Below are positions 1 to 44,729 of a stretch of DNA of 44,729 bases, one piece after another. The DNA lies in assembly GCA_937951345.1 (NCBI GenBank), contig CALFCF010000089.1, positions 1 through 44,729 of the forward strand, written 5' to 3'. A program made the position numbers and the translations under genes. Source of the stretch: an uncultured Granulosicoccaceae bacterium. GTDB lineage: Bacteria; Pseudomonadota; Gammaproteobacteria; Granulosicoccales; Granulosicoccaceae. The notes under the pieces are model-generated. The model saw nothing but the letters and a program-made list of their open reading frames with translations, ran no database searches and was not told the DNA's origin. Numbering within the stretch: position 1 is the first letter of the stretch; each line of letters opens with the position of its first letter.

Positions 1-557
1 TGGCGATAGAGGAGACACAGAATGTGTTGCAAGTCTTCGATGAGTTGTTCGCGGAGTCGGTGGAATTTGATGTGGTGACTGCGGAACAGTTTACCAATGA
101 GTCGCTGGCAAGCTTGACGCTGGGTCGGGCAATAGAAAATGTGCCGTTGGCGCAAGCATTGAATACACTGGAGATCCCGCTGTCGGCGTTGATGTCGAGT
201 GCGACGTTATATGAGCAGGAGGTGTTTGCGCCGATGATGCGTAATCTGGATCTGCAGCGGGAGTTGCTGGAGGAGCAGCAGATATCGGTGGAACGGGCGA
301 CACAGACGACGGTAACGGTGGGTACTGGCGTGTCGATAGGGTACATCGTGTGGCTGCTGCGCAGTGGTGCGGTATTGGGCAGTGTGTTGTCGGCTCTGCC
401 GGCGTGGAAGTCGATTGATCCGTTGCCGGTACTGGAATCACTCGGCGGCGATGACGACGATGATCAGGAGACGCTCGAGTCGATGGTTAAAAACGAAAAC
501 ACTGATACACAACCTTCGTCAACGTTGCAGAAAGTGTCGAGCTTTTTTAGAAAATAG
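1..557 (+). CDS. C-terminal end of a large repeat/adhesin-type protein (5' partial)
   Basis: The reading frame is open from the left edge (codons start at base 3) to the stop at 557, so the gene begins outside the window. The visible ~184 residues contain a run of polar helices, then a hydrophobic stretch around VGTGVSIGYIVWLLRSG and the segment LPAWKSIDPLPVLESL, followed by an acidic DDDDD tail rich in Ser/Thr. From memory, this hydrophobic helix plus PAW..DPLPVL block closes very large VCBS/cadherin/Ig-repeat proteins of gammaproteobacteria; no repeats are visible here to confirm it. A GTG at 24 could serve as a start, but nothing favours it over readthrough from upstream. The protein is probably envelope-associated. 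Its function is not determinable from this fragment. Confidence 0.7.
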   Translation, partial: AIEETQNVLQVFDELFAESVEFDVVTAEQFTNESLASLTLGRAIENVPLAQALNTLEIPLSALMSSATLYEQEVFAPMMRNLDLQRELLEEQQISVERATQTTVTVGTGVSIGYIVWLLRSGAVLGSVLSALPAWKSIDPLPVLESLGGDDDDDQETLESMVKNENTDTQPSSTLQKVSSFFRK

Positions 558-606
558 TTTGTAGCAGTGTCACACCTAATTACCAACCGACAGTGTACGA
601 TCTCAT

Positions 607-855
607 CTAGCCTGCTCTATTCATGAAGGGTTCGCCACCAGAGTCAGGCTACCTAAGCAGGTCGCTCGATTTAGCGAAATTCGTAGAAATCTACAGGTTG
701 AGCTCAATCGAGTGAGCTGCGACGGCAGACGGGCACTGGTGGTGAATAGAAAACAGTGTGCGAACATCCACAGCGGTGCCAAAGCTGCTTTTCTAACTGG
801 AAATTGCTTAGTTTTCATTATCACTGTTTTCGCCTTCGTGAAAAGAGCAGGCTAG
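607..855. mobile_element. MITE-like element, copy 1 (249 bp, 23-bp terminal inverted repeats)
   Basis: The left end CTAGCCTGCTCTATTCATGA and the right end (833-855) are inverted repeats matching at 21 of 23 positions. A second copy of exactly 249 bp and about 90% identity lies at 24821-25069. Both copies start and end with CTAG, which is either part of the repeat or a 4-bp target duplication of the YTAR type used by IS5-group elements. No transposase is encoded. The interior contains nested inverted repeats: a pair near 631-641 and 734-745, and hairpins such as GTAGAAATCTAC and AGCTCA..TGAGCT. It lies 49 bp after the stop of the upstream gene. The rest of the gap (558-606 and 856-972) shows nothing recognisable. 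Confidence 0.75.
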
Positions 856-972
856 ACCGGTGTTTCAGCATTAGTCCCAATACTGACATTAACTGTGTTG
901 GTAAAAAAATGCAGAGAGGCTGGAGAAAGATTAACTTCGATTCCACGTGCCGACAACTTGGCCCGCTTCACT

Positions 973-2079
973 TCACTCATAAACTGCCACGGGATCTCCA
1001 AGACTTTCGAAATCAGGCTCTACACCAAGTCCAGGAGTTTCGTGGCAATACATCCGACCATCTGTTGTCGGCGGTGCAAGTGTACCAGTGGGTTTCGTAT
1101 GATATGCATGCAAGTCTGTCGTGTTGAACAACAGCTCTGCTGGGGTAGACGCTGCAAAATGCGACACTGCGGCAGATATAATCTCTCCACCCATCATGCA
1201 CTCAGTTACGACTTTTATGCCGTGATCAACAAAGTAATCGCGTATTCTGCGTGCCTTTGTTAGCCCGCCGATGCGTGCCATCTTTACACAGGCGACGTCA
1301 GCTATAAGGTCCTGTGTTATACGCTCCGCCATGGCCTGGTTGGTCACGAGTTCGTCGAGTTTCATCGACAGATTCGTGCGTGCCCGCACATGCAGACACT
1401 CTTCATAAGTGAGGCAGGGTTGTTCAATCATTACATCAAGATCTTCGACGGCCCTCACCACTTTCAATGCATCATGAAGAGTCCATCGGCAATTCGCATC
1501 GGCGTAAACGATTTCCCCGGGTTTGGCGATCTCTGCCGCATAGCGAATAAGCTCTATATCACTTTCAGGCTTGATTCCTACTCTTAGCTTAAAATACTTG
1601 TAGCCTGCAGCCCTGTATTGCTGCATCTCGGCAAGTATTTTGTCGTGCTCTTGTTCCATGACACATCGATAGAGTGGCGCACCGTCACACAACTTCCCAC
1701 CCAACAGCATGTAAACCGGCATCCCGGCACATTTTCCAAGGATGTCCCAGCAGGCAATGTCGACGGCACTTTTGGCATACGAGTGGCCTTCAACAGCCGA
1801 ATCCATAACTCGTTCAATTTTGTGAAGTTCACGTGGATCCTTACCCAACAAAGCGTTTGCAAGACCGGGCATTGCAGGCAGAGCGCCAAGGTTGCTGGTT
1901 CCCCAAGGGCATGACTCGCCACATCCACTGATACCAGTGTCGGTGTCTACGACGACGATTGTGCTATTGAAAAGATCATTCGAGAGTTGCCCTCGATCAG
2001 CAGAGCGGTCGCCTACCTCAAGCTCTCCCGATATGTACGGCAAGGATTTCTTAAAAACCCGAATTTTTGTAATCTTCAT
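973..2079 (-). CDS. Enolase-superfamily (MR/MLE) enzyme, cis-3-hydroxyproline dehydratase/hydroxyproline-betaine epimerase-like
   Basis: 368 residues, the usual length for the mandelate racemase/muconate lactonizing group. Superfamily residues are visible: acid/base pair K164-L-R166 on strand 2, metal ligands D194 (YADAN), E219 (MIEQP) and D242/E243 (KLDEL), and general base K266 (VKMARIGG). These enzymes abstract the alpha-proton of a carboxylate substrate. The overall pattern (SAVDIACWDILGK, GGLTKARRIRD, LLFNTTDLHAY) resembles cis-3-hydroxy-L-proline dehydratases and 4-hydroxyproline-betaine epimerases; the exact substrate is inferred. The second catalytic lysine is replaced by Arg (KLR). 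The start is placed at MKITKIRVF, the standard N-terminus; the frame stays open another 77 codons to 2310, but that extension is Cys/His-rich and unlike the family. No strong ribosome-binding site was seen. It is divergent from the amidohydrolase/permease pair. Confidence 0.8.
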   Translation of the reverse strand: MKITKIRVFKKSLPYISGELEVGDRSADRGQLSNDLFNSTIVVVDTDTGISGCGESCPWGTSNLGALPAMPGLANALLGKDPRELHKIERVMDSAVEGHSYAKSAVDIACWDILGKCAGMPVYMLLGGKLCDGAPLYRCVMEQEHDKILAEMQQYRAAGYKYFKLRVGIKPESDIELIRYAAEIAKPGEIVYADANCRWTLHDALKVVRAVEDLDVMIEQPCLTYEECLHVRARTNLSMKLDELVTNQAMAERITQDLIADVACVKMARIGGLTKARRIRDYFVDHGIKVVTECMMGGEIISAAVSHFAASTPAELLFNTTDLHAYHTKPTGTLAPPTTDGRMYCHETPGLGVEPDFESLGDPVAVYE

Positions 2080-2557
2080 AGTAATACCAATAGTTGAAAC
2101 GAAACATGTTGTGCTGTGATAGTCGTGGGTGGAGAGGTCGCTAAAACCCGGATCCACTACTATATTGTGGTACACCATCGCCATGCCTGGATTGATGTGG
2201 CGGCACCACACAGATGTGAACATTGGACAATCGCTCCCGATGAAATTGCACTGCATCGGCGCGGTGCACAAGTCAGGAATTTTAAAGACTGAAGGGGTAA
2301 GCCATGACAACCTACCAATAACAAATGATAATTCGTTTTAGTGTAAGTGTTAGTGTATACGAGCCTAAGGCTAGGGAATTATGTAGCAAACGAATCACCG
2401 ATAACAGTTCCAGCGTTTAAATTAAACGCAGTCTACTGACTTTCATTCAAATAAGCTTTGTTCATTTGCTCCATAATTCCGATTGTAAGCGTTTTATTTA
2501 AGCCAATATGTTTTGAAATGCTACGACTTTCAATAGCCTCTGGTGGTCTGACTTCAT

Positions 2558-3361
2558 ATGCTCCTTGAGCAACTTAAACATCTCGATAAGCATTTTAAGT
2601 ATCGCCAAATGGCGCCTGCAGGTCGGAACTGGTTTGACGTACTGAGCGGATCAATTCCGGTACTCGTATCAGCACCGCATGCTTGCATGCACTTGCGCGA
2701 TGATCACTACAAGCTACCGGAAGAGTATACCGGCGCTATTGCACAGTTTTTAGCAAAAACCTGTGAATGCCATTCTATAGCAGCCCATTTCCAGTCAGAT
2801 GAAGATCCGAACTGGCAATCAGACGGTGAATACAAGCAGACAATCGCTGATATTGTTTCAACCCACAATATTAAATGGGTTATTGATTTACATGGAATGA
2901 CTAATCGCTATCACATGGGAGTCGCGATTGGTACGATGAATGGTAAGTCTTGTAACCCTTCAAGTGTTGTACCTGCCTTTACCAATGCTGGTTTTACCCT
3001 GGTTAGTGTTGATAGCTTACCACCCAGGTACGAGGGTGCACCGAGCCGGGAAGCACAGATGAACATGCACGGAAACAATCATTTATGGCGTAATCTTGTG
3101 GTTGACCATCCCCGATTTACCGGTGGCTTGATTAGTCAAACAGTCACCCGTTACGCGACGGAGCAGCTGGGAATTCGTGCCGCTCAGATTGAACTGGCGT
3201 CTATCAACCGTGTTGTGCATTCATCAGCCAATGATGAATGGCCTTATGAATATATGGGTGATGAAGCAGCAATACAAAGTACAGTGCAGGCCTTGCAGAA
3301 TTTAATTATCAGTGCAGGGGACGATAGCCTGAAGACTATCAGGAAAATTCATGACGAGTGA
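2558..3361 (+). CDS. N-formylglutamate amidohydrolase-like protein
   Basis: 267 residues. It resembles the N-formylglutamate amidohydrolase family, zinc-dependent enzymes that release formate or another acyl group from an N-acylated amino acid. Visible family features are SAPHACMHLR near residue 40 (metal-binding His), VIDLHGM near 110 (Asp/His), and an AAQIELASINR segment near 210 matching the usual C-terminal QIEINR block. A TGGTGG stretch lies upstream of the ATG. Its last 11 bases overlap the next gene, so the two are probably translationally coupled. The neighbouring MR/MLE enzyme is transcribed divergently. The true substrate is unknown; formylglutamate is only the family name. A catabolic role with the transporter and dehydratase is inferred. 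Confidence 0.75.
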   Translation: MLLEQLKHLDKHFKYRQMAPAGRNWFDVLSGSIPVLVSAPHACMHLRDDHYKLPEEYTGAIAQFLAKTCECHSIAAHFQSDEDPNWQSDGEYKQTIADIVSTHNIKWVIDLHGMTNRYHMGVAIGTMNGKSCNPSSVVPAFTNAGFTLVSVDSLPPRYEGAPSREAQMNMHGNNHLWRNLVVDHPRFTGGLISQTVTRYATEQLGIRAAQIELASINRVVHSSANDEWPYEYMGDEAAIQSTVQALQNLIISAGDDSLKTIRKIHDE

Positions 3362-4094
3362 ATTTCTACTTTGGGCGCTAGGTGTTTTTCTGCTGGCCGG
3401 CACGGTGAAAGGCGTTCTGGGGATAGGGTTACCGACCATCAGTATCTCCATGCTCGCGCAGTTTGCTGATCCCAGAGTAGCTATAGCGTTGTTATTGCTA
3501 CCTGCACTTGTCACAAACATGTGGCAGATCTATCGGGGTGGCCAGATCGCGCGCTCTGCACGTCTGCTGTGGCCGTTTGTCACTACAATGGCTGTCGTGA
3601 TGTTTATCTCTTCATTGTTTGCTGCACGCGCCAGTACGCAATTGCTTGTTGCTGGAATTGGCGTAATGGTGGTGCTGTGGACTATCACCAGTTTAATCAA
3701 ATCACCGCCACCGATCCCGCAGACTCTACATAGGCCCGTACAGGTCTTCAGTGGTTTTGCAGCCGGGCTATTCGGCGGGCTAACTGCGATCTGGTCACCA
3801 CCGATGGTGATGTATCTGCTGTCTATTCGCTGTGAAAAGGACGATTTTGTCCGTTTCACAGGGTTTATAATTCTCTGTGGTACGGTGCCGTTGACAATGG
3901 GCTATATCGTAAATGGGTTAATGGACAAAACACTAGCGCTGGCTTCCGCGCTAATGATACTGCCTACATTCGTAGGCTTCTCGATCGGTGAATACCTCCG
4001 TCAATTTCTTGGAGGTAAGCAGTTTCAAACTGTTGTGCTGGTTGTTTTTTGCCTGATGGGAATAAACTTGATCAGGCGCGCCTTTCTACTTTAG
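3351..4094 (+). CDS. TauE/SafE-family membrane permease
   Basis: 247 residues with about eight hydrophobic helices and a short N-terminus. It begins with FLLAGTVKGVLGIGLPT, the first conserved TauE/SafE repeat; a second related segment, FAAGLFGGLTAIWSPP, follows at about residue 135. The family contains inner-membrane carriers implicated in export or uptake of sulfonates, sulfite and other organic anions. It overlaps the amidohydrolase gene by 11 bp with ATG inside the preceding ORF, indicating co-translation. A natural reading is that it moves the substrate or product of that enzyme; this is inference. It converges with the Amt fusion gene, with a 39-bp gap. Confidence 0.85.
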   Translation: MTSEFLLWALGVFLLAGTVKGVLGIGLPTISISMLAQFADPRVAIALLLLPALVTNMWQIYRGGQIARSARLLWPFVTTMAVVMFISSLFAARASTQLLVAGIGVMVVLWTITSLIKSPPPIPQTLHRPVQVFSGFAAGLFGGLTAIWSPPMVMYLLSIRCEKDDFVRFTGFIILCGTVPLTMGYIVNGLMDKTLALASALMILPTFVGFSIGEYLRQFLGGKQFQTVVLVVFCLMGINLIRRAFLL

Positions 4095-4133
4095 TTTCTC
4101 TTGTATAGCAAAACTATTTTGACCAGCTCGTTG

Positions 4134-7100
4134 TTACCCGGCTTTAGGTAGTCTATTGCTGGTTGTAGAGTTACCCAATTCCTGCAACATTTGATGTGCC
4201 TGGTCTGTCGAAACGGGTTTTGAAAACAGATAGCCCTGTACAACCGGGCACTTCCAGTGTCTTAACATTTCCAGTTGTTGTGTATTCTCGACGCCCTCCG
4301 CCACAACAGAGTACCCCAATCGAGTCCCCATGATGATCATGGATTTCGTGATCTCTGATGCCCTGTCGTTTTTACCAATATTTTTGATAAAAGAGCGATC
4401 AATCTTCATAGTACCTACCGGGAAGTTCGACAGGTAGCGTAAAGACGTCTGACCAGTACCGAAATCATCAATAGAGAAGCTGACGCCTTTGTTCTCCAAT
4501 GTCTCGATCGACTGAAGTGCTTTCTCGTGACTATCTATTAAAGCTTCTTCGGTTATTTCCAACTCGAGCCTGTCAGGCGGGCAGTTATTCTTCTCTAGAG
4601 CGCCGATTACACTTGATATAAATTTCTCGCTTTGTAGATGAGAGGGGGATATGTTTACACACAGCTTGGGCGCCAGGTCATTTTCAATTTGCCAGTTGGC
4701 CGCAAATTTACAAGCATTGTCCAAAACGAAATCACCGAGAATACCCATTAATTTGTGTTTCTCAATTATTCCGATAAATTCGTTAGGTGCGAGTTCGCCC
4801 TTGGTCGGGTGATTCCAGCGAACTAACGCTTCGAATGAAACCAGCTCCTCCGTTTCAGTATCCACCAGGGGTTGATACAGTAAATACAATTCATGCTCTG
4901 CTATGGCACGTTTTAATTCAGTTTCGAGTTTGAAACGATGATCCATCTCATTGTCTAACGCCTTGTCGAACCAGACAGTCCGTGATTTTCCCTGGAACTT
5001 TGCGGAGTACATAGCAAGGTCTGAACGCCGCAAAAGATCATGCGAACTGGTCGCGTCGTCTGGAAACACGGCTACGCCAACGCTAGCAGCTATCTTGACT
5101 TCACTCACTGATAGCGCGAATGGTTTTCGTAGACTATCCAGTATGTTGCCTGCAATTGCCTGTACATCAGTTTTAAAATTCTCACCCTGCAGGTTTTGGA
5201 TGGTCAGAACGAATTCGTCACCACCTGTTCTATAGAGTTGGGAAGATTCTGACAGGAAATTTGATATCCGTTGTGCCACGGTTATCAGTAAATCGTCGCC
5301 AGCGTTATGCCCGTAGGAGTCGTTGACCGCCTTAAAGCCATCCAGATCCAGAGTTATCAAAGCCAGACGGGAAATTGCACTTTTTGCTTCATCAAGTGAA
5401 GTTTCCAGATCAGATGTGAGTGCGCGCCGGTTAAGTAACCCGGTAAGCTCATCATGCATTGACAGGTACACGGCTTTTTCTTCCGCGTTTTTTTTATCGG
5501 TTACGTCTGCCAGTGTTCCTCGGTAGCCAAGGAAATTCCCTTCACTGTCAATATTGGGAGCGCCCCTTATTTCAACAAGAATTGAGATACCATCTGCTGG
5601 TTCAAATGAAGCGTTCGAGCTGAAGAATGGCTGTTTGTTATCGATCAGTTTTTGCACTACAGCCTTATCATTCTTCTTCAGACGAATAACATCCATGAAA
5701 TGCTTATTTTTTACGTTTGCAAATGCATCATCAAGATCCTTGTTCCCGGAGAAATTAAACGAGCCGAGGCGCATGTCTGCTGTTGTTTCCCATAGAAAAT
5801 CTGATGCGGTATAGGCGAATTGCTGGAATTTTTTCTCGGAAGCTTCAAGGGTGGCTCTGGCACTCTCGTGACGGTCGATTAGACGATTTACGGTTTCCGC
5901 GAGATCGGCATGCTCGTCAGAATCATCCAGTGCCAAGTGCATGTTACTACTGTCTGTAGCGTCTATTCGTTCGTTCAACGCTCTTTTAAGTCGATCTGTG
6001 CCTATAGATTCACCGTGTTCAGAATAGTTGAGTCCGATGCGTTCGTCGTCCGCGCTTACACGCAAAGGCATGAAATAAGATAGACCTTTGAGCAGTGCAT
6101 ACATTGTACTTGTTACCAACAATAGAATTACGCCAACCCCAGCCAGCTGAATACCTAGCTGCGAAAAGCGGGAACCATTGACTAACTGATCAACCGGTGC
6201 AACAAACGCAAAGATTAGTGCACCGAAAATACCTGCTATGCCATGCGTTGCAACAACATCCACCGGATCATCGAATTTAAATTTGTCCAGCATTGTCTGT
6301 GCTGCCCAGGTAGCTAAAGCACCACCCAAGAACCCGACTAGCATGCTCTCATAGGCATGCATTACGTGTATGGCAGCAGTTGATGTAACAAGTCCGGCAA
6401 GCAATCCATTAATAATGCGATAGGGGTTGAATACCCCCTTGTCCAGCCACACGCCAATTATTGATCCGCCCAGGGCACCAAATGCGGCACATGAAAAGGT
6501 GTTGACAATGATTTCTGAAAATTGCGGAGATGATACTGATACAGTGCCAGCGTTAAACCCTATCCAACCGAATGTCAGCAGCAACGCGCCCTGCAATGAC
6601 ATAATACTGCTATGGCTTGCCATGGTTCTTGGCGTACCATCATCATGGAATCTATCGAGTCGTGGTCCAATCATAAGTATGGCAACAAATGCAGCACCAC
6701 CACCTATCAGGTGTACTACAGTTGCACCGGCGAAATCTACATAACCGATATCTGACAGCCAGGTAAACGGAATCTCGGCAAAGGTGTCCCCCCAAACCAG
6801 TCGTCCGGATATGGGAAAAAGGAATCCACCAATAAATAATGCCATAACCAGATAGGGAATAAACTTCATGCGTTCTGCGATACCGCCGGAGACGATAGAA
6901 GCTGCGGTGGCGCAAAACCCTAACTGAAACAGAAATTGCAGCGGTGACGGATCGTCAGTCCCACTGACGGGCATACTGATGCCATACATGATCAAGAAGC
7001 CAAACAGGAAATAGCCTACCCAGGCTACCATTAAGTCAGAGACGTTTTTCTGTGCAACGTTTACAGAATTTTTTGATCTTACTCTACCGCCTTCCAGCAA

Positions 7101-7178
7101 TAAAAATCCTGCTTGCATTAGCAATACTAGAAACGATGCGGTGAGTAACCAGAGACTATCGACTTGAGAGACTGACAA
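4134..7178 (-). CDS. Ammonium transporter (Amt) fused to PAS-GGDEF-EAL, candidate ammonium-responsive c-di-GMP enzyme
   Basis: 1014 residues. Residues 1-370 form an Amt/Mep domain with about 11 membrane helices. They include FGWIGFNAGT (203-212), DFAGATVVH with H156 and VVATHGIAG with H312, the twin histidines of the pore. A charged linker with coiled-coil character (about 380-450) leads to a PAS domain (450-562), a GGDEF domain with intact GGDEF at 652-656, and an EAL domain with FEALVRW (782-788) and SIDDFGTG (902-909). Both catalytic signatures look intact. The RxxD inhibitory site before GGDEF is absent. From domain knowledge it could make and/or hydrolyse c-di-GMP in response to ammonium; which activity dominates cannot be read. 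No PII gene is adjacent. The ATG start gives a normal Amt N-terminus. Confidence 0.92.
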   Translation of the reverse strand: MSVSQVDSLWLLTASFLVLLMQAGFLLLEGGRVRSKNSVNVAQKNVSDLMVAWVGYFLFGFLIMYGISMPVSGTDDPSPLQFLFQLGFCATAASIVSGGIAERMKFIPYLVMALFIGGFLFPISGRLVWGDTFAEIPFTWLSDIGYVDFAGATVVHLIGGGAAFVAILMIGPRLDRFHDDGTPRTMASHSSIMSLQGALLLTFGWIGFNAGTVSVSSPQFSEIIVNTFSCAAFGALGGSIIGVWLDKGVFNPYRIINGLLAGLVTSTAAIHVMHAYESMLVGFLGGALATWAAQTMLDKFKFDDPVDVVATHGIAGIFGALIFAFVAPVDQLVNGSRFSQLGIQLAGVGVILLLVTSTMYALLKGLSYFMPLRVSADDERIGLNYSEHGESIGTDRLKRALNERIDATDSSNMHLALDDSDEHADLAETVNRLIDRHESARATLEASEKKFQQFAYTASDFLWETTADMRLGSFNFSGNKDLDDAFANVKNKHFMDVIRLKKNDKAVVQKLIDNKQPFFSSNASFEPADGISILVEIRGAPNIDSEGNFLGYRGTLADVTDKKNAEEKAVYLSMHDELTGLLNRRALTSDLETSLDEAKSAISRLALITLDLDGFKAVNDSYGHNAGDDLLITVAQRISNFLSESSQLYRTGGDEFVLTIQNLQGENFKTDVQAIAGNILDSLRKPFALSVSEVKIAASVGVAVFPDDATSSHDLLRRSDLAMYSAKFQGKSRTVWFDKALDNEMDHRFKLETELKRAIAEHELYLLYQPLVDTETEELVSFEALVRWNHPTKGELAPNEFIGIIEKHKLMGILGDFVLDNACKFAANWQIENDLAPKLCVNISPSHLQSEKFISSVIGALEKNNCPPDRLELEITEEALIDSHEKALQSIETLENKGVSFSIDDFGTGQTSLRYLSNFPVGTMKIDRSFIKNIGKNDRASEITKSMIIMGTRLGYSVVAEGVENTQQLEMLRHWKCPVVQGYLFSKPVSTDQAHQMLQELGNSTTSNRLPKAG

Positions 7179-7423
7179 TGTTGTGCCACTTTTATATCTT
7201 TAGTGTGCAGATTAATCGGCATCCGAAAGTTTTCCTTCATTGAAAAGCCAGATAGATTTACTCGATGCAATATTGCTCTATAGAAGTGTTAGCAGGGTAA
7301 TAACTGTGATGCATCATTGTGCGTAAGAATGTCAGGTTCGTTCTGTTGTCTTCACAATTTTATCTATTTGCAAACTGATGTTTTTGCAAAAATTGTGGTC
7401 ACAAAACTCTGGCAGTCGCATAA

Positions 7424-7666
7424 CGGGATAGCGGCGGTCACTATGTTGCAGATTCTGTCGGTGAGGTGACGCTGATGGATCTGATCGAATATGCGCGTCA
7501 GAATCCTGTTATCCATGCTATGGATTCGTGCGCTTATCCGGGCTCCGAACTATGAGACCAGGGTCTTGCGAATCGCCAGGATCTGCTGTCCTATCAACTG
7601 GCATCCCGGCACTTTATGGCCGGGGTACCCTTGCAGTGGTATCGGGCAGCCGATCGGTACGTGTGA
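7424..7666 (+). pseudogene. Possible short coding remnant with one internal TGA
   Basis: Within the 560-bp gap between 7179 and 7740, one frame reads as plausible protein on both sides of a single in-frame TGA at 7553-7555. The first part includes MDLIEYARQNPVIHAMDS, with ATG at 7475 and a GAGGTG sequence just upstream. The second part includes ASRHFMAGVPLQWYRAADRY before a TGA at 7664. The family was not recognised. It could be a decayed gene, a 26-residue peptide followed by chance sequence, or chance throughout. The remainder of the gap (7179-7423) shows only AT-rich sequence without a clear motif. Confidence 0.25.
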
Positions 7667-7679
7667 AGTTAAAGCAGTA

Positions 7680-7708
7680 CCTGCGTAAATCGAAATAATT
7701 TACGCAGG
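7680..7708 (-). terminator. Perfect 11-bp hairpin downstream of the FKBP-like lipoprotein gene
   Basis: CCTGCGTAAAT and ATTTACGCAGG pair perfectly around a 7-base loop. It lies 32 bp past the stop codon of the minus-strand gene, so it probably ends that transcript. The following T content is modest, so intrinsic termination is plausible but not certain. Confidence 0.5.
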
Positions 7709-7740
7709 CCTGATTTATGCGGTCTGTGCTTTGGTTGCGA

Positions 7741-8286
7741 TTAAATCAATTCCACAACCACCACGTATGCATCCGCATTGTCGAGGTAGCTCGGCAGATC
7801 AGTCATACCTGCTTCATAAACTAACTGCAGCTGATCACCAACATTTCTCCCTAAAAGTGACTTCGAGAGAAAATCCGGCACTCCCTCTGCTACTCCTGCC
7901 TGTACTGTTACGGGTTCATCGAAGGAGTCTGTAGTCTCCACCAATTCGCCGCTTGACCAGCTGTACATAGAGTAACGAAGAACAACGGGGTCGCCAAAGC
8001 CAATCGGGCTTCCGGTGCCAGTGGCAAGGGTCCTTCTGGCAGAGAATGTTGGCAGCGAGCCTTGTGGCGCCTCAACATTGATGCTGCCATTTGCATTTGT
8101 TACAGGAGGAAATTCAAAGTCGTTACCAGTGAGGTCCAACGGCTGTATGGGTGCTTCCTGGTCCGTCTGGTCACCATCGGTTACCGACGAATCTGGAGAA
8201 CCACCACTATCACCGCATGCTGCTAGTGCCAGGAAAGCACTGGCTACAACCAGAGTTGTGTAGGTTTTTGCTTGATTTAGTCGCAT
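7741..8286 (-). CDS. Lipoprotein with FKBP-like C-terminal domain
   Basis: 181 residues from the ATG at 8286, which has GAGGC about 10 bases upstream; an in-frame TTG at 8301 is less likely. The N-terminus is a lipoprotein signal ending FLALAACGDS, so Cys is the predicted lipidated residue. A Ser/Asp/Gln-rich linker follows. The last ~95 residues (GDPVVLRYSMYSWSSGELVETT...VPDFLSKSLLGRNVGDQLQLVY...DAYVVVVELI) have the layout of an FKBP peptidyl-prolyl isomerase. Several aromatic active-site residues of true FKBPs are not obvious, so the isomerase activity is uncertain. It lies 75 bp downstream of the SdrD-like gene on the same strand, so both may share a transcript and act in the envelope. Confidence 0.75.
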   Translation of the reverse strand: MRLNQAKTYTTLVVASAFLALAACGDSGGSPDSSVTDGDQTDQEAPIQPLDLTGNDFEFPPVTNANGSINVEAPQGSLPTFSARRTLATGTGSPIGFGDPVVLRYSMYSWSSGELVETTDSFDEPVTVQAGVAEGVPDFLSKSLLGRNVGDQLQLVYEAGMTDLPSYLDNADAYVVVVELI

Positions 8287-8361
8287 TTTTAAAAGCCTCA
8301 ATAAAATTTATTGGTTATCTGCGAAAACAACGTTCCGCAGATATAAAGTCTTCTCAGTCGT

Positions 8362-10677
8362 CTATTTTTCGGAAACAGTGATAACTGACATCGGTAACCA
8401 CACATCTTCCATCAGAATGGATTTTCCATTGGCAAGCTGTGCGCGGGCCATGAATTTGTAGTGCGTAACGGCAAGTGAACGTATACCGTGAGACGCGAGA
8501 CTCGACAGTTCACCGTCATTCACCACTGTATCGCTGTTGCGATCGTTCCAGATAGCAAGGCCATCAAGCTCTTTTTTCGTCAGCTGATCATCGCGGTTAT
8601 GGTCGCGTGTCGCTAGTTCTTCGAAACCATCTTTGAATTTACCGGGTACGTTGCCAAACAATTGATCACCATTTATCTTACCTTTGGCATCCGCTGTAAC
8701 CAGAATGCCGGCTGATGGTGCGAACCATTCGCTCAGCTTTTCGTCTACACCGTCACTGTCCAGATCAACCGAAAACGTCCCGGCTATACGCGCTACGCGC
8801 CCGTGATTGTCGAGATCCAGAGCAATGGGTGAAAAGTTGTCGCGTACACACTGAGTAAGTTCTGACTCTATTCCATTTTCAACGGCTGCAGCAAAATGAA
8901 TAGAGACTTGGTCGTAACCGTAATTTGTACCGTTCCACTCAATTTCATAGTTTCCTATGAACGGGAGTTCGTTTGGACCGGAATTCGGGCCGACCAGTAT
9001 TTTGTGTGTAAAATCTGTCGAGCTCAGATTAACAACAAGGTTGCGGTTACGGTCATAAAGGTTGTAAGTCGGCGTGAAACCGAATTCTTCGGGATGAAAA
9101 ACGTCAACTCCACCATTACTACTATTCCCGCCTGTTTCTACGCGGCATATCGGTGCATCAGGCGCCGCCGGTGGTGCAGGTGGAATCACTTCGGCCAATG
9201 TGATCAGTACCGTAGCTGTATCGTAGGAACCGCAATTACCGCGGACACCGTAATCAATGGAGTATGTGCCCGGAGCTGTTGTGTTGCTCACTACAAACTG
9301 TTGTGCCTGCGCATCGAAAGTTACTTGTCCCGGTACATTATGACCAAGAAGGTCGACCGTGTTCACACCGTCACAAGCCATATCGTTCGCCAGAACATCA
9401 ACGTTAAAGTTAGTACCTACGTCAAAACTGGCTTCATCGTCATTGGCAATAGTTGGGTCCAGTGCAACAGGCAAGCGGATATAGCCGGCGTTGATGCCTC
9501 GTATAGTACAGGCAGAATCAGGTAATGTATTGCTGTCGTTTGGAATTGTAAAAATTGCTGTTCTACCCTCTGCATCTATGTAACTTCTTCGAGCGGATGG
9601 TTGACCGGAGGCTATGGTTGGCTCGAATCCGTCTGGCCCGGTGAACTTGACCTGATAGCTGCCTTCAACCAGATCGTTGAATGCAAAGTCGCCACTGCCT
9701 GTGCTCTCGAGCATATCGACCATATTCCCGTCAGCGTCTAGCAACATCACTTTGATATTTGCAAGCCTTTCGTCGCCGGCGTTCAACACCCCGTCTGCAT
9801 TCAGGTCGGCCCAGGTTCTACCGCAGATGGTATTATCTGCCGGTGGCACTGCCGGCGGTACCGCAACAAACCCGACATCCACGTTGGTGATGTCTGGAAT
9901 TTGCTCAGTCAGGCATATCTCCGCCGTTGATCCGTTGGCATCGGCGTCATTGTCCTGCCCGGGTACTCCAAGCTGCAATGTTGAATCTGCAGCAGCGAAA
10001 ACCAGCGAGTAACACGCCTCTACGTCCAGATTGCCGAGAAAGTAAGCACCATTACTGCCAGTCTCGGTTTGGGTAATAACCTCTCCGTTCACTACTAGCG
10101 AAACCGATGTTCCCGAAATACGACTTTCGTTTGCATCGAGCAGCGAGTCGCCACTAGCGTCAAACCATGAAACGCCGGCGATAGACCCTTTGGTTGGCTC
10201 AGGCGCCGGTGTTGCGTCGATCAGAACGCAATCCTGGAAACCGGAACCTGCTTCGCCATAGATACCGATGGCAGCATTTGCGGTTCCAGGCGGTGATTGC
10301 AGTGTGACACCGTAGACACCGGCTACGTCGTCAGTTATAGGCGTAGTTTCAGTCGCCAGTGTGTTGAAGTCTGCGTCGAGAAACGCGAGCGTTACACTGG
10401 CAAACTTTACCGGCGTGACGCCGCAGCTCATGCGATATGTCAGGCCTGGCTCAGCGGGTGTTTCCCGATAGGCACAGCCTCCGGCATCCAGCAGTGACAC
10501 ATCTACAGCCAGTGAATCTGTTGTACATTCCAGCCAGGCAGATGTTTGCGACGAGCCGGTGATCAGGTCATCGGGAACCAGTTCCTGCGCTCCAGCTGTG
10601 TTCAGTGCACTAAATTGGCACATCGACACCACTGCCCCGGTTAGGTACATCTTGTACAGTTTACTCATTATATTCAC
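8362..10677 (-). CDS. Secreted multidomain protein with two SdrD-B domains and a C-terminal EF-hand-like region
   Basis: 771 residues with an N-terminal signal peptide (cleavage probably near NTAGA-QE). Two SdrD-B/Cna-B-like beta domains are visible. The first is about residues 164-272 (GSIAGVSWFDASGDSLLD..). The second is about 282-402 (ICGRTWADLNADGVLNAGDE..), with Asp-rich calcium-type loops. A cadherin-like domain with NVDVLANDMACDG follows at about 410-495. Near the C-terminus, DHNRDDQLTKKELDG and NDRNSDTVVNDGELSSL look like paired EF-hand/dockerin-type loops. It has many Cys residues for an extracellular protein. It is likely a calcium-binding surface or secreted protein; ligand unknown. 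The start could be GTG 10677, preceded by AAGG, or ATG 10668. Confidence 0.8.
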   Translation of the reverse strand: MNIMSKLYKMYLTGAVVSMCQFSALNTAGAQELVPDDLITGSSQTSAWLECTTDSLAVDVSLLDAGGCAYRETPAEPGLTYRMSCGVTPVKFASVTLAFLDADFNTLATETTPITDDVAGVYGVTLQSPPGTANAAIGIYGEAGSGFQDCVLIDATPAPEPTKGSIAGVSWFDASGDSLLDANESRISGTSVSLVVNGEVITQTETGSNGAYFLGNLDVEACYSLVFAAADSTLQLGVPGQDNDADANGSTAEICLTEQIPDITNVDVGFVAVPPAVPPADNTICGRTWADLNADGVLNAGDERLANIKVMLLDADGNMVDMLESTGSGDFAFNDLVEGSYQVKFTGPDGFEPTIASGQPSARRSYIDAEGRTAIFTIPNDSNTLPDSACTIRGINAGYIRLPVALDPTIANDDEASFDVGTNFNVDVLANDMACDGVNTVDLLGHNVPGQVTFDAQAQQFVVSNTTAPGTYSIDYGVRGNCGSYDTATVLITLAEVIPPAPPAAPDAPICRVETGGNSSNGGVDVFHPEEFGFTPTYNLYDRNRNLVVNLSSTDFTHKILVGPNSGPNELPFIGNYEIEWNGTNYGYDQVSIHFAAAVENGIESELTQCVRDNFSPIALDLDNHGRVARIAGTFSVDLDSDGVDEKLSEWFAPSAGILVTADAKGKINGDQLFGNVPGKFKDGFEELATRDHNRDDQLTKKELDGLAIWNDRNSDTVVNDGELSSLASHGIRSLAVTHYKFMARAQLANGKSILMEDVWLPMSVITVSEK

Positions 10678-11013
10678 TCGCCTTTTTTGTCATTCTTTAA
10701 CTCACCGTGAAAGTGGTAAGCAATTTAGATAGTGATTCCCAAAACATCAATGTCGACGGCTGAGTCAGTTTGCTGAGTCTGTGTTACAACTTTTTTAATT
10801 TAATCTATGTATTTGTGCGGACAGTTCCATTGCTTTATCTGACTGATGCTTAAAATATATGGAGATTGTATATATTATGCATTGGAGTACACACGTACTC
10901 AGCGTTATTTTTCTTTCATCAGGTTCTCTCTGCCTGAGACAAACATAGCCGTTAAAGTACACCTATGCAGAGGTCGATCACTTGTTTTTTTTGTGGTTGA
11001 TCGAAAAGACAAA
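10678..11013. other. Intergenic stretch, no gene recognised
   Basis: 336 bp of AT-rich sequence between the divergent SdrD-like gene and the small hydrophilic ORF. It presumably carries both promoters. A short repeated GCTGAGTC motif occurs near 10755-10780. An in-frame upstream start for the following ORF exists at 10846, but the added 56 residues look non-coding. Confidence 0.5.
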
Positions 11014-11211
11014 ATGGGTAAAAGCAAGACAGATATATGGGCTGAGTTCATCGATGGCGAAGCAAGCGGTGATGATCTTCGCGATACAAATGAGAAACGC
11101 GTGAAAAAAACCGTCAAAGATGGCAGCGAATGGGAAGGAAAGTTCGATCGCCGATCCTCGCCACGCGATGAAGCGGCTGATCCTGATGCGCAAGACAAGC
11201 CTTCTGGCTAG
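11014..11211 (+). CDS. Small hydrophilic hypothetical protein (65 aa)
   Basis: Starting at MGKSKTDIWAEFIDGEASG, the product is 65 residues, almost entirely charged or polar, with no hydrophobic segment and a Pro/Asp-rich tail (DPDAQDKPSG). It is likely cytoplasmic and partly disordered. The frame is open upstream to 10846, but that part reads like intergenic sequence. The Shine-Dalgarno sequence is weak (GAAAAGA). No family was recognised. A short CAGACAGTCTG palindrome followed by six T at about 11218-11234 might end the transcript. It is separated from the thiamine operon by the riboswitch region. Confidence 0.5.
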   Translation: MGKSKTDIWAEFIDGEASGDDLRDTNEKRVKKTVKDGSEWEGKFDRRSSPRDEAADPDAQDKPSG

Positions 11212-11482
11212 CATGTCAGACAGTCTGTTTTTTGATCCCGCATTCGTAGATTGATCCGAAGACGCGCAGCTGGCGCTGATCCGTATGGCCTCCGTGCAGA
11301 AACGGTAAACGGGTTTATACGTCTGAATTCTCTAATTACCGCTCATCCGCAATAGTTCAAATTATCCCTCTGTCAGTGTATCCAGTCCTTGATACCAGAC
11401 ATTCTGCTTTCTGCTTGAAAAAAGGTAGGAGAAGTTAGCCCCCTGATTTATCTAATGACGCGCAACCGGGTGTTTAAAATGC

Positions 11483-11488
11483 TATCAT
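11483..11488 (+). promoter_or_regulatory. Candidate -10 box (TATCAT) for the thiD operon
   Basis: TATCAT ends 7 bases before the first paired base of the TPP riboswitch at 11495, the expected distance to a transcription start. No convincing -35 hexamer is seen 17 bp upstream, so the call rests on position only. Confidence 0.35.
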
Positions 11489-11494
11489 TGTGGC

Positions 11495-11634
11495 GTTGAC
11501 GGGGTGTCCAATGCGCACAAGCGCGGGCTGAGAATTCCAGATGTTTACCGGTTGCCAGTGTATGAACATTGGTGGTTAAACTAACCGAATATCCCGATGA
11601 ACCTGATGCGGATAATGCCGACGTAGGGATCAAC
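11495..11634 (+). promoter_or_regulatory. TPP riboswitch (THI element) upstream of thiD
   Basis: The conserved THI-box blocks are present: GGGGTGTCC (11501-11509), GGCTGAGAA (11526-11534) and ACCTGATGCGGATAATGCCG followed by ACGTAGGGAT (11601-11630). GTTGA (11495-11499) and TCAAC (11630-11634) pair as closing helix P1, and ATCCC (11591-11595) pairs with GGGAT as P4. An extra segment of about 55 bases sits between GAGAA and P4. It can fold on itself: CGGTT 11549-11553 with AACCG 11583-11587, and an inner CCAGTG/CATTGG hairpin. Binding of thiamine pyrophosphate should repress the thiD-tenA-thiO-thiS-thiG-thiE operon. The expression platform lies in 11635-11817 and was not resolved. Confidence 0.92.
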
Positions 11635-11817
11635 AGCTTCAATGCGCGGAATACCTTACGTTAAAGGCGCCTGACTCTGTCACTTCCTCATCATTAAAAC
11701 ATCCGGTTCATTCCTGTCCACTTGAGTAGCCAGTGCATCGTTGCTGTTTGAGCAATTTGCGAACAGAACGAGTAATACACTGAGCAGTTCATATTCGTGA
11801 ATACATCAGGTTATGTT

Positions 11818-12669
11818 ATGTCCGGAGCAACTCCGATCGCACTGACAATTGCTGGCTCAGACAGTAGTGGTGGTGCCGGTATTCAGGCAGATTTGAAAGC
11901 TTTTAGTGCATTAGGAGCCTATGGCGCGAGTGTTATTACTGCATTGACGGCGCAAAATACGCAAGCCGTTGTCGAGATACAGGGTATTCCAACTGACTTT
12001 ATAAAAAGTCAGTTCGATGCAGTAGCATCTGATCTGGCCATCACTGCCGTTAAGATTGGCATGTTGGCGACCCCTGCAGTGATCGAAACAGTCGCCTCCT
12101 GTCTGTCAGATCTTGACAACATTCCCGTGGTGCTTGACCCGGTAATGGTTGCCAAGAGTGGCGACAAACTATTGCAGGACGATGCGGTTGCTGCGTTGTG
12201 TGAACTGCTCATTCCTATGGCAACATTGATCACACCAAACTTGCCGGAAGCTGCTGTATTACTTGATACGGAAGAGGCGCTCACCGATACAGATGTTGAA
12301 GCGCAATCGCGAACACTGCTATCACTGGGTTGTCCCAACGTTCTTCTAAAAGGTGGTCATTTGTCAACTGATAACGAAATGAGTACGGATTATCTCGTTT
12401 ACTCACAGGAGCATATCTCTACTGAATCATCGCAGAACCGCACTATAGAACTGAGTGCTTCCCGAGTTGCAACCAACAACACTCACGGCACGGGCTGCAC
12501 ACTATCATCAGCGATTACTGCACGACTAGCCTGTGGTGATGACATGGTGACTGCTGTCAGGGCCGCTAAGCAGTATGTGTACGATGCAATTGTTGCAGCT
12601 GACCAGTTGAGCATTGGTAAAGGGCATGGGCCGGTGCATCATTTTCATGCTTTCTGGAAAAACAGATGA
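11818..12669 (+). CDS. thiD: Hydroxymethylpyrimidine/phosphomethylpyrimidine kinase ThiD
   Basis: 283 residues, normal for the family. ThiD phosphorylates HMP to HMP-P and then HMP-PP, the pyrimidine half of thiamine. It carries the ribokinase-type signatures: N-terminal IAGSDSSGGAGIQADLKAF, DPVMVAKSGDKLL in the middle, and NNTHGTGCTLSSAI with the catalytic Asp/Gly anion-hole region replaced at the usual site by HGTGC near residue 230. ATG 11818 is preferred over GTG 11797 because AGGTT lies just before it and the conserved protein begins at SGATPIALTIAGSD. It is the first gene after the TPP riboswitch and the head of the thi operon. Confidence 0.93.
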   Translation: MSGATPIALTIAGSDSSGGAGIQADLKAFSALGAYGASVITALTAQNTQAVVEIQGIPTDFIKSQFDAVASDLAITAVKIGMLATPAVIETVASCLSDLDNIPVVLDPVMVAKSGDKLLQDDAVAALCELLIPMATLITPNLPEAAVLLDTEEALTDTDVEAQSRTLLSLGCPNVLLKGGHLSTDNEMSTDYLVYSQEHISTESSQNRTIELSASRVATNNTHGTGCTLSSAITARLACGDDMVTAVRAAKQYVYDAIVAADQLSIGKGHGPVHHFHAFWKNR

Positions 12670-12728
12670 TGACTTCGCTAATTGGTTCTCTAGCAGCTGG
12701 ACAGATATTTTTATAGAGGTTTTTTGTC

Positions 12729-12845
12729 ATGATCCGAATGCATGAGCATTTTGAGCCGAATTTCAACGCAGCCCTGGCAGCGCAGGCGATAAATCAGAGG
12801 TTCCAGAGGATTTTTGTCATGACCCGTACCTGGTACTTTAGATGA
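12729..12845 (+). CDS. Small ORF (38 aa) translationally coupled to tenA
   Basis: ATG at 12729 is preceded by AGAGG at a 9-base distance and opens a 38-codon frame (MIRMHEHFEPNFNAALAAQA...). Its stop TGA (12843-12845) overlaps the tenA start as ATGA, a classic coupling arrangement. The initiation region AGAGGnTTTTTGTCATGA occurs twice, at 12715-12732 and 12805-12822. They are exactly 90 bp apart and in the same frame, so a second start would give an eight-residue peptide with the same stop. No family was recognised. It may be a leader peptide controlling tenA, a real microprotein, or the result of a local duplication. Confidence 0.45.
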   Translation: MIRMHEHFEPNFNAALAAQAINQRFQRIFVMTRTWYFR

Positions 12846-13507
12846 GCAAACTTTTTGACCAACTGAAAGCCGGCTGTCAATCTGACTGGCAGAATTACAC
12901 GCAACATGCATTTGTTGAACAACTGGCTGTGGGTGCACTATCACAAGCCTGCTTCCGGCATTATTTGCTGCAGGATTATCTGTTTCTGTTGCATTTTGCC
13001 CGGGCTTTTGGTTTGGCGGTATTTAAAAGTAACCAGGAGGAAGATATTCGTTTTGCACTAGGCGCTTGTGAATCCATTGTTAATACGGAACTTAAACTTC
13101 ATATCAGTTATTGTCAGGAATGGGGTATAAGCCAGGATGATTTGGTCAATCTTCCGGAGTCAACTTCAAATATGGCTTACACGCGTTATGTACTTGAGCG
13201 GGGTTTAGCAGGTGATCTTCTAGAACTTTATGTGGCGCTCGCACCCTGCGTGGTCGGTTATGCTGAAACTGCAGCCTGGGCTCAGCAACTACGTGATTCC
13301 AGTGACCATGCAACAGACACTTACAAGTCATGGATCGACATGTACATCAGTGAAGATTACAAGGGGTTCGCTACAGCTTTTAAGGATCAGATTAATTCAA
13401 TGGGTGACGGATTATCTGAAAGACGACGAGCAGAGCTAGTTAGCGTGTTTTCCGCGGCGACGCGACTGGAAATTGATTTTTGGCAGATGGGTCTGGATTT
13501 GTCGTGA
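12842..13507 (+). CDS. tenA: TenA-family aminopyrimidine aminohydrolase/thiaminase II
   Basis: 221 residues, all-helical TenA fold. TenA enzymes hydrolyse aminopyrimidine breakdown products of thiamine for salvage. Catalytic features are visible: D45 in LLQDYLFLLHF, Tyr113 in MAYTRYV, Cys136 in YVALAPCVVGYAE, and a C-terminal Glu in RLEIDFWQMGL. It sits between thiD and thiO in the riboswitch-controlled operon. The start overlaps the stop of a small upstream ORF (ATGA), and its own stop overlaps the GTG of thiO (GTGA), so translation of the whole set appears coupled. Confidence 0.93.
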   Translation: MSKLFDQLKAGCQSDWQNYTQHAFVEQLAVGALSQACFRHYLLQDYLFLLHFARAFGLAVFKSNQEEDIRFALGACESIVNTELKLHISYCQEWGISQDDLVNLPESTSNMAYTRYVLERGLAGDLLELYVALAPCVVGYAETAAWAQQLRDSSDHATDTYKSWIDMYISEDYKGFATAFKDQINSMGDGLSERRRAELVSVFSAATRLEIDFWQMGLDLS

Positions 13508-14532
13508 CTTCTGCAAGTGCATTCAGCACCGACAGACCAGGTTCGAATAAATCAGCTGATGTCACCGTGGTTGGTGCAGGCGTGGTTGGACTGTGTTGTG
13601 CCGAAGTGTTGGCGACCGCCGGGTGTAAGGTAACCGTGATTGCCGCAAGCGAAGGCGCTGATGAGTCCTGTTGTTCGTGGTGGGCTGGTGGAATGCTGGC
13701 ACCTTGGTGTGAGGGTGAAAGTGCTGAGCCTGCAGTTGTTTCCATGGGCGTAGAAAGTTTAACTTTCTGGCGAACACTTTATCCTGAGCTACCTCCCAGC
13801 GGTACCCTGGTGGTTGCGCCCGCCCGCGATGTACCTGACCTGCGTAGGTTTGCAAAGCTAACTGAACAATGGCAAAGGTTGGATCAAACGGCGATTGCTG
13901 AACTTGAACCTGATTTAGCAGAGCGTTTCTCGAGCGCGTTGTTTTTCAGCGATGAAAGTTTTTTTGATCCCAGATTTGTACTAAACGACCTGATTGAAAG
14001 GCTTCGCCAAAAAGATGTGTCGTTACAGTTCAACAAACACGTGGATGTAAATGCACTTGCATCTTGCGCTGATAACTGGATAGTCGATTGTCGCGGACTG
14101 GCAGCCAGAGACCAACTTCCAGAACTTCGTGGTGTAAAAGGGGAGATGCTGGTGGTGCGTTGTCCGGATGTGGCACTCCAGAGACCGGTTAGACTTCTGC
14201 ATCCGCGTATTCCAGTCTATATCGTGCCACGCGAGCAGCATCTGTACATGATTGGTGCGAGTATGGTTGAGAACGATGAGCGCGGGCGTGCGACCGTACG
14301 ATCTGTGATGGAACTACTTTCCGCAGCTGTGGTTGTTCACCCTGCTTTTGCCGAGGCAGAGATTATTGAGATCGGGGTTGATGCACGTCCGTCGTTCCCA
14401 GATAACTGTCCACGTGTTATTCAGAGCGGTAGGGTGCTTTATGCCAACGGTACATACCGACATGGATATTTGACTGCGCCTGCACTTGCTCGCGAAGTGA
14501 CTGATATTGTTTTTGGCAGCAAGGTAGCCTGA
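13504..14532 (+). CDS. thiO: Glycine oxidase ThiO (FAD-dependent)
   Basis: 342 residues from GTG 13504, which overlaps the tenA stop in GTGA. An in-frame TTG at 13480 would lie inside tenA. ThiO oxidises glycine to the dehydroglycine needed for thiazole synthesis in aerobes. The Rossmann motif VVGAGVVGLCCAEVL (GxGxxG, about residues 22-36) binds FAD. The DAO-family block GVKGEMLVVRC and the C-terminal NGTYRHGYLTAPALA (flavin-contacting) are present. Being directly before thiS and thiG agrees with this role. Confidence 0.93.
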   Translation: MTSASAFSTDRPGSNKSADVTVVGAGVVGLCCAEVLATAGCKVTVIAASEGADESCCSWWAGGMLAPWCEGESAEPAVVSMGVESLTFWRTLYPELPPSGTLVVAPARDVPDLRRFAKLTEQWQRLDQTAIAELEPDLAERFSSALFFSDESFFDPRFVLNDLIERLRQKDVSLQFNKHVDVNALASCADNWIVDCRGLAARDQLPELRGVKGEMLVVRCPDVALQRPVRLLHPRIPVYIVPREQHLYMIGASMVENDERGRATVRSVMELLSAAVVVHPAFAEAEIIEIGVDARPSFPDNCPRVIQSGRVLYANGTYRHGYLTAPALAREVTDIVFGSKVA

Positions 14533-14536
14533 GTTA

Positions 14537-14755
14537 ATGAAAAAGAACATCGAAAATATAGAACTGCTGGTAAACGGCGAGGAGCTGACGACAAAGGCCG
14601 GTAATCTCGCTGGTTTGCTGATAGAACTGCAGCGTGACGGTGATGTGCTTGCTACCGCGCTCAATGGAGAATTTGTACCACGCGTTAATCGTACTACAAC
14701 AGTTTTACGCGACGGCGACCAGATCGAGCTGGTTGCACCAATGTCCGGTGGTTAA
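14537..14755 (+). CDS. thiS: Sulfur carrier protein ThiS
   Basis: 72 residues with a ubiquitin-like pattern and the obligatory C-terminal Gly-Gly (VAPMSGG). Its last glycine is adenylated and converted to thiocarboxylate to deliver sulfur for the thiazole ring. The N-terminus (ELLVNGEELTTKAGNLAGLL) matches the family. It starts 4 bp after thiO ends and precedes thiG. No thiF or thiI lies in the window, so activation must use a gene elsewhere. Confidence 0.93.
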   Translation: MKKNIENIELLVNGEELTTKAGNLAGLLIELQRDGDVLATALNGEFVPRVNRTTTVLRDGDQIELVAPMSGG

Positions 14756-14838
14756 TTGTGCAAGAACCGCCATTCGTATTTTCTTCTGTTGCGCCAGATA
14801 AAATTTGTCTATCTGATCGACATGCCCGTATGTAAACA

Positions 14839-15639
14839 ATGACTATTGATACTGCATTGCTGCAACTCTACGACATCCGTTTATCGTCGCGACTACTGCT
14901 CGGCACGGCGCAATATCCGTCCCCGACCGTTCTCCAATCTGCGATTGAATCCAGTGGCACAGGGTTGGTAACCGTTTCATTGCGCCGTGAGTCAGGCCAG
15001 GACAGGGCTGGACAGGCGTTTTGGGATTTGATCAAACAAACCGGTGTGTCTGTATTGCCCAATACCGCAGGTTGTAAAACTGCGAAAGAGGCTGTTACTA
15101 CTGCACAGATGTCGCGGGAGGTTTTTGAAACATCTCTGATAAAGCTGGAAGTGATCGGTGAAGAAGATACATTACAACCGGATGTATTTGGACTTGTGGA
15201 AGCAGCCCGGCTTTTAAGTGACGATGGTTTTCAGGTATTGCCTTACACAACTGACGATCTGGTAGTTGCTGAACGACTTTTGCAGGTCGGTTGTGAGGTA
15301 TTGATGCCCTGGGGAGCACCTATAGGAAGTGCACGCGGCTTGAATAATCCATTTGCGTTACGAGCGATGCGAGCGCATTTCCCTGACACGCCACTGATTG
15401 TTGATGCTGGTATCGGTTTACCCTCTCACGCAGCGGCTGCAATGGAGATGGGTTTTGATGCGGTACTTTTGAACACCGCGGTAGCTAAAGCGGGTGACCC
15501 TGTTGCGATGGCTGCTGCATTTGCCGGTGCCGTAGAGTCGGGCCGAAAGGCTTATCTGGCTGGCGCTATAGAAGCTCGCGATATGGCCACGCCAAGCACT
15601 CCGGTGCTCGGAACGCCATTTTGGAATAGTTCTGTTTGA
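14839..15639 (+). CDS. thiG: Thiazole synthase ThiG
   Basis: 266 residues, TIM-barrel enzyme that condenses DXP, dehydroglycine and ThiS thiocarboxylate into the thiazole phosphate. Family blocks visible are [41 protein letters not shown] (with the Schiff-base lysine), [18 protein letters not shown], and [38 protein letters not shown]. The preceding 83-bp gap contains an open 25-codon GTG frame that probably means nothing. It is followed by thiE after another 83 bp. It is part of the TPP-controlled operon. Confidence 0.95.
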
Positions 15640-15722
15640 CTTGTGGATTGAATGATTGTTATCAATCGCACTGCTAATAGCGGCTAGCTAAGCTGCCAGA
15701 TATAAGCCCCGGTTATTAATCA

Positions 15723-16346
15723 ATGAACAATCATTCGAGTCATTCTTCAACTGTTCTACCGCGTTTTTATCTGATCGTTGATAATGCACAGTGGCTTGAA
15801 GAGCTCCTGCCAACCGGTTTGAAGCTGGTTCAGTTACGCATCAAAGATAAACCCGAATCGTACGTAAAATCACAAATTCGACTCGCTCAATCGTTGTGCG
15901 AAGAAGCGGGTTGTCAGTTGATAGTGAATGATTATTGGCATTTGGCAGCGGAAGCCGGATGCAACTATGTGCACCTGGGGCAAGGCGATCTTGATACCGC
16001 TGATACGCTGCAACTGAAAGCTGCCGGCATCAAAATTGGTATCAGCACACATGATCGTGCAGAACTGGATCGCGCCATGGCGCTTGAGCCAGATTACATC
16101 GCGCTCGGTCCGGTATACGAAACTATATTGAAAAAAATGGAGTGGCGACCTCAAGGATTGAGCAAGCTAACGCGTTGGAAATCCCGAATTTCAACAAAAC
16201 CTCTAGTAGCAATCGGAGGACTGACTCCACAGAGGGGTGTGCTGGCTTTGCAAGCCGGAGCTGACAGTGTCTGTGTGGTCACTGATGTTTTGCTGCACGA
16301 AAATCCTGCCGACCGGGTTAGGGAGTGGCTCTCGGTAACCGGATAG
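15723..16346 (+). CDS. thiE: Thiamine phosphate synthase ThiE
   Basis: 207 residues, TIM-barrel enzyme that joins HMP-PP and thiazole phosphate to give thiamine phosphate. Visible residues are RFYLIVD at the N-terminus, the phosphate/pyrophosphate-binding LVQLRIKDK, the Mg-binding VNDYW, HLGQGDL, GISTHD, YIALGPVYET and VAIGGLTPQRG. The substrate-binding TxTK loop usually following GPV is altered here to ETILKKME. The closing VVTDVL matches the usual VVSAI position. It ends the thi operon; no clear terminator follows. Confidence 0.92.
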   Translation: MNNHSSHSSTVLPRFYLIVDNAQWLEELLPTGLKLVQLRIKDKPESYVKSQIRLAQSLCEEAGCQLIVNDYWHLAAEAGCNYVHLGQGDLDTADTLQLKAAGIKIGISTHDRAELDRAMALEPDYIALGPVYETILKKMEWRPQGLSKLTRWKSRISTKPLVAIGGLTPQRGVLALQAGADSVCVVTDVLLHENPADRVREWLSVTG

Positions 16347-16664
16347 TTGTGAACGCCGGGTTGGCTGGTACGTGTCAGCGTGGTAACGCCTTAATCGACT
16401 GGTATTCCATAGCCTATTGCAATTTCTGCAACTAGATAAAGGTATTGCTATCTGTAGGCGGTGATATTGTTCTGGAACCAATACCACTTTCTAATGCTAT
16501 GTGGCTAATGGCATGACATTTGTGGACTATTGCAGATTTTGCATTTTTCGTATCGGTATTTCACTCGACTTTCCGATAGTACTTAAATCAAGGAACCGTG
16601 TGTTATCGTCCTATGCACTGGTGTTGTCCGTACTATCCAGGAAGATGCAAGACAGTTCAAGACT
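16347..16664. other. Intergenic stretch, no gene recognised
   Basis: 318 bp between thiE and the GGDEF gene. No open frame with coding character, strong hairpin or repeat was found. The promoter for the GGDEF protein presumably lies here. Confidence 0.5.
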
Positions 16665-17834
16665 GTGCCAGTAAAATTGCTCACAATTAGTATCGCCACG
16701 CTGTTAGCTATTCTAGCGACCTGCTGCTATTTTATGTTTCCCGGTTGGCCTACGCTGGTCATGCTGGTACTGCATATTTCAGCCACCTGCCTCTTTCTGT
16801 CATACCTAAGCTTAAAAAATAAGAGTTTTACTTCGTCCAATACGTTACCAGATGAGAACGATCATCACGAATACCGGTTGTTGCTCGAGAGTATTCATGA
16901 ATACCCTATGCCGTTCGCCATCTACGATGAAAACGATCGTCTGCGCATATGGAACAAGCATTATGAGAATATCTATGCGCGTGTTTTTAGAAAATTCGAA
17001 AACACAAAAGATGCGAAAGGGTTGACTTACGCTGAGGTCTTGCGAGGAAACTTGACAGACGAGTCTGTCGATCCAAATATGGATTACATTATTGAACAGC
17101 GTGTACGGGCGCAACGTTCAGGTGAACAAACACTAAGGGATCAGCAATACCCCGAGTATGGATGGTTTCGAGTCACAAAGTATGTCACGCCATCCGGAGG
17201 GGTTGCTGGTATCGCGATCGATATCAATGAACTCAAAAATCGTGAGAATGAACTTGTACGTGAAATTGAGCATCGTAAGCAACTTGAAATCGAAATTCTT
17301 AAAGTGGCTAATACCGATGGGCTGACCGGTCTTGCAAATAGAAGGCACTTTATGGAGCGTAGCCGTGAAGAGTTTGATAAGTCTGAGAGTTCAAATGCCG
17401 TATTTTCATTGCTAATGATTGACGTTGATCATTTTAAGTCTATCAATGACACGAAAGGACATGCGGGTGGCGACCAAGTACTGACAATGATTGCGGGTGC
17501 CATTAGTGCAGAATGCCGTCAGATTGAGTCACTGGTAGGACGAGTTGGTGGAGAAGAGTTTACCGTGTTGTTACCCAATACTGGCAGTGACGAGGCTCAA
17601 AGGCTGGGTGAAACTATTCGCCTATCTGTAGAAAAGCTGAATTTTGTTATAGATGATGTATCTTTCGGTGCAACAGTGAGTCTTGGTGTCGCTTCAACAC
17701 TGAGTAGTGGTGACCTCAGCTTATCAAACTTATTGAAAGATGCTGACCAAGCACTCTATGAATCTAAACGCAACGGACGAAATAGAGTGAGCGTTTCTTC
17801 AGCTGGTAGGCTGCCAGACAGAAAAGCTGGTTAA
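16665..17834 (+). CDS. Membrane-anchored PAS-GGDEF diguanylate cyclase
   Basis: 389 residues. Two hydrophobic helices (about 5-25 and 30-50) form a membrane anchor. A PAS domain of the PAS-7 type (about 72-190, MPFAIYDENDRLRIWNKHYENIY) and a short coiled linker follow. The GGDEF domain (215-385) carries the variant but functional signature RVGGEEF at 293-299. The RxxD product-inhibition site is absent. It should make c-di-GMP from GTP in response to a ligand at the PAS domain; the signal is unknown. The first plausible start is GTG 16665, without a clear Shine-Dalgarno sequence, so the N-terminus is uncertain. It is a single gene with no close partners. Confidence 0.88.
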   Translation: MPVKLLTISIATLLAILATCCYFMFPGWPTLVMLVLHISATCLFLSYLSLKNKSFTSSNTLPDENDHHEYRLLLESIHEYPMPFAIYDENDRLRIWNKHYENIYARVFRKFENTKDAKGLTYAEVLRGNLTDESVDPNMDYIIEQRVRAQRSGEQTLRDQQYPEYGWFRVTKYVTPSGGVAGIAIDINELKNRENELVREIEHRKQLEIEILKVANTDGLTGLANRRHFMERSREEFDKSESSNAVFSLLMIDVDHFKSINDTKGHAGGDQVLTMIAGAISAECRQIESLVGRVGGEEFTVLLPNTGSDEAQRLGETIRLSVEKLNFVIDDVSFGATVSLGVASTLSSGDLSLSNLLKDADQALYESKRNGRNRVSVSSAGRLPDRKAG

Positions 17835-18242
17835 AAATATCACGTGCTCGGCCGACATGATTTGGAACATCAGAATCGGTTGGTTTTCGGGAATATCCTG
17901 CTTTCCGAAATATCGATAACCTGAACGACTGTTATTGATTGATTTCTACTTAGAATACACATAGCAGTGACTGCGCATCATTTGGTTTCCCCGTCGATGC
18001 CACGCCAGCTAGCGTTTAATTAATGGGTCTATTGTTCAACCCATTCCTTAACCCATTCTTCTATCCAATATCCATTCTGACCTCGAAGTGCCCATACAGT
18101 ACAGTTATGCTGTTGCAAAACCACTAAAACCGACTAAAAGAAATCAAGAATTATTGAGCATAATCAGATGGTTTAGTAGGCTATTGTGTTCTAAGATGCA
18201 ATAAGGATATTATCGATAGCTGTACTATGGAGATATAAGATC
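17835..18242. other. Intergenic stretch with a short direct repeat
   Basis: 408 bp before the haem-sensor/kinase operon. No gene is seen. AACCCATTC occurs twice 12 bp apart around 18038-18060, a spacing near one helical turn that could suit a paired regulator site. A weak inverted repeat TTTCGG/CCGAAA lies near 17886-17911. Confidence 0.4.
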
Positions 18243-19076
18243 ATGGTTAGATTTTTACACTTGGGGACTCAGAGATTTTTATTGCAACCCCGGCTTATCA
18301 AATCTGATAGTCAAAGAGCAGGGGTGACGAATTTGTTTGCTGCAATCTATTCGTCTTTTCTTGTTCTCAGTTTATTTCACCCTACTACCGCTCTCGCAAA
18401 CGATCAGGACCAGGACCTTGAGATTGCGTTGACCTTAGCTGATATTATGCGGAATGCTCGTCTGGAAATCGCCAGTCAGCAACCCTTGATCAATGATCCA
18501 ACCTTAGGAGACAAAGGACTCGATGGGGAAGTTATTCTCGCCAATGTCATTAAACGACTGGAAGATGGTGGATTAAACACGCAGGACTTAACGAGTTCTA
18601 CCTTGCCCGGTAACCGATTGTTCAAAGAACAGTTGGCATCTATTGTCGAGATTGCTGACGAAAATCAGGAGTTGATCAATCGCAAAGGATTGGGTTTTAA
18701 AGGGTTTGTCCCAGCGGTATTTACTCAGTTAGTGAATGAGCGTTTTGGTGAAAAAGTTCGCGGTGATGCAACTATAAAAGTTACTGCACCGTTACATCTT
18801 GTTCGTAACAGAAAAGCGCGCCCGGATGGTTGGGAACAAGAGGTTATCGAATCCAGGTTCAGTACTCCAGAGTGGGAAAAAGGCCGCTTATTCTCTGAAG
18901 TCTCCGAGGCAAATGGAAGTGAAGTGTTTCGTGTGATGGTCCCCGAGTATTACAAAGATGCCTGTTTAGCCTGTCATGGATCACCCAAAGGTGAGCTCGA
19001 TATAACCGGCTATCCGAAAGAAGGCGGTGAATTGGGTGAATTGGGTGGTGCAATTAGTATTCTGCTTTCCCGCTGA
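18243..19076 (+). CDS. Periplasmic Tll0287-like (DUF3365) haem-c sensor protein
   Basis: 277 residues. A hydrophobic segment (about 28-50) ending HPTTALA-ND looks like a signal peptide, although the N-region is long. The mature part matches the Tll0287-like/DUF3365 sensor domain, a PAS-like haem-binding fold. Shared features are KGLGFKGFVPAVFTQLV in the middle and YYKDACLACHGSPKG with the haem-c motif C241-x-x-C244-H245 near the end. GGAG lies about 10 bases before the ATG. The stop overlaps the start of the hybrid kinase (TGATG), so the two are translationally coupled. Most DUF3365 domains are fused to a kinase. Here the sensor is a separate polypeptide, presumably reporting a redox or gas signal to its coupled kinase. 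Confidence 0.85.
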   Translation: MVRFLHLGTQRFLLQPRLIKSDSQRAGVTNLFAAIYSSFLVLSLFHPTTALANDQDQDLEIALTLADIMRNARLEIASQQPLINDPTLGDKGLDGEVILANVIKRLEDGGLNTQDLTSSTLPGNRLFKEQLASIVEIADENQELINRKGLGFKGFVPAVFTQLVNERFGEKVRGDATIKVTAPLHLVRNRKARPDGWEQEVIESRFSTPEWEKGRLFSEVSEANGSEVFRVMVPEYYKDACLACHGSPKGELDITGYPKEGGELGELGGAISILLSR

Positions 19077-21892
19077 TGAAAAACCTTTCCATAGTTTCGC
19101 GCCTTGTGCTGCTTTGCACATTGCTTGTTACAGCGCTAATTGTTTCTAACCTTTATTTAAACAGAACTGTAGCAAGAGATACCGCATTACTGGTTGAAGA
19201 TGCCCATCAGATTACGGTGATGACGAATGCTAATTCAGCCAGTAGAGCGTTTGGTGACTTGAAGTACTGGCTTACAGATCTGGCTGTAAGTCTGCTTCTA
19301 CGCTCCGAAATGGAGGCAGAAAATTCCCGCAAAGAGCTGATGCAGACCCTTTCTGTATTGCGGGATGTTGATTCGAACCTGATAAGTCAAATTGAATCGG
19401 AAGTTGGCGAAATGTATTCAAAGTCGTTGCTGGCTGTCGATGCTTACACCGACGAACAGCGCGTATTGGGTAATACCCTGATGGCTGAGGCACGTGTCAA
19501 TATTGGAAAGATCGACGATATGCTCGCTGGCTTTGTAAAGGATATCGAAACAAGCGCAGTGGAGCGTGCGCAATCAGCTGCAAAAGAATCGCGCCAAACG
19601 GTAGTAACTTCTCGTTGGGTCGTTGCGCTTGCTTCTATCTTTGGACTTTTTCTAACGGGATGGATTCTTCAATCGATAAGAAACCCGTTGTCGAAACTTG
19701 TCACTTCAATGACCAGTATTGCATCCGGTAACTTAGAGGCAGAGGTGCCAGACGCTGGCAATAATGAAATCGGTGCAATGGCAAATGCGTTATCCCATTT
19801 TCGTGACAACCTTCAACACCAGAAAATACTCCAGGCCGAACGCGACTCTGCTGCAAATGCACTAACAGAAACCAAGCAACAGTTGGATGCTGCGCTTGAG
19901 AGTATATCGGAAGGATTTTGCCTTTTCGATCGTGATGATCGATTGGTTTTATGTAATCGACGATATCGAGACGATTTGCATCCCGGTATGACAGAAAGTT
20001 TTAAGCCTGGCAGAACCTTCGAAGAATTAATGCGGAGCTCCGCTGAAAAAGGTCTTATCGATCTTGGTGACAAAAGTATCAATCAGTGGGTAGAGGATCG
20101 TGTGGCTTTACACAAAAATACCGGTAGGGCGCATATACAACGTCGTTCTAATGGCAGTTGGTTACGAATCGATGAAAGGAGCACACTCGATGGCGCTACT
20201 GTTTCTGTGTATACAGACATCACAGATTTAAAAAATGCAGAAGACGAGTTGCGTGAAGCCCGTGACATTGCTGAGCGAGCGACTGTTGCAAAAAGTCAGT
20301 TTTTAGCAACGATGAGCCACGAAATACGCACGCCAATGAACGGCATTATCGGCATGAGTGGGTTGTTAAAAAACACTGAGCTTGATACTGAGCAAAGAGA
20401 TTTTTGTGACACCATTGCCAATAGTGCTGAATCGTTACTGGTCGTTATAAACGACATACTTGATTTTTCCAAAATTGAAGCTGGAAAACTTGAACTTGAT
20501 CCTCGCCCGGAAGATTTGCGCGAAGTTATTGAAAGTGTTCTTGATCTGATTACACCGGCTGTTGACAAAAAGAAATTAAACCTCGCCTATCTGATAGAAC
20601 GCAATACACCTGAAGGCGTGATTGTTGATGCCACTAGATTACGTCAGATATTACTCAATTTTTTGAACAATGCGGTGAAATTTACAGAAAATGGTGAAGT
20701 CATATTGCGTGTAAATGTTGACGATGAGTCCGTTATAAAACCGGGCGACGCATCTGATAGTGCAACTGGTTTGGTAGCGCTTAAATTTTCTGTTTCTGAC
20801 ACAGGCATAGGGATTCCGGATAGTAAATTGGAAATGCTGTTTGAATCGTTTACTCAAGTCGATTCATCCACTACCAGACAATATGGTGGTACCGGGCTAG
20901 GGCTCGCGATATCGAAAAATCTTATTGAATTAATGGATGGCCGAGTCTGGGTGGATAGTGTTGTGGGAGAGGGTACTACCTTTCATTTCGTTATCTATGT
21001 GTCTGAAACTTCAATTTCACGTGGGGTAGAGCTCCATGAGAGTAAACCTGATCTTGAAGGAAAGCGTTTGTTGATCGTGGATGACAATCCAACCAACCGT
21101 AAAATCCTGTCACTTCAAGCCCAGGAATGGGCAATGCTGGCAGAACAAACCGATTCTCCAAAAGAATCATTGCAATGGATTAGTAACGGATCAAACTTTG
21201 ACGTGGCTATTCTTGATATGAGTATGCCTGAAATGGATGGTATAGAGCTCGCAACCAAAATCAGACAGCATAAAAGTCGTGAGCAACTGCCCTTGGTGCT
21301 CCTGAGCTCGTTAGCAACGATTGCCGATGTACCCAAGTCGGTAATTGATGGCATTGGTTTTCATGAAAAGTTGGCGAAGCCGATTAAGCCTTCTGCCTTG
21401 CTAGATATATTAATGGATATTTTTTCTAATAACGCTATCAGGTATCAAAAGCGAGTGTCAAAGGCAGATGTAAATATTGATCCTGGCATGGCTATCAAGT
21501 ACCCGTTATCAATATTGATAGTAGACGATAACAAAACTAATCAAAAACTGGCTTTGCTGGTATTGAAGCGATTGGGGTATACCGCAAATGTTGCTGATAA
21601 CGGGCAACAAGCATTAGAAATGCAAACCGAGAATGCCTATGATGCAGTCCTGATGGATATAGAAATGCCGGTGATGGACGGGGTTGATGCTACTCGAAAG
21701 ATTCGACAGTTAAGTGGTGATCATTCAAGTGCTTATGTCATAGCGATGACAGCCAATGCGATGGAGGGCGATCGTGAGCGCTATCTTTCAGCTGGTCTTG
21801 ACGGATACATAAGCAAACCACTACGAATCAATGAACTGATTGCCGGTCTTGAAGCAGCATTCTCTGCCAAATCGGCCAAGGTTGTTGTCTGA
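19076..21892 (+). CDS. Hybrid sensor histidine kinase (TM-HAMP-PAS-HisKA-HATPase-REC-REC)
   Basis: 938 residues. Helix 8-28 and helix 180-200 enclose a periplasmic helical domain. HAMP spans about 200-255 and PAS about 265-385. HisKA contains MSHEIRTPMNG with H415. The ATPase has N-box FLNNAVKF, DTGIGIP and GGTGLGLAISK (N, G1, G2 boxes). The first receiver (about 664-785) has acceptor D714, and the second (about 811-930) has D861 and the usual K914. There is no HPt domain, so a separate HPt protein is required for a full relay; one lies 1.7 kb downstream. Start ATG overlaps the stop of the haem-sensor gene. The signal is probably relayed from that periplasmic protein. Confidence 0.93.
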   Translation: MKNLSIVSRLVLLCTLLVTALIVSNLYLNRTVARDTALLVEDAHQITVMTNANSASRAFGDLKYWLTDLAVSLLLRSEMEAENSRKELMQTLSVLRDVDSNLISQIESEVGEMYSKSLLAVDAYTDEQRVLGNTLMAEARVNIGKIDDMLAGFVKDIETSAVERAQSAAKESRQTVVTSRWVVALASIFGLFLTGWILQSIRNPLSKLVTSMTSIASGNLEAEVPDAGNNEIGAMANALSHFRDNLQHQKILQAERDSAANALTETKQQLDAALESISEGFCLFDRDDRLVLCNRRYRDDLHPGMTESFKPGRTFEELMRSSAEKGLIDLGDKSINQWVEDRVALHKNTGRAHIQRRSNGSWLRIDERSTLDGATVSVYTDITDLKNAEDELREARDIAERATVAKSQFLATMSHEIRTPMNGIIGMSGLLKNTELDTEQRDFCDTIANSAESLLVVINDILDFSKIEAGKLELDPRPEDLREVIESVLDLITPAVDKKKLNLAYLIERNTPEGVIVDATRLRQILLNFLNNAVKFTENGEVILRVNVDDESVIKPGDASDSATGLVALKFSVSDTGIGIPDSKLEMLFESFTQVDSSTTRQYGGTGLGLAISKNLIELMDGRVWVDSVVGEGTTFHFVIYVSETSISRGVELHESKPDLEGKRLLIVDDNPTNRKILSLQAQEWAMLAEQTDSPKESLQWISNGSNFDVAILDMSMPEMDGIELATKIRQHKSREQLPLVLLSSLATIADVPKSVIDGIGFHEKLAKPIKPSALLDILMDIFSNNAIRYQKRVSKADVNIDPGMAIKYPLSILIVDDNKTNQKLALLVLKRLGYTANVADNGQQALEMQTENAYDAVLMDIEMPVMDGVDATRKIRQLSGDHSSAYVIAMTANAMEGDRERYLSAGLDGYISKPLRINELIAGLEAAFSAKSAKVVV

Positions 21893-21998
21893 TACTCGTT
21901 ACTATAAAAGTTTTGGGAAATCCAGCTGGTTGACATTGGATTAAAGGATAAAGGTTAAGTTTTGACTAGGGAACCTTTGATTTATTAGGCGAGGCAGT

Positions 21999-23537
21999 CT
22001 AGAGCTCATGATCCAATTTTGTAATTGGATCAATCTCCTCTGCTTCTTCTTTAGGTCCTACCAGTAACAACCCTACAACAAGCAGTCCCAGTGCGACCCA
22101 GGCTTGCCACGGTAATTTTTCACCCAGGAGTATCATGCTCCAGGCAATACCTGCAAAAGTAATGACGAAGGCGCTTTGACTTGCGAATACTGCTCCTGCG
22201 CTCCTTATTAAGTGAACGCGCATAGACACGCCTGTGGCAGAAACAATGCCATATAGCAAAACTACCAGTACAAGTACACCCGTACCATTTGTAAAATCAA
22301 CATTCAAGGCAACGAAGTCGCCGCGCATGGTAACTATTGGAATCAGAAAAAGCACAGATGCAACTGCAGACCAGCCGGTCGCTGTTACCATATCAATGCT
22401 ATCAGGTAGTTTGAGCGTAAGCAGGATAGCTCTCATGGCATAGCCCAGTGGTGCAAGCATGGCAAGAGCCGCCCAGTGCAATCCGCCGACTGCGCCGGTT
22501 CCCTGGGTTGTCATCACAACCATTAAAACGCCCGTCATGCCGATCAAGAATCCTATCAAGCGTTTGAATGTTGCCTGTTCAATTTTGATAATGGATGCAA
22601 ATGCGAAGACTATAAAGCCCTCACAAACCAGAATTAACGAGATGTAGGACGCCTGTAAATGCTGTGCGACCCAGAAGACAACAGCTTCGCCCATTACGGC
22701 AGTAAATATGGCCCACAACGCGAAAACCGGAATCAATCGGAAATTGATTACAGGTGAACGACCTCGTACAAGTACGTTGCCAAAACAGACGATTGCACAA
22801 ACAATATTTACCCATAAGACCATGCCGAGCGGGCTTGACGTTTCGAGTGCTGCGATACGGGTTAGCACTACGCCTAACCCGGTTACGACACCACAGGCTA
22901 GTAGTAGGCCCAGACTTTTTAGCGTACGAACTTGCTGTCGTAACCGCCGTTCGCGCTCGTAAACTTCACTGGCCATTCGCGTGAAAACGCGAGCAAGATT
23001 GCCTAGTGCATCTTCTCGCTTACACATAGCCTCAAGGCCCAACCGCTTTGGATCTATATGCCCTGATTCCAGTGTGGCAGCCGCATCTGCCAGCCTGTTA
23101 ACCTCACTAAGGTAGTCAAGCTCAAGATCACGTGCGCGCTTCTTTTCAAGAGATGCATTGATCCTGGCCTCAAGCAGAATCGGGTCGAAATTTTTTGGAA
23201 GAAAGTCCTGTGCGCCGAGGCTTATTGCTTTGACAACACTGTCCATTTCGCTGTCCAGAGCTGAAATTACAATGATCGGGATTTCGCTCAACACGGAATC
23301 TTTTTTTAGAAATTCCATCACACCGAAGCCATCTATTTCCGGCATCAGGATATCGAGCAGAATCAAGTCGAATTCTGATTCACGAAGCATCTTCAAGGCA
23401 GATTTGCCATCGGCCGCAGATGTCACGTCATAACCAAGAGTGGTTACGGCGAGGCTCATCTTTTTTCGTTGAGTCGCCTGATCGTCTACTATCAGAATGC
23501 GCTCTGATCTACTATTCGATGTGTTTCCTTCCAACAT
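21999..23537 (-). CDS. Receiver domain fused to an EamA/DMT transporter
   Basis: 512 residues. Residues 12-130 are a canonical receiver: ERILIVDDQ acidic pair, acceptor D62 in LILLDILMPEIDGFG, and DFLPKNF with the conserved Lys. Residues 140-205 are a charged helical linker resembling a HAMP/signalling helix (DALGNLARVFTRMASEVYERERRLRQ). Residues 207-495 comprise about ten membrane helices with two EamA repeats (LLACGVVTGLG..; second repeat ending ILLGEKLPWQAWVALGLLVVG), the drug/metabolite transporter fold. ATG 23537 has GGAG four bases upstream. It is 27 bp downstream of the HPt gene on the same strand, and converges on the hybrid kinase. The transported substrate is unknown. Direct control of transport by phosphorylation is inferred from the fusion. 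Confidence 0.9.
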   Translation of the reverse strand: MLEGNTSNSRSERILIVDDQATQRKKMSLAVTTLGYDVTSAADGKSALKMLRESEFDLILLDILMPEIDGFGVMEFLKKDSVLSEIPIIVISALDSEMDSVVKAISLGAQDFLPKNFDPILLEARINASLEKKRARDLELDYLSEVNRLADAAATLESGHIDPKRLGLEAMCKREDALGNLARVFTRMASEVYERERRLRQQVRTLKSLGLLLACGVVTGLGVVLTRIAALETSSPLGMVLWVNIVCAIVCFGNVLVRGRSPVINFRLIPVFALWAIFTAVMGEAVVFWVAQHLQASYISLILVCEGFIVFAFASIIKIEQATFKRLIGFLIGMTGVLMVVMTTQGTGAVGGLHWAALAMLAPLGYAMRAILLTLKLPDSIDMVTATGWSAVASVLFLIPIVTMRGDFVALNVDFTNGTGVLVLVVLLYGIVSATGVSMRVHLIRSAGAVFASQSAFVITFAGIAWSMILLGEKLPWQAWVALGLLVVGLLLVGPKEEAEEIDPITKLDHEL

Positions 23538-23564
23538 ATATCTCCGAATATCTTGGTAGTAAAT

Positions 23565-23912
23565 TTAGTGTTTCAGATAATCAGTGAGAGCTTGAGAAGC
23601 GAGTTTAAATTGAGTTGTGATTGTGTCGACCTGCTGCTCAGCCTGGCTAGGCCAATTGTTTTTGCAATTGTATTCAAGGGATGCCGCGAGCTCTGACAAC
23701 TTGGTAGCGCCAAAATCCTGCGCACTGGATTTCATGGAATGACTGGAGCGCCGAAGTACTTCTTGATCCTGACTTGAGAGCGACCGTCTCATGTCATCGA
23801 TCATTTCTTGTCCTTCGATCAAAAATGTGCTGATGAGTTCGTCCAGAGCTTCCTTTTCTCCGCCTATCAGTTCGAGCAGGTTTTCAAGACAATTTGTGTC
23901 TATAGTGTCCAA
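23565..23912 (-). CDS. Stand-alone HPt phosphotransfer protein
   Basis: 115 residues, a four-helix HPt domain with the phospho-accepting His58 in RRSSHSMKSSAQDFGA. This is the HxxKSS pattern that distinguishes active HPt proteins. The likely start is TTG 23912: GAGGC lies about 10 bases upstream, an in-frame TGA precedes it, and the next Met would delete the first helix. It is the first gene of a pair with the REC-EamA gene. It fits the missing step between the hybrid kinase (ending in receivers) and the receiver on the transporter. Confidence 0.88.
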   Translation of the reverse strand: MDTIDTNCLENLLELIGGEKEALDELISTFLIEGQEMIDDMRRSLSSQDQEVLRRSSHSMKSSAQDFGATKLSELAASLEYNCKNNWPSQAEQQVDTITTQFKLASQALTDYLKH

Positions 23913-24066
23913 GCCGTACTTGCCTCAGATGACTGTGAAGAATGGTTAGCAAGCTGTTGATTACCTTTTATAATACTATAAATTATTACCGGTTTAGCCT
24001 AAACGCGGCTGACGGCTATCTATTGGTCGTTAGTAGACGGGTTTCAATAAAAGGGTTTCGCCTTAG

Positions 24067-24819
24067 TTAATCCTTATAAAGATAGTCAGCAATTCGTTGT
24101 AGCGCTTGATGTTTTTTCAGGTTTAACGTATGCCCACCATGTTCATAGATTTGGATGGTTGTGTTGGATTGGTCTTTATAAGCATTCAGTGCCGTTTCAT
24201 GCGGCAATTGTTCGTCATCTTCAGTCAACACCAGAAGTGTTGCAACGTCAGACAGCTGTGGTTTCTGCATCGCTTCATATTGGTCCAGCATATGTTGCGT
24301 AATTTTATATGTCACTCCTCTACGCTTATTCAGCTTGTTGTCGTTCAGGTGTCTAGCCAGCTGACGAGCAGGCTTTACCATTGGGTTTAACAAGACGATA
24401 TTTTCTGCCTGAATCTTGTTGCCGAAGTAGTTTGCCCAGTATCCACCCAGCGAGGTTCCAATCACCGTGACGCGACGATCCTGGAGATAGTGATGAGCGA
24501 CTTCACTCAGAAACGCCACAGTTTTTTCAGGATCCAATGGATCGTAGTTAAGCCCCAGTGTTGTGTGAGTATCAATAAATTTCTTCCTGATGCGTTTGAA
24601 CGTTCCGTTGGGAACTGCACTCAAAAAACCATGTAGAACAACAATGATGTCATCTTTATAAGTTGTCTTCTCGTTGTTGTCTGGTGAAAAAACACTGTAC
24701 GCAGCATAAGCTGAATCACCAAACGGTGGGTTAAGATTGAGAACATCCGCACGTAACTCTGCGGATATGAGCAAGGTGGTCAGTAATAGCCAACTGTTGA
24801 ATCGGAGCATGGGTAACAT
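24067..24819 (-). CDS. Exported alpha/beta hydrolase, YqiA/UPF0227-like
   Basis: About 250 residues. A signal peptide (LRFNSWLLLTTLLISAELRA) precedes the hydrolase fold: oxyanion segment VVLHGFLSAV, nucleophile elbow IGTSLGGYWANYFG, and C-terminal YEHGGHTLNL with the catalytic His. LVLTEDDEQLPHETA carries the probable acid. YqiA-like esterases are usually cytosolic, so export is unusual. Start choice matters: the longest frame begins at 24831 inside the adjoining MITE, ATG 24819 has AGG (from the MITE end) about 6 bases upstream, and ATG 24810 gives the tidiest signal peptide. It lies downstream of the acyltransferase on the same strand, separated by the MITE. Confidence 0.75.
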   Translation of the reverse strand: MLPMLRFNSWLLLTTLLISAELRADVLNLNPPFGDSAYAAYSVFSPDNNEKTTYKDDIIVVLHGFLSAVPNGTFKRIRKKFIDTHTTLGLNYDPLDPEKTVAFLSEVAHHYLQDRRVTVIGTSLGGYWANYFGNKIQAENIVLLNPMVKPARQLARHLNDNKLNKRRGVTYKITQHMLDQYEAMQKPQLSDVATLLVLTEDDEQLPHETALNAYKDQSNTTIQIYEHGGHTLNLKKHQALQRIADYLYKD

Positions 24820-24820
24820 A

Positions 24821-25069
24821 CTAGCCTGCATTATTCATGAAGGGTTAGCCACCAGAGTCTGGCTACCTAAGCAGGTCGCACGATTGAGCGACATTCGTAG
24901 AAATCTACGGGTTGAGCTCAATCGAGTGAGCGGCGACGGCAGACTGGCACTGGGGGTGAATAGAAAACAGTGTGCGAATACCCGCAGCGACGCTAATACT
25001 GCTTTTCTAACTGGAAATGGCTTAGTGTTCATTGTCACTGTTTTCGCCTTCGTGAATTGAGCAGGCTAG
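24821..25069. mobile_element. MITE-like element, copy 2 (249 bp)
   Basis: The same element as at 607-855, in the same orientation and of identical length. Counting by eye gives 24 mismatches and no gaps, about 90% identity. Its 23-bp ends match each other at 19 positions and are bounded by CTAG. It lies 2 bp beyond the acyltransferase stop codon and immediately before the hydrolase start, so it fills the gap between two codirectional genes. Its minus-strand end supplies the sequence just upstream of the hydrolase ATG. Confidence 0.78.
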
Positions 25070-25071
25070 GT

Positions 25072-26280
25072 TTATCCGAATATTTTTTTCGCCCAGACAT
25101 CAGTTACCGGCTTAACCCAGCGGAAGCAGGCAAAGCCAAAAAGAACAGAAAGTGCCAGTGCTGTAATCATCATGATATAGGGGGTAATGTGATCATGTCG
25201 CGGTACATAGCCCGGAATCCATGATTGCACAAGATACAGCAACGTAAAGTGAATTGCGTAGACAGGGAACGCATATCTTGAGCCCAGTGATGCCCATTTC
25301 AGCATCCACGGGGGTGCGTCGTTATCAAGAAACAATCGGGCAAACAGCAGCAGTGCCAGAAGGCCGGGTATATATGCCCATTGCCACAGAAAGCGCTTTG
25401 CCATACCAAGGTATTGTCGGATTTCATAACTTGCCCAGGTTTTTGACCACCCATATAAGTCCGGCCCCCATCCCATCCATTCGAATATCAGCCAGCAAGG
25501 AAACACGCAAAACACCACGACCATACCCAGCAGCCTTATAGTCGTTGTGCTAACGGCTATTCGAAAGCGCTCTTTTATTAACTGGGTTAGATGGTGAACG
25601 CTGGTGACACCATCCCGGTACAGCCATCGTTTATGTATTTCATAGGCCACGACACCGGCAAACCATAGCGGACTTAACAGAATCACGGTGGGGCCAATTA
25701 TCGCTGCGATGATTATAAGAGCAGCCACGCGGCGCCACCCGCTCAACAGATAAATGGCTGCTGTTGCCAGCGTGTATCCCATGATGTAGTCCATGGTCCA
25801 AAACGCTTCGTTGGAAAAGACTCCCTGCCCAAATGTACTCGGTGCCCAGTACTCACCGGAAAATGTCAGCATATTGAAAACATCGGCCAGTATTCGTCCG
25901 ACCGACATGTTTGGATCGAACTTGTCGCGCTCGGTGATTACTGAATCGACGGCAATCAGATAAAAGTCCATTCCCAACACAAGAATGCTGGCGGGAATGA
26001 AAAACACCCACATGTTGAAGTAACGTTTAGCGATCTTCTTGAAGAACTTGCCACCATGCGCGAAGCTCATGGTTGTAAAGTAACCGCTGACAATCAGAAA
26101 GGTGGGTATGGTTGCCCGGCCTATCGGTGAAAAATCGACATCAAATAGTACGTCCGGCCGAGTGGCGTGGCCTATGAAAACGGCAAGTGTTGCCAGCGTG
26201 CGCCAGCAATGAATAAATACCGAGTATTGTCCGGGGATACCCAGTCGTTGTTCGATTTGACGGTTGTCTTGTGTAGACAT
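25072..26280 (-). CDS. Acyltransferase-3 family (OpgC/OafA-like) membrane protein
   Basis: 402 residues from MSTQDNRQIEQRLG; the frame is open for 76 more codons upstream, but that part is not family-like. About ten membrane helices. The N-terminal block IHCWRTLATLAVFIGHATRP with the family His, and IPTFLIVSGYFTTMSFAHG, are typical of acyltransferase-3 proteins, which move acyl groups onto sugars or lipids at the inner membrane. The C-terminal segment FPVYAIHFTLLYLVQSW also fits. The acceptor is unknown. The stop codon is 2 bp from the MITE. Possible co-transcription with the exported hydrolase downstream suggests envelope glycan or lipid modification (inference). Confidence 0.82.
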   Translation of the reverse strand: MSTQDNRQIEQRLGIPGQYSVFIHCWRTLATLAVFIGHATRPDVLFDVDFSPIGRATIPTFLIVSGYFTTMSFAHGGKFFKKIAKRYFNMWVFFIPASILVLGMDFYLIAVDSVITERDKFDPNMSVGRILADVFNMLTFSGEYWAPSTFGQGVFSNEAFWTMDYIMGYTLATAAIYLLSGWRRVAALIIIAAIIGPTVILLSPLWFAGVVAYEIHKRWLYRDGVTSVHHLTQLIKERFRIAVSTTTIRLLGMVVVFCVFPCWLIFEWMGWGPDLYGWSKTWASYEIRQYLGMAKRFLWQWAYIPGLLALLLFARLFLDNDAPPWMLKWASLGSRYAFPVYAIHFTLLYLVQSWIPGYVPRHDHITPYIMMITALALSVLFGFACFRWVKPVTDVWAKKIFG

Positions 26281-26603
26281 TGTCAGGTTGCCACTGTTAG
26301 GTTGTCGGCGTGCGTAGTACCGTACCCAAAGGATGCGTGAATTCGTGCCGGATGAGTGTTTCAAGCACGATTGTGTGATGTTCCTCATGTACGGCTCTGG
26401 CGTTACCGTCCACTTTCTACCGTTAGGTACCCTGTCTACGGGCAAACTGTCGGTATATCGATGCCAGTCTATCGATATACGCCGCTCGGCCGCCATCTCC
26501 CCATCCAAAATTGAGCAAGTTAGTGGTACCCTTGGAGGCAGGGTTCGACAGGTAGTGCAGCTAAGGGTTTTCAGTCGAATGATTGACTCGAACCCAGTCT
26601 TTG

Positions 26604-26641
26604 CTCAGTTGACGCCTCTTTTTACTCAGTTGACGCCTCTT
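26604..26641 (+). repeat. Tandem 17-bp direct repeat before the betaine-binding protein gene
   Basis: CTCAGTTGACGCCTCTT occurs at 26604-26620 and 26625-26641, identical, with a 21-bp period (two helical turns). It ends 23 bp before the ATG. Each unit contains TTGACG, so it could be a duplicated promoter element or a tandem operator for an osmotic or nutrient regulator. The rest of the 26281-26603 gap shows no gene. Confidence 0.6.
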
Positions 26642-26664
26642 ATCTTAACCAACGGAGAAATTGT

Positions 26665-27612
26665 ATGAAAAAAACGATTATAGGGCTTTCTCTTTTACTT
26701 ACATACGGAACTGCCTCTGCTGAATCGGTCAATATCGGTGCGCCGTCCTGGACAGGCGCTCAAGCAATCGCCCACCTGATTCAGGAAATAGTAGTCTCGA
26801 AAATCGGTGGTGAAGCCAATCTGGTACCGGGGAACAACGCCGCCATTTTTCAGGCGATGGATGCAGGTAAAGGCGATATCGATATCCACCCCGATGTTTG
26901 GTTACCTAATCAAAAAAGTTTTACTGATAAGTACGTAGACGGAACCGGCAATGTTGCGCTGTCTGAGAATGCTTACGAAGGAAAGCAAAGTTTTTGTGTA
27001 ACCCGGAAATTCAGTGAAGCAAATGACGTAACGTCTATTTTTGATCTTGCTCGTCCTGAAATCGCATCGCTAATGGATAGCGACAACAACGGTAAAGGTG
27101 AAATCTGGATCGGTGCACCAGGCTGGGCGTCGGCCAATGTCAACGAAGTGAAGGTTCGTGACTATGGGTTAATGCCGTTTATGGAGCCGATTCGTGCCGA
27201 TCAGGCAGTTATGACGGCCACAGTCGGAGAGTCAGTCAAGAAGGATGTTGGTTATGCATTCTACTGTTACTCACCGCATGCAATCTGGTTCCAACATGAT
27301 ATTGTTCGCCTGTCTGAGCCCGCTTTCGATCCGGAGAAGTACGTGGCGCTGCAACCTGACCAGGATCCGAACTGGTTTGAAAATTCGAAAGTCATGACAG
27401 AAGATGCGTTGAAGCAAGTTCAAATTGCTTATTCAAAGACTTTGAGTGACCGCTCACCTGCTATTGCTGACCTGGTTAAGAACATTTCTCTGACTGGTGA
27501 AGACGTATCATCCTTTGCATTTGAGATCGAAGGTGGTAAAGATGCAGCCGAGGTCGCTAAAGCCTGGGTAGCAGCAAATTCGGACCGCGTCGACGAATGG
27601 CTCGGACTGTAG
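26665..27612 (+). CDS. Glycine betaine/proline-type ABC transporter substrate-binding protein (OpuAC/ProX-like)
   Basis: 315 residues with a signal peptide ending TYGTASA-ES. The type II OpuAC fold is indicated by VNIGAPSWTGAQAIAHLIQEIV, GDIDIHPDVWLPNQ, IWIGAPGWASANVNEVK and GYAFYCYSPHAIWFQHDI. Several Trp/Tyr residues could form the aromatic cage for a quaternary ammonium group. Related proteins bind glycine betaine, choline or proline betaine; which one is not determinable. GGAG precedes the ATG. It is first in a gene set with the ATPase and permease, but a MITE and terminator intervene, so it may be expressed at a higher level than they are. Confidence 0.88.
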   Translation: MKKTIIGLSLLLTYGTASAESVNIGAPSWTGAQAIAHLIQEIVVSKIGGEANLVPGNNAAIFQAMDAGKGDIDIHPDVWLPNQKSFTDKYVDGTGNVALSENAYEGKQSFCVTRKFSEANDVTSIFDLARPEIASLMDSDNNGKGEIWIGAPGWASANVNEVKVRDYGLMPFMEPIRADQAVMTATVGESVKKDVGYAFYCYSPHAIWFQHDIVRLSEPAFDPEKYVALQPDQDPNWFENSKVMTEDALKQVQIAYSKTLSDRSPAIADLVKNISLTGEDVSSFAFEIEGGKDAAEVAKAWVAANSDRVDEWLGL

Positions 27613-27625
27613 GTTGAGCTGTTAG

Positions 27626-27776
27626 AAGCCATCTCATAATTGAGATTGTGCGCACTGACAAGGCGTGTAGCGCTCGAGCAGCGTGGTTTACACGCAGTAT
27701 ATGAGCTCGCGGAACGGCACACAACAAAGGATCAGCGTGCGGGACTCGGCGTCCCCGATCGAATTTGAGATGGCTT
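27626..27776. mobile_element. Second MITE-like element (151 bp) with TTAG target duplication
   Basis: AAGCCATCTCA at the left end is repeated inverted at the right end as TGAGATGGCTT (11 perfect bp, with similar A/T-rich continuation). The direct repeat TTAG flanks it at 27622-27625 and 27777-27780. TTAG fits the YTAR target of IS5-group transposases. No coding sequence is inside. It differs in sequence from the 249-bp element and occurs once in this window. It begins 13 bp after the binding-protein stop codon and separates that gene from the ATPase gene. Confidence 0.65.
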
Positions 27777-27842
27777 TTAGTTATACGTTCCGCTGTGCGG
27801 TATTGATTGAGTTTTAGCCGCACAGATTTTCTATACATTGAT

Positions 27843-27869
27843 GTGAGGGTGTGATGCCCTCACTTTTTT
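27843..27869 (+). terminator. Rho-independent terminator between binding-protein and ATPase genes
   Basis: GTGAGGG pairs with CCCTCAC around a 7-base loop and is followed by six T. It follows the MITE and precedes the ATPase start by 88 bp. It should end most transcripts from the binding-protein gene, so the ATPase-permease pair depends on readthrough or its own promoter. Confidence 0.8.
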
Positions 27870-27957
27870 ATTCTCGACAATTATTCTCGACAAGGAACGT
27901 GTGCACGTTGCACACGCTTTTGCGACCTCCTCATCAAACCAGCCCTAAGGATTTCGC

Positions 27958-29019
27958 GTGACTGACAATCAATACGCCATCGAAATTTCCAATGTCTGGA
28001 AAGTATTCGGTGATCGCGCGAACGAGGCGCTGGCTGCCATCCAGACAACCTCGCTTAGCAAAGCAGAAGTGCTTGCAAAGTACAACTGTGTGATTGGCGT
28101 TGCTGACGCTACCCTGAATATCAAACCCGGTGAAATATTTTGTGTGATGGGTTTGTCCGGGAGTGGAAAATCAACGCTGGTTCGTCATATCAACCGGCTG
28201 TTGGAGCCAACAGCAGGCAAAATCGTTGTCAATGGCGAAGATATCATGGCAATGTCAGCTCCGGCATTGCGTCGGTATCGCAATGAACACATCGCCATGG
28301 TATTCCAGAATTTTGCCTTGATGCCTCATCGATCGGTGCTTGACAACATTGCCATGCCTCTCGAGATTCGTGGCATCCCCAAGAACAAACGCGTGGAGAT
28401 CGCGCATCAAACAATCGAGCTGGTTGAACTCACAGGATGGGGCAATAAGTTTGCGCATGAATTATCGGGTGGTATGCAGCAACGTGTCGGTCTGGCACGT
28501 GCGTTGGCCGCCGATCCAGAAATTCTTTTGATGGATGAGCCTTTTTCAGCACTCGATCCGTTGATACGCCGGCAACTGCAAAACGAGTTTATGCAGCTCG
28601 CCTCCGGTTTGAACAAGACCACGGTATTCATTACGCATGATCTTGACGAGGCAGTTCGGATCGGGGATCGAATAGCTATTATGCGCGACGGGCGAGTTGT
28701 ACAAACCGGTACGCCGGCGGATATTATTATCAATCCGCAGGATGACTATGTGGCCGATTTTGTTGCCGGAATATCGCGGTTGAAAATCGTTCGCGCACAC
28801 GCTGTGATGCAGCCGATCGATGAATGGCAGTCAGCCAATGGTACGCTGAGTGAATCAGCACCGGATTACAATGAAGAGGCTAACCTGAGCGAATTGATAG
28901 AAGGTGCAACCAGGCAGGAGCAACCGTTGGCTGTTGTCAATGGTGCCGGTGCTCGTATCGGTGTGATTACACGCTCGGATCTTTTAAAAACCGTCGCTGC
29001 TGGTACTGAAACATCATGA
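27958..29019 (+). CDS. ABC transporter ATPase, ProV/OpuAA type
   Basis: 353 residues. Walker A is GLSGSGKS (65-72); the signature LSGGMQQRVGLARAL, Walker B ILLMDEPFSALD and switch FITHDLDEA are intact. A characteristic ~45-residue N-terminal insertion before the P-loop (ALAAIQTTSLSKAEVLAKY) is shared with betaine importer ATPases. The C-terminal ~70 residues are a shortened CBS-like region (ELIEGATRQEQPLAVVNGAGARIGVITRSDLLKTV). In OpuA, CBS domains sense ionic strength; here only about one repeat is visible. GTG start with AAGGA 6 bases upstream. The stop overlaps the permease ATG (ATGA). Confidence 0.92.
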   Translation: MTDNQYAIEISNVWKVFGDRANEALAAIQTTSLSKAEVLAKYNCVIGVADATLNIKPGEIFCVMGLSGSGKSTLVRHINRLLEPTAGKIVVNGEDIMAMSAPALRRYRNEHIAMVFQNFALMPHRSVLDNIAMPLEIRGIPKNKRVEIAHQTIELVELTGWGNKFAHELSGGMQQRVGLARALAADPEILLMDEPFSALDPLIRRQLQNEFMQLASGLNKTTVFITHDLDEAVRIGDRIAIMRDGRVVQTGTPADIIINPQDDYVADFVAGISRLKIVRAHAVMQPIDEWQSANGTLSESAPDYNEEANLSELIEGATRQEQPLAVVNGAGARIGVITRSDLLKTVAAGTETS

Positions 29020-30512
29020 CCGACAACGCACACGAAAACAGGGAAGAACTGATTCCGCCGTTTGTGGAAACAAGCGGAGATTATTATCAACGTCAGTTTG
29101 AAAAAATCGGTAGTCGAGCGCGTTTTACCTGGACCTTCAACTGGGTAGCAGCGCTACTTGGACCTGTCTGGTTCGGTATGCGCGGATTATGGAACTGGGG
29201 CTTACCGTTCATTATTCTTGAAACATTTGCAGTAATTCAGCTTGCACGTGGCCTTTTCGGTGATCTGGGTGCCGAAGCCCGTGATCGAATTGCGCAAATA
29301 GAAGGTACGCTGGAATTCCGCCATAAACAACTTGCCGCGGCTATCGAAAAGCAATCCGATAAGGTTGAAGTATTTGAACGCGCGATACAGTCGCTGCAGA
29401 ATGCGATTACCGATATAAATCTAGAGATTGTCCAGGCTGAGGCTGCCGCGACCACAGTCGCTTTGTTCGGATTAGGTATGCTGCTGGTTGTGAAACTGGT
29501 CGAAGGGGTAATTGCAAACCCGGCGTTAGAGAAACGATTTTCTCAATGGTTGTCTGACCGCACGCTAACCAATGGACTGAGTCCGTTGCGAACAACCATC
29601 ACGGTGGCGTTTGTCATTTTGATTTTTACTGTCAGCATTATTCATTTTGCATTCCCCGGAACACTGGAGTGGCTGGCTACCTTTCCCACTGATCGACAGA
29701 TACGTCTGAGCGGTATTGCTTTTGTCGAACGAATTTTTGATGCAGCCCGTGCAGGCGGAGGCTATCTCTTCGATTCGATTTCCTACGGCATTCGTGTTGT
29801 GCTGGACGGACTGGAGGTGTTGTTTGTGCAGAGTCCGTGGCCTGTCATTGCCAGCTTTATCATTCTGCTGACATGGCTATCTGCCGGCACTAAGGGGGCG
29901 ATTGCAGCAGCAGGTTTTCTGCTCTACATGGGCTTGTTCGGCTTCTGGGAAAAGGCCATGACTACGCTTGCTTTGTTAGGTACTGCCGCCTTGTTATCGA
30001 TCAGCCTGGGTATCCCGCTCGGGTTGTTCAGCGCTCGACGTCCCAGGTTTTATGCGGTTATCCGTCCAATTATGGATTTTATGCAAACAATGCCATCGTT
30101 TGTCTTCATGATTCCGGTAATCGCCTTTTTTAGTGTCGGTAAACCTGCTGCAGTTATAACGACAATGATATTTGGTGGTACACCGGTTGTGCGGCTGACA
30201 GTCCTTGGTATGCGAGGTGTGCCTGAATCAATACGCGAGGCCGCAATCGCATACGGTGCATCAAAATGGTTTCTACTGACCAAAGTAGATTTACCACTCG
30301 CGTCTCCGTCTATTCTGGCCGGTGTTAATCAGACGATCATGCTCAGTCTTGCGATGGTGGTTGTAGCTTCGCTAATCGGTGCTAAAGGGTTGGGTGAAGA
30401 CGTCCTTGAAGCGCTGCAATATTCATCGGTCGGGCAGGGCATTCTTGCAGGCTTCGCCATCCTGTTCTGTGCAATGATTCTAAATCAGATAGTGCAGGGT
30501 AAAAGAGATTAA
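29016..30512 (+). CDS. Betaine-type ABC permease (ProW/OpuAB) with long N-terminal extension
   Basis: 498 residues, compared with about 280-350 for simple ProW-type permeases. The C-terminal ~200 residues are the transport domain (GIPLGLFSARRPRFYAV, MDFMQTMPSFVFMIPVIAFF, GVPESIREAAIAYGAS, SLAMVVVASLIGAKGLG). Residues 35-80 (FTWTFNWVAALLGPVWFGMR) resemble DUF2628-type membrane-anchor segments. A predicted coiled coil (about 88-140) and two further helices follow. The extension could be a membrane-stress or osmosensor module; that is inference. It is translationally coupled to the ATPase. Confidence 0.88.
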   Translation: MTDNAHENREELIPPFVETSGDYYQRQFEKIGSRARFTWTFNWVAALLGPVWFGMRGLWNWGLPFIILETFAVIQLARGLFGDLGAEARDRIAQIEGTLEFRHKQLAAAIEKQSDKVEVFERAIQSLQNAITDINLEIVQAEAAATTVALFGLGMLLVVKLVEGVIANPALEKRFSQWLSDRTLTNGLSPLRTTITVAFVILIFTVSIIHFAFPGTLEWLATFPTDRQIRLSGIAFVERIFDAARAGGGYLFDSISYGIRVVLDGLEVLFVQSPWPVIASFIILLTWLSAGTKGAIAAAGFLLYMGLFGFWEKAMTTLALLGTAALLSISLGIPLGLFSARRPRFYAVIRPIMDFMQTMPSFVFMIPVIAFFSVGKPAAVITTMIFGGTPVVRLTVLGMRGVPESIREAAIAYGASKWFLLTKVDLPLASPSILAGVNQTIMLSLAMVVVASLIGAKGLGEDVLEALQYSSVGQGILAGFAILFCAMILNQIVQGKRD

Positions 30513-30761
30513 AGATTCTGTTTATCCGCCGGTCTAAACTTAGTCCGGTTTAATTAGATTTAGTCAGATTTAATACAGTCAGTTAGTCTGTTTCCGGTTC
30601 GCTGTGCCACCAACCACTAGTTGAGCGGGTTATGCAACGATGACTGGAAGACGGCAAGCCTGAATACCCCTTTCATACGTCAGCAATGGCTCCATTTCCT
30701 GCGTAAAAGATCAGTGCTATTTATGCGCGCACGGATACGTCCATCCGACCCCGATTTCAGG

Positions 30762-30767
30762 TATGAT
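30762..30767 (+). promoter_or_regulatory. Candidate -10 box (TATGAT) for thiC
   Basis: TATGAT lies 9 bases before the first paired base of the thiC riboswitch, the right distance for a start around 30774. No good -35 hexamer is seen. The preceding gap from 30513 contains T-rich, partly repetitive sequence (GATTTAGTCAGATTTAATAC) and no gene. Confidence 0.4.
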
Positions 30768-30776
30768 GGGTGTGTT

Positions 30777-30874
30777 CACCAAGGGGAGCTTGGTCGGGAT
30801 GCATTCCGGCAGGCTGAGATGGCTGGTACCAAACCCTTATACCTGATTCGGATAATGCCGGCGTAGGAATGGTG
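30777..30874 (+). promoter_or_regulatory. TPP riboswitch upstream of thiC
   Basis: CACCA (30777-30781) and TGGTG (30870-30874) close P1. Inside are the conserved AAGGGGAGC, GGCTGAGATGG and ACCTGATTCGGATAATGCCG followed by GCGTAGGAAT. The insert between GAGA and P4 is only a short TGG/CCA hairpin, so this is a compact, ordinary THI element, unlike the one before thiD. TPP binding should lower thiC expression. Confidence 0.95.
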
Positions 30875-30971
30875 TAGCGATAGTAAACGCTTATTCCTTT
30901 ATACGCTTTGTTGTCGTGCGTTCCTGCTGCCGTCAGCGCGCTGATGTCAATCCGATCAGACTGTTATCTGA

Positions 30972-32867
<1,896 letters not shown>

Positions 32868-32931
32868 GCCGGCTGCAAACGTGCTGTTTACTAAACAGGA
32901 AAGAAGTGCCGTTTAATAGACAGTAGCTTTA

Positions 32932-32967
32932 AAAAATCAGGCAGCAGTGGCTGCCTGATTTTATTTT
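32932..32967 (+). terminator. Rho-independent terminator after thiC
   Basis: AATCAGGCAGC (32935-32945) pairs perfectly with GCTGCCTGATT (32950-32960) around AGTG, extended by flanking A and T runs, and is followed by TTATTTT. It lies 68 bp after the thiC stop. Confidence 0.9.
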
Positions 32968-33098
32968 CAATGACAGTTACCCTTCAATCAGATGGCTGAA
33001 GGATTCAGCTGAGTAGCATCGTGTATCAACCTGTTCGAGGTTCTGGGCGACTACGTCGTCTGTGTTGATTGGTAAAAATAAGCAAATCAAGTCTTACA

Positions 33099-33608
33099 TC
33101 ATTTCGTCGTTTCCGAATAAAATTCGCTAAACCGTCTTTTCATAATAGCTTTTGGTGCTCGGAAACCGGGGCCGGGGCAGGGGATCAGATCTCTGCTATC
33201 AAGCCGCTTACCCGTGTTTGAATCAATTATTTCGGGTGTAACCAATGCACCTGTTTTCCTGTCGCGTAGCTCAATCGGATGCTGCCCGTTTTTAAAATAC
33301 CAGCGCTCACCAAATGGCATTAGTGCCAGAAGCACAACGCAGGCGTCATGGCCCTTATCTGTCAGTAGATATTCGAATCGTTTCGGTCTGGTTTGATAGG
33401 CAACTTTGTCAAGCAGTCCCGCGTCGACCAGCACGGCTAATCGTCGTGTAAGAATATTGCGACTGATATCAAGCCAAAACTGCAGTTCATCGAAGCGCGT
33501 ATTGCCGTAGAGACATTCACGCAGAATCAACGGGTTCCACCAGTCACCGAGTACGTCCAGCGATCGGGCAATAGAGCACGGGCTGTTTTCAAATTTTTTT
33601 CTTTCCAT
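33099..33608 (-). CDS. HxlR-family transcriptional regulator
   Basis: 169 residues. The winged-helix HxlR pattern is clear: CSIARSLDVLGDWWNPLILRECLYG with the N-terminal Cys typical of redox or aldehyde-responsive members, RFDELQFWLDISRNILTRRLAVLVDAGLL (recognition helix), and YLLTDKGHD (wing and dimer helix). The C-terminal ~60 residues extend beyond the minimal domain. It is divergent from a membrane protein gene, with two matching candidate operators in the shared 139-bp gap, so it probably regulates itself and that gene. Confidence 0.9.
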   Translation of the reverse strand: MERKKFENSPCSIARSLDVLGDWWNPLILRECLYGNTRFDELQFWLDISRNILTRRLAVLVDAGLLDKVAYQTRPKRFEYLLTDKGHDACVVLLALMPFGERWYFKNGQHPIELRDRKTGALVTPEIIDSNTGKRLDSRDLIPCPGPGFRAPKAIMKRRFSEFYSETTK

Positions 33609-33624
33609 ATTTTTATTCTAATGA

Positions 33625-33681
33625 GTTGCATAATAGAACTCAAGATGGTATTTTCTTGGTTTTATAGTTTCATAATGGAAC
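33625..33681. promoter_or_regulatory. Pair of candidate HxlR operators
   Basis: GTTGCATAATAGAAC (33625-33639) and GTTTCATAATGGAAC (33667-33681) fit the consensus GTTNCATAATRGAAC. Their starts are 42 bp apart, four helical turns. They lie between the divergent HxlR gene and membrane protein gene and are partly palindromic (GTT..AAC). Confidence 0.6.
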
Positions 33682-33747
33682 TTACTGTGGAGCAGTATTT
33701 TAAATTGCGGTTTCCACGGATTTTGTTACCAACACAAGGAGAGACCG

Positions 33748-34455
33748 ATGACTAATTACGCCATGCTCGATGCACATTTTCTTTCAGTGTTTATCGTGAC
33801 TGCATCAATGTTGGCTACGCCCATGTATTTGGTGTGTACTTACCATTTCAGCGGCGCATCCACCCGCAAAGGTGTTGTGATCGGTAGTGTGTTTCTGCTT
33901 TGGGGTGCCTTGATGACGTGGGTGTGTCTGGCACAAATACCCGATTCACTTAATGCTGCCAGTGCACTCATTGTCCCACTGTGCTGGATAACACCGTCGT
34001 TAATCCTGTGGTTCAACCGGGATTGGTTTCTGGCTGATCCACTTTCACAACACTGGTTGCTTGGTCTTCAGATTTTGCGCGTTATCGGTGGCGTTTTCTT
34101 AATCGAATACACTCGAGAGAACATTTCTGCTGTGTTTGCATACCCAGCAGGTATTGGAGACATTATCGTTGGTGTGCTCGCCGCAGTTCTTCTAATTATG
34201 TTTAGACGTCGTCGACAAATACCTACGTGGGCGGTTTTATTGGTGTTGGTTCTGGGTGTTGCTGACTTTTTAAGTGCATTCTTTTTTGGATACTTCAGTT
34301 CTGAAGGCCCGGCTCAAATATTTTTTCCGGAAATAAAAAATAATTTGCTCATGTATCCCACGGGGCTGATACCGCTGTTTCTGGTGCCCTATGCAATTTT
34401 CTTTCACACACTGTCGTGGCTAACCTGGCAAAGATCAGACTGCACATCAGATTGA
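33748..34455 (+). CDS. Multi-pass membrane protein of unknown function
   Basis: 235 residues with about seven hydrophobic helices and short polar loops (for example around FNRDWFLADPLSQHW, and RRRRQIPTW on the positive side). No transporter or enzyme motif was recognised. AAGGAGAG lies before the ATG, a strong ribosome-binding site. It is divergent from the HxlR regulator and has its candidate operators upstream, so it is probably the regulated target. It converges with the dehydrogenase gene. Confidence 0.75.
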   Translation: MTNYAMLDAHFLSVFIVTASMLATPMYLVCTYHFSGASTRKGVVIGSVFLLWGALMTWVCLAQIPDSLNAASALIVPLCWITPSLILWFNRDWFLADPLSQHWLLGLQILRVIGGVFLIEYTRENISAVFAYPAGIGDIIVGVLAAVLLIMFRRRRQIPTWAVLLVLVLGVADFLSAFFFGYFSSEGPAQIFFPEIKNNLLMYPTGLIPLFLVPYAIFFHTLSWLTWQRSDCTSD

Positions 34456-34507
34456 TAGGCGTCTCGGTTCTTGAAGGCTATTTTCTCGTGTCATTTTTAT
34501 ATGGCAA

Positions 34508-35590
34508 TCAACGCGCACCGTCCTTCAGGGCATCAGCGATTGCTGTACCGCAGGTTGTTGTATCCGCACCCCCTGCTAAATCTGCGGTTCGCAGATCTTT
34601 TTCTGCAAGTACAACTTCAATAGCGGACACAATCGCAGCAGCAGCTTCCGGGTGGCCCAGATGCTCCAGCATCATTGCTCCCGCCCAGATCTGACCTACT
34701 GGATTCGCAATGTTTTTTCCGGCGATGTCAGGTGCTGAACCATGTACAGGTTCGAACAGAGACGGGAAGTGTCCATCCGGGTTGATGTTGCCGGAAGGTG
34801 CGATACCTATTGTGCCGGTACAGGCTGGACCCAGGTCTGAGAGTATGTCGCCAAAGAGATTGGATGCGACCACTACATCAAACCAGTCCGGATGAAGCAC
34901 AAACTGTGCGGCTAAAATATCGATGTGATATTTGTCGACTTTGATCTCGGTATACTTTTTGGACATAGCCTCTACGCGTTCGTCCCAATAGGGCATTGTG
35001 ATCGCAATGCCGTTAGACTTGGTTGCAGAGGTCAAATGTTTGCCGCGTTTTTTTGCGAGTTCAAAGGCGTACTTTAGAATTCGATCAACACCGTGACGGC
35101 TCATTACCGTCTCCTGCACGACGACTTCGCGGTCGGTTTCGGCAAACATACGCCCGCCGATAGCCGAATATTCACCTTCGGTATTCTCACGGACAATCAT
35201 CATGTCGATGTCGCCGGGACCCCGTCCGACCAGAGGTGACTGCACACCGGGCATTGAGCGCGCCGGACGTAAATTTACGTACTGATCGAACTCGCGTCGA
35301 AATTTTATAAGGGATTGCCACAGCGAAATATGATCAGGCACTGTTTCCGGCCAACCGACAGCACCGAAAAAAATTGCATCCGATGAAACAAGACGGCCTT
35401 TCCAGTCGTCAGGCATCATCTGACCGTTTGCAGTGTAATACTCGGCAGATGAAAATTCGTGATGATGAAACTTCAGGCCCAGCTCAAATCGTTCTGCAGC
35501 AACCTCCAGTACCCGCAAGCCTTCAGGGATGACCTCTTTGCCAATGCCATCACCCGGTATTACAGCGATATTGAATGCGTTTGATTTCAT
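34508..35590 (-). CDS. Tartrate/D-malate dehydrogenase (beta-decarboxylating family)
   Basis: 360 residues. NAD-dependent metal-requiring dehydrogenase of the isocitrate/isopropylmalate family. VIPGDGIGKEVIPEGLRVL begins the protein. VRENTEGEYSAIGGRMF, KSNGIAITMPYWDERV, NLFGDILSDLGPACTGTIG, GNINPDGHFPSLFEPVHGSAPDIAGK and WAGAMMLEHLG are close to TtuC/DmlA-type enzymes. These oxidise tartrate, D-malate or related hydroxy acids. Exact substrate is inferred. It lies upstream of the TRAP-TAXI permease gene's 3' end (same strand, 265-bp gap downstream of the permease), so the permease may bring in its substrate. Confidence 0.88.
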   Translation of the reverse strand: MKSNAFNIAVIPGDGIGKEVIPEGLRVLEVAAERFELGLKFHHHEFSSAEYYTANGQMMPDDWKGRLVSSDAIFFGAVGWPETVPDHISLWQSLIKFRREFDQYVNLRPARSMPGVQSPLVGRGPGDIDMMIVRENTEGEYSAIGGRMFAETDREVVVQETVMSRHGVDRILKYAFELAKKRGKHLTSATKSNGIAITMPYWDERVEAMSKKYTEIKVDKYHIDILAAQFVLHPDWFDVVVASNLFGDILSDLGPACTGTIGIAPSGNINPDGHFPSLFEPVHGSAPDIAGKNIANPVGQIWAGAMMLEHLGHPEAAAAIVSAIEVVLAEKDLRTADLAGGADTTTCGTAIADALKDGAR

Positions 35591-35855
35591 CTGGACATCT
35601 CTGGATATATAAAAAGCAAGAGCATTGCGAATAACAGGATACCCAAAATTAAAAACGGTGGATATGTTTAGGAAACCTGTATCTTATGCTTGCCTTTAGT
35701 GGTGAAATCGACAGGTAACTTGCGATTGTCTGTGCCAAGTCTATGTGATCAGCTCGGTGCGGTGCGCTGCCTTTTTTGTACGACGGCTCTGAAGCCCCTG
35801 GGGAACTGACTGCGTTTTATCGTGGTAAAGCAGCAACCAGCGAAGATGTGGGTGA

Positions 35856-37886
35856 CTAATTCATCCCCGACTTCAGAGCGCTATTTGAGTTTCGAAACTG
35901 AAAATAAAAAACAGGGAGCAGTAAAAGTAAACCGATACCCATAGTTGTGAGACCCGGGGCAATAAACAGTAAAGCAACAACACCGATATACCATCGTGTC
36001 ACCGTTTTCAGTGGTGCTAGAAGGTACCCTGAAAAAGCTACACCTAAAAATCCAATTCCGAGCATGGCGCCCGCCAATGTTACTGTAAACGCCCACCAGG
36101 TAAATCCGTCGGCAATCAACAACAATGCAGGCGAATAGACAAATACAAAAGGAACAAGCGCTTTAGCAATGCCCAGTCGAAAAGCTGTGTTACCCGTTTT
36201 GAATGGATTAGATCTGGCAATCCCGGCAGCGGCATAGGCCGCTAGTGCCACCGGTGGTGTTATGTCAGCCAGTACGCCGTAATAAAAAACGAAAAAGTGC
36301 GCGACGATGGGTTCAACACCCAGTATTTGAAAGGCACCGGCTGTCACCGATACAAGAATTATGTAAGTTGCAGTAGTTGGCACACCTGCGCCCATTACGA
36401 TACAGGCAATTGCCACCAAAACTAAGGAAAAAAACAAGGCCCACTGTTGCAGTTCGAAGTAATTAAAAGGCCACAGCGAGGAAAAGACGCCTGCTATGTC
36501 GTTGGCTGTTTGTATAACAATAGCGCCAATGCGAAAGCCCGAACCTGAAAGCGTAATAACGCCAACGATGATGCCGACACAAGCTGCTGCCGTTCCTATC
36601 GCTATCGTGCTTTTTGCTCCGGTCGCCAGTGCGTCCCACAACCCTGCAAGGGTAAGACGGTTAGTGGGTTTCAGGAACCCGACGACGACACAGGCAACAA
36701 TAGCGTTGACGCCGGCAAAATCGGGCGTTCGACCCGAAAAAATCGAGTACAGCAATACGATGAGCGGAATCGATGCCATCCAGTGCTCTTTAAGAACCAG
36801 CAACACTTTAGGGAGTTCTTCGGCAGACAAGCCTCTGAGTCCAAGTTTTTTTGCTTCCAGATGCACCATGACAAAGATGCCAAAGTAGTGAAGTAACGCA
36901 GGGAATAAAGCGGCAGCCAGAACATCGCGCAATGGAATGCCGAGGTAGTCCACCATGATGAATGCTGCAGCACCCATAACCGGTGGTGTAATTTGTCCTC
37001 CGGTTGATGCGGTTGCTTCGGTTGCTGCCGCGAAGTGTGGTGGATAGCCAACTTTCTTCATGGCTGGGATCGTGAGTGATCCGGTCGTAACGGTATTCGC
37101 AATTGATGAACCGGAGATGCTCCCCATAAAAGCCGAAGCGCATATCGCAACTTTTGCAGGCCCACCAGAATACCGGCCGGCCAACGCAGTCGCCATATTG
37201 ATAAACAGTGCGCCCAGACCGATACGGGTTGCCAGTACACCAAAGACGACAAAAAGAAAAACGTACTTGGCCATCGCACCTATTGCGATACCGTATATGC
37301 CTTGCGATCCGTAGATGCCATCGACAAAGCCTTTCCAGCTGACACCGGCATGAATGAGTGGTCCGGGTGCATAGCGCCCGAAGATCGCATAGACAACAAA
37401 AACAAGTGCAATCAAGGGGAGGGCAGGACCAATTGAACGACGGGCAGCTTCTAACGTGAACAGCAGGACTACCGACCCCATGAATGTATCAGTAGCATTC
37501 GGGTTTCCTGCACGCCTTGCAGCTTCTTCCAGCGGAACAAGCGGAAGGTACAGTGCCGCAGCTACGGCCAGCAGAGCGAGTACGATGTCGAAGATATGGA
37601 TGCCATCGACGCGGTACCAGGTCGGTTCTGGTATTTCAGTATGTGATTTACGAGCGCCAAACAGTAGAAAAGCCAGGCCCAACACAAAAGCGAGATGGAT
37701 ACCGTAACGCAATAGCTCGTTTGACGTGCCTAAACCCGCTTGATAGATGTGGTAGAGCGACATTGCCACGAGCAGGGCGCTGATAATTTTACCCATCGTT
37801 GATCCGATGGGTCGGAAGGCTGTCTCTACATCATACTTGCGCTCGATATCTTTTAGCGCATCACTGGACAGTTTCTCGTCTGTCAC
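35856..37886 (-). CDS. TRAP-TAXI transporter fused membrane subunit (4TM-12TM)
   Basis: 676 residues. The N-terminal ~190 residues hold the small DctQ-like four-helix part and the rest the large DctM-like part, the usual fusion for TAXI-type TRAP systems. FMGSISGSSIANTVTTGSLTIPAMKKVGYPPHFAAATEATASTGGQITPPVMG, here cited only by its ends FMGSISGS and ITPPVMG, marks the DctM core around residue 255-305. It uses the sodium gradient to import a carboxylate delivered by the binding protein. GTG 37886 is the only start before an in-frame TAA. It is 91 bp downstream of the binding-protein gene with an attenuator-like hairpin between. Confidence 0.92.
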   Translation of the reverse strand: MTDEKLSSDALKDIERKYDVETAFRPIGSTMGKIISALLVAMSLYHIYQAGLGTSNELLRYGIHLAFVLGLAFLLFGARKSHTEIPEPTWYRVDGIHIFDIVLALLAVAAALYLPLVPLEEAARRAGNPNATDTFMGSVVLLFTLEAARRSIGPALPLIALVFVVYAIFGRYAPGPLIHAGVSWKGFVDGIYGSQGIYGIAIGAMAKYVFLFVVFGVLATRIGLGALFINMATALAGRYSGGPAKVAICASAFMGSISGSSIANTVTTGSLTIPAMKKVGYPPHFAAATEATASTGGQITPPVMGAAAFIMVDYLGIPLRDVLAAALFPALLHYFGIFVMVHLEAKKLGLRGLSAEELPKVLLVLKEHWMASIPLIVLLYSIFSGRTPDFAGVNAIVACVVVGFLKPTNRLTLAGLWDALATGAKSTIAIGTAAACVGIIVGVITLSGSGFRIGAIVIQTANDIAGVFSSLWPFNYFELQQWALFFSLVLVAIACIVMGAGVPTTATYIILVSVTAGAFQILGVEPIVAHFFVFYYGVLADITPPVALAAYAAAGIARSNPFKTGNTAFRLGIAKALVPFVFVYSPALLLIADGFTWWAFTVTLAGAMLGIGFLGVAFSGYLLAPLKTVTRWYIGVVALLFIAPGLTTMGIGLLLLLPVFYFQFRNSNSALKSGMN

Positions 37887-37921
37887 GACTTTGTATTCAG
37901 TTGTGTTGGGTTAAGAAAAAA

Positions 37922-37945
37922 GGGCACTGAAAACTATCAGTGCCC
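37922..37945 (-). terminator. Attenuator/terminator between TAXI binding protein and permease
   Basis: GGGCACTGA and TCAGTGCCC pair perfectly. On the minus strand the stem is followed by TTTTTTC, and on the plus strand by ATCTTTTTTTT, so it can work both ways. Its place after the binding-protein gene would give more binding protein than permease. Confidence 0.85.
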
Positions 37946-37977
37946 ATCTTTTTTTTCTATTTCTTGATTTTCGATTG

Positions 37978-38991
37978 CTATTTGATCAGTCCGGCTTCTT
38001 TGTAGAAACGCTCAGCGCCGGGGTGTAGTGGCACACCGATACCATTAAGAGCTGTGTCAGGCGTAATGGTTTTGCCTTTGGCGTGACCAACGTCAAGTAG
38101 CTTTCTGGATTCATCGTTCCACAAGGCTTTTGTGATGTTGTAAATCAGCTCTTCGCTCTCACTGGCGTTGGTAAACCACTGCGCTCCGACAGAAACTGTT
38201 GAGACGCCTGCAACGCCTTCATAGGTGTCTGCGGGGATATCACTACTGGCGAAAAATCCGTATTTGTCGGTTAGTGTCTTGGCTCCGTCACCGTCAATCG
38301 GTACCAGCTTTATTTTGGCAGCTGATGCCAGTTCAACAATAGCGCCTGTTGGAAAACCGGCGACTACGAAAAACGCATCAATCTTACCGTTGCGAAGAGC
38401 TTCGGCAGCAGCGTTACCTTTCAGTGCTTCCGGTGAAATGTCGGAAGTGGTAAGTCCGTTAGCTTCCAGAATAAGGTTTGCATCAACGAATGTACCTGAA
38501 CCGGGTTCATCAAGTGATACCCGTTTACCCTTAAGATCGGCTACAGAATTAATATTGCTATCAGCCAGAGCGACGAGGTGAATGTGTTCTTCAAACAGAG
38601 CGGCAATCGTGCGTAAATCGGTGGCCGGTTTCTCTCCTTCCATGGTGCCTGTTCCAGTGTACGCCCAGTACGCAACATCTGATTGCGCAAAACCGGAGTT
38701 GCGCAAGCCGGAGACTATTGCATTGACATTGTCAACCGAACCACGTGAAGACACGGCTGATGCAATCAGATTGTCGACACCGCAGGATCCCCCCTGACCA
38801 CATTCACGTGAGCCTGGTGGTTTCGATATCGCGTTGGCAATAACGCCACCGACCGGGTAGTAGGTAAATGCAGTACCGCCGGTGCCGATAGTGAAAAATT
38901 TAATCTCTTGCGCTTGTGCAGAGAGCAGGGTTGCTATGGTAATAATCGATGCGGCTGTGATGGTTTTCAGCCATTTGCCAAAATGAGACAT
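37978..38991 (-). CDS. TRAP transporter TAXI-family substrate-binding protein
   Basis: 337 residues from ATG 38991, which has GGAGG 9-10 bases upstream; the longer frame to 39015 runs through that site. A signal peptide ends near LLSAQAQE. FFTIGTGGTAFTYYPVGGVIANAIS and the central SLDEPGSGTFVDANLILEANGL match TAXI proteins, which present glutamate, alpha-ketoglutarate or other carboxylates to the fused permease. The ligand is not readable. It is the first gene of the transporter pair and probably the main promoter-proximal product. Confidence 0.92.
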   Translation of the reverse strand: MSHFGKWLKTITAASIITIATLLSAQAQEIKFFTIGTGGTAFTYYPVGGVIANAISKPPGSRECGQGGSCGVDNLIASAVSSRGSVDNVNAIVSGLRNSGFAQSDVAYWAYTGTGTMEGEKPATDLRTIAALFEEHIHLVALADSNINSVADLKGKRVSLDEPGSGTFVDANLILEANGLTTSDISPEALKGNAAAEALRNGKIDAFFVVAGFPTGAIVELASAAKIKLVPIDGDGAKTLTDKYGFFASSDIPADTYEGVAGVSTVSVGAQWFTNASESEELIYNITKALWNDESRKLLDVGHAKGKTITPDTALNGIGVPLHPGAERFYKEAGLIK

Positions 38992-39720
38992 GGTCAAATT
39001 TCCTCCATTGATCATGGTTGTATTTACTTTGTTCAGCTTTGGTTATAGACGAGCAAATGAGCTGTTAATGTATCACGAAACAGCTGGGTATACGTGTGAA
39101 CGTGAATCACAGCCAGCTATGCCATGCCGGGCATCCGGCTACAGGACAGTGCCCTGTGGGACAGCCATTAAATATACCAGTAACGTTTTACCGTAAGCCG
39201 CTACCGGTCTAGCTTCTGCCTGATGAGTGCCTTAGAAGTGCTCTCGAATCTGCTGAGTGAGACAACACCAGATAAATTCTCATTATAATTTCGGTTTAAG
39301 CCATACTAAAAGTGCTACTGCTAGTCGTAATAGAGTGATTGCATAAATTCAGTAAACGAGTTGGCAACGATAGCAATGATTTTAAGTGGCTCTTTGGGGT
39401 AAATGTATGTGCTCAGCCCCGCTCGCACGGCATCTATCGAAACGTAAGCAGTGAATTGGTAATCGAGGAATGAAGCGTTTACGGGAACAGTGCGGACCGT
39501 GTGAGATAAACCCTGAGTGCCAAGCAGCTAAGGTAAAGAGGTAGAACGAATTTCTGTGTGGGTGCTGCAGCAATTTATCTTGATAGGTATAATTTTATTA
39601 TTCACCAGAATAACGGGCGTTAGATAATCTACGACAGCCGAAATTCATGCCTTTCGGCACCACTATATGCCTGCATAGCACATCTACCAGTTGCAGGGTC
39701 CGGGCTTGCAGCGACGGTAC
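38992..39720. other. Long intergenic region, no gene recognised
   Basis: About 730 bp between two minus-strand genes. Short frames here have no family signature. A 24-codon Cys-containing frame at 39470-39544 has GAGGA too close to its ATG to be convincing. The TAXI promoter should lie at the left end of this region, near 39000-39100. Confidence 0.5.
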
Positions 39721-40509
39721 TCAGGGGCACACATTTTCCGGTGACCAGTACCCTATTACAACGGAGGTTTCGTTAAGGCCGTCGTTGGCATTATTAAAAA
39801 TCACGCCAGTTTCAAATTCTAAAGAAGATTCACTACTCGGTAACTGACCCACAGATGCTCCAAATTGAACAATCGGTGCATCCTGCAGCGCTTGTGCAGC
39901 GCCGAATTTATACCGCCACAAACCATTGACTGTTATCTCCACGGGTTTTCCAACCACGTCTCTGACCTGAGCTCTTGTCATGCCAAGCTCAACACGCGCG
40001 GCAATGCGTCGCGCGGCCGTGACACAATCAGGTTGTTCGAATGAATGACCGAATGATGATCCCGGTGATATCAGCTGATTCGCATCAGAGATAAATTGTG
40101 CTTCCGTGCCGTCACACAGGGTATTGTCACCGCTCCAGGCGGTTGTACCAAACGAGACAACGGTTGTGGACGGCGCCAGATCCCACAAGGGATCAGCGGG
40201 AATATTTACACCAATATCAAATCCAAAGGTCCATACACCCTGAAAGATGTGCCGGGGTTTACCTGCTATAGCACGTATCTCGGCGGCGCTCATACCCAAC
40301 TCAACCTGCGGAGAAATACCGGTGGTCGGCTGATCGGACGAGATTACCTGGCTTGCCTCGAAACAGCCAAGTAACCGGTTGGAATTGCCGGTATTTTCAA
40401 AGAAAACAGAATCGTTACTACCCAAGCTTGATAATCCGGCGTTGGTAGACGAGTTTTCGCCGCATCCTGTTGTTAAGAGCAGCAGCAATATGGGTCCGTA
40501 GTACTTCAT
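39721..40509 (-). CDS. Lipoprotein with two BamE/SmpA-like repeats
   Basis: 262 residues. The lipobox LLLTTGCGE gives an N-terminal lipidated Cys. Two related segments follow: VELGMSAAEIRAIAGKPRHI..GVWTFGFD (about residues 68-97) and VELGMTRAQVRDVVGKPVEI..GLWRYKFG (about 171-201). These match the GMT..V...GxP..W.Y core of the BamE/SmpA fold. Four further Cys residues could form disulfides. It is probably a periplasmic or outer-membrane lipoprotein; the function is unknown. It is the last gene before the tRNA-derived attachment site and hence belongs to the host chromosome side. Confidence 0.75.
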   Translation of the reverse strand: MKYYGPILLLLLTTGCGENSSTNAGLSSLGSNDSVFFENTGNSNRLLGCFEASQVISSDQPTTGISPQVELGMSAAEIRAIAGKPRHIFQGVWTFGFDIGVNIPADPLWDLAPSTTVVSFGTTAWSGDNTLCDGTEAQFISDANQLISPGSSFGHSFEQPDCVTAARRIAARVELGMTRAQVRDVVGKPVEITVNGLWRYKFGAAQALQDAPIVQFGASVGQLPSSESSLEFETGVIFNNANDGLNETSVVIGYWSPENVCP

Positions 40510-40767
40510 AAAGCTCCCTTGTCACTGAGTTACGTGATTGGATTTGACGATATGTTACCAGATCTGCGGTTACAGTAGCTAAAGCAATTGTCGGCAACAA
40601 TATGATTAAATTCACAATGTGACCCTTTCCAAACTGGGATTGGGCTAACAACAGGTAACCCATATAACAACAGCAGTACATCCATACAATGTCTGAGTAA
40701 CGTTTTGCCTGGATCTTCTTGGATCTGAAGAATTACCAAACGTGGACGGACGCTGATGAATGCTGTT

Positions 40768-40791
40768 TGGCGTCCCGGGAGGGATTCGAAC
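40768..40791 (-). other. tRNA 3'-end fragment, candidate attachment site of an integrated island
   Basis: Read on the minus strand, this is GTTCGAATCCC..GGGACGCCA: a T-loop, T-stem half, acceptor half, G73 and CCA, as in a tRNA 3' end (tRNA-Arg is the best match from memory). The bases before it (TGATCA) do not pair as the 5' side of the T-arm, so no whole tRNA is present. Integrases that target tRNA 3' ends leave such a duplicated end at the far boundary. The orientation places the element to the right, with the intact tRNA beyond the window. Confidence 0.7.
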
Positions 40792-40829
40792 TGATCATTT
40801 AAGTGTCCGATCTTAGAAAGAAAACAAGC

Positions 40830-40860
40830 GGGGCTGCTTATTTATAGCCCCTTCTTTGTT
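40830..40860 (+). terminator. Hairpin with T-rich tail just inside the island
   Basis: GGGGCT (40830-40835) pairs with AGCCCC (40846-40851), followed by TTCTTTGTT. It lies 39 bp to the right of the attachment site. It may insulate the island from host transcription, though the T-run is interrupted. Confidence 0.45.
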
Positions 40861-40956
40861 CCCATAGCCCGTTGGGTTAACCAGAGCCATTTCATGGGCT
40901 TGCCCGGTTAATCGAACAAATTCTGAATATCAAGCAATATATTGTAATAAAACATA

Positions 40957-40977
40957 GGAGATGTTCCTCCGATCTCC
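40957..40977. promoter_or_regulatory. Inverted repeat upstream of the broken HTH gene
   Basis: GGAGAT and ATCTCC flank nine bases. It lies about 55 bp before the HTH remnant and could be an operator; no promoter boxes were fixed. The surrounding 40861-41030 contains a GGTTAACC palindrome and no gene. Confidence 0.3.
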
Positions 40978-41030
40978 CAAATGTTCTGAAATTCCCTTAT
41001 TCTCTCGGAAACGTCGTTCTGAGAAGCCCC

Positions 41031-41268
41031 ATGAGCGACCAGATATTTACCCTCAAGGAGTAGGCATTATTTAAAACTGGCCGAGAAAGCTACTTGTGGG
41101 CCAGCAGAAGCAGGCAAATTACCTGGATTTAAGGAGAGTGGAAGATGGCGCTTCAAGCAGTCCGACTTAGAACAATGGAACGAAGAGATCAACACAAACA
41201 AAAATGTGAAGGTGATTAGTCGGTGTTACTCGATAACCGAAATCAGAGACATGTCAGCGTCGAGTTGA
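41031..41268 (+). pseudogene. Frameshifted excisionase/MerR-type HTH (HTH_17) gene
   Basis: ATG 41031 opens MSDQIFTLKE and is then cut by TAG at 41061. In another frame from 41071 the protein continues YLKLAEKATCGPAEAGKLPG, then WRFKQSDLEQWNEE. Together these match the usual small HTH_17 DNA-binding protein (TLKEvAeYLKLaekT...GkLPgFKvGg.WRFkrsDle.W). The frame change and the odd TCGPAEA in place of the turn helix show decay. The second frame runs into the helicase start region and stops at 41266. Such proteins are common near the ends of tRNA-integrated islands, where they act as excisionases or regulators. Sequencing error is an alternative. Confidence 0.6.
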
Positions 41269-44200
41269 AAAAGCGATCGTTCGCAGGCTCAAGGCTGGCC
41301 GTTCTTTCGAGTTTGTTCACCATCTACGGTTATGCGGCCTTGAAAAAAGAGCTGGAAAAGCTTTCCGATAGCCGCTTGCTACTCACAGACTGGCAACTCC
41401 AGACCCTTCAATCGCTTGTCGGCTCCGAGGCCGAAGTGCGCCTAACCAATCAACTTAACCAACGCCGGGTTGCTGCAGAATGCGCCAAGTGGATTAGGGG
41501 GAAAGTAGATGTCAAGGCTAGTCGCGACTCGCATCAATCCAACCAAAACCTCATTCATCTGATGTGCAGCGATCGTGGGCCTGAGGATAGACAAGCTTTT
41601 GCTGTTCATGGCAGTGCGACATTGACGCCCACGGGGCTGGGTGAAGTTCGCTCGAATGGCCTGCAAATGAATACTGGTACTTCTGATGCGGAAACCACCC
41701 AGCAACTATTGGCTTGGTTTGATGGCATCTGGTCGGACGATACCAGAGTAACTGATATTCAAAACGAGTTGCTAGAACGGCTCGATTTTATCGCCGCCGA
41801 TCAGCCCGCCAGCTTCATCTACTACCTGACGCTCTACAATATATTCAAGGACTTTCTCGAAGACATCGATGAGGAGAACATCATTCGAAGTAAGACGGGT
41901 TTCAAGGAGACGTTAGTTTGGAACAAACTTTACAAGTTTCAAAAAGACGGTGTGCTGGGAGCTATCGACAAGCTCGAAAAGCACAACGGCTGCATCATCG
42001 CCGATAGCGTCGGGCTGGGTAAAACCTTCGAAGCCCTGGCAATCATCAAATATTACGAGCTACGCAATGACCGTGTGCTGGTTTTATGCCCGAAAAAGCT
42101 TCGTGACAACTGGACGATGTACACCATCAACGACAAGCGGAACCTGCTTGCTGGTGATCGGTTCAACTTCGACGTTCTGAATCACACGGACCTGAGCCGA
42201 CTGAAAGGCTTCTCAGGTGAAATCAATCTTGAAACGCTTAATTGGAGCAACTACGACCTAATTGTTATCGATGAGTCACACAATTTCCGCAACAACCCGA
42301 ACAAGGCTGACGGTGAGACTCGATACGAACGGCTTCTCAATGACATTATTCGTTCCGGTGTCAGGACTAAGGTCTTGATGTTGTCGGCTACACCTGTGAA
42401 TAACCGGATGAATGATCTGAAGAATCAGGTCGCATTCATCACTGAAAGCCGTGACGCTGCTTTTGAGGACGTCGGTATACGGAGTATCGATAGCACCCTT
42501 CGACTGGCTCAAAAGCAATTTAACCAATGGGTCAAACAGCCAGTAGAAAGCCGAACAACCGCGAACCTTCTGGATAGCATGAGCTTCGACTACTTCAAGC
42601 TACTGGATGTTGTCACCATTGCTCGGTCGCGGAAGCATATCGAAAAGTATTACGGCACCGCTGATATTGGAGAGTTTCCTGCAAGACTGCCGCCGAAGAA
42701 TATCTATGCGGATATTGATTTGTCCGACGAGTTTCCACCGTTACGAGAGGTAAACAAAACAATTCGCAGACTCTCGCTGGCAGGTTATTCACCGCTCAAG
42801 TTTGTGCGCAATGACAAGAAGGATGAATACGCACGGCGTTACGACAAGGCTGTTGGCGCGGGTGCTAGCGTCTTCAAGCAGATAGACCGTGAAGAAAGTC
42901 TGGTCCACCTCATGCGGGTGAACTTGCTCAAGCGCATGGAAAGTTCTATCCGCTCATTCAGGCTCACCGTTGACAAACTCAATAACCAGATCGCGGTGTT
43001 GCTTTCAAAGATCGAAGAGCACGAGGCAGGCCCAGGACATGAACAAGCTGATGCTCTCAGCATAGAAGATATCCACGATGTCGAGCTGGATTCACCTGAA
43101 TTGGAGCCGTATATGATTGGCAACAAGACCAAAGTACTCCTGCAGGACATGGATTTGATCTACTTCAAACAGGAACTTGAAGCAGATCGTGTATTGTTGA
43201 CCAGTATCGCGGAGGCAGCCAAAGAGGTATCAGCAGAGCGTGATGCCAAACTGGATCAACTCAAGGCCACCATAGCAGAAAAGGTCAGTAACCCACTCAA
43301 CGACGACAACAGAAAAGCCATCGTTTTCACAGCCTTTGCCGACACGGCGCAGTACCTCTATAGCCACTTGGCGGAATGGGCAAAGCAGGGCATGAACATC
43401 GACAGCGCTTTAGTCACGGGCAGCGGAACAAACAAAACAACATTGACTGAAATCGGCTCCGAGTTGAACAGCATTCTCTCTGCTTTCTCACCAGTTTCAA
43501 AGGAGCGGGACAAGATTGATCCGAACGCGACCGCGGAGATCGATCTGCTAATTGCCACCGATTGTATCAGCGAAGGTCAGAATCTACAGGATTGTGACAC
43601 GCTGATTAACTACGACATTCACTGGAATCCGGTCCGGATTATACAGCGCTTTGGCCGTGTGGATAGGCTCGGTTCCAAGAATGAGCAAATCCAGCTCATT
43701 AACTTTTGGCCAAACATGGAGCTGGATGAATATATTAATCTTGAGGCGCGTGTATCTGGCCGTATGGTGTTACTGGATATTTCCGCAACAGGTGAAGAGA
43801 ACGTTATCGACGAGAACGCCAAGGAAATGAATGACCTTGAATATCGTCGTAAGCAGCTCCAGCAATTGAAGGAAGCCGTTGTCGATTTGGAAGACATGGC
43901 GGGTGGTGTCTCAATTACTGACCTTACGCTCAACGACTTTCGGATGGACTTGTCGGACTACATGAATCGTAATCGTTTTGGAGCAAGCACTAAGACCCAG
44001 AATCTCAACGAGCTAGAGCGAGCGCCTGTCGGTTTATATGCCACGGTGACTTTGGATGCATCGCTCTCTGAACAGGGGTTGAAGCCTGGTGTGATTTTCT
44101 GTCTAAAGAATATTCGAACTGGCATACAGGCCGTTCAGGTTGACGATAACTATCCATTAGCTCCTTATTTTCTGGTCTACGTATCCGATGATGCTTTAAT

Positions 44201-44531
44201 TGAACTGAACTTCACCCAAAGTAAAAAGGTACTCGATCTTCTTAAGCGTCAAGCCTACAATCATTCGGATATAGATGAAGGCGCTGCGAATTCTGTGAAT
44301 GATGAGACCCAGCAAGGCCGCAACATGAAGCGCTATCAACACCTGCTCGCCACTGCAGTAGATAGCATTGCGGGTAAGAGTGAAGAGAAAGGCGTCGAAA
44401 GCCTGTTTACTAAAGGCGGTACAGTTCTTACGGCGACAAGCAGTCAGGGAATTGAAGACTTTGCTGTAGTTTCCTACCTTATCCTAGTTGATCCAGACAG
44501 CGCGAATACCAAGAATGGAGCTGCCGGATGA
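41223..44531 (+). CDS. PLD-like/SNF2-family helicase of a defence or restriction locus
   Basis: 1102 residues. The N-terminal ~155 residues resemble a phospholipase-D-like domain (LSSLFTIYGYAALKKELE; VHGSATLTPTGLGEV), but a complete HKD motif is not seen, so it is probably a binding module. The helicase core has Walker A ADSVGLGKTFEAL (260-272), DEAH-type VIDESHNFRN, motif III LSATPVNNR and C-terminal lobe motifs IATDCISEGQNLQ and RIIQRFGRVDRLGS. This is an SNF2-like double-stranded DNA translocase. GTG 41223 has AGGTGA 8 bases upstream. The stop overlaps the next ATG (ATGA). From memory, this protein type travels with DUF4391, a type III-like Mod methylase and a Res helicase; only DUF4391 is visible here. 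Confidence 0.85.
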   Translation: MLLDNRNQRHVSVELKKRSFAGSRLAVLSSLFTIYGYAALKKELEKLSDSRLLLTDWQLQTLQSLVGSEAEVRLTNQLNQRRVAAECAKWIRGKVDVKASRDSHQSNQNLIHLMCSDRGPEDRQAFAVHGSATLTPTGLGEVRSNGLQMNTGTSDAETTQQLLAWFDGIWSDDTRVTDIQNELLERLDFIAADQPASFIYYLTLYNIFKDFLEDIDEENIIRSKTGFKETLVWNKLYKFQKDGVLGAIDKLEKHNGCIIADSVGLGKTFEALAIIKYYELRNDRVLVLCPKKLRDNWTMYTINDKRNLLAGDRFNFDVLNHTDLSRLKGFSGEINLETLNWSNYDLIVIDESHNFRNNPNKADGETRYERLLNDIIRSGVRTKVLMLSATPVNNRMNDLKNQVAFITESRDAAFEDVGIRSIDSTLRLAQKQFNQWVKQPVESRTTANLLDSMSFDYFKLLDVVTIARSRKHIEKYYGTADIGEFPARLPPKNIYADIDLSDEFPPLREVNKTIRRLSLAGYSPLKFVRNDKKDEYARRYDKAVGAGASVFKQIDREESLVHLMRVNLLKRMESSIRSFRLTVDKLNNQIAVLLSKIEEHEAGPGHEQADALSIEDIHDVELDSPELEPYMIGNKTKVLLQDMDLIYFKQELEADRVLLTSIAEAAKEVSAERDAKLDQLKATIAEKVSNPLNDDNRKAIVFTAFADTAQYLYSHLAEWAKQGMNIDSALVTGSGTNKTTLTEIGSELNSILSAFSPVSKERDKIDPNATAEIDLLIATDCISEGQNLQDCDTLINYDIHWNPVRIIQRFGRVDRLGSKNEQIQLINFWPNMELDEYINLEARVSGRMVLLDISATGEENVIDENAKEMNDLEYRRKQLQQLKEAVVDLEDMAGGVSITDLTLNDFRMDLSDYMNRNRFGASTKTQNLNELERAPVGLYATVTLDASLSEQGLKPGVIFCLKNIRTGIQAVQVDDNYPLAPYFLVYVSDDALIELNFTQSKKVLDLLKRQAYNHSDIDEGAANSVNDETQQGRNMKRYQHLLATAVDSIAGKSEEKGVESLFTKGGTVLTATSSQGIEDFAVVSYLILVDPDSANTKNGAAG

Positions 44532-44729
44532 TTCAATCATTCGATGATTTCTTAGAGCATCTGGAAATTCCAAAGTCATGCTGGCTGGATAAGCCAGTTT
44601 TTAAGAAACTATTCTTGGACAACGGCGTGCTCAATGCCACGGATAAGAAATGTCTGAAAGACGATATCTCGCGGATACGATGGCTCTACTCTCTTAAGCC
44701 CAGCACGATCAATATCGCTGCTTACAGAG
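44528..44729 (+). CDS. DUF4391-family protein (3' partial)
   Basis: Starts in the ATGA overlap with the helicase and runs off the right edge after 67 residues. The N-terminus (LEIPKSCWLDKPVFKKLF, then RIRWLYSLKPSTINI) matches the DUF4391 pattern of a Lys-rich helix followed by W.Y.LKP.T.NI. DUF4391 proteins are small, of unknown biochemical function, and are usually next to SNF2/PLD-like helicases and type III methyltransferases. The coupling implies joint action with the helicase. The rest of the locus lies outside the window. Confidence 0.75.
   Translation, partial: MIQSFDDFLEHLEIPKSCWLDKPVFKKLFLDNGVLNATDKKCLKDDISRIRWLYSLKPSTINIAAYR

Follow-up and report, generated by a model that had tools for sequence, protein, structure and literature searches.

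Analysis of the window, the whole stretch of 44,729 nucleotides from an uncultured Granulosicoccaceae bacterium, confirms that a receiver domain, a HAMP-like linker and a complete 10-helix EamA/DMT transporter form one real polypeptide. Nearby lie genes for an Hpt protein, a hybrid histidine kinase and a haem-Cache protein, all of which the preliminary description of the locus had missed. The features are the following:

18243..19076, plus strand: periplasmic Tll0287-like (haem-Cache) protein with the motif CLACH; its stop overlaps the kinase start
19076..21892, plus strand: hybrid histidine kinase, HAMP-PAS-HisKA-HATPase-REC-REC, convergent with the fusion gene
21999..23537, minus strand: REC-HAMP-like-EamA fusion gene, a single open reading frame of 512 aa with its ATG at 23537
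22053..22922, minus strand: EamA/DMT transporter, residues 206-495, with two EamA repeats and 10 TM helices
22923..23159, minus strand: HAMP-like linker, residues 127-205, with the HAMP match at about residues 146-191
23160..23498, minus strand: receiver domain, residues 14-126, assigned by Pfam, residue check and fold alignment; D62 codon at 23352-23354
23542..23545, minus strand: Shine-Dalgarno GGAG of the fusion gene, read from the sequence
23565..23912, minus strand: Hpt phosphotransfer protein, 115 aa, TTG start, HSMKSS motif, 27 nt upstream of the fusion gene on the same strand

Domain architecture of the fusion protein

The frame runs uninterrupted through 512 codons of the minus strand, and the GGAG 4 nt upstream of the ATG bears out the good ribosome-binding site of the preliminary description, which gave no strand. 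The plus-strand frame over 21999..23537 is interrupted by many stops. Pfam places Response_reg (PF00072) at residues 14-126 with an E value of 6e-26 and 91.2 bits against a curated cut-off of 30.2. All key residues of the receiver are there, as had been claimed, namely D18, D19, D62, S92 and K115, with D62 as the phospho-acceptor. The closest receiver among solved structures is that of PleD. An AlphaFold2 model of the fusion was built from a seven-row alignment of the window and related-locus sequences and shows a mean pLDDT of 78.3 and a pTM of 0.56. In VIA-align comparisons, residues 11-132 of the protein match RR468-type receivers (3gl9) with a Z score of 23.7 at 1.0 Å.

EamA (PF00892) matches the fusion at an E value of 6.8e-15 in two stretches, and each half passes the curated cut-off. 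Residues 199-499 align with the triose-phosphate/phosphate translocator (TPT; 5y78) with a Z score of 28.4 over 296 residues, with LicB at 26.6 and with SLC35B1 at 24.6, the matches spanning Z scores of 24.0-28.4 at a sequence identity to these three of just 12-15%. A sequence search of solved structures with the EamA part alone or with a single linker gave no matches. The count of lysine and arginine residues, 17 in the cytoplasmic loops of the EamA part against 2 in the periplasmic ones, suggests by the positive-inside rule that both termini of the fusion are cytoplasmic. Both repeats and the DMT fold agree with the earlier reading of a full DMT/EamA transporter in the same polypeptide as the receiver. 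A Pfam scan of the fusion protein finds no SLC5, STAC or kinase domains, which places it outside the CbrA-type transceptors. A second transporter-signalling fusion lies elsewhere in the window (4134-7178, minus strand) and joins an ammonium transporter (Amt) to GGDEF and EAL domains in 1014 aa.

Relatives, ancestry and the linker

The Response_reg and EamA order, for which a domain-architecture search had been proposed, is found in 20 fused proteins, including that of the window and one truncated copy. Those aligned to the window fusion are 39-66% identical to it. None of the 19 complete receivers has lost the phospho-acceptor Asp, and 19 of 20 retain the Lys. The home genome is an incomplete draft of 115 contigs, a state in which an assembly or recombination artefact might arise, and the preliminary description had named such an error, together with absence of the architecture elsewhere, as what would overturn its reading. 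The same architecture occurs at two more loci of the home genome (paralogues with 51% and 45% identity), and further copies come from other MAGs and from three Mesorhizobium plasmid records (44% identity). These homologues in several genomes and lineages rule out the error and leave the artefact a negligible probability.

The fusion is unevenly distributed. Matches at an E value of 1e-80 or better occur in 6 of 48 genomes of the window's family, the named homologues including Granulosicoccaceae MAGs, and the fusion is present in 7 of 296 genomes of the family of a Sulfitobacter MAG, where the G666 copy is truncated. It is rare in wider samples, with the query genome alone among 369 of its class and G390 alone among 385 of another class. 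The plasmid pML2037 carries a VirD2-type relaxase gene within 10 kb of its fusion gene, which is annotated merely as "response regulator". Patchy spread and plasmid copies fit horizontal transfer, and the gene set is probably mobile. A tree built from 20 fused and 8 solo EamA domains groups all fused ones in one clade with a branch support of 100/100, which would fit a single fusion event; the solo domains in this tree were selected for similarity to the fused family.

Several loci show variants of the gene. In L061 (G666, ~6700-8200), the fusion gene is cut off at the receiver beside transposase-like frames, with the kinase gene still upstream, and in L068 (G396:C182, 5470-6210), it is broken within the transporter, with two in-frame stops in the genome-search match. 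Two divergent fusion genes adjoin in L067, L056 and L060; in the tree, the second type from L056 and L060 sits on a long branch of its own. An apparent extra N-terminal domain on the L056 and L060 fusions was rejected as an over-long open reading frame; the Hpt of L056 is separate and in another frame. L021-L023 encode a receiver and HAMP-like module without EamA, which the fusion profile matches over residues 10-205. Receivers 47-51% identical to that of the fusion are joined to adenylate/guanylate cyclase domains at L016:4255-5307 and L018:3369-4406, beside a similar hybrid kinase.

The linker alone matches Pfam HAMP (PF00672) with an E value of 0.13-0.16 and 13 bits, under the cut-off of 25 bits; strict membership was therefore rejected and the linker is named HAMP-like. 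HAMP matches at E<=1 occur in 11 of 15 scanned linkers (14 fused ones and one non-EamA cousin). The best listed fused linker reaches an E value of 3.9e-4, and the listed fused homologues top out at 21 bits. The cousin REC-HAMP module of L021 lies above the cut-off with an E value of 1.7e-8, and the linker profile retrieves the HAMP domain of NarQ at 0.007. Homology of the linker to HAMP is likely from these sequence comparisons, and an AS1-connector-AS2 pattern would be a tentative assignment at the low pLDDT of this part of the model. The signalling helix of the preliminary description keeps its HAMP-like character through the family-wide matches and NarQ but does not pass the Pfam cut-off in the window itself.

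All 20 fused proteins are free of indels in the 79 residues of the linker, where their mean identity is 43%; indels in the EamA domain occur in 18 of 20. The AlphaFold2 model shows one unbroken helix from residue 177 to residue 232, running from the linker into TM1. The gapless linker at this identity and the continuous modelled helix argue that the two parts are not a chance join, as had been supposed from the window alone. The structure prediction formerly suggested as a check supplies this helix, but with a pLDDT of 49-71 over residues 151-210 it gives no ground for claiming that the linker docks on the transporter. Mechanical coupling of receiver to transporter through the linker is what we infer from this pattern. 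Gene fusions often join co-regulated genes, and the protein might accordingly be a constitutive transporter coexpressed with a signalling domain that has no allosteric link to it. This is very unlikely given a linker whose length and HAMP-like pattern are constant in 20 of 20 proteins despite 39-66% identity to the query among those aligned.

Between the window and L012, dN is 0.25 in the receiver, 0.27 in the linker and 0.27 in EamA, while NG86 dS is saturated in the receiver and EamA and otherwise 2.3. Similar dN across the domains at such dS indicates that the transporter part is also under purifying selection in this pair. This bears on the idea that EamA only tethers the receiver near the kinase, with protein interaction or localisation as the output. 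Some response regulators work through interaction alone, the transport function of the fusion is predicted from sequence and model, and EamA could be kept for membrane location instead of transport. A complete 10-TM DMT fold, two repeats above the cut-offs and a constrained EamA sequence nevertheless exceed the needs of an anchor, and the indel-free HAMP-like linker implies coupling, which makes a mere tether decidedly improbable.

Phosphorelay genes and sensors beside the fusion

The kinase, Hpt and haem-Cache genes next to the fusion are the strongest functional evidence. The window kinase has TorS as its top NCBIfam match (2e-145, under the equivalog cut-off). A fusion gene occurs together with a hybrid kinase carrying two receivers and an Hpt at 13 loci: the window, L012, L065, L066, L067, L052, L056, L057, L058, L059, L060, L062 and L027. 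The H-box of the kinase is intact in all 13. The components of a complete His-Asp-His-Asp relay are encoded at the window and at 12 further loci. The order is kinase, Hpt, fusion in L027, L057, L058 and L059, and in these four the stop of the Hpt gene overlaps the start of the fusion gene. Three of the seven Hpt matches in the home genome are small stand-alone proteins, and two of these three adjoin fusion genes. Distance matrices correlate between kinase and fusion (r 0.77) and between Hpt and fusion (r 0.75), with a Mantel p of 2e-4 that still includes shared species ancestry. The fusion genes of L053, L054 and L055 are orphans with neither kinase nor Hpt adjoining, and the receiver of L053 has Glu in place of the Lys; these orphans count against a relay reading. 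Two other genes flank the set in the window, a PAS-GGDEF diguanylate cyclase (16665-17834, plus strand) right upstream of the haem-Cache gene and a UPF0227/YqiA-like alpha/beta hydrolase (24067-24831, minus strand) that shares the strand of the Hpt gene and lies upstream of it.

The gene preceding that of the kinase varies from locus to locus. It is Tll0287-like in five of them (the window, L012, L065, L066 and L067), and the window protein matches sCache_heme/Tll0287 (PF11845) with 61.4 bits against a cut-off of 24.1, its CXXCH haem motif being CLACH. L057 has SBP_bac_3 in this position and L052 a weak match to it; the upstream genes of L060 and L061 look SBP_bac_3-like by eye, without a Pfam match. 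DctP is found upstream of the kinase in L058, the neighbour in L059 has the same length, and L027 has a GAF-rich kinase and no periplasmic sensor gene. The best explanation of this variation next to a constant fusion seems to be a set of swappable inputs. Members of the Tll0287 family are c-haem Cache domains, of which those fused to signalling domains bind NO and stand-alone ones appear redox-related (PMC12889525). The window protein stands alone but its gene overlaps the kinase gene, so that NO or redox sensing are both possible.

The signal might also run in the reverse direction, with substrate binding or transport by EamA altering receiver phosphorylation or dephosphorylation and the fusion sensing for the relay or draining phosphate from it. 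A receiver can hand phosphate back to its Hpt partner, and two fusion genes occur together at some loci. CbrA and similar transporter-kinase fusions are described as transceptors, in which motion during transport is presumed to be passed on to the kinase (PMC13022988). Against this, most loci already have a dedicated periplasmic sensor adjoining the kinase. Nor did a separate DNA-binding response regulator turn up repeatedly next to the fusion clusters, so the fusion remains the constant candidate output, and the transceptor reading is unlikely.

Proposed mechanism and comparison with known systems

We regard as probable, though well short of certain, a multistep phosphorelay in which inputs can be swapped and the final response regulator is itself a transporter under post-translational gating. 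The periplasmic sensor, in the window the haem-Cache/Tll0287 protein, would modulate the TorS-like hybrid kinase. The kinase His would then donate its phosphate to a kinase receiver, from which it would travel to the stand-alone Hpt, at its His, and on to D62 of the fusion receiver. Phosphorylation of D62 would alter receiver packing within a presumed dimer, and the HAMP-like linker would transmit the change as a helix movement straight into TM1. The shift of TM1 would open or close the EamA transporter, either sign being conceivable, and would give the cell a rapid means of controlling efflux or uptake after translation. The cell may in this way switch the transporter directly and not through gene expression. 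The broader proposal, a class of response regulators with transport as the output in which a multistep relay with exchangeable periplasmic sensors directly gates a DMT transporter through a HAMP-like linker and bypasses transcription, is evenly poised.

The outputs familiar from response regulators are mainly DNA binding and enzymatic activity, and a transporter is the presumed output here. If this is true, a conserved gene set with a changing sensor would show direct two-component control of membrane transport, and it would offer a testable HAMP-like signal that runs opposite to the customary way, from the cytoplasm towards a membrane protein. Cultivable strains could serve for tests through the plasmid copies of Mesorhizobium. 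A literature search found no description of a receiver-EamA or receiver-transporter fusion, and an earlier description may still exist.

Known proteins resemble the fusion in parts. TPT, LicB and SLC35B1 match over their full-length fold but cover only residues 199-499 of the fusion. PleD (REC-GGDEF) and REC-adenylate cyclases have similar receivers, from which the fusion differs by its integral-membrane transporter output. The REC-HAMP protein at L021:1390-2448 matches the fusion profile over receiver and linker (10-205), with its HAMP above the Pfam cut-off, but lacks EamA and has another C-terminus.

The TorT-TorS system shares the TorS-like hybrid kinase and a phosphorelay through Hpt, and the kinase of L058, which adjoins a DctP-type binding protein, weakly matches the TorS sensor domain. 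The end point of the TorS relay is TorR, a DNA-binding regulator; the fusion system differs in its separate Hpt protein and in having a transporter as the end point. In the SLC5-STAC histidine kinases, CbrA and CrbS, transporter and two-component domains share one chain with a linker domain (PMC13022988, PMC9100948), and the fusion is similar in combining a transporter, two-component domains and a dedicated linker in one polypeptide. The transporter of CbrA and CrbS sits on the kinase, at the input, whereas that of the fusion sits on the terminal response regulator, the presumed output; the transporter superfamily is also a different one, and the fusion has a HAMP-like linker in place of a STAC linker. 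In their logic, the closest systems are TorT-TorS for the input and the CbrA-type transceptors for a transporter joined to two-component domains.
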